Shown in pieces: positions 1-64,000 of a stretch of 64,000 nt of DNA; within the stretch, counting starts at the first letter, position 1; every line of letters starts with the position of its first letter. The notes below the pieces were generated by a model that did not search any database, was not told the origin of the DNA, and was given only the letters and a program-made list of their open reading frames with translations. This DNA comes from Hansfordia pulvinata (Eukaryota > Ascomycota > Sordariomycetes > Xylariales), in the NCBI GenBank assembly GCA_006538405.1, contig BJKQ01000010.1:1984001-2048000 (forward strand), written 5' to 3'. The translations under genes were made by a program, and so were the position numbers.

Positions 1-684
1 AACGAGCAGGGGCAAGGAAGAAGCTAGGCTTAGTGGGAACGCGAGGGTCCGACTGGGGAGCAGACGGGCGGAGGGCCAATGGCGCGGCTGCATTCGCTCC
101 GAATCGCCGAACCTGTGATTGGGTCGCCGGGGCCCTGTGACGACTAGAAAGATCGGAAAACGATGACACCTGCTGGGCAGAAGCTGCTGCTCGGGCGCAG
201 GGTTCCGATCCGGCGGTGGAGAGTGGAGAGTTGTCGAACGGAGGAAAACCCGCCGAACTGCCCTCGTCCCGAGGGGCGTCGTCTGTTCGGTGTCTCTTCC
301 GGATCGTGTTAATACTCGCACCCCTGCCCGAGACTGCCGTCGGCTTCACCCAGCCCATCGGGCTCCCGTCACATGCTCTCCATCCTGTCACAGACCTGAC
401 AGCATGTGCCAGATGCCACATACCGGCCAACCAACACCGATGAGCCGGTGACAGGTCGCCTTGACACACCCGCCGCGTCCGGAGCAGAGCAGCCGCCGCC
501 GGTGGAGACCGCCGTCCAGCGCTCCACCTGGATCCGCGAGAACGGCGGGGCGCGCAGGGCAGGGGAACGCCGATGGCTGCCCGCTCGAGCACGCCTGCTG
601 CGTGGGCGTCGAGGCCGAAGACGGAGGAGCACATCCCACTCCCGTGCGGCGGTCCGCACACTTTCTCCCTCGTGCCCCTGCTCC

Positions 685-693
685 TATATAAAC
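685..693 (+). promoter_or_regulatory. TATA-like box upstream of the MFS transporter gene
   Basis: TATATAAAC lies about 165 bases before the chosen start codon at 857, in otherwise GC-rich DNA. It is a plausible core promoter element for the transporter gene. Position and sequence are the only support. Confidence 0.4.
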
Positions 694-786
694 AAATCTT
701 TCCCCTGGCTGGCCCCTTGCTCCGAGCCCTCGTCCCCTGTTTGTCCATATCATCGGGCAACCCTCTGTGTTAAAAAGGGTCGTGTC

Positions 787-846
787 ATGTCGGACGAATG
801 CCAATGGCCTCCCATCTCTCGCTGCTCCCACCTGCCAAGTGAATGA
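787..846 (+). promoter_or_regulatory. Upstream open reading frame in the 5' leader of the MFS gene
   Basis: A 19-codon ORF with its own ATG and a TGA stop ends 10 bases before the main start at 857. If the leader starts near the TATA-like box, scanning ribosomes meet this ORF first, so it could reduce translation of the transporter. This is inferred from position only. Confidence 0.3.
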
Positions 847-856
847 TAGTATAATC

Positions 857-2617
857 ATGTCTTCCGCCGGTTCCAGTAGCCGCTCCCCGAGCCCCGGCTC
901 CCTCGAGGCCGGCCACAGAGCCTCGGCCGGCCACAGAGCCTCGGCCGGCCACAGAGCCTCGGCCGACCACCGCAAAGCCTTGGCCGGCGACCCCCGCGTC
1001 ACGGAGCGCGCCATGTCCGAGACCGACCGCCACGACTCGGTCAGCACCGGCCCGGACCACCACCGGCACACCGCGCCGGAGGACCCGCGCCACGCCGGCC
1101 CGTCCCACGACATCCGCCGGACCACGAGCAACGTCCTGCACAACGTCGCCTCGCGCCTGACGACCCGCTCCTGGGCCGAGCCCCCGCCGCCTCCCAACGG
1201 CGGCCGCGCCGCCTGGACCCAGGTCGCCATGGGCTGGCTCGTCATCTTCACCACGTGGGGCTACGTCAACTCGTTCGGCAGCTTCCAGGCCTACTACACC
1301 CAGACCCTGCCCGTCTCCGCCTCGGCCGTCTCCTGGATCGGCTCCGTCCAGATCTGGTTCAACCTCGTCATCGGCATCTTCTCCGGCCGCCTGCTCGACG
1401 CCGGCTACTTCTTCCCCATCTTCCTCGCCGGCGCAGTCATCCAGGTCGCCGGCATGTTCCTCATGAGCGTCAGCACCCAGTACTGGCAGCTCTTCCTCAC
1501 CCAGGGCGTCATCACCGGCGTCGGCGGCGGCGTCTTCTTCACCCCGGCCCTCGCCCTCGTCTCCACCTACTTCAGCGACCGCCGCGCCCTCGCCATCGGC
1601 CTCGCCACCACCGGCAACTCCGCCGGCGGCATCATCTACCCCCTCGTCGTCCGCGAGCTGCTGCCGCTCATCGGCTTCGGCTGGACCGCCCGAGTCCTGG
1701 CCTTTAGTGAGTCCTTGCCTACTAAGACCGTGCCTCCCGAGGCCGTCCCTCCCGGGGCCGTCCCTCCCGGGGTAGCCGCTGACCCTCGCAGTCAACCTGA
1801 CGTTCCTCGTCGTCGTCCTCGCCTTCATGCGCCCCCGCCTGCCCCCGCGCAAGTCCGGCCCCATCGTCGACTTTGCCGCCTTCCGCGAGCCCGTCTACGT
1901 CCTCCTCGTGAGCGGCCTGTTCTTCCTCATGTGGACAAACTACTACACCTTCTACTATGTGAGTCCCATGCTTCCCGGTGTCTTTGTTGCTTCACTGTGT
2001 CTTTGTGCTTGTGGTTGGGTGCTTTCTGCTTGCTTTCCGTCTTGCTAACCCCCCAGATCGCCTCCTACGGCCGCGACGTCCTCGGCCTCTCCTACTCCTC
2101 CGCCTCCATCCTCGTCATCATCCTCAACGGCTCCGGCCTGCCCTTCCGCGTCATCCCCCGCTCATCGCCGACCGCCTCGGCGTCATGAACGTCCTCATCC
2201 CCGTCACCGCCGCCTGGTGCGCCGTCGCCTTCTGCTGGCTCGCCGTCCGCGACGTCGCCGGCTACTACGCCTTCACCGTCTTCTTCGGCATCGCCGCCGG
2301 CTCCTTCCAGTGCCTGCTGCCCACCGCCATCGCCAGCATCACCGACCGCCTCGACAAGGTCGGCACTCGCATGGGCAGTGAGTCTCCCCACCCCCGCGTT
2401 GAGCCTGAGCCCCTCGCTAACCCTCGCAGTGGCCTTCGGCATCGTCTCCTTCTCCGCCCTCACAGGGCCCCCTATCGGCGGCGCCATCCAGGGCGCCAGC
2501 GGCGGCTCCTACTTCTGGGCCCAGATCTGGGCCGCCCTCGGCCTCCTCGTCGGCCTGTGCCTCGTCGTCCCCGCCAGGGTCGTTTATAAGGGCTGGAGCC
2601 TTAAGGCGAAGTGCTGA
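857..2617 (+). CDS. MFS monocarboxylate-type transporter, frameshifted in exon 3
   Basis: Exons: 857-1706, 1792-1958, 2057-2377, 2430-2617. All three introns have GTGAGT donors and CAG acceptors. The product resembles fungal monocarboxylate/MCH-type major facilitator permeases of the plasma membrane. The N-terminus is hydrophilic and carries three exact GHRASA hexapeptides. Transmembrane segments follow from about residue 115 (WTQVAMGWLVIFTTWGYVNS), and a loop motif near YFSDRRALAIGLATTGNSAGG is typical of the family. Exon joins are clean: 1706/1792 makes an Ile codon. In exon 3 the frame breaks at the C run around 2154-2158. The literal frame stops at 2188, while the next frame continues with family-like sequence to 2617. 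The summed exons are one base short of a multiple of three, so one extra C gives about 508 residues. It is either a sequencing indel or a recent pseudogene. The substrate is unknown. Confidence 0.8.
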
Positions 2618-2699
2618 TATCACGGGCGTAGTAAGAAAGGCAAGAGTAAGCAGCACGGGATAAGCCGCGGTTAAAAGGGGAGTTTAAGATAATAAGCTG

Positions 2700-5600
2700 G
2701 TTTTACGTGTAAAGAGTGAGATTATAAGCGTTTAATTTATAAGCCGAATTTGTAAGTAAAAAGAAAATTATAAGCCTTAAAATTATAAGCCGTTTTTATA
2801 AGAAAAAAGTGAAATTATAAGCTTTAAAATTATAAGCCGTTTTTACTTTTAAATAATAAAATTAAAAGCTTAAAATTATAAGATATTTTTATGAATAAAA
2901 AGTGTGATTATAAGCCTTAAAATTATAAGCCGTTTTTATTTATAAATAATAAAATTATAAGCTTAAAATTATAAGCCGTTTTTATAAGTAAAAAAGGAAA
3001 TAATAAGCCTTAAAATAATAAGCTACTTTTATTAATAAAAAGTAAATTTATAAGCTTTAGTATTATAAGCTTTTTTTATAAGTTAAAAAGAAAATTATAA
3101 GCCTTAACATTATAAGCTATTTTTATAAGAAAAAAGTAAAATTATAAGCTTAATATTATAAGCTATTTTTAAAAGTAAAATATAAAATTATAAGCCTTAA
3201 AATTATAAGCCGTTTTACTTATATATAATAAAATTATTACCTTAATATTATAAGCCGTTTTTATATATTAAAAGTGAAATTATAAGCTTATAATTAAAAG
3301 CCACTTTTATTAATAAAAAGTAAGTTTATAAGCTTTAATATTATAAGCTAATTTAATAAGTTAAAAAAGAAATTAGAAGCCTTAAAATTATAAGCTACTT
3401 TTATAAAGAAAAAGTGGAATTATAAGCCTTATAATTATAAGCTACTTTTAAAAATAAAAAGTAAAATTATAAGCCTTATAATTATAAGTTATTTTTACTT
3501 ATAAATAATAAGATTATAAGCTTTAAATTATAAGCTACTTTTTTAAAAAAAAGTAAAATTATAAGCTTTAAAATTATAAGCCACTTTTATAAGTAAAAAG
3601 TGAAATTATAAGCCGTTTTTATTTATAAATAACATAATTATAAGCTTAAAATTATAAGCCGTTTAAATAAGAAAAAAGATAAATTATAAGCTTAAAAATT
3701 ATAAGTTATTTCTATAAGTAAAAAATAAAATTATAAGCTTGATATTATAAGCCGTTTTTATATATAAAATATAAAATTATAAGCTTAAAACTTTTACGTT
3801 ATTATACAACTTAAATTGTAATTTATTTTCTTAAATAAAAAGCATTTAATAAGCCTTATATTATAAGCCGTTTTCATATATAAAAATCAAAAATATATAC
3901 TTAAAATTAAAAGCCTTTTTTTTCGTAAAAAATAAAATTATAAGCTTAAGATTATACGCTATTTTAATATATACGAAGTATAATTATAAGCTTAATATTA
4001 TAAGTTTTAATTATATATAAATATTAAACATGTAATACTTAAATTATAAGCCGTTTTTATAAAAAAAAAGTATAATTATAAGCCTTAAGTTTATACGCCT
4101 TTTATAAAAGTAAAAAGTAAAATTAAAAGCTTTAAAATTATAAGCTATTTTTACTTATATAAAATAATTTTATAAGCCTTGAAAATATTAGCCGGTTTTA
4201 CTTATAAATATTAAAATTATAAGTTTAAAACTATAAGCTATTTTTATATATAAAAAATGAAATTATAAGCCTTAAAATGATAAGTTACTTTTACAAGGAA
4301 AAAATTATAAGCTACTTTTATAAGTAAAAGATTATAAGCTATTTTTATATATTAAAAATAAAATTATAAGCCTTAAAATTATAAGCCTTAAAATTATAAG
4401 CCTTAAAATTATAAATTATAACTATAAAAGAAAAGTGAAATTATAAGCCTTTATTTATAAGCCTTTTTTATATATAGAAAATAAAGTTATAAGCTTATAA
4501 TTATAAGCCTTATTTTTATATAAAAAGTAAAATTATAAGCGTAGAATTTTAAGCCGTTTTTATATAATAAAAAGAATTATAAGCTTTAAAAATATAATAA
4601 GTTATTATAAAATAAAATAAGCTTTAAAATTGTAAGCCGTTTTTATATATTAAAATAAATGTTATAAGCCTTAAAGAAATAAGCCGTTTTTATATATAAA
4701 AAATAAGATTATAAGCTTAAAGTTATTAACCTTTTATATATTTAAATTCAAATTATAAGCCTTAAGAATATAAGTTAAGATTATAAGGAAAATAAAATAT
4801 AAGTTTTAATTTATAAGTCTTCTTATACATAAAAAGTGAAATTATAAGCTATAAAATTATAAGTCTTCTTTATATAATAGAATTAAAATTATAAGGTTTA
4901 AATTATAAGCCGGTTTTATCTATAAAAATTAAAGTTATAAGATTAACTTAATAAGTAAGTTTTACTTATAAAATTTAAGTTTATAAGCCTTAAATTTTTA
5001 ATCGTTTTTAATTTAAATGTAAAAAATAAATTTAAAAACTTTAATATATAAGCCGCTTTTACTTATAAAAAGGTATATTATAAGCTTTAAATTAAAAGCC
5101 CTTTTTATAAGTAAAAAGTGAAATTATAAGCTTATAATTATAAGCCTTCTTTATTTATAAAAATTGAAATTATAAGCCTTAAATTATAAGCCGGTTTTAT
5201 ACGTAAAAAGAAGTTTTATAAGCTTTAAATTATAAGCCGTTTTTATATTATAAAATTAAGGTTTAAAGCCTTAAATTATAACCTATTTTTATATATGAGA
5301 TTTAAAGTTATACGCCTTAAATTATAAGCCGTTTTTATATAATAAAAAGTAAGTTATAAGCCTTAAATTATAAACTATTATATATAAAAGCTTTAATATT
5401 ATAAGCCGTTTTTATATAATTAAAATTAAATTATAAGCTTTAAATTTTACGCCGGCTTTATAAATAAAAAAGAGTTTTATAAGCTGGAAATTATAAGCCG
5501 TTTTTATAAGTGAAAAGTTAAAATATAAGCTTTAAATTATAAGCCTTTTTTATACGTAAAAATTGAAATTATAAGCTTGAAATTATAAGCCTTTTTATAC

Positions 5601-5720
5601 GTTAAAATTGAAATTATAAGCCTAAAATTATAAGCTACTTTATATATATATATTAAAATTATTTACCTTAAATTATAAGCCGGTTTTATATATATAACTT
5701 AAGATTATAAGCTTAAGTTT
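2700..5720. repeat. Degenerate ~47-bp satellite array
   Basis: About 60 imperfect copies of a unit of roughly 47 bases follow one another. Each unit holds two ATTATAAGC cores joined by TTAAA and is followed by CGTTTTTATA and an A-rich tract such as AAAAAGTGAA. The spacing is clearest at 2760-3000, where successive units start 47-50 bases apart. Divergence rises toward 4000-5700. GCTTATAATTATAAGC palindromes occur where cores sit head to head. No coding capacity is visible. Confidence 0.8.
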
Positions 5721-5744
5721 ATTAAAATTAACTTTTATATTATA

Positions 5745-6545
5745 ATTAAAGCTACGCTGATTTTCTATCGTATATTGAATAAATACTTTAATAATAAAGT
5801 TATTTTAAATTAAATATATTTACCTCACCGTCGGCGTTTATTAAAAATAAGTCTTTTAATACTTATAAAGTTAAAAATAAATTTAATTATAATAAGAACA
5901 GTTATTTTAAGTCTTATTCTTATCTTTATATAATAAAGTAATAATAAAGATCTTTTTAATTTACCCGATTCATTTAACCACCGGCCTTTACTTTTATTTT
6001 ACTTTTTAATATTAATATAAATAAAATTTAATTCTATTATAATAAAAGAAGCTGTGCTGTATTATGCTTTTTACTTTCTTTATAAGGTAATAATAACTTG
6101 TTATTAAATGCTTTTCATTTATCCGATTATCGGCGTCTTTTTATACTTTAATTTAATATCTTATATAAAAATAAAAAAAGCTTTTATTATAAATAAATAG
6201 CTGTATTAAATTTTATTTATGTATTTAACTTATCACTTAATAATAACTTTTAAATAATGTTAATTAATTTATCCGACCGCTGGCGTTTTTAAGTAGTTAA
6301 TTATAAATATTATTCCTTTTAAGATATATAAAAAAATTTAATATAAGAGCTGTGTTAAATTCTCCTTCCTTATTGACTTTATACTTAACTTTTTTAATTA
6401 AATAATAAATCTTGATTTTTTTAACCAGCGGCGTTATTTTATAGTTACTTTTCAATAATATTATTTTAATTTAAATCAATTTTTAAACTTTTACGTTTTT
6501 TTAAAAAAAAAATGAAAAAGTCTTATAAAATTAAAGAAGCTCTGT
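5745..6545. repeat. Second satellite, ~150-bp period, left block
   Basis: Five to six diverged units start with AGCTGTGCTG-like sequence (near 5745, 5895, 6048, 6200, 6350). Each carries a conserved core of the form TTTATCCGACCGNYGGCG about 75 bases in; cores lie near 5822, 5967, 6120, 6262 and 6422. The period is about 143-157 bases. The retained CCG/CGGC islands in AT-rich DNA are the clearest markers. Confidence 0.65.
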
Positions 6546-6549
6546 AGTA

Positions 6550-9310
6550 ATATTATTATAAGATTAAGTATTTCAATTTTTAAAGTATAAGTTTTATACT
6601 TTAAGCTTAAGTTTTTTTATGATTTTAAGTTTTAAAAACTAAGATTTTACTTAAAACGTAAAATATTAAAAATCGATTATTTAAATATTTATTACGCTTT
6701 AAAAATTTTCAGATTAAATAAAAGAATGAAATTTAATAATTTTTTTCACGTTATAATTAAGGGTATATAAAGCTATTATAACTTTAAGTTAATTTAACTT
6801 TTTTAAAATTAAAATAATTTAAACTTAATATTCTTTAAAAGACGAAGAAAAATGATAATTTATATTTATAATAAAAATATAATATAAGTAGATTTTAATT
6901 TTATTTATAAAAGTACGTATTAAAATAAATATATAAAGTTAATTTCTTATAAAAGGATTCACTTATAAATTCGTATTATTAAAGTATTTTTTTATTTTTA
7001 TTTAATAAACTTAAGTTTTTTAAAAAGTGATATTTAAATAATATTGAATTATTATATTATTACAGCTTATAGAAACATAAGGTTTAATATTAATTTATTA
7101 AAGTCTTTAAGATAAAACATATTTACTTATATAAATAAATATAAAAAGTTTTAAGTATTAATTTAAAAAATAAAAGCTTAAAACGTTTATAATTATAAAT
7201 ATATAATATTATATTATAACTTTATTATTAATATATATAACTTAATACGTAATAAGGATTATTATTCTTATATAATAACGTTTATATTAATTATTAAATA
7301 ACGTATTTATTAATCGGACCTTCGAAGGAATTATTAATTAAGTTATATAAAGTATAACGTTTATAAAGGGTAAATATATACGTAATACGTAATAATATTA
7401 ATATTGCTTATTTTATTATAATATCTTATTTATAAAGCCGTATAAAAGGATTAATTAATATATAAGTTAAGCCGTGAAGGCGGTTAACTTAACACTCGCG
7501 GGTATTATTTACGGCCGTTAAGGTTAATAAATTAAATTAAAATAAGCTTAATCTTAACTTACGTAATTAAGCGCGTAAAAGTCGCGCGTATAAAAGTAAA
7601 ATTAATAATTATAATTAAAGTGCATTTAATAAATAAAATATTTATTAATAAAAAGTATGTTTTTAAAACAGTTTTTAAGCCTTTTATCTTATAACGTATT
7701 TAAAGTCTTTTACACGATTTTATTTTATTATACTTAACTTAAATAATAACGTGTATTTTAAAAACAACGGTATTACTTTAATTTTTACGGTAAAAATTAA
7801 ATTTCTGTTTTTATAAAAATTAATTATTTATTAATAAAAAGTATGTTTTTAAAACAGTTTTTAAACCTTTCATTTTATAGTTTATTTAAAACCTTTTATA
7901 CGATTTTATTGTATTATATTGAACCTAAATAACAACGTGTATTTTTAAAATAACGGTATTACTTTAAATTTATTAATAAAAGATAAAGTTCTGTTTAAAA
8001 GTAAATAATTACTTAAAACGTAATTATATATATTCTTAAAAGCTAAGTATTTATTTAAAGCTATAATATAAGTTTCTTTATTAAACGTATAGATAAAGTT
8101 AAATAATTCTTTTTTAAGAAATATTATTAAAAATATTTTAAGAAATTAAGTTTTATTTTAAAAACATATTTATTATTAATGTTTAACGTGACCGTAATTC
8201 TTACTTATTCAACGTTAAAGTTAATAGTTATTTCTAATTAAAAGTAATTTATATTATATTATATTATTATATATAATATAATTTAAAATAAATATTAAAA
8301 TAAAATTTTATTTTAATTAAAGTTAATTTGAAAAGTAATATATAAGCTTTAATAAAAGAAGTTTAATATAAAGAACGTTAAGATTTATTTTTAAGAATTA
8401 TTCTCTTTATATTAATTAAAACTTATTTTTAAAATTGTCTTATAATTTAAAAACATTTATATTACTTAAATTTTCACGGTAAAAATTAAATTTCTATTTT
8501 AATAAAAATATATTATTCATTAATAAAAAGTATGTTTTAAAAATAGTTCTTTAATTCCTTTTTTTATAACGTATTTAAAGTATTTTATACAATATTATTT
8601 TTTTGACATTAAACTTTAATAATAACGTGTATTTTTTAAAAATAACGATACTACTTTAAATTTACCGGTAATGATTAAAGTTCTGTTTAATAAGAAATAT
8701 TTCTGAAAAACGTAGTAAAATATATATTAAAAAGCTTTATACTTAGTAAAAACTATAATATACGTTTCTTTATTTTCAACGTAAAAATATAATTTAATAA
8801 TTCTTTTAAAAAATATTTTATAAAATTTAATTTCATTTTTATATTATGTTTATTGTTTTTAAAATTTATTTAAATTTACCGTTCTTAAAAACAGCTTTTT
8901 AAAACTTTAAATACGCTTTTATTAAGGAATACCTTTTAAAAGTAAGCTTTATCTTTATTTTTATATCTTTAATAAGCAGGTTAATAAACTCGTTGCTTAT
9001 ATTAGTTTATATTATTAACTTTTATATTACGTATTATAATACGCGCTTCATATATATAACGTATTTAAGCGTGTAATTAAGTAAATACGGTGTTTAATCT
9101 TTAAAACGTGACATTAAGTAATAATTTAAGTAACGTATTTAGTATAAAGCACGATAAGTGTTATACCGTGTTATAAAGGGTGTTTTTAAAGTAATTTTAG
9201 GTTATTCAAAGGCTGTTTTTATTAATTATTGTGGTAACCGGCTTACGTAAAGACCGCTTATTTATGCCGCGTTTATCTTATAAGGTCTTCCTCGTTAAAC
9301 TTTTAATATA
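6550..9310. mobile_element. Highly degraded insertion, probably a RIP-inactivated transposable element
   Basis: This interval lies between two blocks of the same ~150-bp satellite and lacks that repeat. Mutation has removed any coding frame. Around 7465-7505 a less mutated stretch (GCCGTGAAGGCGGTTAAC, then TTAACACTCGCGGG) could be an LTR-type terminus, but no matching partner was found. Two sets of internal direct repeats occur at 7645-8710. Calling it a mobile element is inference from position and the RIP signature; the class is undetermined. Confidence 0.35.
7645..8760. repeat. Internal imperfect direct repeats in the AT isochore
   Basis: A block starting AATAAAAAGTATGTTTT and running about 160 bases to a motif like GGTAAAAATTAAATTTCTG occurs near 7647, 7832 and 8523. 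Copies one and two are about 185 bases apart and copies two and three about 690. A second shared block (AAAAGCT...ACGTTTCTTTATT...AATAATTCTTTT) occurs near 8037 and 8732, at the same ~690-base offset. This indicates an old segmental duplication of about 0.7 kb in addition to a short tandem copy. Confidence 0.6.
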
Positions 9311-9314
9311 TAAT

Positions 9315-9590
9315 AGCTGGGTGAGATTTTTATATTATTTAAAGTAAAATAATAACTTATTAAGCGATATAAAATTTCTCAATTTATCCGACCGGCGGCT
9401 TTTCTTAAACTTATACTTTCAAAGTTTTCTTTTATTTTAAGTGTAAATCTTACATTATAACTACTGGGCTGAATTTTCGTAACGCAATGAATATATAAGC
9501 GATTAATTAAGCCGTGCTGAGTTTCTCGATTTATTTGACCAGTGGCTTTCACTGTAATCTTTTTTAAAAGTAGCGCTGTAAGCGTTTCCG
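9315..9590. repeat. Second satellite, ~150-bp period, right block
   Basis: Two units begin with AGCTGGGTGA (9319) and TACTGGGCTGA (9462). Their cores TTTATCCGACCGGCGGCTTT (9383) and TTTATTTGACCAGTGGCTTT (9529) match those of the left block at 5745-6545. The last unit is the least mutated and runs into normal GC-rich sequence. Confidence 0.6.
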
Positions 9591-10295
9591 CAGCCTTCTC
9601 GCGGTGCGCGTGCAGGGGCAGGTGCGCGCTAAGGAAATTGCCGGTGCAAACTGGGAATTCCCGGTATAAGCTAACTTCACCACTCTGCCCACCCAAATCC
9701 GACCCGCACTGATCTTTGCACGCGCACCCATCACCATTCCTGGATTGGCTGGTGGGCTGGCGCTCGGCCACGTGCAAACGGCGCCTCCGCGACGTCTCCG
9801 TACGAGCGGCAGCCGTTGAGGTGCAGTTTACGGCGCGACCCCGATCGGCCGAGAGCAGAACGCCGCCGAGCTGCAGCAATGTAACGGCGGTGGCTTTTTT
9901 TTTGGATCAAGGCTCTTAGTAGGCCCGGCATGGCAGGCAACGACTGCGCCCAGCTGTGCCAATCCTCAGCTGGCAGCTTGGCCAAAGCCTCAGCCGGGGA
10001 TTGCGCTTACTGGGCGGCCAGTCGAGGGGAGGCTTCGCGGGACTTCGCTCACGTGTGGCTAGTAATGCCAGTAAGGTGCGAGTAACACGCTCCAGGAGGC
10101 GGAAATGCCCCTGGCCGTATCCAAGCCGGTTGGAAATGCACAACGAGCTGATGCCAATGGGAGCAGGCGGTTGGCCAAGACGCAGCTCGGCGCAGATCTA
10201 CAGCAGAGATGCGGCGAAGCGGTCGGCTCTGTAAGACTTACTGCTTCCTGCTAGACGGCCATGGCAGACACAGTCGGCGAAGAGACGTGCGCGGG
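9591..10295. other. Intergenic, no gene supported
   Basis: GC-rich sequence between the AT isochore and the promoter of the cystine-knot gene. Short open frames on both strands lack recognisable motifs and overlap each other. They look like chance frames in GC-rich DNA. Confidence 0.5.
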
Positions 10296-10352
10296 GAGAC
10301 GCTCGTGGAGACGCTCGTGGGAGACGCTCGTGGGAGACGCTCGTGTATAAAG
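10296..10352 (+). promoter_or_regulatory. Four-copy 12-13-bp promoter repeat followed by TATA box
   Basis: GAGACGCTCGTGG is repeated four times without interruption at 10296-10345. TATAAAG follows immediately at 10346-10352, about 118 bases before the start codon of the secreted cystine-knot gene at 10470. Such repeats next to a TATA box could be a clustered binding site for a transcription factor. The role is inferred from position. Confidence 0.5.
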
Positions 10353-10469
10353 ACGCGCGACGATGCCGCCGAATCGACTCTTGCTTTTGCTCGACATCCG
10401 CTCAACTACCATCTTCACAGCTTCTTGACTACCTTCAAGACCCACAATTCTTGCTCTTCCATCTTCACC

Positions 10470-11857
10470 ATGCAGTTCTCTCACATTGTGTCTCTGGCCA
10501 TCGCCATGGCCGCCGGCGCCGAGGCCGCCGGCAACCTGTTCGAGCCGCGTGCCTGCATCGCCGACGGCGGTAAGTTGCCCGCCAGCGTCCCGTTGAGCTC
10601 CTCTGACTGACCCCGCAGACAACGGCTGCGACCTGAGCGGCAACAACAACTGCTGCTCCGGGATCTGCAACAAGCCCAAGGAGTGGAAGTACGGCATTTG
10701 CGAGGCTAAGGGGGACGACCGCGAGCAGGCGAACGGCCCGGCCAACCCGTTTGGCGCCCAGTCCTGCATCCCCGACGGCGGTAAGTCAAGTTGCCCGCAG
10801 CGCGCCGGAGAGCTCATCTGACACCCGCAGACAACGGCTGCGACCTCAGCGGCACCAAGAACTGCTGCTCGGGCAACTGCGAGAAGCCCAAGGAGTGGAA
10901 GTACGGCATCTGCGTGACCAAGTCCATGCTGAAGGTCCAGGCGAGCTGCATCGCGGACGGCGGTAAGTTGAGTTGCCAGGCAGCGCGCCGGCGAGCCCAT
11001 CTGACACTCGCAGACAACGGCTGCGACCTCAGCGGCAACAACAACTGCTGCTCGGGCAAGTGCAACAAGCCCAAGGACTGGGAGTTTGGCATCTGCGAGG
11101 CCAAGAGCGCCGCCGAGGCCCAGTCCGACGACGAGCACAAGCACAAGCACAAGCGCCCTCACCACCACCCCCACCACCACCACAACGGCACCATGCCCGG
11201 GCACCACGGCGGCAAGGGCCACGGCAAGGGCGACGGCAAGGGCGACGGCAAGGGCGACGGCAAGGGCAAGGGCGGCAAGGGTGACGGCGAGGCCTCCCTC
11301 GACGCCCAGTCCACCTGCATCGCTAACGGCAGTGAGTGGTGACAATGCCCACGGCGCCTCTGAAGCTGATGCTGACACTCGCAGACAACGGCTGCGACCT
11401 GAGCGGCAACCACAACTGCTGCTCCGGCTTCTGCGACAAGCCCGCCGGCTGGAAGTACGGCATCTGCAAGCCCAAGAGCGCCGCGGCCTTCGGCGCCCAG
11501 GCCAGCTGCATCGCCGACGGGGGTGAGTGTCCCCGACGACCGCCGCCCGGCCCCGGATCGGATGCTGACCGGATACAGACAACGGCTGCGACCTGAGCGG
11601 CAATAACAACTGCTGCTCGGGCATCTGCAACAAGCCTAAGGACTGGGAGTTTGGCATCTGCGACACCAAGAGCGCCTCTCTCTTCAACACCCAGGCCGCC
11701 TGCATCCCCACCGGCAGTGAGTCTGGACACCTTGGCCTCGGGGAGCGATACTGACGCGTCGACAGGCAACGGCTGCGACCTGAGCGGCAACCACAACTGC
11801 TGCTCCGGCAACTGCGACAAGCCCAAGGAGTGGAAGTACGGCATCTGCAAGAAGTAG
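10470..11857 (+). CDS. Secreted protein with six tandem cystine-knot (knottin-like) modules, seven exons
   Basis: Exons: 10470-10569, 10619-10780, 10831-10962, 11014-11331, 11385-11522, 11579-11716, 11766-11857; product 359 residues. Residues 1-20 are a signal peptide ending AEAA. Six copies of a six-cysteine module follow, with fixed spacing C-x7-C-x7-CC-x3-C-x10-C and core motifs NGCDLSG, NCCSG and W-x-x-GIC. In copy 1 the cysteines are at 29, 37, 45, 46, 50 and 61. The C-C-CC-C-C order is that of inhibitor-cystine-knot folds. Between modules 3 and 4 lies a linker with His-rich (HKHKHK, HHHPHHHH) and Gly-Lys-Asp repeats. Every intron is phase 1, 49-56 nt, and lies between Cys1 and Cys2 of a module, so each internal exon carries Cys2-Cys6 of one module plus Cys1 of the next. 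The role is unknown: effector, antimicrobial and wall-associated functions are all possible. It lies 0.9 kb from the AT isochore. Confidence 0.85.
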
Positions 11858-12188
11858 GCCGGCGGGTTCTGTACACAGCGAGGGGTTTCTTCGCCACGGC
11901 GTTAGGGTATGGAGGTTCGGGTTTGGTGGCGTCTGGCGGGGCCATCTGAGTGGCGGAACTCTCTGCTTGCTGTCTGGCGGGACCATCTTTGATGGCGTTT
12001 GAGTCTGGCGGAAGTGTCTTGGTTGCATGTGGCGATGGCGGCCGCTGGCCGGTCGTCAGCCACGAGTCTGGTGTACGAAGGAGCACATTGAATTCAGATT
12101 GTTATTCCACCTTTCCATGACCTGGTGATCGACAGCAGAGACCGTTGGTGCCGGACGGTCCGTAGGGTTGGACTAGTCACGGTGGTGA

Positions 12189-12282
12189 TGCCGGGGCGGA
12201 AGAGCCCGACTTGTGGTGAGGCTGGGCGGGAGAGCCCGACTGTGGTGAGTCCGGGGCGGGAGAGCCCGACTTGTGGTGAGGG
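12189..12282. repeat. Three-copy ~30-bp tandem repeat
   Basis: GGGCGGRAGAGCCCGACT followed by (T)GTGGTGAG occurs three times in a row, separated by CTG or TCCG spacers. No function is apparent. Confidence 0.7.
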
Positions 12283-13286
12283 TTCACAGGCGGCCACGAC
12301 AGCCCACGGGAAAGGCGCCGCCGCGGACTCGGTCTTTCAGACGGGGCCGGAAGCCGAGTCTCGGCGTGGGCCCGCTGGCGGCCAGTCGAGTGGCTGCCCA
12401 AGCAACGCCCAGCCGGGAGATCGCCACGGCCAGGGCGTCGTGTCACCACTCGTGGCAGCAGCTTGTTGGGTCCGCTGACGGAGGCCACCAACGCACAAGC
12501 TGGCGTGGGTCTTGCCTCGTCGGCCATCTGGCGAAGGAGGCTGAGGTGGGGTGGCCGCGACGACAGACGCTGCGTGACGGCGCGTACTGACAGTCGATTA
12601 GCGCCAGAGCTCAGGCCTCGAAGCCCCAACCCCTGCCGTACCTGGGTTTCAACCCCCGCTCACCGGCGGATCAGGCATTGACACCGCCAAGTGCGTCATT
12701 TGTTTGGTTCAGGGTCTTTGTTGACTGCTCTCCCAGCAACGGGCGCCCCAGCCAGTCCCAGGGTCGCCAGTTGCGAGTCCTGGCCTGCGCGACTCGGCGG
12801 CACCGACAGCGGATGGCCGCGGCAATGAGAATGGCCGCGGCAATGAGGGACAGCCGCCACACTGAAGGACTATAGCCGCCGCAGTCAAGGACTATAGCGA
12901 TGCGGGGACCGTTTCATAGGCGCTTCAGCGGGATCGCGACTTCCGTCTGTCGAGCTGGGGAATTAAACATCTTGCCAGTTTCAGAGCGCAGACTCTAAAT
13001 CGCTCCTGCCCCAGCCTGCGGCGGCTCAGCACGGATCCCCCCGTATGGGTACCTTTGCTAGCGCGCCCCTCACGCCCGAAAAGAAGTCGCTGTACCGGTT
13101 GGATACGAGGCGAGGTACGGGGTACGGCAGGGGTCTGGACCCGCCCCACACGGGACGGTGGTTCTCGTGGCAACGGGGCCCTATCGAATGTAAATAAAAA
13201 AAGGGATGGCTGGGTGACGCATCACGGCCAAAATGCGGATGGCAGGGCCTCGACCGCACCTCTGCACCTCGCGCTGTACCACCTCC

Positions 13287-13347
13287 ACCGCACCGCACCG
13301 CCCGCACCGCCCGCACCGCCCGCACCGCCCGCACCGCCCGCACCGCA
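13287..13347. repeat. CCCGCACCG minisatellite
   Basis: About six to seven copies of a 9-base unit (CCCGCACCG), preceded by shorter CACCG repeats. Low-complexity DNA within an intergenic region. Confidence 0.8.
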
Positions 13348-14131
13348 CACGCTCGCGCACGGGTACACGCCGCCGCCAGCCTACTCGTACGAGGACTCGC
13401 TCCCGCTCGCCGATTGACACCGACTTGTCCCCTTTCACTTACACCAACCTCTCCGATTCTCCCGACGAGGCTTCGCTGCCACCACGCTGACGTACCGCGC
13501 CGCTGCAAACCAACGAGCAAAAGGCCTCTCCCTCACGAGCCGAGCGAGACGCAGACCAGATCCTGCCAACCCTCCCATCTGTCTCCCTGCCGTTTCTTCT
13601 CGTCCCGTGACCTCGACGGTGATTCTGGGCCATTGCCGTCGACTGGACCACCTTTACTCCTAAGTTTCAACCTCCTCCTCCTCCTCACCTGACCTTGCCT
13701 CTGCTCGTCACACCTCATCTCACCACCTCATCTCACTTCTCCTGCACCGACAGCACCTCACCGCACCACCACCACCTCGCCGTCCTGTTGCGCTCCAGAT
13801 ATTGATCTTACAGACAGACGAAGCGTCGCAAACCGAGAGATTGGGCAAGAAAGAGATTGGAAACGACAGGAACCGGAATCAAGGGCCAGGGCTTCTTATA
13901 TCGCATCCGATCGCCTCGCATTCCAGCCGTCGACACCGCGCCAGCTACCACGAGGCGTTCCACGGGAGCATTCCAACACTTGACGAGGGCATTCCAACGC
14001 TCGCGACGACACGCCCCTTCGCCCACCACGAGCACGGAGTGGGTGAACCGCACGACGCTCAGGGTTCTCGCCCGCCACACGCCTTGCTGGGCAAGACACA
14101 GCACATCGCGCCTTCACAGTAAACCGCCGCC

Positions 14132-15140
14132 ATGCCGGAGAGATTCGAGATTGGCTTCGCACGTGAGTCCGGCCTGCCCGAACGCATCTTCCCAGACAGC
14201 AGCTGACGATCTCAGGGTTTGTACCATTTCTGGGCTACCACCATGTGTTGATGATCTTGATAGCAGTCACCATCATATTACTATGTAAGCCGCCCTTCAC
14301 CCGAGTCCAGCCTCGTCCGAGCCAGGCCTTCTCCTCCCCCGAGCCCGGCCTCCTCCTCCCCCGAATCCCGCTGACCCGACCCTTACAGCCCTCCTGCTGG
14401 CCGGCTGCTCGTCGTCGTCGCCCCTGATCCCCGACATCTTCCTCCTCTCCCTCTACTACGAGCGCTACACGGCGGTGCCCGACACGTCGCAGGTCGACTA
14501 CAACGTCAACCAGGCCATCGGCAACATCGTGGGCGGCGCGCACCTGCAGGCGCGCGTCGGCTACTTTGGCATCTGCATCAACCCGGACGGCGGCTCGTGG
14601 CTGTGCAGCAACAACGCCACCGCCCTCGCCAACGAGATCTCGGTCGACCAGGACCCCCTGAACCTCGTCTGGCTGGCCAGCCAGTTCAAGGACATGATTG
14701 TGTTCCCGTATCTGATGTAGGTTTTTCCCCGCCGTCCTCATCTCGTGACTTCGCTAACCTAACCCCCCAGCATCATCGCCATCATCTTCGCGTTCGTGTG
14801 CTTCCTCCTGCTGGCCACGTTCCCCGGCTGGCACGAGGAGGAGGACAGCGAGGGCTCGGAGCGCGACGTCAAGCCGTTCCCCAGCCGGCCCGTGTCGCAG
14901 ATCGCGCTGGCCATCATCTTCATCGCCACCGTCTTCGTGCTCGTCTCCGTGCTGTGGCAGCATACGGCCTCGGTGGCCGCCAGCATCATCGCCCAGGACT
15001 TTGGCAACGGCAGCGTCATGAGCGGCATCGGCACCAGCGCCATGGTCCTCGGCTGGTTCAGCTTCGCCCTGCTCATCATCGTCACCATCGGCTTGCTCGT
15101 CATGATCCTGAGCATCAACGTGCTGCGGGAGCTGGTATAA
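14132..15140 (+). CDS. Fig1-like four-span membrane protein (calcium regulator / mating cell fusion family)
   Basis: Exons: 14132-14162, 14216-14284, 14389-14716, 14771-15140; product 265 residues. All joins keep the frame. Four hydrophobic segments are visible: one near the N-terminus (FVPFLGYHHVLMILIAVTII), one after IVFPYL, one around QIALAIIFIATVFVLVSVLW and one around FSFALLIIVTIGLLVMIL. Between spans 1 and 2 is a long extracellular loop with the Fig1 family signature, GYFGIC followed by SWLCS. In yeast and Neurospora, Fig1 proteins support low-affinity calcium influx and membrane fusion during mating. That role is transferred from the family. The tiny first exon (10 codons) is supported by a good donor at 14163 and by the frame of exon 2. 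Family assignment rests on topology plus the cysteine motif. Confidence 0.8.
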
Positions 15141-16106
15141 CGGGGGGAAGTGCTGGGAATTTGAGAAGGAACACGCCCGCCCCAATGCCCGATTTTACCC
15201 CATTTGATTGCTTCAGTTCTGTTTTTTATACACTTGAGAAGGGAACATACGTCGAGGGCGATGAGCCTGTAATGCGCCACTGGGAAATGACGGGAAACGC
15301 GGGGCACTTTGGTATCACAACTTGTACATGGAAGACGACGACACGAGGGGAGGGACGCACGCCGCGCCGCGCCGGCTCTGCGCTCGCACACCAAAGCATC
15401 TGGGACCGGAGTTACACCACAAAGAGGAACGGATTCTGCCGACAAGGCACTTTGATTTTAGGAATTGACAGTATGAGACCATCTGATCATCTGCCGTGAC
15501 TGTACGTGACTGTACGTGACTGTACGTGACTGTACGTGACTGTACGTGACTGTACGTGACTGTACGTGACTGTACGTGGGTGAGGACTGGTCGTTCAGAC
15601 CAACTGCCGGTTATTTTGGGTACAAACAGCCGCAGCAGGCGTTGGAGGCGTTCAAGACGAGCACGGCGGAGGTCTAATCTTCAACAGGGACAACAAGCAA
15701 AGACCTGAATTCAGGGGGCCGTACTCTTAACACGGAGGCGCGCCTCTCGGTGTCCAAGACATTGTGTGCGTGCCTGAGGTGCTGACCGTGTCGAATCCCG
15801 ACTTGGCTGTCAAAGCCCTCGGCCACCATATCGACACCCCGGGCTGGCCGGGATGTTGTCGAGGTCGCCGATCACTGGAAGCCAACGCACCCTGCAAGTT
15901 AGGTAGGGATGGTATTCCATAAACTTAGTACGCGAGCACCTACTATAGGGCTGCGCCTCAGATAATTCCAATCTTGACGTTGCCACCGCCAACGTACGGC
16001 CTGAGGCCGATGTAGACGCGTTCGTTTCCTCTCGGCGCGGCCGATCCAGACGTGTTCGTCTTCTCTCGGCGCTCCGCGCAGCCTGCTTTCTGCGCTTCGG
16101 GCGGTC
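15141..16106. other. Intergenic, with a 10-bp tandem repeat
   Basis: Contains the 3' flank of the Fig1-like gene and the upstream region of the next gene. No coding sequence is supported. The notable element is the GTGACTGTAC array at 15496-15578. Confidence 0.5.
15496..15578. repeat. Perfect tandem repeat, (GTGACTGTAC) x 8
   Basis: Eight exact copies of the 10-base unit GTGACTGTAC run without interruption about 360 bases downstream of the Fig1-like stop codon. The perfect identity suggests recent expansion. Confidence 0.9.
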
Positions 16107-16114
16107 TATAAATC
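16107..16114 (+). promoter_or_regulatory. TATA box upstream of the orphan membrane protein gene
   Basis: TATAAATC lies 111 bases before the start at 16225, a usual fungal distance for a core promoter. Confidence 0.45.
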
Positions 16115-16224
16115 GAAGCCAGCTGGCTCTCTGAAGATGAAGATCCTCCTTGTTCCAGCTCACCCATCGACCCCCCTCAGCTTCGTCTTCGCCCCCAGTC
16201 CATCGCAACGCGACAGCCGCAGCC

Positions 16225-16962
16225 ATGAAGATTTCCCCCTCATCCATTGGATACTTGTCCATCCTTCTCGCCCTCGCGGGAGTCTTTGGAGCTCCGGCGA
16301 GGGAGGGGGAGATTGCACGACCCCCTAATGCATTTCTGGCACCGGAGAGACAGCCGGCGGAGACAGAGAGACATGGGTGGACCCTCTCCAGCGTAGGCCA
16401 GCTCGACCCGGCGGCCGACGCGTACAAATATGTGTTGCTGCATGGCAGTGCCAGTGAGGCCAAGTTCGCCCCGGGAAGCGGGCTTTTCGACCCGGAGACT
16501 ATCGAGTTCGCCGAGCACGCGTTGGTAGAGGCCTCCCCGAGTTTCCCACTGGACCCGGACATCACTACGAGAGGGCAGAACGGCCAGACCACCACGGGGG
16601 ACCTGAGACTCATGAAAGGTGTTGGCGGCGAGATCTCAAAGCTGAAAGAAGGCATGGACAAGCTGAACCATCTCCTCAAGAGGGCGGGCGAGTCGGACGC
16701 CATGGAGTTCATGAAAATGGTCGCGCAGAGGATCGGAGACGGCTTGAGAGCCGCGGCGAGAGGGGCAGCTTGGGGCCTTTACAGGGGCCTTTACAAGCTT
16801 ACCAGCACCAGAGGGGGCTGGGTGGCCATATCCACGGGAATGGTGGCCCTGTGCATCACGATCATTTTCACTAGTGGAGTGAGCGCTGGGGGGATCATCG
16901 GGCTCGGAGTCTTCGGGTTCTTTTGGGTGGCGCTGGCGACCTTACTGACGGTAGGACGTTAG
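16225..16962 (+). CDS. Hypothetical secretory-pathway protein with C-terminal membrane spans
   Basis: Single exon, 245 residues. The ATG at 16225 was preferred over the in-frame upstream frame because it starts directly with a signal peptide (SSIGYLSILLALAGVFGA, residues 6-23). A hydrophilic domain of about 170 residues follows. It ends in an amphipathic helical stretch (EISKLKEGMDKLNHLLKR, then an Ala/Arg-rich segment). The last 47 residues hold two hydrophobic segments (WVAISTGMVALCITIIFTSG and GIIGLGVFGFFWVALATLL). There are almost no cysteines, so it is not a typical cysteine-rich effector. I do not recognise the family. A membrane-anchored protein of the secretory route is the safest reading. 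Confidence 0.65.
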   Translation: MKISPSSIGYLSILLALAGVFGAPAREGEIARPPNAFLAPERQPAETERHGWTLSSVGQLDPAADAYKYVLLHGSASEAKFAPGSGLFDPETIEFAEHALVEASPSFPLDPDITTRGQNGQTTTGDLRLMKGVGGEISKLKEGMDKLNHLLKRAGESDAMEFMKMVAQRIGDGLRAAARGAAWGLYRGLYKLTSTRGGWVAISTGMVALCITIIFTSGVSAGGIIGLGVFGFFWVALATLLTVGR

Positions 16963-17769
16963 AAGAGCGTAAGGGCTCATGTGTGCTCCGAGCTGCCCAG
17001 CCCAGGCGCCACAGAAGGACGGAGGGGTCTGAAGGCGGAGGGACCTTGAACACTGAAGACTTGGAGATCTCGGACAGCTTCAAGACCTCACAGAATGTGG
17101 CCACGGAGAGAGTTCCTCATGCATGTAACACTGCCGAGAGCTTGCTAGCCAACACGATACAGAACCGTCATCGAAGAGACCCCGAACGGGCTCTTCGCGG
17201 CGAAACATGATTCACATTGTTGGATTCGAAGCGCTTCCCTTATTGATCCTGTCCGTGTCGCCCGTGTAGCTCTCTTCCCCGAAGCCTGCGGCTCTTCGTA
17301 TACTGTCCAGGCCTTGCAGAACCCATCCAAGCCTGTGAGCAAGCCGCAAGCTGCATGTTGTAGCCCCGTGTGGCGAGCGAGCAAGACGCTGTCAGCAAAG
17401 TGCTAATACGTCCCCGCCGTCAGTGTGGTCTGCCGCCTCGTCGTGAAGGGGTGAGAGGCCGCGCCGACGAGCCCGATGCGCAGAGGCCACCGGGGTGTCG
17501 CCGAGGGATTCAAAACCCAAAAGACCCGACAGGAGCTGGGCAAGCACGCTGCGCGCTCCAACAAGCAGCGCGGCGTTTTCAGGCGGCTGTCTCAAACTCT
17601 CACCACCAAGACGATGCCGGATACTAGAGCTGCCCTGAAAACAAGCATCAAGAATCACGCTGGCATGGGGTTCACGACAAAAAGATGCGATGCTCTTCAT
17701 GAGCAATAAGCTCTTCACATTGCCCAACAGGCACAGGCCTGATCTATATACAGACGCTTCCCCCTCCCT
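16963..17769. other. Intergenic, no gene supported
   Basis: Lies between convergent genes. Only short unrecognisable frames occur. Confidence 0.5.
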
Positions 17770-19516
17770 CTACGCAAGCCAGAACCACACCTTCTCGACC
17801 CAGTTCTTGGGCACAGGCACCTCATCAGTAGCGGCGAGCTCGTCCATCTCGCGGACGCCCGAGACGCAGTCGACGTCGGCGAGGGGGCGCGCAAACAGAA
17901 AGGCGGAGGAGCGGCGGCCCCCGTAAAGTGCCAGGCCTTGTGGGCGACGTACAAGACCAGGAAGATGGGGATGGTGATGTAGGCGGCGAGGAAGTCGCTG
18001 GCGTTCCAGCGGGAGGGGAAGAAGACGGGGTAGCCGTTGGTGAGGGTGAGGATGACGAGCAGGACGAGGGCGAACCAGGCGGCGTAGGGCTGGAGCGGGG
18101 TGCGGAAGGGCAGGGAGGACAGCTTGCCCTGGAGGGCCATGGCGCCGCGGAAGCGGAGGTAGGTGATCATGATGACGACCCAGGCGATGAGGCCGGAGAT
18201 GGTGGAGATGTTTGTGAACCAGTTGAAGACCTGGGCGCCGCTGTTGCTGACGTTGAGGAAGCTGAGGCAGCCGAGCAGCCAGGTGGCGAGGACGGCGGCC
18301 CAGGGGACGCCCTTGGCGGTGGTGCGGGTGAAGAGGCGCGGGGCCTGGCCGCTGAGGGCGAGGGAGTAGAGGATGCGGGAGCCGCTGTAGCAGAAGGCGT
18401 TGCCGGCGGACCAGGCGGAGGTGAGGATGGCGGCGTTGATGACGTGGTTGAGGACGGGGATGCCGGCGCGCTGGATGCCGATGACGAAGGGGGACGCGGC
18501 GGCGTTGGAGGAGCCGGACAGCAGGTTGTCGTCGTCGTTGGGGACGACGACGCCGATGACGAGGGAGCCGATACCATAAAAGATGGCGAGGCGCCAGACG
18601 AAGCGGCGGGCGGCCTTGGGGATGTTGCGGCGGGGGGCGACGGTCTCGCCGGCGCTGAGGGCGATGAGCTCGGGGGAGGTGATGAAGGCGAAGCCGGCCT
18701 TGACAAAGGCGGTCCAGAAGCCCAGGAAGCGGCCGGTGGGCCCCTCGACGAGGTAGGTGACGAAAGCGCCCGGGGGGTCGCCAAAGTTGCGGAAGTACAG
18801 GGGGTCGTGGTTGGGGCCGCCGCCGAAGAAGAGGACGATGCCGAGGATGATGAGGCCGATGATGGTGATGAGCTTGATGCTGGCGAACCAGAACTCGGCC
18901 TCGCCGAAGAAGGAGACGGCGATGATGTTGAGGAAGAGGATGACGAGCAGCATGAGCGCGATCCAGACGCCGACGGGCACGACCGTGGTCCAGTACTGCA
19001 GGATGATGGCGCCGGCGGTGCACTCGGCGGCGACGAGCATGGCGTAGGCGTAGTAGTAGTTGTAGCCCGCCGCGAAGCCCAGGCTGGGGTCCACGAAGCG
19101 GTCCACCAGGTACGGGATCGAGATGCCCTTGAGCGGCAGCAGCGTCACCATCTCGGCCAGCACGTTCATCACCACCCACACCAGGATGGTCATGGACAGG
19201 TAGCCCATGAGCAGCGGCGCGGGCCCGACCTCGGCGAGGATGGCGCCGGACCCGACAAAGAGGCCGGTGCCGATGCTGGGGAAAGTCAGGACGAGCAACA
19301 CGGAATAGGGGGGGGAGGCATGACTTACGCTCCACCCAGCGCCAGGAACTGAATGTGTCGGCTCTTGAGGCCGCGCGTGAGCTGGTGGCCCTGGTCGAGG
19401 CTGATCTCGCCCATGGCGCTCGACAGCGTCTGGCCGACGGCGGCGTCGGTGCCGGCGTAGTCGTCGTTCTTCTCCAGCGAGGCTGGATCGCCGCGAGGCG
19501 CCCCGGCCGAGGCCAT
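17770..19516 (-). CDS. Amino-acid permease of the YAT/DIP5 type, frameshifted near the C-terminus
   Basis: Exons (minus strand): 19516-19329 and 19275-17770; a 53-base intron with GTAAGT and CAG joins GGA to IGTGLFVGSG, the conserved first membrane segment of APC-superfamily permeases. About twelve hydrophobic spans follow. Family marks include the FKAGFAF-like stretch VKAGFAFITSPELIALSAGE and the loop ARRFVWRLAIFYGIG. The product imports amino acids, possibly acidic ones by analogy with DIP5, across the plasma membrane with protons. Near the end the frame breaks at a run of five C on the plus strand (17918-17922). The literal frame gives Pro/Ala-rich nonsense. The neighbouring frame gives a family-like tail (VSGVREMDELAATDE, then NWVEKVWFWL) with a stop at 17770. 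One additional base restores a 564-residue protein. A sequencing indel is the likeliest cause. Confidence 0.82.
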
Positions 19517-20090
19517 GGCGTCGTGTGGGCGGGATGAGGAGGGGCGGGCGGGATGAGCCTATGCTTTCGTGATGATGTCGGGTTGGTGTTTGGGCGCGCC
19601 TCGCTTTTGTTCTTCTATCGCTTCTCCTGGCGCCGTTCTTCTGTGCTCTGATGGCGAGCCTCTTCCCGGTCCCGTCTGTCTGCTTTCGTCGAGCTGGAAT
19701 GAGACAGTGTCTCGGACGATCGGGTGGTTTATACGCTCAACGACAATGGATGGAGCGGACAAGACACCACGTGCGCAGTGGCGGACGGCTTTGGAATCAA
19801 TGGTATCCTGACGGGGGATGCAGTACGCGTACGCGCTGGAGGTATGCGCAGGGCAAGGCGGTGGGCGATTTGCGACGACCGGGCTGTGCTCTGGTGATGA
19901 CCGTACTCCCGACTCGACTCGCTCGACGTGACTCGACTCGACTTTGTGCTGGGGCAGGACTCGACGTTGTGCTGGGGGCAGGCCGCTATTTTACCCGTGC
20001 TCGACTGATGGAGCTGGCGAGAGCTGGGGGGGCTCGATAGGAGCAGTTGGGCGGGTGGCGGCCTGCTTATCACGCGCGCGCACGCAGCAT

Positions 20091-20124
<34 letters not shown>

Positions 20125-22856
20125 CGACAGGCAGACCCTTGTGTAGCCGATGTGCGCGAGAATGTGGGTGGTTGTGGAGGCGCGCTGACTAGGGATCCAG
20201 ACACACACCCACTTGCCCGTCGTCTGGATGGATCTCTGCGTCCATCTCCTCACACAGACGGTCAGTCCGACAGACAGATACTCGTAGATAGCATGGCGCG
20301 CCGCGGTAGATTAGCTCCCTCACATTGCCCGCAGCCTACCCACGTCCCACCCTAGCTCGTAGGCGCATCCCCGCTCGGCTTTCGGTCTGCTCCGTAGGTT
20401 TAGGCCCACGCTGGGCCCTGTAAAGGCCCCCCGGCCGTCTGCGTCCCTGGAGGGGTTGCTCCAATGAGGCTGGCTTTCCCGCGTGGGAAACGCCTCGCCA
20501 CCGCGTCCGGGGTGGCCCACGGCCAGAGATAAGGTGGTCAGGCAGAGGCGAAAGCGCACACCGAGGGGGATGCCATGGCTGCACGCTGAGATGGCCTGGA
20601 TAGAGACCTCGGCGCCGTCGACATCTTCGTCGCCGACATCTTTGTTGCCGACATCTTCGTCGCTCGGGCGTCGACCGCACGTCCCCGTCTCCCCACGAAG
20701 CACAAGCCGCAACCGGCACTCGGGCGGCGCAGACAAGGGATCTGGCGCAATCTGGGGCAGAGCGGCAGTCCAAGCCCGGTGGGCCGTCGTGGCGACCTTT
20801 TGCCGAGCGGTGTTCTGGACGATACGCAGCAGCCAGCCCAGGAACCAACAGGCAGAGGCCGGGGTGCCCCAGGCTGCTCGTAACCCAGAGCCAGAGCCGT
20901 CCGCCGTCCGCCGATCCTCGACACCCTCCCATCTTCCCCGTACTTTGTACGTAATCGACTGCGAGCCACCAGCAAGCGTCTTTGGTCACACCAGCGTCTT
21001 TGGCCGCATCCTCGACGGGGACGGCGAGCCGGTGACTTGACTCGACCTGAATCAAGCTCCGCACAGGCCAGCCTCCCCCCCCCACACCACGCCACACCGC
21101 GGGCGAGCGGCGAGGGCGCGGGTGGGCTCTCGCTCTGCTACTGATAGGCAGGGCGCGGCCGGGCCTCGCGGGCCTCGCACCAAGATAGGGGCCTTTCGCG
21201 GGGAAACTAACACCTTCCGCTTCTAGCCCCAGCCCACTTGGACAGGCGGGTGGTCCGTCGTCCAGGCCCTGCCTGCATCCCTGCCTCCGTGTCTGCCATG
21301 CCTTTTCCTTGGGTGTCAGGCACAGCCGAGACTCCAGCACCCCGCCGGCTCGGCCATCAGACTGCCTTTCCCATTGCCTGATGCCGTCCTCGAGCAGGTG
21401 ATCGAGTTCGAGAAGGCGAGTTCGAGAAGGCGAGCAGGCTTCCATGCGTCCCGCGTCCCTCTGCCATAATCCAATCCGGATGGCCAGGCTCTCCGGCGGC
21501 TGTCTCGGCCGGTAAGCAGGGTTCATGCGGGCCGCGCACACGAGCATCCTATTTCTTCAACCAATCTGGACGTGTCGTGCTGTGCCTGTGCGGATTGAAC
21601 CGGTCGAATTATGGATTTACATCTCCGTTATCGCGATGAGACAGGCACAATGACGCTCCTGGTGAAAGGCCCTGGGTACCATGATAGAGAATCCATCACG
21701 ACGCCTCCTCCGGCGTGTGGGGTCGTCGAAAGGCCTGGGGAGGCGGCAAACCACGGCACAAGCCATCGACTCGTATGGCTGGCTCGTTTTAGGCGGCGCT
21801 CGCACGCTGCTGACGAGGCTGCGTCCTCCGTAGAGCGGCCAAGATTTCTGTTGCGAATTAGGCCCATCTGGTCATGGCGTCCGGTTGCGGCATGCCGGCC
21901 GTCGATCCCGGCAAGCGTGTTTTCTTTGCCCGACGCAACCCGAACCGTGGGAGCTGACGGCGCCGCAAGGCCAAGCCACAGGCCCGTGCCGTGTCGTCGA
22001 GACGCGGCCAGGCCGTCGATTGGGCCAGTAATAGGAGGAGGCGCGTTGTCTCGACGCGCCAACACCATCGTCTATCTATCTGCGGCTCCTTCGCGGCAAC
22101 TGTCGCGCGGCTTGTCGCGGTCCCTCTTCGCATTTGTGGCCCTGCGACGGCGGTGGCCCTGCGCGGCGGTGGCCCTGCGCGGCGGTGGCCCTGCGCGCGA
22201 TGGCGCAATTCTGATCTATACGGTTGAAGCTCGTGGTGATGAGCCGGGGCGAGCCGAGGGTGTGCCGCGCCGAATCTGGTGATACTGATGAAGATGGCAA
22301 TTATCCACGGCCGATAGAGACGAGTGGCCTATCTTGATCTGTGGATTCCCTGTTAGACACTGCCATCTGTGAGCAAATCAACCCCTTACCTGCCTGGTCT
22401 ATGCTCTGTCGTATCCTCCCGCTCATGTCGACTCCGAGCACCGGCCCATCTCCTCAGGCCGACGTCGACGTCGAACAACGTCAAGATCGATGGCGGCGAG
22501 CCCACCCGTGGCCCCACGACCCCGAACCAGTGTCAGTGCGTCACGATTCTTGTTACTAACACGTCTCCGTCTTGACGTGTATCTATCCCACTCCCGCCCA
22601 TCATACGAGTCCACGCATGCCTGCGCTTGAATCCACTCGATCCGGGCCGATGTCTACCCCAGAATATGGTCGACTGCGGGGTGACACATTTGTCCTCGCA
22701 GTCCACGTCGTGGCCGGGTGTCTCCCCGCTTCAAGTTTACCGGCCATAGAGCTCACAGGGAGCCAACTCACGCCCGTCTGCTGACTTCTGGGTATCATGT
22801 TGTCATTCGAGTCTAATCTTCTGTCTTTTGGCGGCCGAAGCCTACTTCCCCGATGC
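19517..22856. other. Long intergenic region, no gene supported
   Basis: About 3.3 kb. The longest open frame (20336-21547, minus) is Arg/Gly-rich, lacks domains and contains nucleotide-repeat artefacts such as ATKMS repeats. I treat it as a chance frame in GC-rich DNA. Repeats present: CAG triplets at 20091-20123, a CTTCGTCGCCGACAT repeat near 20625-20665 and a GGCGGTGGCCCTGCGC repeat near 22150-22200. Confidence 0.45.
20091..20123. repeat. (CAG)11 microsatellite
   Basis: Eleven uninterrupted CAG triplets in an intergenic region. Confidence 0.9.
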
Positions 22857-25800
22857 CTATGCCGGCCTCTTGAACGGGTGAGCCTCCGTGTTCAGCACCC
22901 ACTCGTCCAGGCTAATCACGGACGGCTCCGAGTACAGCAGGTAGAAATACTTCAACGTCTCGGCCGTCCAGAAGCTCTCCATGCCGTCCGTCTTGTCGGG
23001 GTTCTTGGAGAGCACGTTGTTGAAAGCCGACGCGCCCGCCTCGGTCTGCGCGTGCCGCACAATCGCTTCAAACATCTTCCATCCCTTCTCGGGCCAGTAC
23101 TTGTCGCCCGTCATGCGCCACATGTACCAGACGGATTCAATAGCCTCGGGCCTGGTGGGGTCAGTCTGGCGGTCGCCACATACAAACGCAGGCGCGCAAA
23201 CTTACCTGAGAAGATACTTGCGGTCGTCGACCTCGGCAAAGCCGGGCGGGAGGTGTTCGTTCCGGATCCGCAGCTCGACGTACTCCTTGTGCGACAGAGG
23301 CCGAGCAGGGTCCGCGTACAGGTTGTTGTTCTGCGAGATGCCCGAGGTGTCATCGGATGAGTGGCCGTACGTGCTCGTGTCGGCGCCCTCCATGTCGAGC
23401 GCCTCCTGCAGCGTGGTCGTCTTGGAGGGCGAGCTCGAGCCGCTTTGGCGGCTTCCGCTCTTGAACGACGGGATCGTTTCCGCCTCGCGCTTCGAGATCT
23501 TGAGCTTCCCGTGCTGCAGAGTGCCCCCCGCGCTCTCCTTGTTGGCGCCGGCCGACACGTCGCTGGAAGCCCCCGTCGACGCGCCTCCGAGATCGCTCCA
23601 GCCAGAAATGCTTTCCTTCCGGAAGGGGTCGTTGCCCTTGACTTCCTTGGGAGAAGAGGAGCTGGGCTGGTCGTCACCCCAGCCTTCGTCCAGCTGGCCC
23701 GCAATGTGCTCCTTGTGCGACTTGTCCTCGCCCTTGACGGCGGCCACGCGTTCTCCGGCTTCGGCGGCGAGCTTGTCCTCGGCCTGGGTCTGCTCCTGCA
23801 GCGACTGCTTCTCGTCCTTGCGCGCGTTGTAGTCGGCCAGGGCCGCGTCTCGCACCTCCGCGAGAGGATCGAGGAATTGCCACCACAGGGTCTCGTTCCA
23901 GGCGCAGCTCTTGGAGCTCTCGCACGGCACGACCGTGCCGGCCTCGGGCATGACGCCGCTGATGGTCGACTCGTATGCCCAGACGCAGGCGTCAGTCAGC
24001 TTCTTGGCAATCTCAAAGTCGACCGGCTCGTCGAACAGCTTGCCGCCGAGCCCGAACGTGCCGCCCAGGAAGCAGGCGAGGTGGCTGAACCAGTAGTCGT
24101 ACTTGGCGTCTTCTTCAGGTTTGCCGTTGGAGTGGACCTTGGCGGTAAACAGCAGGTCGCGGTCGTCCTTGACCATGGGCCTGAACAGCAGGTACTCCTT
24201 GGAGCCTTCAGACGCCTTGAGGTACATGCTCTTGTACTTGGGCTCGAGGCCGCCCAGCAGCAAGTGTTGTTTGGGGTTGTATTCGTAGGTGCTGTCCTCT
24301 CCACCGCCCAGGTGGTAGGTCTGCGTGCCCGCCTTGCCGGTCACTTCCTGGGGGATGCACTCGGATAGGGTCTTCTTGCTGGATTCGAGGTCCCAGGTCC
24401 AGCTTGACGAGCCAGCCGAGCTTGACGACCCGGCTGCTGACGACCCGGCTGCTGACGACCCGGCTGCTGACGACCCGGCTGAGCCTGACGGCTCACCCGA
24501 CGTCGAGGACTTGCCGCTCGATCCAGACGACGCGCGCAGCGCGCCAGGGGCGGGGTCGCTGTCCTCGTCGTCCTCGTCGGACGACGATGATCCCTTGGCG
24601 GGGACGGCAGCGCGCTTATCAAAGCCTTTGGGCTTCTTGCCCTTCAGGTCAGGCTCGCCGTTGCTGGCGCTGTCGGGCTTGTCGTTCTCGGGGCCCTTGT
24701 AGCTGGACCCCCCGGTCTTGACGCCGTACTTGACGTCCGAGCTCTTGTCGTCCGAACCCTGCGCCTCGAGCTCAGCAGCCGCCTTCTGGGAGGCGATCTC
24801 GGCCTCGGCCGTCCGGTTGCACCCAGATGTGTCCACCCTCTCCGGGAAGATGCCGTTCAGGCCGGTGCCTCGGTTCTGGTAGTCGTACAGCGCGTTGGTG
24901 ATTCGCGCGACGGCATCGTAGTACTTGTCCTCCTTGGTCAGCTGCGCCAGGCGCGTGAACTCCATCGACAAGGACCCGAGCTCGGCGAGGTTGGCGCTCG
25001 ACGAGGCCCGCTTGGGGTTGCTGGCCCGCTCCGGGTGCCAGTAGTAGAAGAGAGCAGGCATTCGGTTCGGCGTGTCGAAGGCACCCATCAGGATGTCGGC
25101 AAGCTCGACCGCCTTGTCCAGCAGGATGGCGTGTCGCCCGGCCAGACCGCCGCTGACGTCGTAGGCCGAGAGCAAGCCGCCCAGGTACCTGATTGTCGTC
25201 TCGAACACGGGCAGGTTGTCGCGAGTCGCCACGGTAAAGTCGATGTTCTTGACGGCCTCGACGGCGTCTTCAAACTCGTCCTTCATGCCCATGATCCACA
25301 GCGTGTCGAGCGAGTCCACAATGGTGGCGGCCCAGCCGCAGAAGGGGTCCTTGAACTTCTTGGAGATGGGGGTGAGCTCGTCGTGCATCCAGGCGTACTT
25401 TCTGTAGCCGGTCCAGGCGCGAACCATCTCGGCCTTGATCTTAGCCAGGCGCGCGAGGCGCGTCTCCCGCGCCGACGCCGACTCCTCGGGGAACTCGGCC
25501 TGCAGCTGCGGGATCTTCTGGGGCTTGCCGGTCGGCAGCGCGATGAGGGACTCGGAAGCAACAGGGAAGTGCTCGGTCGGCTTGACCCAGCGTACGGTGG
25601 TGGTCTTGGTGGCAGTGGCGGCGGCGGCGGCGGCGTCACCTCCGATATCCAACTTCCTATCAGGGATGTCGATGGCCGGGGCCGCCACGTCTTTCTCGGG
25701 GGACAGCGGGGATTTGCTGTCGCCCACCGTCTTGGAGGGGTCAATGTTGGCGGTGGAGCCGCCCTGCGTCGTCGGCTTCTTGCGGTCGGCAGTGGCGCCC

Positions 25801-26147
25801 TTGCCTTCTTCGATGCCGGTCGGGGACTTCAGAGGGGTCGTGTCGACGTCGTTGGTGGCTGCGCCGTCAGGCGAGTAGCCCTTCTTGCCGGTGTCTTTGG
25901 TGACATCCTCGGGGATGGGCTTCTGGGGGGCGGGGGCGGCGTCTTCGTGCTCGAGAGTCGAGGGCGCCTTCGACAAGCCCTTGTCTGTGTCGGCGGCATC
26001 GGGCTGTGGCTTGGAAGGGTTGAGGGGGACGGGCTCTGCAGCCCTCAGAGAGCCCAGGGGGTTGCTGCCCTGCGTGATTCGCCACAGGAGAAACACGGCA
26101 ACCACGGCGAAGGCCAGGAAAACACGGTATCTCCTGGCGCCAACCAT
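22857..26147 (-). CDS. Class I alpha-1,2-mannosidase (glycoside hydrolase family 47), type II membrane form
   Basis: Exons (minus strand): 26147-23206 and 23151-22857, with a 54-base intron; 1078 residues. Residues 7-25 ([18 protein letters not shown]) form a signal anchor after a short basic cytoplasmic tail. A Pro/Lys/Asp-rich stem runs to about residue 205. The catalytic (alpha/alpha)7 barrel starts near residue 228 ([27 protein letters not shown]). It includes [59 protein letters not shown]-like blocks and the C-terminal [17 protein letters not shown]. The intron falls in the Arg codon of that last motif. These enzymes trim mannose from N-glycans in the ER/Golgi. Two large low-complexity insertions interrupt the domain (about residues 455-600, including SAAGS repeats, and about 765-950), making it far longer than classical 500-600-residue enzymes. 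Confidence 0.9.
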
Positions 26148-29100
26148 GATTGCGTTGCGTCGCAGGGTTGCGTAGGACGAGGGGGACGTGCGCGGATCGT
26201 GGGTGAAGAGAAACGGACCCCTTTTCCGACTAGGAGGGGTCGCCAGGTTGAGTACTTAAACCAGTGTCGCAAGGACTGAGAAAGCGGTCATGATTCTGCC
26301 ACGGGGCAGTGGTCGGGAACGCCGGGGCTGCGGCTATTGACTAAGACAGAGGCGACGGTTTGAGACAGGTCGGCGGCGGTCAATGCGTTGACAAGGCAGG
26401 TGATTGGGCCGGGCTGGCGAAGGAAAGCCGTTGGCAAGTATCCAAGAAAGGCACGCGGGTGGCGTCTAAGTGGTGAATGCTCGTCGAAAGGAAAAGAAAG
26501 GAGATGAACCGCAGACGGGTGTCGCTCGCAGCTCGATGGCTTGGTGTGATGGCGAGCAGTGGGCGGGTGGTGGACGAGTCAGGAGATGAGCTGAGGTGGT
26601 GAGCTAGAAGCCGGGCTCGAGGGGCGGGAGCAAGGAGAGAAGATTGGCGGGAGGAGTGACGACAGAGGGCGAAGGCGTGGCGCTGGAGTCGGAGCTATGG
26701 GTGGAGAAGGCGAAGTGACAGACGTGGTTTCTTGCCCTTGGTGATTGCCGCTCGGTCGCGCAGACAGCCGGACGCGGATCTTCGGAGGGAAGAGTGGTGA
26801 AGTTGAGGGCAAGAGCTGGCTGGCGGAGAGGGTTTGCGAGGTCGAGAGGGATGGCCGAGCAAGCGGGCGCGAGATGGAAGGGCACAAGGGGTCGAGTGAG
26901 CGAAGCGGCGAGCCCTGGTCGTCAATTGGCGGGCGAGGCGGAGAACGCCGGTGCAAGTGGCCTGAGATGTACTCGTCGGGCTGTTTCCCAGCGAGGCCAA
27001 CCAATGTCGGGGTACCTACCTGTTCTGGCTGACTGTTCAGGAAAGTGATGTACCTTCGCCCTCGCCCCTGGCGCTGAAGAACAGAACCTCAGACCTGGAG
27101 GGGGCAGCAACAGCTCGTACAGTACCCAGGTACCTTATCTCAGTCCCAGCCGGTGCTTGACACGAACAAGCCCAGCCGCCATTGGTCTGTCTGGCTGGAG
27201 TCGCGCCTTCTGGGGCATGGCGTCTCAACGGGAAGCTTGGCACATGGCTTTGGCGGGCGTTGGCGGGTCTAGCCCCCCACATCTGGAACTCGCTACCTCC
27301 AGCTCCTACGGGCAGGGCCAGCTACCCACGCACGCCACGCTACCTACAGAGATGAGGCACAGAACCTTGACACAAAGGCACAGAGACACCGAGGGCTTCG
27401 GTCCAGGCACCGCGTGCCCGGCTCCGAACATGAAGGCTTACTCCGTACGGGCTCGACAGCACAAGGAGGCGCTGATGATGTAGCCCTAGCGGAGGGCCTT
27501 ACGAGTACTCGTAGGTACCAAGGGCCAGAGGTACGGAGCTCTAGCGACAGCCCGAACGGGCGTTTGGGAGGTACCCACTCCGGAGGTCATGCCTTCCGAG
27601 ACTGCTCCTGAGTGGCAGCATCAGAGGGAAAGAACGTCCGACATTCGATTTGGCAGGTCCAAAAGTATCCGTACCTGCGTGGCAGGCACATCTGCAGGGT
27701 TCCCTCTTCGTCCTCGGAACTCCAGTCGTGTCGAGTAGAATCACATCGTCAATTTTCGCCACCGCTATGAGGCAGCCAGCAACGCCACTGCGCCGTCAGC
27801 ACCACCATCTCGAGGCGTGCACGAATCACCGAGGCTGCACTCATGCGCGTCCTCATACAGCTTGTGGGCCGGCCACCCGTGCCCGTGTCCTTGAGACCTC
27901 TCTCCCGACCCCAGCCACCTCGAACCCGCCTGTCGACCGAACGCCACCACGATGCGCCTGGCGACCAGCCCTACCTTCTGGTACGCCGGTGGCCGCCATC
28001 TCGACAAGAGCATGGCAGCCTTACCGTGCCTCAGGTACACTACGGATAACCCCTCCCACCATCTCGCGGTCCATTGCCGCTGATCGTCGCTGCATCGCCA
28101 CGGCTCTGACCGAATAGCGAAATCCGGGTGCTCGGTTCTTCCACTCGTCCCGACTCGGACAAAGCACAATCTGTCTTGCCTGCGTGGTACGGCGCCACGG
28201 TATCCAGCTTTTCTCGCGCCTGGATGGCGCGCCTTCGTCGATCGTCGTAACGGTCTCTGCCGTTGAATAAGTGATTGAATCCTCAGCTGGATGCACAACA
28301 GCAACCGCGTCGAAGACTCCCATACGAATCCGCGTCCGCACACGACACTACAGCGACTACTCGTACGCCCGTGGGAGTGCCGGGGTCCACTATCCCGCAC
28401 CACTACTCGCACCCTGGCCGTTTGCAGCCTACCACATCGCAGCCCAGTGCCGGAATCCGTCTTGGTAGCTGATCTTTTCTCCATGCGTCTCAGCAACGTC
28501 TCTTATTGGTCCCTTTTCTGCCTCGACGTCTGCGATGGGTCGGACCCTGACAGACCCTCGACAGCTCACCTACTGCGGAGGAAGGATGCGCGATTCGCTC
28601 ACGAATATGGTGATTATCGAACCATTGACTTGTCACCAGTCGGCCTGTCGTCGCGTGAATCCGATCTCAACCAGCGACGGACATCACGCAGTATGGAGAC
28701 CTGCCAATGCGACATGCCAGCCCCTGAAGCCCTCATGTTACGTTCGTCCTCAGCGGTAGCATATTCACGTTACGTTCGTCCTCAGCGGTAGCATATCGCG
28801 GCGCCTTTGCCCAAAGGCATCGGACTCGGGCGCCGAACGTTCGCATTCAGTAGCCTCGCTTATTTGGAGGCGCTGTCATCTTCGAGATGAGTCGTGAGAC
28901 GAATATACATGACATCGCATAGCTTCAACTGAGGGAGGACAAGTCCGAATCGACAACAACCCACAGGACATTCATCAGCACTGGGATCTGCCAGGTCGTG
29001 ATCCCAAAGCACCACTCCCTCGCGCCAGCGCCAAACGACACAGCCAGTGCAGCCCCTAATCATGAATCTCCCAAGCGCTCGACATCGGCCTGCGAGCACA

Positions 29101-29182
29101 TGTGCCATCGCCTGCGACATCCGCTCCCCACAGCCACACCCCGGCTCATGGTGATCGGCTCGCTCGCATCTGGTCGCCGACA
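26148..29182. other. Long intergenic region, no gene supported
   Basis: About 3 kb upstream of the mannosidase and downstream of the GNAT gene. The mannosidase promoter and leader must lie in 26150-27000, where the strand is purine-rich in the plus orientation. A palindrome TACGAGTACTCGTA is at 27500-27513. No credible coding sequence was seen. Confidence 0.45.
28737..28796. repeat. 28-bp direct repeat, two exact copies
   Basis: The 28-base sequence beginning GTTACGTTCGTCC and ending GCGGTAGCATAT occurs at 28737-28764 and 28769-28796, separated by four bases. Identity is complete. Confidence 0.9.
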
Positions 29183-29981
29183 TCAATCCTTGCCGGCCCG
29201 GAGCATGGGCCGGCAGGGCGGAGGGCCGCCGTATTTGTACTCGACATCTTGCGCCTTGAACCCGCTCCTCTCACAGACACCCAGCCCCTGGACGCCGGCA
29301 TCCAGGTAGCAAGGAAACCCGAGATCGTCGGCCATGCTCGTCACCCACTTGACCAAAGAGGAGGCGAAGCCTCGGTTGCGGTGGCTTGGCTTGGTGATGA
29401 TGAGCTCGATGACTGGAATTGGTTGTGTCAGTCCGAGGCGCGTGATGCGTCAGTCCCAGGCGCGTCGGGGCCGCAAAAGCCGCCGACCATCGACCCGTGT
29501 CTTCACTCACAAACATGGCCCTGCTTGCCGATGACAATGTTGTGCGCCTTGGCCATGGGCTCGAAGAAGGCGGACAGTTTCTGCTCGCTCACATCCTTGA
29601 CATCGTCGCAGCGCGACCACCGGGTCTTCCACGACGTGCCTACGGCGTTCTGCCCCTGCCGCGCAACGTGCACGATCGCGAACGAGACGGGGCGCCCTGC
29701 GCGGGTTGTGAGCAACGTCCGACACGCGGCAGTGAGACATGACTCTTACCGTTGGGGGTCCGCGCCACGACCACTTTGGACTCGGGCCGGTAGAACGACT
29801 TGGCCGCGAGGAAGTTGTCAAAGCTCCGCTGTAACCACTTGCGGCCCGAGTCGGTGTGGGGGAATAGCGACTCTCCCGGCCCCTCGAAGGCGGTCCAGAA
29901 TATGTCGATGAGCTGCGGCACGTCGTCGACTGTGGCCAAGCTGGTGAGCGGCGGCGTGACAGTGTCGTCCTTCAGCGGCAT
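29183..29981 (-). CDS. GNAT-family N-acetyltransferase
   Basis: Exons (minus strand): 29981-29750, 29696-29511, 29412-29183; 215 residues. Both introns (53 and 98 bases) are phase 1 with GTAAGA/GTGAGT donors and CAG acceptors, and the total is a multiple of three. The N-terminus reads as a GNAT first strand and helix (LATVDDVPQLIDIFWTAFEG). Exon 3 holds the acetyl-CoA-binding region (LIITKPSHRNRGFASSLVKW, an R/Q-x-x-G-x-G/A-like loop) and the late strand/helix PCYLDAGVQGLGVCERSGF. It would transfer an acetyl group from acetyl-CoA to an unidentified amine. The Met at 29981 is preferred over an in-frame one at 30041 because homology-like sequence begins just after it. Fungal paralogues are numerous, so the substrate cannot be named. 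Confidence 0.8.
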
Positions 29982-30885
29982 TTTCGAGGTTTTCTTCACG
30001 ATGCAGCTATTTTCGCAACGGGGCGGGCGGAGGATCGTCACAATGGGATCTGAAGCAAACAGTCGACCTGTTTGTTGGAAAGGAGCCTGTGGGTGTTATA
30101 CCGTGGACATCTTAAGGTTCGAGTCGCTACGAAGCTGGTCCGGTCGAGAAAAGCGGAGAGACTGGCATCTCGACTGTGCAACCTTAATGGTGAAACTTTG
30201 GCTGCCTTGATTCGGCCTCAGCTCCCAGCAAAACACGCTCTCAGGCTCCTATCCCTGTGACAGATCGGATCGGACGTCATCGTGATTCATCCTTGAGCCC
30301 AGAACACGGCGGTCTGGGATGCCCCAAGAAGATGGCCGGGCTTGCTAGGTTCCTGGCGGTGCGTTGCCAACCAAACATCGACAGCGCACGTCACAGTTAT
30401 CACATGTGGGCGCCAGCGTCTGGAGCAACAGCGGTAACACCGGCTCGGGTTCTACACAACAGCACCACCACGTGGTTCCTCGGGAGACATCTGTGGCCCG
30501 AGGTTCTCTCCTCGCCGCTGACAGGTGCAACGCGAACAAGTAAGCAGTTTTCTGTAGCCGGATTTCGTGCTCGACAGTTCGCAGTATCCAGCACGCCACA
30601 GCCGTCACGGCTGAGGTGCGTGGCCCGGTAAGCAGGGTGCTCCCTCCCGCCGCGATATCATGATCATCGACTCAAACTCATAATCACTGGGCGTACGGAC
30701 GGCGTGTCACATTCTCAGACGCAAATGGGGACTGGCACGACCTTGTGCCAGTCCTCGATGACGCGCGGCCACGTGACTCGCGACATGCGATTGCACGGTC
30801 TCGCAGATAGCGTTATGCATGGTCATTCATCAAGGTCGTGCCGACCCGCAGATCGCCAGCTATATACAATAATGGTCCCGGACAT
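29982..30885. other. Intergenic, no gene supported
   Basis: About 0.9 kb between two genes on the minus strand. It should hold the GNAT promoter. No convincing elements were found. Confidence 0.5.
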
Positions 30886-31991
30886 CTAGGGGAACTGGAT
30901 GGTGAGCTTGCCAAAGTGACGCTGGTCCCACTGTTGAGGAAGAGATAAAGGTCAGCGATCTGATCAAGAGGCTCGATCTGATCAAGTAGGGGGCAGCAGG
31001 ACTCACCATGTACTTGTAGGCCTCGTCGGCCTTTGCAAAGTCAAAGACGGTGCTGTCCACCACGGGGTGGATGTCGTTGGCTTCGATGGCGGCGACCATG
31101 TCCTCCATCTGCTCGCGGGAGCCGACGTAGACGCCGCGGGCGGTGCAGATGCTGGTGAGGGTCTCGAGGATGCTGGACTCGACCTTGACGCCGCCCAGGA
31201 AGCCGATGACGCTGATGATGCCCTCGAAGCGCACGGCCTTGAGGCTCTGGGCGACGGTGTCCTGGCCGCCGACCTCGATGACGTGGTCGGCGCCCGCGCC
31301 GTCGGGGGTCAGCTTGCGCGCCGTCTCGCCCCAGTCCTTGTCCTCGCGGTAGTTGAGGACGTGGTCGGCGCCGAGCTGGCGCAGGCGCTCGGCCTTGTCG
31401 GCGGACGAGGTGGTGGCGATGACCTTTGCGCCGGCGGCCTTGGCGAACTGCAGCGCGAAGATGCTGACGCCGCCGGTGCCCTGGACCAGCACCGTCTGGC
31501 CGGGCTTGAGGGGCTTGAGGCCGTACAGGGCGTTCCAGGCGGTCAGGGCGGCGCAGGGCAGGGTGCTGGCCTCGATGTCGGAGAGGTTGGCGGGGCTGCG
31601 GACGACGCCGCGCTCGGGCAGGACCGCAAAGGGGCGCAGGACGCCGTCGACGGCGCCTCCGAGCCCGGAGTGGTAGGCGTTGTGGTGCATGGGGCCGTAC
31701 TGGTGGTTCTGGTTGAAGAGAGTGGCGACGCGGTCTCCCGGCTTGAGGGTGGTCACCTTGGGGCCGACCTCGACGACCTCGCCGGCGCCGTCCGAGGCGG
31801 CGACGACGGGGGGCGCCAGGGGAACGGGTACAGGCCGCGGGGATGATGAGGTCGCGGTAGTTGAGCGAGGCGGCGCGCATCTTGATCTTGACCTCGTAGT
31901 CGCCGACCTGGGGCACGGGGCCGTCGAGCAGCTCGAGGTGCTCAATGTCCTTGCCCGTGCCGGTGACGGTCCACTGCTTCTGGTAGGCCAT
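30886..31991 (-). CDS. NAD(P)-dependent medium-chain alcohol dehydrogenase / quinone-oxidoreductase-like, frameshifted
   Basis: Exons (minus strand): 31991-31007 and 30930-30886, with a 76-base intron. The start is supported by MAYQKQWTVTGTGKDIEHLE. The GroES-like domain contains SLNYRDLIIP, where zinc-dependent members carry a catalytic cysteine; this protein appears to be a zinc-free MDR reductase. The Rossmann motif is VLVQGTGGVSIFALQFAK. The last exon adds WDQRHFGKLTIQFP, a family-typical end. Just after RDLIIP the literal frame degenerates, and family-like sequence (LAPPVVAASDGAGEVVEVG) resumes in another frame. The total is two bases short of a multiple of three. Adding one base to each of two four-base G runs on the plus strand (31819-31822, 31839-31842) would give the usual segment between them and about 343 residues. 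Substrate unknown. Confidence 0.8.
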
Positions 31992-33537
31992 TCTGGGTGT
32001 TGCGGGCGTGGTGCAGCAGGGGGACTAGTTCAGGTTGTCGACGAGGGGCGATGATGTAATGGGGTGTGTTGGAGAGAGGGGTTCCGAGGGTCGTGATGGA
32101 CGAGAGAGATGGGAGACGGCCGCGATTCAAATACTCGTCGTCGAAAGGGCGAGCAGGGGCACTGGAGACTCGGTCGTTGGGGATTTCGAGCCCGTGATTT
32201 ATCATCCTGAAGCTGGGGCCGTCGCGTCGCATCGCCAGTTTCTCTCCGCTCCGCCTGGGAAGGCTAACCGACGTCAAGGACCGCGGATGATGCAACCGCC
32301 CGGACCCGCTGCCGGCCATCACCACCACCCACCACCAGCAGACCGTGGACCCGTTCGCCACCGCGCAGCAACGCCTGCGGAACGCCTGCGGCCCGCACCC
32401 ACTCACCAGGGGGCGTCGCCCGCGGTGCGCCAATCAGCGGTGCCGCGCCGGTAGAGCCAGAGGGGCCGGCGTGCCAGGGGGCTCTGCGCCGAGTCGGGAC
32501 ACCCCTGCGCGGTGCTTTGTCGTCTCCAGCGTCCTTAATAATCAGGCGTGATGAGGTTGCTCCGGTGTCTTGGACGGAGTACCGCTTTCATCAGTCGGGC
32601 CCAAGAAGCTGGCCTCGACGGACTCAAGTTGACCCTGTCTCGCCAGCCTCCAGCGAGTCATTTCGAGCAGACCTCCGCCGCTGCTAGATGGACTCGTGTG
32701 TCGTGTCGAGTTGAGAGCTCCTATTGGCGGCTGGACTACTGCACTCGCAGCAGTCTCGTCTACAGTGCCCAATGAATGGCGGATAGGCTCGCTGCCAACA
32801 GGGCTCCATCTATGAGACCTCCGGCATCGACAGATCAAGACACCAAGACGCTGACAAGGACACGGGAGAACCATTGACCCTCCTTGCTCATGGGAGACAT
32901 GGGCGCTTCTGGCAGCGTGCACCTCGGCGTGCGCGGCGGAATGATTCACCGCACGACCCTTCGTCGCATTTTTTCGCCGGTGGAGATCCGCCCGCCCGAC
33001 AGCCGCGGGCTGGCGTGAGGGTAATGAGGCTGACAGGCCTGGACCCGGCCAGACGGAGGCTCTCGTCGAGGCGGATGAGTAAGGGATGGCATACTCGTAG
33101 AAATCGGCCGTGCCATGCAAGCCTTCCTGGGCCTCCCTCGCCACTTGGGACGGGATCCCTCGCAATTTGGAAGCATGCCCGGCAGAGAACGCGTTGCTGG
33201 GCGGTATGGTGGCTCTCCGGTACTCAGGATGGCCCAGACAAGGCCGGCATCAGCCCTGGTCGACCAAGACGCGTCTCCCGAGTCTCCATTCGGGCCTCGT
33301 CGGTCTCAGCTCTGTAGCGACGGACTTAAAAGCAGTGCTCGTAGTCTAACAGTGTGAAAATGTGCGCAGAGCGGGCTTCACGCACTGTACCAGCGTCATA
33401 GCTGCTGGCCCAAGCTAAGCTCCCCTTCTCGCTGCCCTCACCTCCCCAGCAGCAGCAACACCTTCCCCATCCATCACCACCCATTGACACTGCCCGCCCG
33501 TCCGCATCCCCCTTCCCAACCACCCGCAACCTCCGCA
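31992..33537. other. Divergent intergenic region
   Basis: About 1.5 kb between the alcohol dehydrogenase (minus) and the peroxiredoxin (plus), so it must contain both promoters. No gene or clear core element was found. Confidence 0.5.
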
Positions 33538-34225
33538 ATGGCCTTCCGCGCTCTCCGCAGCGTCCCCGCGGCGCTCCCCCGGCACGCCAACGCCGCGGGC
33601 GCGGGCGCCGCCCGTCGCCAGATGTTCCACAGCACCCCGCGCGCCTTGGTCAAGGCCGGCGACGCCGTCCCCGACCTCGAGGCCCTGCACGAGGACTCCC
33701 CCGGCAACAAGGTCAACCTGGCCCGCGAGTTCGCCAAGCGCGACGGCGTCATAGTCGGCGTCCCCGCCGCCTTCTCCGGCGCCTGCTCCCAGAAGCACGT
33801 CCCCGGCTACATGAAGCACCCCAAGCTCGCCTCGGCCGGCCAGGTGTTTGTCGTCAGCGTCAACGACGCCTTTGTGTAGGTGCCCCCCCCCCCCGGGATT
33901 CCCCCATCACCGGTCCGAGCCTCTGGCAGAGATCAAGCCCCCAGATCAAGCCACCCCCGGCTGACCCCCAGCCCGGATCAACAGCATGAAGGCCTGGGCC
34001 GACCAGCTCGACCCCACGCGCGAGTCCAACATCCGCTTCCTCGCCGACCCGGCCGGCGACTTCACAAAGGCCCTCGACCTCGGCTTCGACGCCCCGGCCA
34101 TCTTCGGCGGCATGCGCGGCAAGCGCTACGCCCTCGTCATCAAGGACGGCAAGGTCCACGAGGCCCACGTCGAGCCCGACAACACGGGCACCAGCGTCTC
34201 CCTGGCGGAGAACGTCCTCGCATGA
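33538..34225 (+). CDS. Mitochondrial 1-Cys peroxiredoxin (PRX5/AHP1 type)
   Basis: Exons: 33538-33875 and 33985-34225; 192 residues. The acceptor at 33984 was chosen over the earlier CAG at 33971 because it joins NDAFV to MKAWADQL, the expected family sequence. The first ~35 residues are Arg/Ala-rich without acids (MAFRALRSVPAALPRHANAA), a probable mitochondrial presequence. The active-site motif P-x-x-x-S-x-x-C is at residues 76-83 with peroxidatic Cys83, followed by KHVPGY. No other cysteine occurs in the predicted protein, so it should act as a 1-Cys enzyme regenerated by glutathione or another thiol. It reduces hydrogen peroxide and alkyl hydroperoxides. The intron contains a run of 12 C at 33883-33894. 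The neighbouring secreted-protein gene is convergent. Confidence 0.9.
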
Positions 34226-34637
34226 GCGAGGGGAGCGAGGGTGCGAGGAGAAAGCGACTCGGAAGTGAGGCGGAGATCCAGGCCGACGGGCTGGAGCCGA
34301 ACTGGACCTCGCCGTGTAGCCAAGACCAGTGTAGACTACATCCTGCCGCTGCGCGCCACCGTGGCCACGCAGGGCTGTCTCAATACAGACCATTTGCAAG
34401 CCAGATCTCGGCGCACAAGTAGACGGATGTAGGATCCCGACCAAGGCCTCCTCAGCCAAATGAGCCTCGTTCACCTCTCGACGGCCAGGTCCCTCCTGCT
34501 TTCGCCCAGGAGCTCAATAATGTACTGGAATAAATATGAACGGTACCATCTATGTGCAGAGCCAGTGCCGGCCCGGGGCAATATGTCCAAAGAAACGACC
34601 CCTCCCTGCTGACCCCTCACCCCTCACCCCTCGCCCC

Positions 34638-35315
34638 TCAACCCGCAACCGCAGTGCTCACCGGCGTCGCCACCGACAGCAGCCTGACCGCGTCCGTCAT
34701 GACGTGCTCCGGCAGCCCACGCCACCCGGCCGCCACCGTGGGCGAGGCCGCCGGCGCGGTGATGGCACGCTCCGAAGGCGCGGGGCAGTTGCCTGCCGCC
34801 GCCTCGACCTCGCAAAGGCGCAGCGTCCGCGCGGCCGCCGCCGCCCCGGCCAGCTTCCCGGCCGCCAGCGCGGGGCCGATCAGGCGGACCAGGCCGCCCC
34901 CGGGCCCCGCCGTGGTCGTGGTCGTGGTCGCAGCCGGCGGCGGCGGCGGCGCGGTGGGCGCGGCGCCGCCGCCGCCAGCAGCCCCCTCCGCGCCGGACGC
35001 CTTCTGCCGCCCCTCCCGGTTCAAGCAGGCCGTCCGAGTCGGGGCCCGCAGCAGCGTCGTCGAGGCCGTCGGCGTGGGGCCGAGCTGCGTGGGGCCGATG
35101 ACGACGCTGGCGCGCGCGTACGCGCCCACGTTGAGGTCGGCGGCGAAGCGGGCCTGGATGGCGCAGTCGCTCCCGCTGCCGTCGTCCTCGACCACCGCCA
35201 GCTCCCCGTTGTCGCCGTGGTCTTTCCTGCCCCCGGAGGAGCCGGGAGGGCTCGCGTTGCCCTTGGCTCTGCCGCTGATGCTTCTCTGGCTGTTGCTGCT
35301 GCTGTTCTTCTGGGC

Positions 35316-35346
<31 letters not shown>

Positions 35347-36305
35347 TCGACCACGATGATCAGGAGCTCCAGAACGTTGACGTAGACGGCGACGACGGCG
35401 CCCGCGCCGATTGTGAAGCCCAGCTCGTCGGTGCTCGCCTCGACGCCCGCCTGCACGCGCATTCGCAGGTCGGCCTTGAGCGTAGCGTTGGCCGAGTCGA
35501 TGCTCAGGGGCAGCGCGCCCGAGACCATGCCGTCGCTGTGAGCGCGTTAGCGGGGCGCTTGGCCTCGGTGGCCGACAAGAAAAAAACTCACAAGACCGAC
35601 CCCCGAACATCCCCGTCCAGCAACCCGACGTCCATGAACGCGCCCTCGGGCAGCCGGACCCAGAAGCCGCCCTGGACCTGGGTTGCGGTGCTGACACTGA
35701 AGATGACGTCGACGGCGAAGAAGACGCCCACGCTGGACCCGTTGTGCGCGACGCCGATGGGCGTGTCCGACCTGAACAGGTCGACCGACGTCCACAAGGC
35801 CGTGGTGACGCCCACGTCGAGGGCCACGTACGCCTCGACGCCGGAGAAGGCGAAGCGCAGCGCCGGGTCGTGGTCCTGCCCCTCCCCGACCAGCGACGCC
35901 GCCACCTTGCCCTTGGTCCAGCATTCGATGCACCGCAGCGACAGCGAGGTCTGGCCCGCGGGGCTCTTGAAGCGTCTGTCAGGGGTCAGCCAGGAAAGGA
36001 GAGGGATAGTGACAAGGCATGGGCGCAACTCACCCATCAAACAGCGTGTCGTTGACCCACGCGCGGTCCAGCGAAAAGTCGGCGCTCAGCCCCCTCCTCT
36101 TGTTGAGCCGGGCCGCGTCGAGCCCGCGCCGGATGAGCGAGGCCTCGGGGTTCTCTCCGGCCGCTGTGGCCGCTGTCGTCAGATCGACCAGCTCTCGCGG
36201 CTGTTCCTCTCTCAGCGGCGTTGCCCGGGCGAGCAGGGCCAACATGGCCAACGCCAGAATCGCTGCTCGCAGCAATGCCGTCATCATCGTTGTCGTCATG
36301 CTCAT
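34638..36305 (-). CDS. Secreted/GPI-type fungal protein of the CxxCxTxG family
   Basis: Exons (minus strand): 36305-36034, 35975-35592, 35535-34638; 517 residues. Introns of 58 and 56 bases have GTGAGT donors and CAG acceptors. A signal peptide is clear (LLRAAILALAMLALLARA, about residues 10-27). Exon 2 begins a beta-rich domain with CIECWTKGKVAAS, like the cysteine motif of a large uncharacterised family of fungal surface proteins. Periodic hydrophobic strands follow (YVALDVGVTTALWTSVDLF, VGVFFAVDVIFSV). Exon 3 continues the domain (LPLSIDSANATLKADLRMRV), then a nine-Ser stretch from a CTG/CAG microsatellite and a Pro/Thr/Gly-rich segment. The C-terminus is uncertain: a GTGAGC donor-like site near the stop could extend the gene. 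Function unknown, probably in the cell wall or extracellular. Confidence 0.7.
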
Positions 36306-38785
36306 GTTGGGAATGATGGCGGTCCTATCAAGCTGTGCCTAGAAGACATTGAGTGCGGGCGTTTGTCCGCGCAGAGGAGAGGTGGAAGGGGTCCAGTCGC
36401 AGTCCGTTCGCGCAGTCTTGCTACCATCGGCCTAGACAAGATGTCGTGACGGCACAGTCCGGTCCTGAGCGGCAGACCCGAACGACAGGCAGCCGCCGGG
36501 GGCGACTTATATGAGAGGGACCCCGTCAACAAGGTCGTAGACCCCGGCCCTCTCCGGACTGGCTTCTGATCGGATCTTCAGGAGAGCTCGGAGCGATGGC
36601 GGGGAAGACCAGGGGGGGGGGAGGGGGCCAACAGCTCACAGGTGGCATCACCACCATCCGTCACGCTTGACTGGGTGGAGGGTGGAGTGGGACCGAGGCC
36701 CTGAATCGTGAACCACATCACACGCATCGCTGCTCCCAATGAAGCGGTCCCCGCCGCGGCGTCGCGTGCCCTCCCGCGCGTAGTGCCTGCAGCTGGGCCC
36801 GCCGGGTTCTCGTGGCTGTGTTGGCGGCTTCAAGGACGGCATTGTCCCTTTCGACGGTCGGGTGGGATGACGGGCCTCTCCTCATGCTCGGCAATAGCCA
36901 GAACGTCTCGAGAAAGCACCCTCAAGGTTGAGCAACTGGCCCGCCTTTCCATGGCGTCACACGTCGACGCGGCAGTCTCGCGAGGCCACAATCGGCATTT
37001 CGAAGCCAAGCGTCCCTCTGCCCCCATGCTAGACCTCACCCGGGTTGGGCTGACGAGGGCGCCTCGCCTCGATGATCGCTCCATACAGCATACAGGCGCC
37101 GCCGGGGGAGCAAGGGTGCAAGCTTCGACAGAAAGGAGCCATGCTTCTGTGTTCTCTCGCCCTGGGTCTCGTGACAGCGCTCGCGCTCTAGATTCCCCTT
37201 TGCGGAAGGTGTTATCTTTCTCAAAGCGATTCTAATTCGACGGGGAGAACGTGAGCGTGTGGAACTCTGGGTCAAGCTTAAGCCTGTGGGGTTTATTGAC
37301 CACCTAGGTGGGAAGAGAGGGGCGGGCTGTGAGAATGGAGTTTAGGGGTGGCGAAAAGACGTGCCCACGATGGCCTCAACCGAAGCTAGACAGGTCCAGG
37401 TGCCAGACAGGGCCAGGTGCTAGACAGGGCTTGGCTCGCGCGAGGGGCGGGGAGAAAACAGCAGGCCAGTCGTCTTCAAGCCATCTCACCTCTTTGGCAC
37501 CATGCTCGCGTGATCGGACCGAGTGAGAAGGCGGAGACATCGATTGGGGGTTGGTCAAGCGGTTTGTAATGGGTACAATGTATCCAAGTCTATCGCGGAT
37601 TAACTTGGCCTTCGATCTGGTCATGCATTGGCCTGCGCGGAGCCGTCCCGCGTGCGTGCTGGAAAGCGAGGCCGTGACGGCATGGCCGTGGGGTCAAGGG
37701 GCAGACAGCGAGGCTTTGGGTGCATTGCGCTGATCGTGTCGCCACTTGGGCTGATCACCCCTCGTTGGGTCTTCTTCCCCCACTGCCCGCTAGGCTGGTC
37801 AGTCAGCTCTTGCCGTACGGTACTCCCCCTCCTGCCCGAGTCCATGCAGCTGGTTAGGGTAGGATCTCGTTGACTCGCGTCGCCAAAGCCTTTGATATGG
37901 GCTTTCCCCTTGCGAGCTCGACGCGGCGCGGCTGGCGGGCTGGGAGAGTAGAGGGCCTGATGACCACCGAGCCTGGAGATCGTGCCGCGCAGATGCGGCT
38001 ACTCGTTATTGCCGTGGCTTGTCATCCGAACTTCTGTCTGCCTGGCCCAAAAGAGCTGACCGACGCACGGTGGGATCCCACGTTGCAACCACGCGGGGGC
38101 AACGATGGGAGCAGTGGACGGGTCGAGTGGCGAAGCAGGGGGACACCCGTCTCGGCGTGGCGCTCGGCAGATGCCTCTGAAGGTTAATTACCACAGACTG
38201 CCGGCCCGGCCAGGACGTCATGGTCCAGAGTGGGAGGGGGCACTCACAAAGACCCTGGTTTGAATCGCACGGCGGTCAGGCTGGCGAGACCGAACGTCGA
38301 GAGTCCCCGAAGCTCGTTGCAACTATGGCCCCAAGTCCTACTGCCACCTGGAATCAGACAAAAAGGCACTGGTGGGCAGGTTGGTAGCTTGACAATATTG
38401 AAGCTTACCGAGTTAAGCCCACCATTGGCGGTAATCATCTGGAAGCTCGATGTTGAAGCTCACTGTCGAGCGCACGTTGGATAAGAGCTTGTTCATCGCT
38501 TCGATCTAACAGACATAAAGCGACCCAAGCCACATCGTCGGCCGTAAGTTACAGGATATGTAGAAATGCTCGGACCACACCTGGCCCATGCCAGCTTCGA
38601 ATAAACTCCGTGACGCCGAACCATGAAATCGAATGGCAAGGCAGCTATGATGTAATGAAAGCACACTGAGGCGGTTCGAGTCGCCTTCCATCTATTACCA
38701 GTCCTTCTCGTCGTCATGTATATACCGTAAGACGTCGGAAAAGGCGCCGCAAGAGACGTCGCTTGGGGGCTGCGGGCCTCGGGAG
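36306..38785. other. Long intergenic region, no gene supported
   Basis: About 2.5 kb between two minus-strand genes. Only short frames without motifs. Includes a G-rich run near 36611-36625. Confidence 0.45.
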
Positions 38786-40422
38786 TCACCTGGCGTTCGG
38801 GTCCTTGAGATCCACATTGAATTCCCAGCGGCCTGGGTCTGGTCAGTTTTGAACCCACAGCAAAGAGTGCACGTGGACGGCGGTCAGCACTCACCATTTG
38901 CCAGATTGTCCGCCGTGTCCTCGAGGAGAATGATCCTCCTCCCGTTGCAATACGCGGTCTTGTCCATTATATCCACCTTCAACTTGGGCTCGGACAGCTC
39001 GGCCACTGGCCTCTCAAACATCTCGGACAGGGCTTCGACGGCCATCTCGAGATCCTTCTGGTTCTGCTCAAAGATCTCCGTGAGGTTGTTGCGGGCGAGG
39101 TAGAAAGCAAAAGCATATGTCCACTTGAGCGTCTGGCGGCAGGTCTGCAGCGCCTGGGACGCCGAGTTCAGGTACTGAACCTCTATCCACGACATGCCCG
39201 AGGTCGTCTGCAGCTGCACCATCTTCTTCTCTGTGCGGACATAGACGTCGCGGTCCAGCTTGGCCGACTGCTCGTGGTTGGCGTAGCGGTTATAGTAGTG
39301 GAGGTACCGCTCGAGGGAGATGCGGGACTTGGCCTGGGCGTCGCGGGCGTCGGAGCCGCTCTTCTCCTCGAAACGGTTGCAATTGTACCAGCTCGTGCCG
39401 TGCTCGGACCAGAGCCCCATACACATCCAGCAGAACTCGTGCTTGCACTTGCGGCAGGTCATGTGGTTGCAGCCTCCGTTCTTCTCTATCGTCGAGTTGC
39501 AGCGAGGGCACTCCTTCGTGTTGGCCGATATCCAATTGGCCGTCTCGCTGTCGTCGGCGCACTTCTTGAGCCACTTCTTGACGAGCTCGCAGGGCGCGGG
39601 CTGGTGGTCGCTGAGGATGCAGCCGAAGCAGAAGCGATGCCCGCACGCGCAGTTGACGCTCGGGACGACCTTGTCGAGATCCTTCTTCTTGACGGCGCAC
39701 TCCACGGCGTTCTCGCAATCGGGGGCCGGACACCACTTGAGGACGTCCTTGTCCTCGACGTAGGTGCGGTTCAGCAGTTCCCGGTACCGGTCGGACAGGG
39801 CGTCGGTGACGAGCAGATCGAGGGAGCGCGAGTCGATGATCCGGTGGCAGTCGTCAGAGGGGCACTGAATCCGGGCAGCCTCGCCCTCCTCCCTAATCTT
39901 CTGGGTGAGATAGTGCCGGTAGCAGTCGACGCAGTAGCGGTGTCCGCATTTCATGGCGAACGACAGCAGGTCCTCGCCGTCCTCGAAGCAGATCTCGCAC
40001 ATGAACCCGGGGATGGTCTCCAGACGCGGGGCCGCGGCCGAGCTGCCGCCCAGCCCGGCAGCCTCGAGAACCTTAGAGGGGCGGTCCATGTAGTCTTCGA
40101 TCAGGCGTTCCTTGTTCCACCGGAAATGGCGCAGCATGATGGCGGCGTCCTCCTTGCGCATCTCGAGAATCATGTTGACCTCGTCTATCATGTCGTCCTG
40201 CTGGCCCTGGATGTCGGCAGGGCGGTGGACCTTGAAGGGGACGTCGAACGAGTTTTTCTTCTTGTCGAACTTTTGCGACGACATGATATCCGGGTCGTTG
40301 TCGGGGTCGTCGTCAAAGACGTCAAAGTCCTCGGCTTCGGACATGTCGCCGCCGTCCGTGTCGTCCTGCATGACGTCGTCGTCGCTGGACAGATTCGAGA
40401 GGAAGTCATCGTCGGATTCCAT
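38786..40422 (-). CDS. RBR E3 ubiquitin-protein ligase, ariadne type
   Basis: Exons (minus strand): 40422-38895 and 38832-38786, with a 62-base intron; 524 residues. The N-terminus is very acidic (residues 1-50), followed by a UBA-like segment around MILEMRKEDAAIMLRHFRWN. RING1 begins MCEICFEDGEDL (Cys142) with CGHRYCVDC. The IBR region includes WCPAPDCENAV and CACGHRFCFGC. RING2 has CPRCNSTIEKNGGCNHMTC, in which Cys318 aligns with the catalytic thioester cysteine of RBR ligases. The ariadne domain fills the C-terminal third (YNRYANHEQSAKLD, ALQTCRQTLKWTYAFAFYLA). RBR enzymes accept ubiquitin on the RING2 cysteine before passing it to substrate; ariadne members cooperate with cullin-RING ligases. 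The start at 40422 was chosen because upstream in-frame sequence is Arg/Pro/His-rich and non-conserved in appearance. Confidence 0.92.
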
Positions 40423-42664
40423 GGTGTCGGTGGCCACCGGGGTCGGCGGGGGCGGGAGCGTGTGCGTTTGTCGGGGCCGCGATGGGCGGCAGGCTCGTCC
40501 TTGTCCTTGGCCTTGTCGCTGGCGGGGACGGAGGGGTGCGGCGGGTGGATGGCCTCGGCCGCCTTGCGCTTCCTGGTGATGGGAGGAATGATGGCGGCGG
40601 GGAGAGGGGGCACCTCTGGGTTGCGGCGGGGTCTGGGGTAGCAGAAGAGTAAGTATCTGTCGAGGCAAAGTGTTGCGGTGTGCGACAGTGTTGCGTGGTG
40701 GAGGGCGATTCGAGTCACACGGACGGCCCCGCCGGGCCGGATGCCTGGAGTAGCGGTAGCGGCCGCAGCGACGGCGCAATGAAATGATGCCGGTTTCCGA
40801 AGTGGAACGGAGGCTGTGTGGGATGAGGGACGTGTCGTACGTGTCACTGGACAATACGACGGTGGAGGTGAGGAGAGGGTGTTTGCGTGAGGCTGGGGCT
40901 GAGGCTGAGGCTGGCACGGCGGAATGGAAACGTCCTGGAGCGGGCGAAGCAGGCCGGCTGGGCACGGACGGCCTGACCCGGAGGGCCGACTGTACGAGTA
41001 GAGGCCCCGGGACTACAGTAGGAAAGCAGCTTTCAGGCGAGACTCGGAGGGCGAGCGAGCATGCGGTACGCACCGCGGCCAACCGCGTTCAGCCTCGAAA
41101 TCGACGCGGCCCGAGCGCAGGGGAGACAGCAGATGAATAGCATGGAGGCGTGGCAGGGATGAGGGCAATGGAACAGGTGGAATCAATAGACGCGCCCCAG
41201 GGATCGTCGGATCCGGGGCCCGAGACTGCTCTACACGGCGCCGGACTGCATGTCGGGAAACCGTGTTCTCGTGTAGATGAGCCCGGGCGTCGGGGTGGAA
41301 GGGGAGCCATGACAAGATGAGGGCGGGACATGAGACGAATTCCGGAGGTGCGGAGGGCATCGCGAGGGGGCCGACGCAGGTTGCTTACCAAGAGAGGAAC
41401 AGAGGTGGACGCCGGCTAGGAGGCCGGGCTCGGGGGCACAGAGGTGAGGGAGAAGTGAGACGATCAGACGACAGAGGATGCAAGGCAAACGCCGAACAGA
41501 ACCATCTGCACGACTGGAGCGAGTGTGGCAGGCAGAGGAGTGAATGATGTGAGCAGGGTTGGGGATGCGAGATGGTGGTGGTGGTGGTGGTGGTGGTGGT
41601 GGCGGTTTGGCAGGTTGGGCGGGCAGTCGGACAGTTGGGCGGGCGCTGACGTCCTCGGATCATCAGCAGGACAGCACTCGCAAGGGGGGGGGCAGTGGGT
41701 AGTTTGTACAAGTGACGGCGAAGGGTGCCAGGTCGAGTCGACTTTGGGCGGACCCGCGTGGGCACGAGCCACAGCAGCCTTTAGCCAGGTACCTTCTACC
41801 GTGACGACCGCGTTGGGTAAAGACGACGAGACTTTGGCTCATTAGCGGGGCTGCCTGCTCCCGTCCGATAGGGAGGCAGACAGGCACGACAGGGCAGCCC
41901 AGGACGCAGAGGGGCACCGCACCGCGCCTGCTCTTGCTGACGCCGGCTGACGCCTGCACGGGGCAGCCACGGGGCGACACGGGGCGACACGGGGCAGCAC
42001 GGGGGTTGCACGGGGCCGCCGGCCGGCAGGACCCGCTACCTCTCGACGCACCTGTGCCTGCAGCCAATGGCTGGGTCAAGTCGGCCTCGCCGGCCATTGT
42101 GCATCCAAGCAACCAACGCTGCCGGTTTCTCAGTCGAGGGTGCTGGGTTCTGCTACGTGGGGACCGCTCTAGTCGGGGGCTTGGGATGGATCTCCAAGAT
42201 TCGTGCCGGATCGAGCCAATGACGTAATTTCTAGGGTCTTCTGGGGGTCCGGACGGCACGCGCAGCGGGCAACTCGTGTGATTTGGTATATGGGCCGCTG
42301 ATTCCATCGTCGACCTTGATCTCAGGCGCCGCCACGGCTGCACCCTGTCCACGGCGGCGGCCGAGTGCTTATCCGTGGCCTGCCACTCACTACAACACGT
42401 AGAGGCCAAACGGATGGTAATCGACTGCATTGATGTATGCGACGTTCGCAACAGGGGTATCGCATGACTGCTAAAAAGACAAGATAACTCCACACGGCGT
42501 TGAGGCCGACGCCCAGTCTCCCAAAACAATATCCTCATGAAAAATACACCATCCTCTCCCACCCAAACGCCGGTGCTATGCTGTTGCTTCACGCGAAAAT
42601 CAAACAAGATATAATGAATCCCTGGCAGTGTGGTCGGAGACGGTGCCGACTTGCCGACAGTCCG
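40423..42664. other. Intergenic, with a GGT microsatellite
   Basis: About 2.2 kb between the RBR ligase and EXO1 genes. Overlapping frames on both strands look spurious. A (GGT)n tract lies at 41573-41602, and short GGGGCGACAC repeats occur near 41970-42000. Confidence 0.45.
41573..41602. repeat. (GGT)n microsatellite
   Basis: About ten consecutive GGT triplets in intergenic DNA. Confidence 0.9.
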
Positions 42665-45011
42665 TCAGTGGAACAGAAACTTTGACAGGTCGAGCTTCGT
42701 GGAAGCCAACCCCGGGGCCTTGCCGCTCGCAGGCTCTGGGGCATCCTCAGACTCGCTTTCGGGAATGATCATGTCCTCGCTCCCGCCGTTCTGATGGAGA
42801 GCTTCAATCTCATCCAGGTCCACCGGCGGCAAGGGAACAAACGAGGGGTTCACAGGGATAGAATCAAGACTCTTGCGACCCGAGCTGACCCGTTTTGGTG
42901 GGCGGGGTGCCGCGAAAGACGGGGTGGGCGGCTGCTGTCTGCGGTTGAGAGCCTTGGCGCCGAGGCGCTGAAGCGGCGTCATTTGAGGGGTGGCGGGAGT
43001 CGTTTGGGCCGTGGATGGCCTCGAGGCCGACGACCTGACCGATTGGGCGGGGGTGGACTCGGTCATGAAGCTCTGTATGGACGAGACGGAGTCGCGGTTC
43101 CTCCGAGTGTTTCTGGACTGGCTGGGCGCGTACGAGAAACGGCCGAGTGCCGATTGGGATGGCGCAGGTCGCGGGTTTGCATCCGTGATCGAGTCGAACG
43201 AGTTGGCAGCCGAGCTTTCGGCGTCTTCCCTGGAACTGCTCACACTACAAGCCTGTGAGTCCTGGAAGACGCCGATCTCCTTGCGGCCCTTGCCGTATGG
43301 TCTCCAGCCGTCGGCGTCGGGCAACTCCTGCAAGGCCGCTTCGATAGAGTCGTCCGACAGAAGGTAGCCCTCGCCGCTCCTCCGCGGGGCGTGCTTTGCG
43401 TCTTGCTTCGGGAAGAATCTGCTCTGCTCTTCCTTGTCCTCGGATGCATCCTCGTCGTCGCACAGCCGTACCTTCTTGGGGGGCCTTGGTGCCGGCAGGG
43501 AGGGTTCCGCAGCGGACGAAGAGGTAGCGGGGCCGGCGCTTTGACGCCGAAAGCTTGACTCGAGAGTTTGTCCGCCGTTGCTCAGCAGCTCGCCAACGGG
43601 CGCGGTCCTGCGGCGCAGAGTGGACTCCCGGCTCACATACGTTCTCGACTGGCTGGGGGGCTCCACGTAGGGGCGCGGGAGGGGGTAAACAATGGGCCGA
43701 GTGCCATTCTCGGTGAGCGAGGCCACTCGGTTCCGGTCCATCGAGAAGCAGTTGGGCTCCATCTCGCCCATGGGGATGCGGGTGTCTGATTTGAAGTACG
43801 ACTTGATGGGCTTCCGCGGCTGCGTCGCGCCCAGACTCGGTGGGGGGTTGCGGGTGGTGCCTGAGGCGGTGCGTTTCCTGGGAGACGGGAGGCTTGGGAC
43901 GACGATGGGCTCTTTGGTCATGGGGTTGATATTGCCGAGGGCGACCTCTCTCGCGAGCTCGGGCTCGACGTAGGGTCCGATGAACGGCAGGTCCGCCAGC
44001 ACCATGCCGTTTTCGAGGTCGTTCAGATGGACCAGCTTGTTGGCCTCGGGGCAGAAGACCCAAGGGTGGAGGAAGGTGAGTTCGGCGTTGCGAAATAGCG
44101 TCAGATAGTCGGGCGGGATGCGGAATTTGCCGTCGAACTGCATCATCCGCACGGCCTTCTCGGGCGTCTTGTGTTTGCGGATCATGCGGTAGGCCGTCTT
44201 GAGGCCCAGGTTGCCAATGCTGGCCAGATAGTCGCAGCCGCTCATGATGGTCATGTGGCGGAACTCCTTGTCGCTCCAGTCGGTGAGCGAGACCTCGCGG
44301 CAGGCACAGAAGTCTCTCCGGTTGATCTCCACGCAGTTGCCGTACTGGTCGAGCTTGGTGAGAAGACGGCGGGCCCCAAAAACCAGCAAGTCCGAGTCTT
44401 CGGAGAGGATGCCGGAGATGACGCCTTTGCGTTCCAAGTAGACCATCTGAGGGTCGGCTTCGTAAGGGGCCACGACGTAGGGCACGTCAGCCTGCTTGAG
44501 ACACTCGATCAAGTGGCGAGCCATTTCGGGGGTGATGTCGACGGCCTTCTGGAGTTCGAGGTGGGCCTGGGACGGCTTGCCGGCTTTGAGCAGCTCGAGC
44601 CCGGCCTTGCGGCTGTCGGCACGCCGCTTCTCGCGCGACGTTTCGGTGGCGGCCTTGCTGGGCAAGAGGTCGCCGTCGAAGATCAGATACGGCGTGACTC
44701 CAAAGTGCTTTAGCATTCGGACGCGGTGCATGGCAAAGTCGACATATCTACAGGAAGGGTGAGCGTTTGGCGGGAGGCGTGGGCAGAGGACGACGTACTT
44801 GCGTGTGGGCTTGCCCTGGGCAAGTTCGACCGCGCAGGCGACGGCGCCGCGGTGCAGCCAGCCGTACGCGTCGACTCCGAACGTCTCGCCGGCATACTTC
44901 TTCAGCTCGGTGGGACGTTGAATGGACTTCAAAAGCGGGAGCAGACCTGCGGGCATGTCAGCACACTGAGCTCCCGGGTCCTCGAACGCTCCTCTTACCT
45001 TGGATGCCCAT
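42665..45011 (-). CDS. EXO1: Exonuclease 1 (RAD2/XPG family 5' flap/exonuclease)
   Basis: Exons (minus strand): 45011-44999, 44946-44799, 44747-42665; 747 residues. The first exon encodes only MGIQ plus one base, supplying the obligatory N-terminus MGIQGLLP. The XPG N-region (residues 1-99) contains Asp30 (GVDAYGWLHRG) and Asp78 (LIFDGD). The I-region has Glu150 and Asp152 (YEADPQM), Asp171 and Asp173 (SEDSDLL). A further metal-binding Asp is at 226 (SGCDYL), just before a helix-hairpin-helix region (IGNLGLKTAYRMIRKHK). These are the two-metal catalytic residues of the family. The enzyme resects DNA ends and removes mispaired strands in mismatch repair and recombination in the nucleus. The C-terminal half is low-complexity and Ser/Pro-rich, as usual for the family's protein-interaction tail. 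It is transcribed divergently from TMA16. Confidence 0.95.
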
Positions 45012-45895
45012 GGCTCCTCTGGCTGAGCGGGCGAGGGTGGGCGGCTAGGGGAAAGGAGCCGCAGCCCGATGAGACTTGGAGGCGGTTGAGGTTAAGCGCG
45101 CGGTGCCATGCAGAGACAGAAGCAGCAGCGAGTCGAGTAAACAAATAAAGGCGGAGGTGAAGCAGGGATGTCGTGGTGCTGTATGATTTTGTGTTCTAAG
45201 CTCAGGGCGGCACAAGGTCGGCGTCGCGGCGAGTGAGCTAGTAGTTGACACTGGAAGATCCGGCAGAGAGTCGTAGACTGTCGACGAGGTGGAGTGGTGA
45301 AGCCGGGTGGTGGTGGCAACAAATGCAATATAAATAGAGTGAGGGAGGAGAGACCAGACGCGCCAGGCCCGCCCGTCCAAGAGCACGGTACAGCGGTACC
45401 TGAGCGCGACGGGGAGCAGTGGAGGTCTCGTATGTCTGGCCGCACCTGCTAGAGGCGCGTCGTCGAGCGGAGCGCGTGTGACGTGTAGCGGGCCCCAGGC
45501 CACACTGGGCGTAGCGGCGTCTATTCCAGCTAATGGCACGCGCGAGTGCTGGAAGGCGGCACCGCGTTGCCATTTCCAGAGTAACGTGGGGTCTCGGCCT
45601 GCAGGTGGGCTCCGAGACTCTCTTATCAATGTATCTCCTAGATGCGGTACTAGAACGGTACCCGTCATCAAGCCGTCTCCCAGGTATTCCGCACTAGAGT
45701 CTACTTCCGAAAATGCCCCGCAGTCCGAACCCGTCCCTTCTTTTTTTCTTATCGCCCTCACCTCACCGGCTTCTGATTGCGATGCTCCGTTCACCACCAT
45801 CACGAACGAATTGCCAGAAACCTGCAGGACCTCTGCGTATCGAAGGCACCTGAATCAAACTTGGAAGCACGAACCCCTTCGAGACGACTCCCATA
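45012..45895. other. Bidirectional promoter region between EXO1 and TMA16
   Basis: 884 bases separate two divergent start codons. A TATA-like ATATAAATAG occurs near 45330. No coding sequence. Confidence 0.45.
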
Positions 45896-46697
45896 ATGCC
45901 GAGCTCCCTGGAAAAGACCCGGAAGGCCATCCAGAAGAAGAAGGGTCCCATCGACTCGCTTCACCAGTATTCCCGTGACTCCAAGCGGCTGCACCGCGCC
46001 CAGATCCGCGACGAAAAGCTTGAGAAGGTCGCCTCTTCCAGACGCAAGACTGACCGGCCCCATGGTGCGTTGAACCGCCGTGCTTCTCAGCCTCTGTCTC
46101 TACTAATCTTGACCGTAGTCGACCGCGCCACGTTCTTCCAGGAGGCTATCCGCCAAAACGACAACAAGCCACTCCCTCTCGACACAGTCCAGGAGCTCAT
46201 CAGAACGTAAGCTGCTTTCCCGAACAGGGCAAGATCAGAAGCTGACTGCCCCCAGGTTTGTGACCCAGTATGACGAGGAGCTCGCCGAGATGAAGAAGGC
46301 TCGCCGAAAGGGACGTCCCGCCAGCGCCAAGGAGGACTTGCTCAAGGTGAAGATTGAGCACCTGCGCAAGGAGCATGAAACCGGCTTCCGTGAGTACCGC
46401 CTGACTTACAAAGGCACTGGCGAATCTCTGCTGACCTTGCAGTCCTGCCTGTGCTCGACGAGGAGGAGAGTGTGTCCAAGTTGTCCCGCTGGGAGGGGTC
46501 TTGGTCTTACCTGACTGCCATGCAGTGGGTGCGAGTCACCGACTCGGGCGCCGTTCGACCCGCCAGCTTCCCTCCCAAGGGTGAGCATTAATGCTGACGT
46601 TCACCCCACACAACTGTGTTGTGCCGTAGCCGCGGCAGCACAAACCCGGGCTCCTTGGATTCGAGAGGCGCCTGCCGTCAGCGACTATTCAGCATAG
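45896..46697 (+). CDS. TMA16: Translation machinery-associated protein 16
   Basis: Exons: 45896-46064, 46119-46206, 46256-46389, 46443-46580, 46630-46697; 198 residues. The basic N-terminus (MPSSLEKTRKAIQKKKGPID) and the helices with LHPYSRDSKRLHRAQIRDEKL-like sequence, FVTQYDEELAEMKKARRKGRP and LSRWEGSWSYLTAMQWVRV match the TMA16 family. TMA16 is a small ribosome-biogenesis factor that binds pre-60S particles in the nucleus. The introns are 49-54 bases with clear branch motifs. The last intron (46581-46629) has a GTGAGC donor, a GCTGACG branch motif and a TAG acceptor, and its removal keeps the frame. If it were retained the protein would end at 46591 after GEH. The five-exon form is favoured but not certain. 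Confidence 0.85.
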
Positions 46698-48959
46698 CTT
46701 CCCAGCGGCCGTGTCGCCTTTTATTCTGCGGGTCGATTGACGAATTTGAACGCTGCACGAGTAGCCCTCCGTCGTCGCCAGGCTGAGCACGAGCGCAGTC
46801 GGTTCGGACGCCCTTGACGCGGTATATCCGCCAGCAACATCCCGGGGCAGCTTGGTTTCGCCTACTGCTCGATCGTGTTCCCTACTGCTCGACTCGTGTT
46901 CCCGCGGCGCCTTGAGCTGCTGCGGCTACAACGAAGGGTCACCCACGTCCATGGTAACGAAAGCATGATCCGTGGCCAGCGCACTGCCACAGACAAGCAG
47001 TGCAACGCTACGCTTGCAAGCCACGGCGCTCGTAAGCTGGCACTTTCATGTCGCAGTGAAACCGCAATCCGTCGGGATCCCACGCGAGAGCTGCTATTGA
47101 GGCCTTCCCACTCACCACTCCAGAAGCCCCAGGATTCGTCCGGGGTCCCACTCTTCCCGTCGAACGTATAACGTTCCACAACGTTGTTGAATACCCTGGG
47201 CCGAACTTGATTACACGACCTGTCACACAGCATATGCTCTCTTCTGCACAAGCACCTTGTCCCCATCTCGCGGGTCGTGGGCTGCTAGCACAAATGGCAC
47301 CCTGGCATACCCAGGGCTTACACGCATGAGTGGCCCTCGATCCATGATGTGACGTGTTGAGGCGGCTCATCATGATTATCAGTCTGGCTTCACGCTCCAT
47401 GCTCTCCTGGTGTGCTATTGGGTCTTCAGATCCGAGGTCGCAGGTTTGCTCGTGTCGTTCGAGCTCTGGCCGTCCTCGCGAACAGTTCTTGTGTATAAAG
47501 TGCGGCTATATCCCCATGGTTGACAGACCAATACACCAGCCGTGGCACCTGGTTCAACCATCACGACCGCCCAATAGTCTGCACGCCACTCCTTCTTGCT
47601 TCCGCTACAAGCCTGCACCACGCCGATCCCAATCCCAACCCCCCACGCCATAACCCATCTCCAGACATGTGCGAGTTTGTCATGCACGTACGAGTCTGCT
47701 TCACATGCGGGCATCAAGAGACAGTCCTGGTGTCAGAAGCAACATGCCAGAAAACCAGCCGCCAACAGTTCGGGAGTTGCGGCGATCCCCCACTCAACAG
47801 AGCAGTCGCGAAGCCGTATCAGTGCTGGTACTGCCGTGACCACCCTGACCACGGATGGATTTGAACCTCAAGCTCGAGGGGCCGGGGGGAGGCGAACGGG
47901 ACTTGGGCAGGAGATCAGACCCGTCTGAACAAGGCCGCATCCGACGGGGGCTACACCTGAGGGGCTATGGCGTTTTGGGCTGGAAAATGGCATGGAAAAC
48001 AAACTCGGGCAGAACGATTCAGGATATAGGGGCAGTCGGGATTGGGCTGGGCAGCGTGACAGGCGCAGGGTATCGTGGTCTGCGGCTGGATGACAACAGT
48101 GCGTGTGCGAGTAGTTGCTGGCTAATACTAATGCATGGGCGATGTTTCGAGCGGTATGATTCGGCGCAGATGCAGGAGTGCCGTGTGATTGGTAACGTGG
48201 TGCGAACGGATTTGGCAACAGATGTGCTCTCGGCAAGCTGCACGTCGAAACGCCAGCCAGGGAGCAGATCTCGTATCAACGTGGGCGTCAAAGATGAAGG
48301 ACATCAGAGAGGCGGGACGGGACGAAGGCGGCAGCGGAGCAGCGTGCCGTATGTGTGCCGTCGTCTGCGCCCGTACCCCTGATGCAACACTGACCTGGGT
48401 GCAGGCCACGATGCTGATGAGAGGCGAAGCCGAATCGGAACTCAGACACGCCGCCCGACTTCAGACACCCTGGATTGAGCACAAGAGACTCCTGTAAGAG
48501 GCGCTATCCAGTGAGAGCGGTCGCAGTTCGATGCCGCATGCGTGCAGCCTGCCTGTCCTGCTGCTAGGCTCTAACGTGAGGCCACAATGGAGGCCATCGC
48601 GATATGTGGGTGCACTGGGTAGAGCTCTTAAAGCACTGGTCGACTTCCCATTCAGTGTTGCCCCTTCCGAAGCCGATGGAAGTAAGTGCCCAAGTATCCC
48701 TGCATGGACGGGAAGATTCGAATGGTCCGTGCACGCGTCCGGCTGGGCAGCTCAGTCAGTCGCGACTGGCCTACTCGAGTGCGATGGGTAACGCGAAAAA
48801 AAATATGACAAGCTGCTCAGACAGACTTTCTCTTGCATCATCCCCATCAACCTCCATCACCCCCCTTCCATCCCGTAATCCCCTATCACCATCGCATACT
48901 TCTTGCCCTGTCGACCGCTGCGCTGCCCCGTCTCGCCATAACATACCACACTGCCCAAG
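46698..48959. other. Long intergenic region, no gene supported
   Basis: About 2.3 kb upstream of MAM33. Overlapping short frames on both strands lack motifs. A pyrimidine-rich stretch at 48830-48900 (CATCACCCCCCTTCC-like) probably belongs to the MAM33 leader. Confidence 0.45.
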
Positions 48960-49911
48960 ATGATGTCCCTGCGCTCCGTCGCGCGCTCTGCGCCCAGAAC
49001 CGTCGCTCGCCTCAGCTCGGCCACTCTCCGCCAGACCACCGCCCGCCCCAGCGCCCTGCTCAAGTCCTCGCGGGCTCCCCTGCGCCTCTCCCAGACCCAG
49101 ACCGCCGCCGCCGCTTTCTCGACGACACCCCTGCGATGGGCGCCCGCCGGCGAGGTCGACGAGGAGATGTCGTCCAAGCTCGAGAGCGAGATGGAGTTTG
49201 AGGGCCAGATGAAGGAATCCGAGGAGGTCTCCTCCACCGTCAGCGACTTCCTGAACAACGGCCCCTTCAAGCTCGTGGAGACTTCCGGCCAGGAGGACGT
49301 CGTCCTGACCCGCCAGTTCGGCAACGAGAAGTACGCACCCAGCCAGCACCGTCCGTCGCACTGCTTCCCTTGGCCCGCGCTAACCCCTGTTCCCCAGAAT
49401 CACCGTCACCTTCTCCATCTCCGACCTTGCCAACTACGAGCCCGACATGTTCAACAACGAGGACTCGGCTCTCAACGACGAGGAGCTGGAGACCCCCGAG
49501 GGTCGCCGCCTGGCCGAGTCCGAGGCCGAGGCCGAGGAGGGCATGGAGGGTGGCGAGGACGCCGTCCCCTGCCGCCTCAACGTCATCGTCGAGAAGGAGG
49601 GCAAGGGCGCTCTGAACATCGAGGCCGTGGCCCAGGACGGCCAGATCATGGTCGAGAACTTCTACTACTTCAACGACTCCAAGCTGGCGCACGCCAACTC
49701 GGCCGACCTGGCCCACAAGGCCCAGGACGTCTACCCCGGCCCTCCCTTTGGCAGCCTCGACGAGGACCTGCAGGTCCTGATGGAGCGCTACCTCGAGGAG
49801 CGCGGTGTCAACCAGGCGCTGGCCATCTTCGTCCCTGAGTACATGGACCAGAAGGAGCAGACCGAGTACCAGGCGTGGCTGAAGAACGTCAAGGGCTTCA
49901 TTGATGCCTAG
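48960..49911 (+). CDS. MAM33: Mitochondrial acidic matrix protein, MAM33 / p32 (gC1qBP) family
   Basis: Exons: 48960-49330 and 49398-49911, with a 67-base intron; 294 residues. The N-terminal ~60 residues are Arg/Ser/Ala-rich and nearly without acids (MMSLRSVARSAPRTVARLSS), a mitochondrial presequence ending about FSTTPLRWA. The mature part has the family pattern: an acidic helix (EEMSSKLESEMEFEGQ), a beta-strand with VVLTRQFGNEKITVTFSISD, an acidic loop (EELETPEGRRLAESEAEAEE), CRLNVIVEKEG and a C-terminal helical block (SLDEDLQVLMERYLEERGVN, then EYQAWLKNVKGFI). p32 proteins form doughnut-shaped trimers in the matrix and aid mitochondrial translation and respiration. The intron join (AA|A) gives an uninterrupted K-I-T-V-T strand, which supports the model. 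Confidence 0.93.
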
Positions 49912-50996
49912 ATGGATGTGTGACGAGGAGGGCGGTCGGTGACCAACGACGCAGCCCGGGTGTAAGATGCCGAAGAGAAAGGGGAAAAGGTCAAGGGACA
50001 GGAAACCCAAAGAAGCCTATTTGTACCAATTTTACCACCACTCCCAGCCCAATGTATGTACATGTATAATAGGCATTGCCCGTGTAAGAGAACGGGCACT
50101 GCCATCGGGCGTCTGCTGAAACGGAATGAAGAACATGCCAAGTTGAAGTTTTGAATATTGTATCGCCGAGTGACCCCATCGTACGACTGCTCTGGCTTAA
50201 GCGGATCAGCACCGTGACCCTGTCCAGACGGCGATGAAGGGTCGTGCAATCTCACTCAGGGAACAAGGTCTGAAACCTGGTCTTCTAGGATGGGCCAGGA
50301 AACTTGGGCCTGCTCTTCGTCCGATGCGCCGCTCACAGCTCGGGTGGATAGGTCAGAACGAACCGCCCTCGCTTCAGCAAGCGGGATGGACGCATGGCCA
50401 ATTCCATTCGAAACGGGGGCGGTCCGAATCACGACCGGCTGAAGTGGTCGCATGGGAACCGATCCGGAGGCGGACGGGTCCATCGGTGTCTGCGATGGAC
50501 GGGGCTGCCGCGTGCTTCCGCGCCACATGGAGCCGACCTTGCGCGCCCAGGAACTGAATGCAACCACAGTGTACGGGCCCAAGCTGGGGGGTGTGGCTCA
50601 GGGGCTCTGTCTTGTTTCACGCCCTGGCCATCCCTGTAGATTGCGTCCGTTTCGTCGTCTTGTCGAGTCGAGATATCCGAGAATGAGAGACGAGGTCACT
50701 CGGGACGATGGACTCGGACCCGGCGCCCCTTCGACTGGTCATCATAAACGGACGCCGCCGCAGTCAACGGAATCGAGAGCATAGGAGCACTTCACCAGCT
50801 ATATTCCGGTCATTGGCGCGGCAACATAGCCCCTGCAAGCCCCCTTGTCGGGTCCGGAAACACAGTTCGGAGGGCCAGCCTGCGAACGCCTATTCCGGAA
50901 AGCGGCGGAGTCTCCGATCCTGTTTCATGGCCCGGGTCGGCGCTCCGATATGCCGACCCCCACGAGCCACGGCAAGTCCCGACACCCGTACGGGTG
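49912..50996. other. Intergenic, no gene supported
   Basis: About 1.1 kb between MAM33 and the xylanase. A GTGGGG (minus strand, 50957-50962) fits the CreA-type SYGGRG consensus, which would be relevant for glucose repression of the xylanase, but a single hexamer is weak evidence. Confidence 0.4.
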
Positions 50997-51004
50997 TATA
51001 AGAG
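50997..51004 (+). promoter_or_regulatory. TATA box of the xylanase gene
   Basis: TATAAGAG lies 165 bases before the xylanase start codon and is followed by a pyrimidine-rich leader. Confidence 0.5.
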
Positions 51005-51161
51005 GAGAGCCACATGGCCGTGGAATCTCGTCAAGGGGCCTGGCCTGGACAGACCTCTCGAGACCCCTCGGCAGCTGCTTCTGCTCCCTCTCAGCCTCTT
51101 TCCCACACACAGCCTCAATCTCATCCCATCAGACTCTTTCTAGTACAATACAAAAGACGAA

Positions 51162-51857
51162 ATGCTCCGCCACGCAGCACTCGGGCTCGCCGCGCTGGCC
51201 GCCTCGGGCCTCGCCTCGCCGCTCGACCTGTACAAGAGCCTGCTGGAGCCGCGTGCCGGCATCAACGGCACGCTGGAGTTGCGAAGCGTGTCGCCCGGCG
51301 AGGGGACGGACAACGGGTACTTCTACTCGTTCTGGACCGAGGGCACGGGCACGGTGACGTACAACAACGGGGCGGGGGGCGCGTACGACGTGGCGTGGAG
51401 CGACGCGGGCAACTTCGTGGCGGGGAAAGGGTGGAAGCCGGGCTCCGAGTCGCGGGTGGTGGGCTACTCGGGCACGTGGGACGCGGCGGCGGTCAACTCG
51501 TACGTGTCGCTGTACGGGTGGACGACGGAGCCGCTGGTCGAGTACTACGTGGTCGAGAGCTTCGGGTCGTACGACCCGAGCTCGGGCGCCACCAAGATCG
51601 GCTCCGTCGACTCGGACGGCGGGTCGTACGCCGTCTACAAGACGCGGCGCACGGGCGCGCCGTCCATCATCGGCACCGCCGACTTTGACCAGTACTGGAG
51701 CGTCCGCCAGACGCACCGCCTCGGCGGCGACATCACCGTGCAGAACCACATCGACGCCTGGCGCGCCGCGGGGCTCGAGCTCGGCACCTTCGACTACCAG
51801 ATCCTCGCCGTCGAGGGGTACCAGAGCAGCGGCAGCGCCGCCATCACTGTGAGCTAG
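51162..51857 (+). CDS. Endo-1,4-beta-xylanase, glycoside hydrolase family 11
   Basis: Single exon, 231 residues. Residues 1-19 form a signal peptide ([18 protein letters not shown]), and a short propeptide may end after LLEPR. The mature domain is a complete GH11 jelly-roll: [56 protein letters not shown] with the nucleophile Glu127, and [14 protein letters not shown] with the acid/base Glu218. The residue aligned with the known pH-determining position is Asn84 (AGNFV), as in neutral/alkaline GH11 enzymes; acidophilic ones have Asp. It has no carbohydrate-binding module. It hydrolyses the beta-1,4-xylan backbone outside the cell. The gene has no intron and very GC-rich third positions. One N-glycosylation site (NGT, residue 36) is near the mature N-terminus. 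Confidence 0.95.
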
Positions 51858-53798
51858 GGGACTGCCAGCTGCAGCTTGGGAGGGGGAGGCCACGGAGTGA
51901 CCACGGGAGTTGAGCAATGAGGATTGTGATTCGAGGACATGTCTGGTAGCGAGATGTGACAGGAATGAATCGTGAAGCGGGACTCGAGGCTTCCAAATGT
52001 TCCCACGAGTCTAGCGAGCGAGCGAGCGAGCGAGTGAGGATATCTTTGAACTTGCTTGTGCAGATCGACGCCGAGAAATGTTTCGTCAGGTGGGCAAGTC
52101 TTGTCAGGTTTCGCGGCTGGAGCCTACCTTCTTATCGATGAGGCTATTGGAGATGGCCTCATGATTGGAATGGGAACGACCGTGATGCCGGATTCCCTCT
52201 CCATGAGATGATGATGGCTGGCTCCCATGTCGCTGATGATACTCGGCCTGATCGCATCGTGGGAGACGAGCAGAGAGGCACTGGAACCTTCTGGAATACT
52301 CTGCGGCTGCTGTAATGGTCGTGGCGCCGACCTGGCCGCTCCTTCCTGTCTGAATGAGCGTCTGAGGATCGGGGTACAGCAATACCTACACGTTGCACTG
52401 AGCAGCGGAGCGTCCCTAGGTCGCAAGCACCTACCTTAAGGTACCTCACGACTTTCCCGCCCTCGGGCACGTCCATATTCCATCTGCAACGCTTTCATGA
52501 CGATGGCTCCGCCGCGGCCCTCCACTTCTCGCTCATCACACTCGTCGCAAGGAACCTGGCGAGATCTCGACCCTGACAGTCTCTGGCCTTCAAGAGTTGC
52601 CCACCAGTTCTGCCCTTACAGGACTGCCCGAGAACGGACCCCTTGAGGGCCTTAAGGCTGCCACGCCTCACGACCATGTGCACATCTGTATCGTGGCCAG
52701 GGCCTAGACTGAGCTGGTGGCGTATCCTTTGCTGGTCACCGCCCTGTTGGTGGTGTGCTTGCTCTTGAATTCGGAAGCTTTTCGAGAACTCGGCCGGGCG
52801 AGGTTTAGAGGGTCTGGCAAACGCCCACTCCTGCAAAATCCCGCGACGCCGTCTCGAAATGCAATCCCGAGGTCTGTTCCACGAGTGCTTCCCGACTGAC
52901 TGCGCAGTGGCATAGTCTACTTCGTTCCAAATCCGCCGTGAGACCTTCCAATGGTAGTCTGGCCCCCTTCTCACTGATACGCGTTTCTCGACAGGAACCG
53001 AGGCCATTGGCACCAGCAACATACGGGCTACTGCTGTCTCACTAAAAGAACTCCACGAGCTCGTCACAAGTGTATGCGCGCATCACATGTCGGGAACGTA
53101 CCGCCGCAAAGGCTCCGACGCCTCAGCATGAGCTCTCATAGAAGGCCCGAAGATACCGGAAATCCGTCTCGGCACAGCGGCTGTCCGAGAAACGTAAAAG
53201 GCTGACACGGCGGGCGCGAAAGACTCGAACTACAGTGCCCAGTCCCTGGTCTGATGTCTGCTGATCAGCCGTGGAGAGCCAGGCTCTCTGGATGAGGCTC
53301 AAGACAACGGTTTCCCTCGCTAGCAAGCCCAGCCGTTGTAAGCACGGGCCGGCCCGCTGCTGCCGATACAGAAGCCAACAGGGCGATGGGCCGAGTCTTG
53401 CGGACTCGGCTTTCTCAGCTACCTCTACGTCCCCTGGAGCCTCCTGCAGCGCACTGGCTGACACAAGGTGACGGAGGACAAGACAACGCCCGCGGGAACT
53501 GCCACGACGCGCCCAAGCTTCAGACTGATGCAAGACGCGCCAGCTACGGTTATTTATTTACCTTGCCCACCAAATGAGCAAAGGACCACAGCGACGTGTG
53601 CCTGCTCACTCGTATAGGAAGAAGTATCGGCTCCTCGAGCTCGCTTTCCGGGCCCTTCCCCTAGCACGGATTGCACTCGCTCGCTGCAACCACTCAAGCG
53701 TGCATGACGGGCTGGGTTCGGCCGAGGTGAGAGACGGCGGGCGAAAGATCAGCCCTACTCCAGGGGCGTTTGAGCAGCGGCGCCTAGCAACAAGAGGC

Positions 53799-53840
<42 letters not shown>

Positions 53841-55443
53841 GCTTCTGTAGTACCCTGCAGACGGCCAGGGTCCCTGTGGGAGCGGGGGGCCGGCTCAGGC
53901 GGAGTTCCCGTCTCCAATCTGCGGCCTGGCTTTTGCCAGGGAGGCACAGGCAGGCCGGGCGTGGCATGAGGGGCCGGGCAGCAGGTTCCTTGTCAGTGCC
54001 ATGCCCTTGGGAACCGCGGAGATCGAACCCTTGGTCCCGATCGTATTGCTGTTCCAGCACAAGCCGGGGGCCCTTGTCGGCGTTCCTGGTGAGCAACCCC
54101 CCCCGTTCTGTGAGATTGCGCCTAGCCGAAGCATCAAGCTGGTGACGAGCCCATCTCATGACTCGGGGGCCCCAAGGGTCACGAGGCAGAGCATGCAGCC
54201 ACGCACCCACGCACTCTCCAGCTCATACGAGCGCGGCAGCGGATCGAGCAGAGTCTGTCTCTTTGCCAAAAGTTCTTTTTGATGTGACGTTTGCCCTAAA
54301 GAACCGCGCCCCCGTTATCCCTAGGTCGGCCAAGGCTAATCACAGACAGGCGAGCGCGTCACCGGTCCGCGGCCGTTAGCGGCAGGCATCGCGCATCGCC
54401 ATTTCGTTCGAAATCCCCTTTTTGGCGCCGTCAAGTCTCGCGGTACGAGTATCCTCCCTGAAAGCACTGCAATTAAAGAAAAAAGAACCTGCCACGTGCC
54501 GGCCCATCTTCAGCCGCGCGGGAGAATGCCCACATGGCGCTTTGCCCGACTCACCTCGACGCACCGTGTTCGTTTCGCCGGGGTTGAGGAGCAGCATGAG
54601 CGATGCGACACAACTCCTCTCATCGGTGCCGTCCCCTTGCACGAGAGCGAGCACGAGAGGCGCTCACCGGTCTCGCAGGGTTCTGGCGACGCCGGAGTTG
54701 TGCCAGTACGGATATGCCAGCCACCGCATCTGGAAGCTGGAGGCGGAGAGGGGCAGTGTCTCCAGACCACAGAACACGGCAGCCAATTTGAGGCTACCCG
54801 TGGTAGTCGCCCATCGATGTTGGCTGCGCGGTGGAGATGGGTGGTAGGGGTCGACTTGACCCTGGTGATCTGGCGATCTCAGGGGGAGAGGGGCGGACTG
54901 GACATGCTGCTGCCGGGGCACGTCAGACGGCGTCTCCTGTCTGTCGCGCGGTGCTGTGCCCTTTCGACGAGGGCAGGTAGCCATTCTGTGGCATGTCATG
55001 TCCGCGTGACGATGCGTGCAGACGGGCGTGACGGGCTACCGGCTGGATAGCTGGGACAAGCAGCCCCGTGCCGCCCATTACCGGCAGGACGCTCCCGCTC
55101 CCGCTTCTGCATCGCTAGTTAGCGTCGTGGCCCGGCGGCGGGGGCTAGCGGCCTAAGCTGCTACGTACGTGGAGCTCGCCAGTTTGCCAAGTCGGGTTAT
55201 TCCAGTTGCTAAGGCATATTGGTCGGCTAGCTGTCCGGCGCTGCCCGACATGGACGCAGCTGTGTCGTCTCGTCAGTCATCCGTCCGGTCGCCGTTTCTG
55301 CGGCCTGGGTTTATTTCTGCAAGACGGACGAACGAGCGCGGAAAGGTGGTAGGGGCGAATCGGATCGGCGGTACATGGGTTGTATTATTACTGTTTTTTT
55401 TCTCTTTCCTTTTTTCCCCTTCTTCTCACGCAGATCCTTCTCG
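51858..55443. other. Long intergenic region, no gene supported
   Basis: About 3.6 kb. The largest frames (for example 52495-53067, minus, 190 codons) show no recognisable motif. Repeats include a GAGC tract near 52013-52036 and a CAG tract at 53802-53840. Confidence 0.45.
53802..53840. repeat. (AGC)n/(CAG)n microsatellite
   Basis: About thirteen consecutive AGC triplets in intergenic DNA. Confidence 0.9.
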
Positions 55444-56529
55444 TCACTCTATAATCCGATCCACCCAGCGCAGCCAGCCGGGGTCGCGGCACAGCCTGTC
55501 CATGTCCTCGACGCGCAGGCTGAGGAACAGCTCCTGCTGGTCGGCATCGGCGCGGGCGGGCAGGATCAGCGCGGTGCCGAGATTCCACGCGCCGTGGGCC
55601 CGGCGGATGGCGTCCGGCTTGATCGGTGTCGCTGCTGTCGCCCCGTCGTCGTCGCCCTGGCCGAGGATGTCCCACTCGGCGTCGGCGCCAAAGTGGCGCC
55701 AGGTGTTGAAGGCTAGGGCGGTGGCGCAGCGGGGATCGTAGTCGACGCCGACGCAGCGGGGGTCGGGCGCGGTGGCCAGCATGGCGAGGCGGCGGTGGAC
55801 CCAGGCCTGGTCGACGGCGTCGATGGTCTGGCGGACGAGGGGCACGACGGAGCGCACCAGGCGGCGCGGGTCGGCGCAGGCGGCCAGCAGGTCGGCGGGG
55901 GGCGATCGCGTCAGGGCGGGCAGGGCGGCGTTGCCCAGGTAGTTGCGGCTGGCCTCGTGGAACGCGCGGCTGCGGAAGCTGACCGAGTTCCAGAGCTGGG
56001 ACATGGGCGGCTTGCTGGTCTTGGAGGAGGGCGTGGGCGGCGGTGTGCGGGGGCGGAGGTTTTGCTGGTCCTCGGGTGGTTCGTGGTGGTGGTGGTGGTG
56101 GTGGTGGTGGTGGTGCTTCTGCTTCTTGCTCTTGTGCTCCTCCTCTTTGTGCCTCCCCCGTCCTCTGCCACCTCCTCCTCTCCCGGCCCGGCCCGCGCCT
56201 TAGTCACATGCGCCCAGGTCAGGGCCGCGAGGATGGTGTACTTGGACGGCGGCGCGACGGCGGCGGGGTGCTCGCGGGCGAACAGCTCGCGCAGCTCGGC
56301 GAGGCGGGGGTTGGAGAAGACGAAGATCTTGCCCGTCCGCGCGATGGCGGCCATGGGCGTGCCGTGGGCCGCGAACCGGGGCTGCGTCGGGCCCGTCCGG
56401 TCGCCGAGGATCGTGTACTCGGGGCACTTGGCGGCCAGGCGCTCGTACGCGGCGTCGGGGGACTCGCCGGCGCTGCCCCGGTGGTGGGTGTGGTGAGGGT
56501 TGGGGTTGCCGCTGCGCCTCTGCTTGCCC

Positions 56530-56564
<35 letters not shown>

Positions 56565-57196
56565 CGCAGTACCGGCAACGACGCCCAGTGAGGCCCGCCG
56601 GCACCGCCGCGACCGGGCCAGCGGGTACGACTGGTCGGAGGGCAGGTCGGGGGCGAGGGCCTCGCGGCGGGTCTGGGCGGCGAGGGCCTCGAGGAAGACC
56701 TGCAGCGACTGGCCGTCCATGAGAGCGTGGTGCAGGATGACGGACAGCAGTAGGCCGCCGCGGACGAAGCGCGCCTGCACCCGGGACACGGGCAGCGGCT
56801 CGGAGCCCGGGGACAGGGCCTCGCCCCCTCCCGGGATGGCGTAGTCCGGGTGGACGAAGAGCGAGGGGGGGAAGCCTCGCTCCTTCAGGTCGGCGTAGTC
56901 ACAGCCTTCCCACTCGTGGCCCTCGACCACGCTGAAGGGGATCCGGCGGCCCGGGGAGCGGCGGAGGGAGACGCGGCCGGCGGCGGCGGCAGCGGAGGCG
57001 GCGGCGGCGGCGGCGTCGTCGGCCTGCAGGCGGGCGGCGAAGAGGGGCCGGGCCTCGGCCAGGCGCTGGAGGGAGGCGTCGAGGTGGCGGGCGGCGGCGG
57101 CGCGCTGGGCGTCGGGGCAGGGGAAGCACAGGACGACGCAGAGGTAGACGCGGGGGGAGTGTTGGTTCCAGATGGACAGGGACTCGACGGCCTCCT

Positions 57197-57230
<34 letters not shown>

Positions 57231-57302
57231 GATGCTGCTGCTGTTGGTGTGGTTGTCGGTGTCGTCGACGCTGCCGCCGCTGTGCATGGCAATGTTGCCC
57301 AT
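55444..57302 (-). CDS. HxxxD-motif acyltransferase (fungal transferase family), frame interrupted in a low-complexity insert
   Basis: Minus strand, start 57302, stop 55444. The N-terminus has a Gln run (about nine residues), then SLSIWNQHSPRVYLCVVLCFPC, a family-like first strand. The catalytic HxxxD motif is HHALMDGQS. A later block KYTILAALTWAHVTKAR matches the central helix, and the C-terminal half has LWNSVSFRSRAFHEASRNYLGNA and PDAIRRAHGAWNLGTALILP, typical of BAHD/trichothecene-acetyltransferase-like enzymes. These move acyl groups from CoA to alcohols or amines, often on secondary metabolites. Between the two halves lies a Glu/Thr/His-rich insert with a GGT/CAC microsatellite, and the literal frame ends at 55911. 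One extra base in the C run at 56155-56159 (plus strand) restores a 619-residue frame. An intron ending at the CCCAG acceptor before LWNSV is the alternative. No biosynthetic-cluster partner is visible. Confidence 0.72.
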
Positions 57303-58560
57303 GCTGGGCGCTTCGGAGGTGTCGCCCCAACTATCCAGGGCTGTCTCCTGTGTCCGGGTCCGTGGCTCTATGGTAGGCTGTTGCTGGAGTCGTCCCGGGT
57401 CGTCGAGGTGGTGGTGTGAGCAGTATAGGAGAGCTGCAAGACAAGGCTCAAGCTCGTTGGTGCTGCTATGGGATCCGGGGATGATTCCAGTCGCACGAGG
57501 CTTCTACTGCCTCTTCCTCTTCTTCTTCTTCTTCTTCTTCTTCTTTTCTCACGACGCAACAAGAACCATTGACGCAGTCGTCGACGAGCACATTCGCCGG
57601 GGGTTTGCTGTTTTGTAGGCGGATATACATGTTCTGGCTGTGGCGGAGTCGAGAGAGCGAGCGTATCCCCAAGCAAGCAAGCAGGCGAGCAGGCAGGCAG
57701 GCAGGCAGGCAAGAGTGGGAAGACCCCTACGCTCGGGAGGGCCCAGATTTATAGGGGGCGGGTGAGGCGCAACAGGTGGCAGACCGCGGGACCGGGGTGG
57801 GTTCCCTGTTGATAGAAGGGGGAGGGGGGGGGGGGCGTTGCATTATAAGCCGGACCTCATCAAAGGGGTGTGTGAGGTGAGAGCGTGGCTACTACGGAGT
57901 ATGTACGAGTACTGCTTGACTGGTGACGCCCTGGCCCCGCGAGAGGGCGTAGTGCTCGTAATGAGCCGGCCAGGCGATGAGCTGGGCGGCGTCAGGCTGC
58001 GGAGTCTACCACATCGAGGGGGGGGGGGGGACTTGCTGGATGCCCTAGAGATCGTGGGCCGGACCAAGCCATGTGTTGACGAGCCAGTCAGGTCTGTTAT
58101 TAGTCAGTCAGCCAGCCGGCCAGCCATCGAGCAAGCCATCGAGCCAGCCAGCCTTGAGGCACGGCACCCGGGCCGGGCGGGGAGGCGGCTGCGGGCTGAC
58201 TGTCGTCCTGTGAGAGTCTTCGGAGAAGAAAAAAAGAAAAAAAAGAAAGAAAAAAAAGTCTTGTCGTCACGGAAGAGCAGGACTGCCTCCCCGGGGCCAC
58301 TTGTCGGCCGGTCGGTCGGGGCTCATCTCATCATTGGCGGTGGGGTTGGGCCGGCCATGCCATGGCCCTCGAGAACCATGTACGGGTTACTCGTAATCTT
58401 GCGCAAGCGCCGTGGACGTTGGGCCTAAGTTAGCTCCGAGCGCTTGCCGTCGCATAGGTGCTGAGATGATAATAACAGGGTGGTACCCGTATTCTGCGAG
58501 CAGTTCATCGTGACAAGGATAATCACCAAGATAATAATACCTTAATAATAATGCCAAAAA

Positions 58561-58577
58561 GGGGGGGGGGGGGGGGG
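58561..58577. repeat. Homopolymer of 17 G
   Basis: A run of 17 G directly follows AAAAA in intergenic DNA. Its length is likely to be unreliable in any assembly. Confidence 0.85.
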
Positions 58578-60064
58578 AAGGGGGAGGTGAGTGCTGCGAC
58601 CCTGGCGACTTCATGTCCAGCGCAGACCAGCAGAACCTCACACCTCATCAAGATGTCTCCCAGACTCATCACCGGCCGCTTGTCCGCGTACGCAGCCGCC
58701 CTGGGGGAGTGGGCGTCAGCGAGGGCGCGTCGGTGTGTGACGGCAGCGGGAAACGGGGGGGGAGGCGTCCGTCAGCATTGGGGGCCAGCAGCTGCGGCGC
58801 GGTCCGGAAATGGCTGCATGATCGACTCTGTCTTGTCTGCTGGCTGGTGCAAGTCGACAAGGGGGGGGCCATCAGCGGCTTCTCGGCTCTCTGCCCCGGC
58901 CTGGTCGCCGCGGCCCGGCTGACATGGAAAGAGAGAAAGAGGTGAGAGTGCTCTGTCTTGTCTTGATCGCAATCTTGTTCCCCATCTACGAGTACCGGGG
59001 CTGAACCGGCGTCCTCGTACGGAGTGACGGACGAGTGGTACTCGTAGCAGCAGGCAGGCAGTCGAGGGTGTGCTCCTCTCACAGCACCGGGCCGGCATGA
59101 TGGATCCCCGACATCTCGCTTCCCACCAGATCATCATCGTCATCAGAGCCCTGCCGTCCCCCAAGAAAGAAGGACGGGGTCCCCGTTCGCGGCTACGAGT
59201 ACTCGTACGTGCAGTACTCGTATGGGTAGACGCGAGTGAGAGAGATGGGACGAAGCACAGGCCACTCTGTGTTGCTCCAACTGGGAACCCCCCCCCGGTC
59301 CATGTTCACGTTCACGTTCACGTTTACGTCCACTACTCTAACTTGGCCTCTCGATATTGGCGTTCTCGTACGTAGCCTTGCCCTGGCCCTGCCCTGCCTT
59401 GTCCTACCCTGCCCTGCCATGCCCTGTCTATCCCCTTACTCCGTACCTCCCACGGGGCTCCGGCTCTGATCCGGCCAGGGTCAGTTCAGCCTGGTGGTGA
59501 TCCTGGTTTCCCGCTGCCGCCGGCCTGCAGCCTGCGTGGGGCATGTACGAGTTATCCCCCCCCTCCCCTCCCCGTGCCCCCGATCCCCAGCTGTCATCGA
59601 CAGGCTTGCGCGTGGGACAATAAATGGGTTTCCTTTTGGGCAATAGTCCGCAAGGGGGCGGCGCGCGTAGCGTACCCGGCGGCGGGCGGGCGGGCGGGCG
59701 ACCTGCGCTCTCATCAAGGCTGTGCCTCATACGAGTGAATCCCGTTATGGGCCGAGCCTTTTGCGGGACCATACCAAGACCGCGCGCGCGCGCCGCCCCG
59801 AGGAATATGCGATTGCTCTTTTCTCTCGTCCGCCGCCCCCCGAGAAGGGGGGCTGCTTGCTTGGCGGCGGACCAGCACACGCTCTTCCCGGGCCGCGAGC
59901 GAGTATCTCATCGTACAGCTCCTCCTGGCCCATATAAGGGACAGCGCAGGCAAGCAAGCCACTCGAGCCACAGGTGAGCAGACGCCTCCCCCGATCCGAT
60001 TCCCACGCGGTGCTGCTGACTTGGCCGATCGAAGAAGAAGGGCGGCGCGGGGGCACTCGCGAGG

Positions 60065-60130
60065 GACGGGACGGGACGGGACGGGGTAGCATGCAGCAGC
60101 AGCAGCAGCAGTAGCAGCAGCAACAGCAGG
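60065..60130. repeat. GGGAC minisatellite followed by CAG-type triplets
   Basis: Four to five GGGAC units run into a GCAGCAGCAG tract interrupted by TAG and CAA triplets. Confidence 0.8.
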
Positions 60131-63100
60131 GGGACGTCGACGGACCTCGCAGGCTCGGCTTCGCGAGGATCGCACGAGATTCATGCGGTGTGGAGAGACA
60201 CACAGACACCGACATCGAGGGAAAGAAGGAATGAAAGAAAGACCCTGCAGCCTGCTGCTGACCGACCTACGATACGAGTACTCGAGAGGCCGGCCATGCG
60301 ATCTGCGCGGCCACCCTCGTAGACATGCCGGTTTGACCAGTCCCGGCTCCCCCGGGCGCGGAGCAGCAGCAGAGAAAAGATCTCGGCCGCAGCTGATGGG
60401 TACGAGTAGGCGGGCCCTCAGCTGAAGCGGCCGGTGTCGTCTCCTGAGTGGTGAGATCTCGGGTTTTCGGGCTTGCCGGCTGCCCTGTCGGGGGGGCACC
60501 CTCCCATGAGAACGATCGCCCGAGGCTGGCAGCGCTTGCGAGCAGACCTTTTTTTTTTTTTCTTCACACACACACACACTCTCTCTCACCCTCTCTCACC
60601 CTCCCTTCGTACGGTGATGCCTGACAGACCGAGCAAGCGAGACTCTCTGCCTTCCGGGGCCTCGTGGCAGATGATCTACGATCGACGACGACAGGAGGTC
60701 GGCGTGGCCGGGCTCGGCTGTGATCCCGGCCTCGTCTTTCGGGGGGTGTCTCTCTCTCGCGGGGAGCGGGCAGACCAGATTCTGCACCACGGGCCGTCAC
60801 GAGACGCAGTATCCTCCCGTCCCCATGGCGAGTTCGACTCGACGCTGTACTGCGGGATCACCCCCCCCCCCCCTTTAGCAAATCACCAAGGGGCGCCTCT
60901 TGGCCTGCAGGCAACGGAGCTGCGAGTCTCGGCAGGCAAGGCAAGGCTGGGCGTCTTTCTCACCCACTCGAGCGGCGAGATGTCAAGCTCACAGGGCCGA
61001 GTTAGAGAAGATTCTCGGGCCCCGGACGATTACTCGTAGCCTGCCACGCCTGCCCTCTCACCCTCCCACAGCCTCCCCCGGGCCGTTGTGGGCCAGAAGA
61101 CGAGGCCAAGGGCCAGCCTGGGCTGGGCGCAAAGGGGTGGTGGTGGGGGGTTTCGTCCAGCTCAGCTCGGCTCAGCACTGGCCACCGGCTTTCCATCTCT
61201 CACCACGGGCACTTCGTGATACTCGTGCTTGTACTCACGCCCCGGGGAAACTCGCAAGGAGCCGCGACAGAGTAGACTCGCACTCCCGCCACATCTCCCT
61301 CGAGGAGGCCCTGGGTCAGACGACGCACCAGACCAGACGATTTCGGTCCCGGGCGATCTGCTGGGCGAGCGGGCTTGCAACGTTCTGTTCGTGATTGGCC
61401 CGGCTACGGAGAGACCTGGAACGGCCCGGGGCAACGGCGAGGACCTTTTTTTTTGATGTTTTCTTTTTTTCTTTCTCTCCCTCTTTCCCTCCATCTTCAC
61501 CACGGGCCGGCGCGCCCAACACATCGTATCGGCCGGGGCGAAACCAGCACTCGTGCTACAGGTGAGGTAAGGTACTCGCAGCCAAGCTACCTAGTCTCGC
61601 TGACAAGCCAAACGGCGCCTGCTCTCCCGATCAGAAGCGCGTGCCGCGTCCGGAGGACACTCCGGGGGGGGCTGTGGTCGAGGGACTCGATCAGTCCCGG
61701 CCCCACGGAGTAATAAAAGCTCTGGCCGGGTGGTGCTGTTGCTGTTGCTGTGTTGTGCCGTGCAGCCATCGATTTCAAACTCCAACTAACCCAAAGGGCC
61801 CCCCCGGAACGACGCCTCGGGAAGCTACTCGGGACTTGTCATCATCGACGGCACAATTGGAGTCGACTTTAGGGGTGATTACGAGTCAAGCTCACAGCCC
61901 GTCACCGGGGATCTGAGAAGGGGGAAACTCGCCCTCCCCCCCCTGGCATCAAGAGACGACGGACGTTTGCTCGCGGTTACTACCCTCCCTTCCCCCGGTA
62001 CCGCGCGCGAGAAAGAGGCCTCTCAGAATATAACGGGGCACAGATTGCTCACTTTTTGTATTTTTTTTTTTTCGCGATGTCATCCCGGCAGTCAGTCTGG
62101 GGAAGAAGTGACTCCGGCGACTTCGCCCCCCTCCCTTCCCCGTTCTGGCGCCGCCGGCAGCCATTGTTCGACGCCCAGGGCTGGTGTTTGGCTGCGGCAG
62201 AGAGGGTATATATCTGGCATGGAAGCCCCCACGGTCGATGAAGTGGAGGGATATGAAAAAAAAAAAATTAGAAAAGGAAAGGAAGAAACAAAAGTTACAA
62301 AAAGGTACGACTCGTTACCATGGGTACTCGTACGCCGGCGATGAACTCGTGCCCACGAGGACTTCGCGGTCGGCGCAGAGCGCAGAGCCACCACGGCCTT
62401 GCTGCCCGGGGGAGGCTGTTGGAGACGGTGACTGGTCACAAAGCCGCCCGCCCGGGGGGGGGGCCTCGCGGCCCGCGAAGCATGCGGGGGGTGGCAGCGG
62501 CGGCGAGGTCATGGCATCCATCCTTCACGTGGGACGCTCCCGCTCTGCCCGGGGGTGTTTCTTTCTTTTTTTCTTTTTCTTTTTCTTCCCCTTTCGTCTC
62601 TCCGCTTCCCGAAAAGGCTCGAGACGTGGCAAGTCGCGCGGACAACGCAATGGTGAAAAATATGATAGCTCGAGGCCGGGGACGGGGGGATCCGGTAGGG
62701 TGACATTGGCCTGCACAGGATCGAGGCCAGCAGACCCTCCCCGCCGCCGCGATAGACGAGCGGACAAGATCTGAGGCGCCCGCCCGCCCGCCCCGTTGCT
62801 TCCATGCGCCGTCGTACTGGCTGTGGGTGGCGTTGCGTGGCGCGTCACGCAGGTACTGGAGAGTACGAGTAGGTTGGTGTCGTGCACGAAAGAGAGACAC
62901 CACTGGACCCCCAAGCAGCATATCTCATCAGTTTCGCCCGGGCTCGGTGACGCGGCGGCCTGCCCTGTCGGCTGGAAGAGGCCGTGCCCAGACAGCCAGG
63001 GAGAGAGGCTCGAGACTCGGACTCTGGCGCTGGCGCTGGCCGGGTGCTCGGCAGGCTACGATCCGCGTGGAGGAGCTCCGGCGGGGGGGGGGGGGAGAAG

Positions 63101-64000
63101 GCAAGGACGCCAGCTTCGAGAATTAGAAAAAAAAACCCGCCGTCACATCTCCGCAGGGCTGGCTGGCTGGCTAGCTGCAACATGAACTCGTAGGCTTCGA
63201 CGAATACCAAGACGAGCAGCAGTTGGAGGTGTTGAGTCTGGCGACGTGACGCGCGCCCGATAACCCCGGCAGCCCCGTCGCTCCCAAGAAGAACTGGTCT
63301 CTCGAAGCAGCGAAGCCCCAGCGACTGCGCAGTCCCTCTGCGATCCGTACGTGTGAATGTCCCGGCTTGACACGACAGGGCTGGAGCCGGGCGAGTCAAC
63401 AGAGACCCCCCCCCTCGACACGGTCAGCACCCTTCCGGCCGCCGCCGCACACCTCCCAGCCGGCTACCCAGATCGACCCCTTTCCATACGGATACATCCA
63501 ACGGCGACGGCTTGCGGGGGCTCTCGCGGCCGGCCGACCCGAAAGCCTGCCCTCCGGCAGCCGACCCCGATCAGGCAACCGCCCGCGCCCCCGGGGACGA
63601 CGCCGGGAGATCTGGCATCGCAGCATCCGGAGTGGGGAGGGGCGGGAGGCGGCCCGCGGACGAACATGGGCGTTGGAGCATTCACACTCCCCCGGGTAGC
63701 AGCCTGAAATCTACGAGTATATTTCCGTGCGCGCAAAGACAAGGCCGATGCGCGGGTCTGTTGACAGGCCGTGAAGCCGATTCAAACGGCAACGGCGCTT
63801 CTCACCCCTGGACTCGAACAAGCACGCCCCCGGCAGTCGACGGGGGCACAGGGGTGGAAGGTAAATGGGTCTGACGCCGCTCCAAGTGGTCATTCATCCA
63901 CGATCCGATCCAATCGCAACAATATAATCATATGCTAGCCAAGCCCTGGCTCCTGGAACGCCGCTACCTGGTGCGAACATAAAAGCAGACGCTGCTCATG

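Follow-up and report, generated by a model that had tools for sequence, protein, structure and literature searches.

How does a fungal gene come to encode six cysteine-knot modules, each interrupted by an intron at one and the same codon, and does this arrangement serve splicing or record how the gene was built? The question is raised by positions 10470-11857 on the forward strand of the window, by which we mean the whole 64,000-nucleotide stretch of Hansfordia pulvinata contig BJKQ01000010.1 that was analyzed. We favor the explanation that the locus is a spliced gene, found at a single place in the genome, encoding a secreted six-knottin protein, with splicing, secretion and fold all being predicted. 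For this explanation as a whole, including the origin and the use proposed below, we estimate a probability of about 0.72.

Gene model

The model at 10470-11857 (+) comprises seven exons, which join into a 1080-nt frame of 359 residues plus stop. Its features, together with a presumed promoter upstream, are as follows.

10294..10345 (+): 13-bp tandem repeat, 4.1 copies, presumed promoter (Tandem Repeats Finder)
10346-10351 (+): TATAAA directly 3' of the 13-bp repeat, presumed promoter (read directly)
10470..10569 (+): exon 1, 100 nt; signal peptide (by eye), short stretch ending FEPRA, Cys1 of module 1
10570..10618 (+): intron 1, 49 nt, phase 1
10619..10780 (+): exon 2, 162 nt; Cys2-Cys6 of module 1, linker, Cys1 of module 2
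10781..10830 (+): intron 2, 50 nt, phase 1; resembles intron 3 beyond the splice signals
10831..10962 (+): exon 3, 132 nt; Cys2-Cys6 of module 2, linker, Cys1 of module 3
10963..11013 (+): intron 3, 51 nt, phase 1; the only one of six whose retention leaves the frame open
11014..11331 (+): exon 4, 318 nt; Cys2-Cys6 of module 3, 73-residue linker, Cys1 of module 4
11097-11315 (+): linker of exon 4, 73 residues, rich in His, Gly, Lys and Asp
11332..11384 (+): intron 4, 53 nt, phase 1
11385..11522 (+): exon 5, 138 nt; Cys2-Cys6 of module 4, linker, Cys1 of module 5
11523..11578 (+): intron 5, 56 nt, phase 1
11579..11716 (+): exon 6, 138 nt; Cys2-Cys6 of module 5, linker, Cys1 of module 6
11717..11765 (+): intron 6, 49 nt, phase 1
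11766..11857 (+): exon 7, 92 nt; Cys2-Cys6 of module 6, KK, stop

Exon 1 is placed by the splice model and by a homologue, P0001, that runs to the same donor context. All six predicted introns are of the GT-AG class, 49-56 nt long and in phase 1, and they split the same codon (D, N or S after C-I-x-x-G) between Cys1 and Cys2, in agreement with the original prediction. Each has a GT(A/G)AGT donor and a CAG acceptor, with a CTGAC whose first base lies 13-16 nt before the 3' end. When a strict splice motif of our own devising (GTRAGT-N20-45-CTGAC-N3-14-YAG) was run over both strands of the 64-kb window, it matched eight times on the plus strand and four times on the minus strand, and six of these 12 matches are exactly the introns of this gene; 500 dinucleotide shuffles of 10470-11857 gave no match.

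The five internal exons (162, 132, 318, 138, and 138 nt) are all multiples of three and 1-1 symmetric, as had been claimed, and the exon unit is indeed offset from the folding unit, with the boundary falling between Cys1 and Cys2 in each of the six modules. Retention of intron 1, 2, 4, or 6 would bring in a stop and that of intron 5 a frame shift, while intron 3 would be read through in frame.

Protein and modules

The protein starts with a hydrophobic stretch (MQFSHIVSLAIAMAAGAEA), taken by eye as a signal peptide, and the chain that follows this region consists of six modules of identical cysteine spacing, then KK and the stop. The predicted module spacing, C-x7-C-x7-CC-x3-C-x10-C, is borne out exactly in all six modules of the spliced frame, and the 36 cysteines of the protein are divided as six per module. 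Pairwise identity between modules is 24-32 of 33 residues, modules 3 and 5 being the closest pair (32 of 33), and the net charges of modules 1 to 6 are -1, -1, -2, 0, -3, and 0. The gene has a GC3 of 0.96. Pooled pN/pS between modules is 0.49, a value drawn from module pairs that are not independent; dN equals or exceeds dS in four of the 15 pairs, which counts against our preferred explanation.

Copies in the genome and relatives

The source genome (46.8 Mb in 63 contigs) was the eukaryote genome searched for relatives. In protein searches at E up to 10, which scored only the best candidates and ignored introns, so that distant paralogues could escape, a composite of module and linker gave six matches, exon 1 gave one, and the Cys2-Cys6 segment of a relative gave six, all of them on this gene. 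A genome pattern search with the CC-x3-C core was discarded as too loose (8639 forward and 8205 reverse matches). Pattern matches in prokaryote genomes (151) and viral contigs (59) included none that was confirmed as a relative, and no relative was found in the plasmids and phages searched; these sets thus give no sign of bacterial or viral spread.

Searching with the full-length protein brought up 4849 word-sharing candidates and no match at E 0.001, which is weak evidence for the absence of annotated full-length relatives because the simple-repeat linker perhaps consumed words in the search. Smaller queries found three relatives: P0001 through a one-module chimera (E 7.4e-8), and P0002 and P0003 through a four-row profile of module pairs (E 1.6e-6 and 9.7e-6). 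P0001 is the homologue of exon 1 and reads on beyond the same CIADG donor context. Its MQF is preceded by a stretch containing ETLVYKD; by eye, the same string can be read in a frame upstream in the window, and since it is common to both, P0001 is probably a close sibling of the window gene. The presence of ETLVYKD in P0001 also suggests that part of the region upstream of the gene, around the 13-bp repeat, is conserved in the sibling.

P0002 and P0003, both unannotated, each carry one module behind a signal peptide similar to that of the six-knottin protein, with net charges of +1 and 0 over Cys1-Cys6 (hand count, insert left out). The insert in question adds 20 and 19 residues, respectively, to the x7 spacing that separates Cys1 from Cys2 in the window, and it matches between the two proteins at eight of 20 residues, the remainder at 46 of 52. 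Read from the protein letters, it appears to be a read-through phase-1 intron of 60 or 57 nt at the same site. At its start, the Cys codon T|GT is followed by K-F or T-Y (GTAAGTT-like, or GTACNTA); a later K-L-T (AARCTNACN) has the shape of a branch site; and at its end P-A or L-A (AG|CN) provides an acceptor AG two bases 5' of the AAC codon. Removal of the insert leaves C-L-P-N-G-S-N-Q-C, which shows the x7 spacing and, like module 6, has Ser in the position of the split codon.

Origin of the six modules

The gene contains six in-register copies of a 147-nt repeat, introns included, and Tandem Repeats Finder reports two arrays that span introns, at 10764-11105 (period 183, 87% matches) and 11364-11850 (period 194, 76% matches). 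We compared the intron cores in all 15 pairs after trimming the splice signals, using 300 mononucleotide shuffles per pair. Introns 2 and 3 (z 6.9) and introns 1 and 2 (z 3.1) are alike beyond their signals, and the pairs 2/4 (z 2.4) and 1/3 (z 2.1) are marginal. The other 11 pairs have z below 2, so that introns 5 and 6 are assigned the common origin by their position and phase and by the similarity of the exons. The closest modules are 3 and 5, whereas the closest introns are 2 and 3, and units have therefore perhaps undergone exchange or conversion.

The scarcity of common sequence beyond the splice signals in those 11 intron pairs would also fit an introner-like history, in which introns were inserted later and independently at a repeated proto-splice site of an intronless six-repeat gene. 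We consider such insertion very improbable, given that introns 2/3 and 1/2 do resemble each other beyond the signals, that the period-183 array takes in intron sequence at 87% matches, and that the intron is apparently present in the one-module relatives before any duplication.

The six modules most likely arose by tandem copying of a unit bounded by introns, and the offset between exon and fold is probably older than the duplications, since a phase-1 intron apparently occupies the same site in P0002 and P0003. The history would have begun with a secreted one-module knottin gene in which a phase-1 intron already separated Cys1 from Cys2. The unit formed by the intron, Cys2-Cys6, the linker and the following Cys1 would then have been duplicated in tandem repeatedly until there were six modules, and exchange or conversion between units, together with growth of the His/Gly/Lys/Asp linker in exon 4, would have shaped the rest. 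We regard the offset of exon and fold as a by-product of duplication, its effect being that any unit can be cleanly gained or lost.

What is new here is that single-module relatives appear to carry the intron in the same place and phase. The offset is real, but given the apparent intron of P0002 and P0003 it looks inherited and not peculiar to this gene. The family seems to offer three stages, namely a one-module gene with the intron, a duplicated unit that keeps intron likeness, and a six-module product. Domain multiplication by intron-bounded exon units is best known in animals, and the locus provides a clean, readable fungal case.

Exon symmetry and splicing

The original prediction had further proposed that any internal exon can be removed or duplicated with the knots left complete, and that the locus could therefore yield proteins of one to six modules. 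The first part holds as arithmetic: all 15 possible skips of contiguous internal exons preserve the frame, with one to five whole modules remaining. This is also what would be expected of an exon-cassette gene, in which internal exons would be left out by alternative splicing and a single locus would yield proteins of one to six knottins, and the near-identical junctions would allow any donor to join any acceptor. However, duplication alone accounts for the symmetry, and in a survey of 23 fungi skipped exons made up 3% of alternative-splicing events, compared with 61% for intron retention (PMC3925392), and its authors propose intron definition for fungi. On these figures, exon skipping is unlikely as a normal output of the gene. 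The arithmetic behind the second part thus stands, while its splicing inference is weakened, and we consider a cassette function improbable. The symmetry was most likely used in evolution, through tandem duplication, as argued by the repeats that include introns (period 183, 87%) and by the likeness of introns 2 and 3 (z 6.9).

Genomic setting and RIP

The gene begins about 1 kb downstream of an AT-rich island with fairly sharp edges. RIP indices were computed per 500-base bin over positions 1-14000 as TpA/ApT and (CpA+TpG)/(ApC+GpT), for which the usual cut-offs are above 0.89 and below 1.03, respectively. All 14 bins from 2501 to 9500 look RIP-affected (TpA/ApT 1.19-1.53; (CpA+TpG)/(ApC+GpT) 0.18-0.66), and none of the four bins spanning the gene (10001-12000) passes the cut-offs. 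Among the 14 bins of 1-14000 outside the island range, two pass as well, both GC-rich (1501-2000 and 13001-13500); the indices alone are thus not specific, and the case for RIP rests on low GC. C5 DNA methylases are expected in RIP-competent fungi, and the genome has two regions with strong matches to this family (E 2.7e-29 and 3.4e-26) and a third with a weaker match (5.6e-8). The island and the two strongly matching regions are located as follows.

2600..9450 (no strand): AT-rich island, mostly at GC about 0.16 versus about 0.62 elsewhere in the window; RIP-type indices
G000:C10:617861-618403: C5 DNA methylase region L025, candidate DNA methylation/RIP machinery
G000:C5:3105319-3105852: C5 DNA methylase region L026, candidate DNA methylation/RIP machinery

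The repeat units of the gene are spaced at 183, 187, 194, 212, and 371 bp, the last including the long linker, and RIP, the mutation of duplicated DNA, has been reported to act on duplicates over 400 bp that are at least 80% identical (PMC3828140). With all spacings below this minimum, an effector- or defense-type gene may have amplified its domain intragenically to six copies and so escaped RIP, the gene as a whole remaining at one locus next to the RIP-like AT island, a reading that is based on a single locus and that we hold to be rather doubtful. If it were true, exon symmetry would be a means for a RIP-competent genome to amplify a domain, and would give a testable answer to how fungi that punish duplication multiply useful secreted domains.

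The surroundings of the gene were characterized by Pfam searches of 16 window reading frames, eight of which had matches: an MFS transporter, GH47, a zinc alcohol dehydrogenase, an Ariadne-type RBR ligase, an XPG-type nuclease, MAM33, a trichothecene-3-O-acetyltransferase-like transferase and a GH11 xylanase. The frames 14375-15496, 15813-16778, and 16141-16959, between the knottin and GH47 genes, had no Pfam match, nor had frame 20339-21556, and Rfam gave nothing in the window at gathering thresholds. The GH11 xylanase frame (51144-51854) has SLLEPRA after its hydrophobic start, resembling FEPRA of the knottin gene, and the two are possibly a common processing motif. Two further tandem repeats were recorded, one of 30 bp at 12182-12280, with 3.3 copies, some 325 bp beyond the stop codon of the knottin gene, and one of 10 bp (CGTGACTGTA) at 15495-15578 (8.4 copies, 100% matches).

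Processing and function

Most inter-module linkers are 11-21 residues long, and modules 3 and 4 are separated by the 73-residue His/Gly/Lys/Asp linker. Four of the five linkers are without KR, RR, KK, or RK, and the sole inter-module dibasic site is a KR at residues 178-179, in the exon-4 linker. We therefore propose that the chain stays intact: the protein would be exported via its signal peptide and remain one chain, with the modules strung along it in two sets of three.

Kex2-processed repeat proteins are a known class, and the repeated cysteine modules in a secreted chain, that single KR and a possible processing end at FEPR|A, of a type known as a fungal processing site, are features that a polyprotein precursor cut into six free knottin peptides would also have. 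With four linkers lacking any dibasic pair, we judge such release of free peptides unlikely.

The long linker itself could be the working part of a structural or metal-binding secreted scaffold, its His-rich, GKGD-rich sequence being held by the knottins as stable anchors. Of the 15 His in the mature chain, 13 (hand count) fall in this linker, and its DNA contains a 12-bp tandem repeat (11210-11292; Tandem Repeats Finder). Yet it is the modules that are alike (24-32 of 33 residues), whereas the linker is a simple repeat of a kind that can arise by drift, and the one-module relatives are without such a linker; a scaffold role is, to our mind, slightly less probable still than release of free peptides.

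Returning to the intact chain, we consider it most likely, as part of the overall explanation, that the protein functions outside the hypha, where it would be a stable molecule that binds a repeated target multivalently. Such a target could be an enzyme or the surface of a microbe or host, and the mode of action would resemble that of antifungal knottins or of effectors with a knottin fold. The net charge of the modules, 0 to -3, disfavors a simple cationic membrane mechanism. A single-chain six-knottin would also be of practical interest as a stable multivalent scaffold.

Comparison with known systems

Six Pfam matches of the full protein (MgrB, LbR_Ice_bind, UPF0506, SelP_N, JmjN, and ZrgA), all under cut-offs, were dismissed as chance. 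The predicted knottin fold would have disulfides 1-4, 2-5, and 3-6 through a ring. An AlphaFold prediction of P0003 with P0002, both carrying the apparent intron read-through, had a mean pLDDT of 46.4 and is thus a low-confidence model.

By sequence, the nearest protein of solved structure was ALO3, the knottin-type antifungal peptide of the beetle Acrocinus longimanus. In a profile search, ALO3 (1q3j, positions 1-33) was the only PDB match below E 0.05 (E 5e-4, with a composition bias of 14.7 bits), and phmmer with one module gave ALO3 at E 0.0015 and bidentatide at E 0.017. One module aligns with ALO3 over its full length with the six cysteines in register, and the two have NGC, NCCSG, W, and G-x-C in common. 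This weak sequence match suggests that the modules are ALO3-like knottins, which we treat as a lead owing to the high bias. ALO3 is a single 36-residue peptide in which basic residues outnumber acidic ones (three against none in positions 1-34), whereas here six neutral to acidic modules lie in one chain. Cationic charge is typical of antifungal knottins of the ALO3/PF11410 type; in place of such a surface, the modules have net charges of 0 to -3, which weakens an antifungal reading given that ALO3 is basic. ALO3 has itself been discussed as a product of horizontal transfer, being present in numerous plants and, on the animal side, in this beetle (PMC6406012).

Plant antimicrobial knottins (PAFP-S; Pfam PF11410, Antifungal_pept) have the same cysteine order and CC-x3-C core, but are single-domain peptides, unlike the six-module chain. 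The PDB match to 1dkc, which we take to be PAFP-S, was weak and non-significant (E 2.1). At E up to 1, modules 1 and 6, P0002, and P0003 had no match to any Pfam-A family, PF11410 included, and PF11410 run over the source genome, a search in which the spliced modules are not read, gave nothing over the cut-off and three sub-threshold matches elsewhere. In view of this lack of a profile match, we do not file the gene as a PF11410 member.

Among fungal proteins, Avr9 and the Histoplasma "Fungi1" knottins are likewise small, secreted and built on a six-cysteine knottin motif, but they are described as having one C-terminal motif (PMC4503680); our module was compared with them by description only. 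The claim that no fungal family of this build has been described agrees with the open-licence literature, sampled in part, in which none was found.

The nearest precedent found for tandem cysteine-rich domains arising by exon duplication is nasonin-2 and nasonin-6 of the wasp Nasonia, which have four to five such domains in one chain without processing signals, like the six-knottin protein, and are attributed to exon duplication with phase-1 introns, so that tandem domains and phase-1 introns recur here (PMC2853521). Their authors consider a structural role tied to oligomer-like membrane permeabilization, or protease inhibition by some of the repeats. The nasonins are insect proteins of the defensin fold, unlike the fungal knottin modules, and each domain of nasonin-6 corresponds to one exon, whereas the exon boundaries of the six-knottin gene all fall within domains (six of six). 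Overall, the comparison points to ALO3-like knottin modules that were probably multiplied within one fungal gene by intron-bounded duplication.
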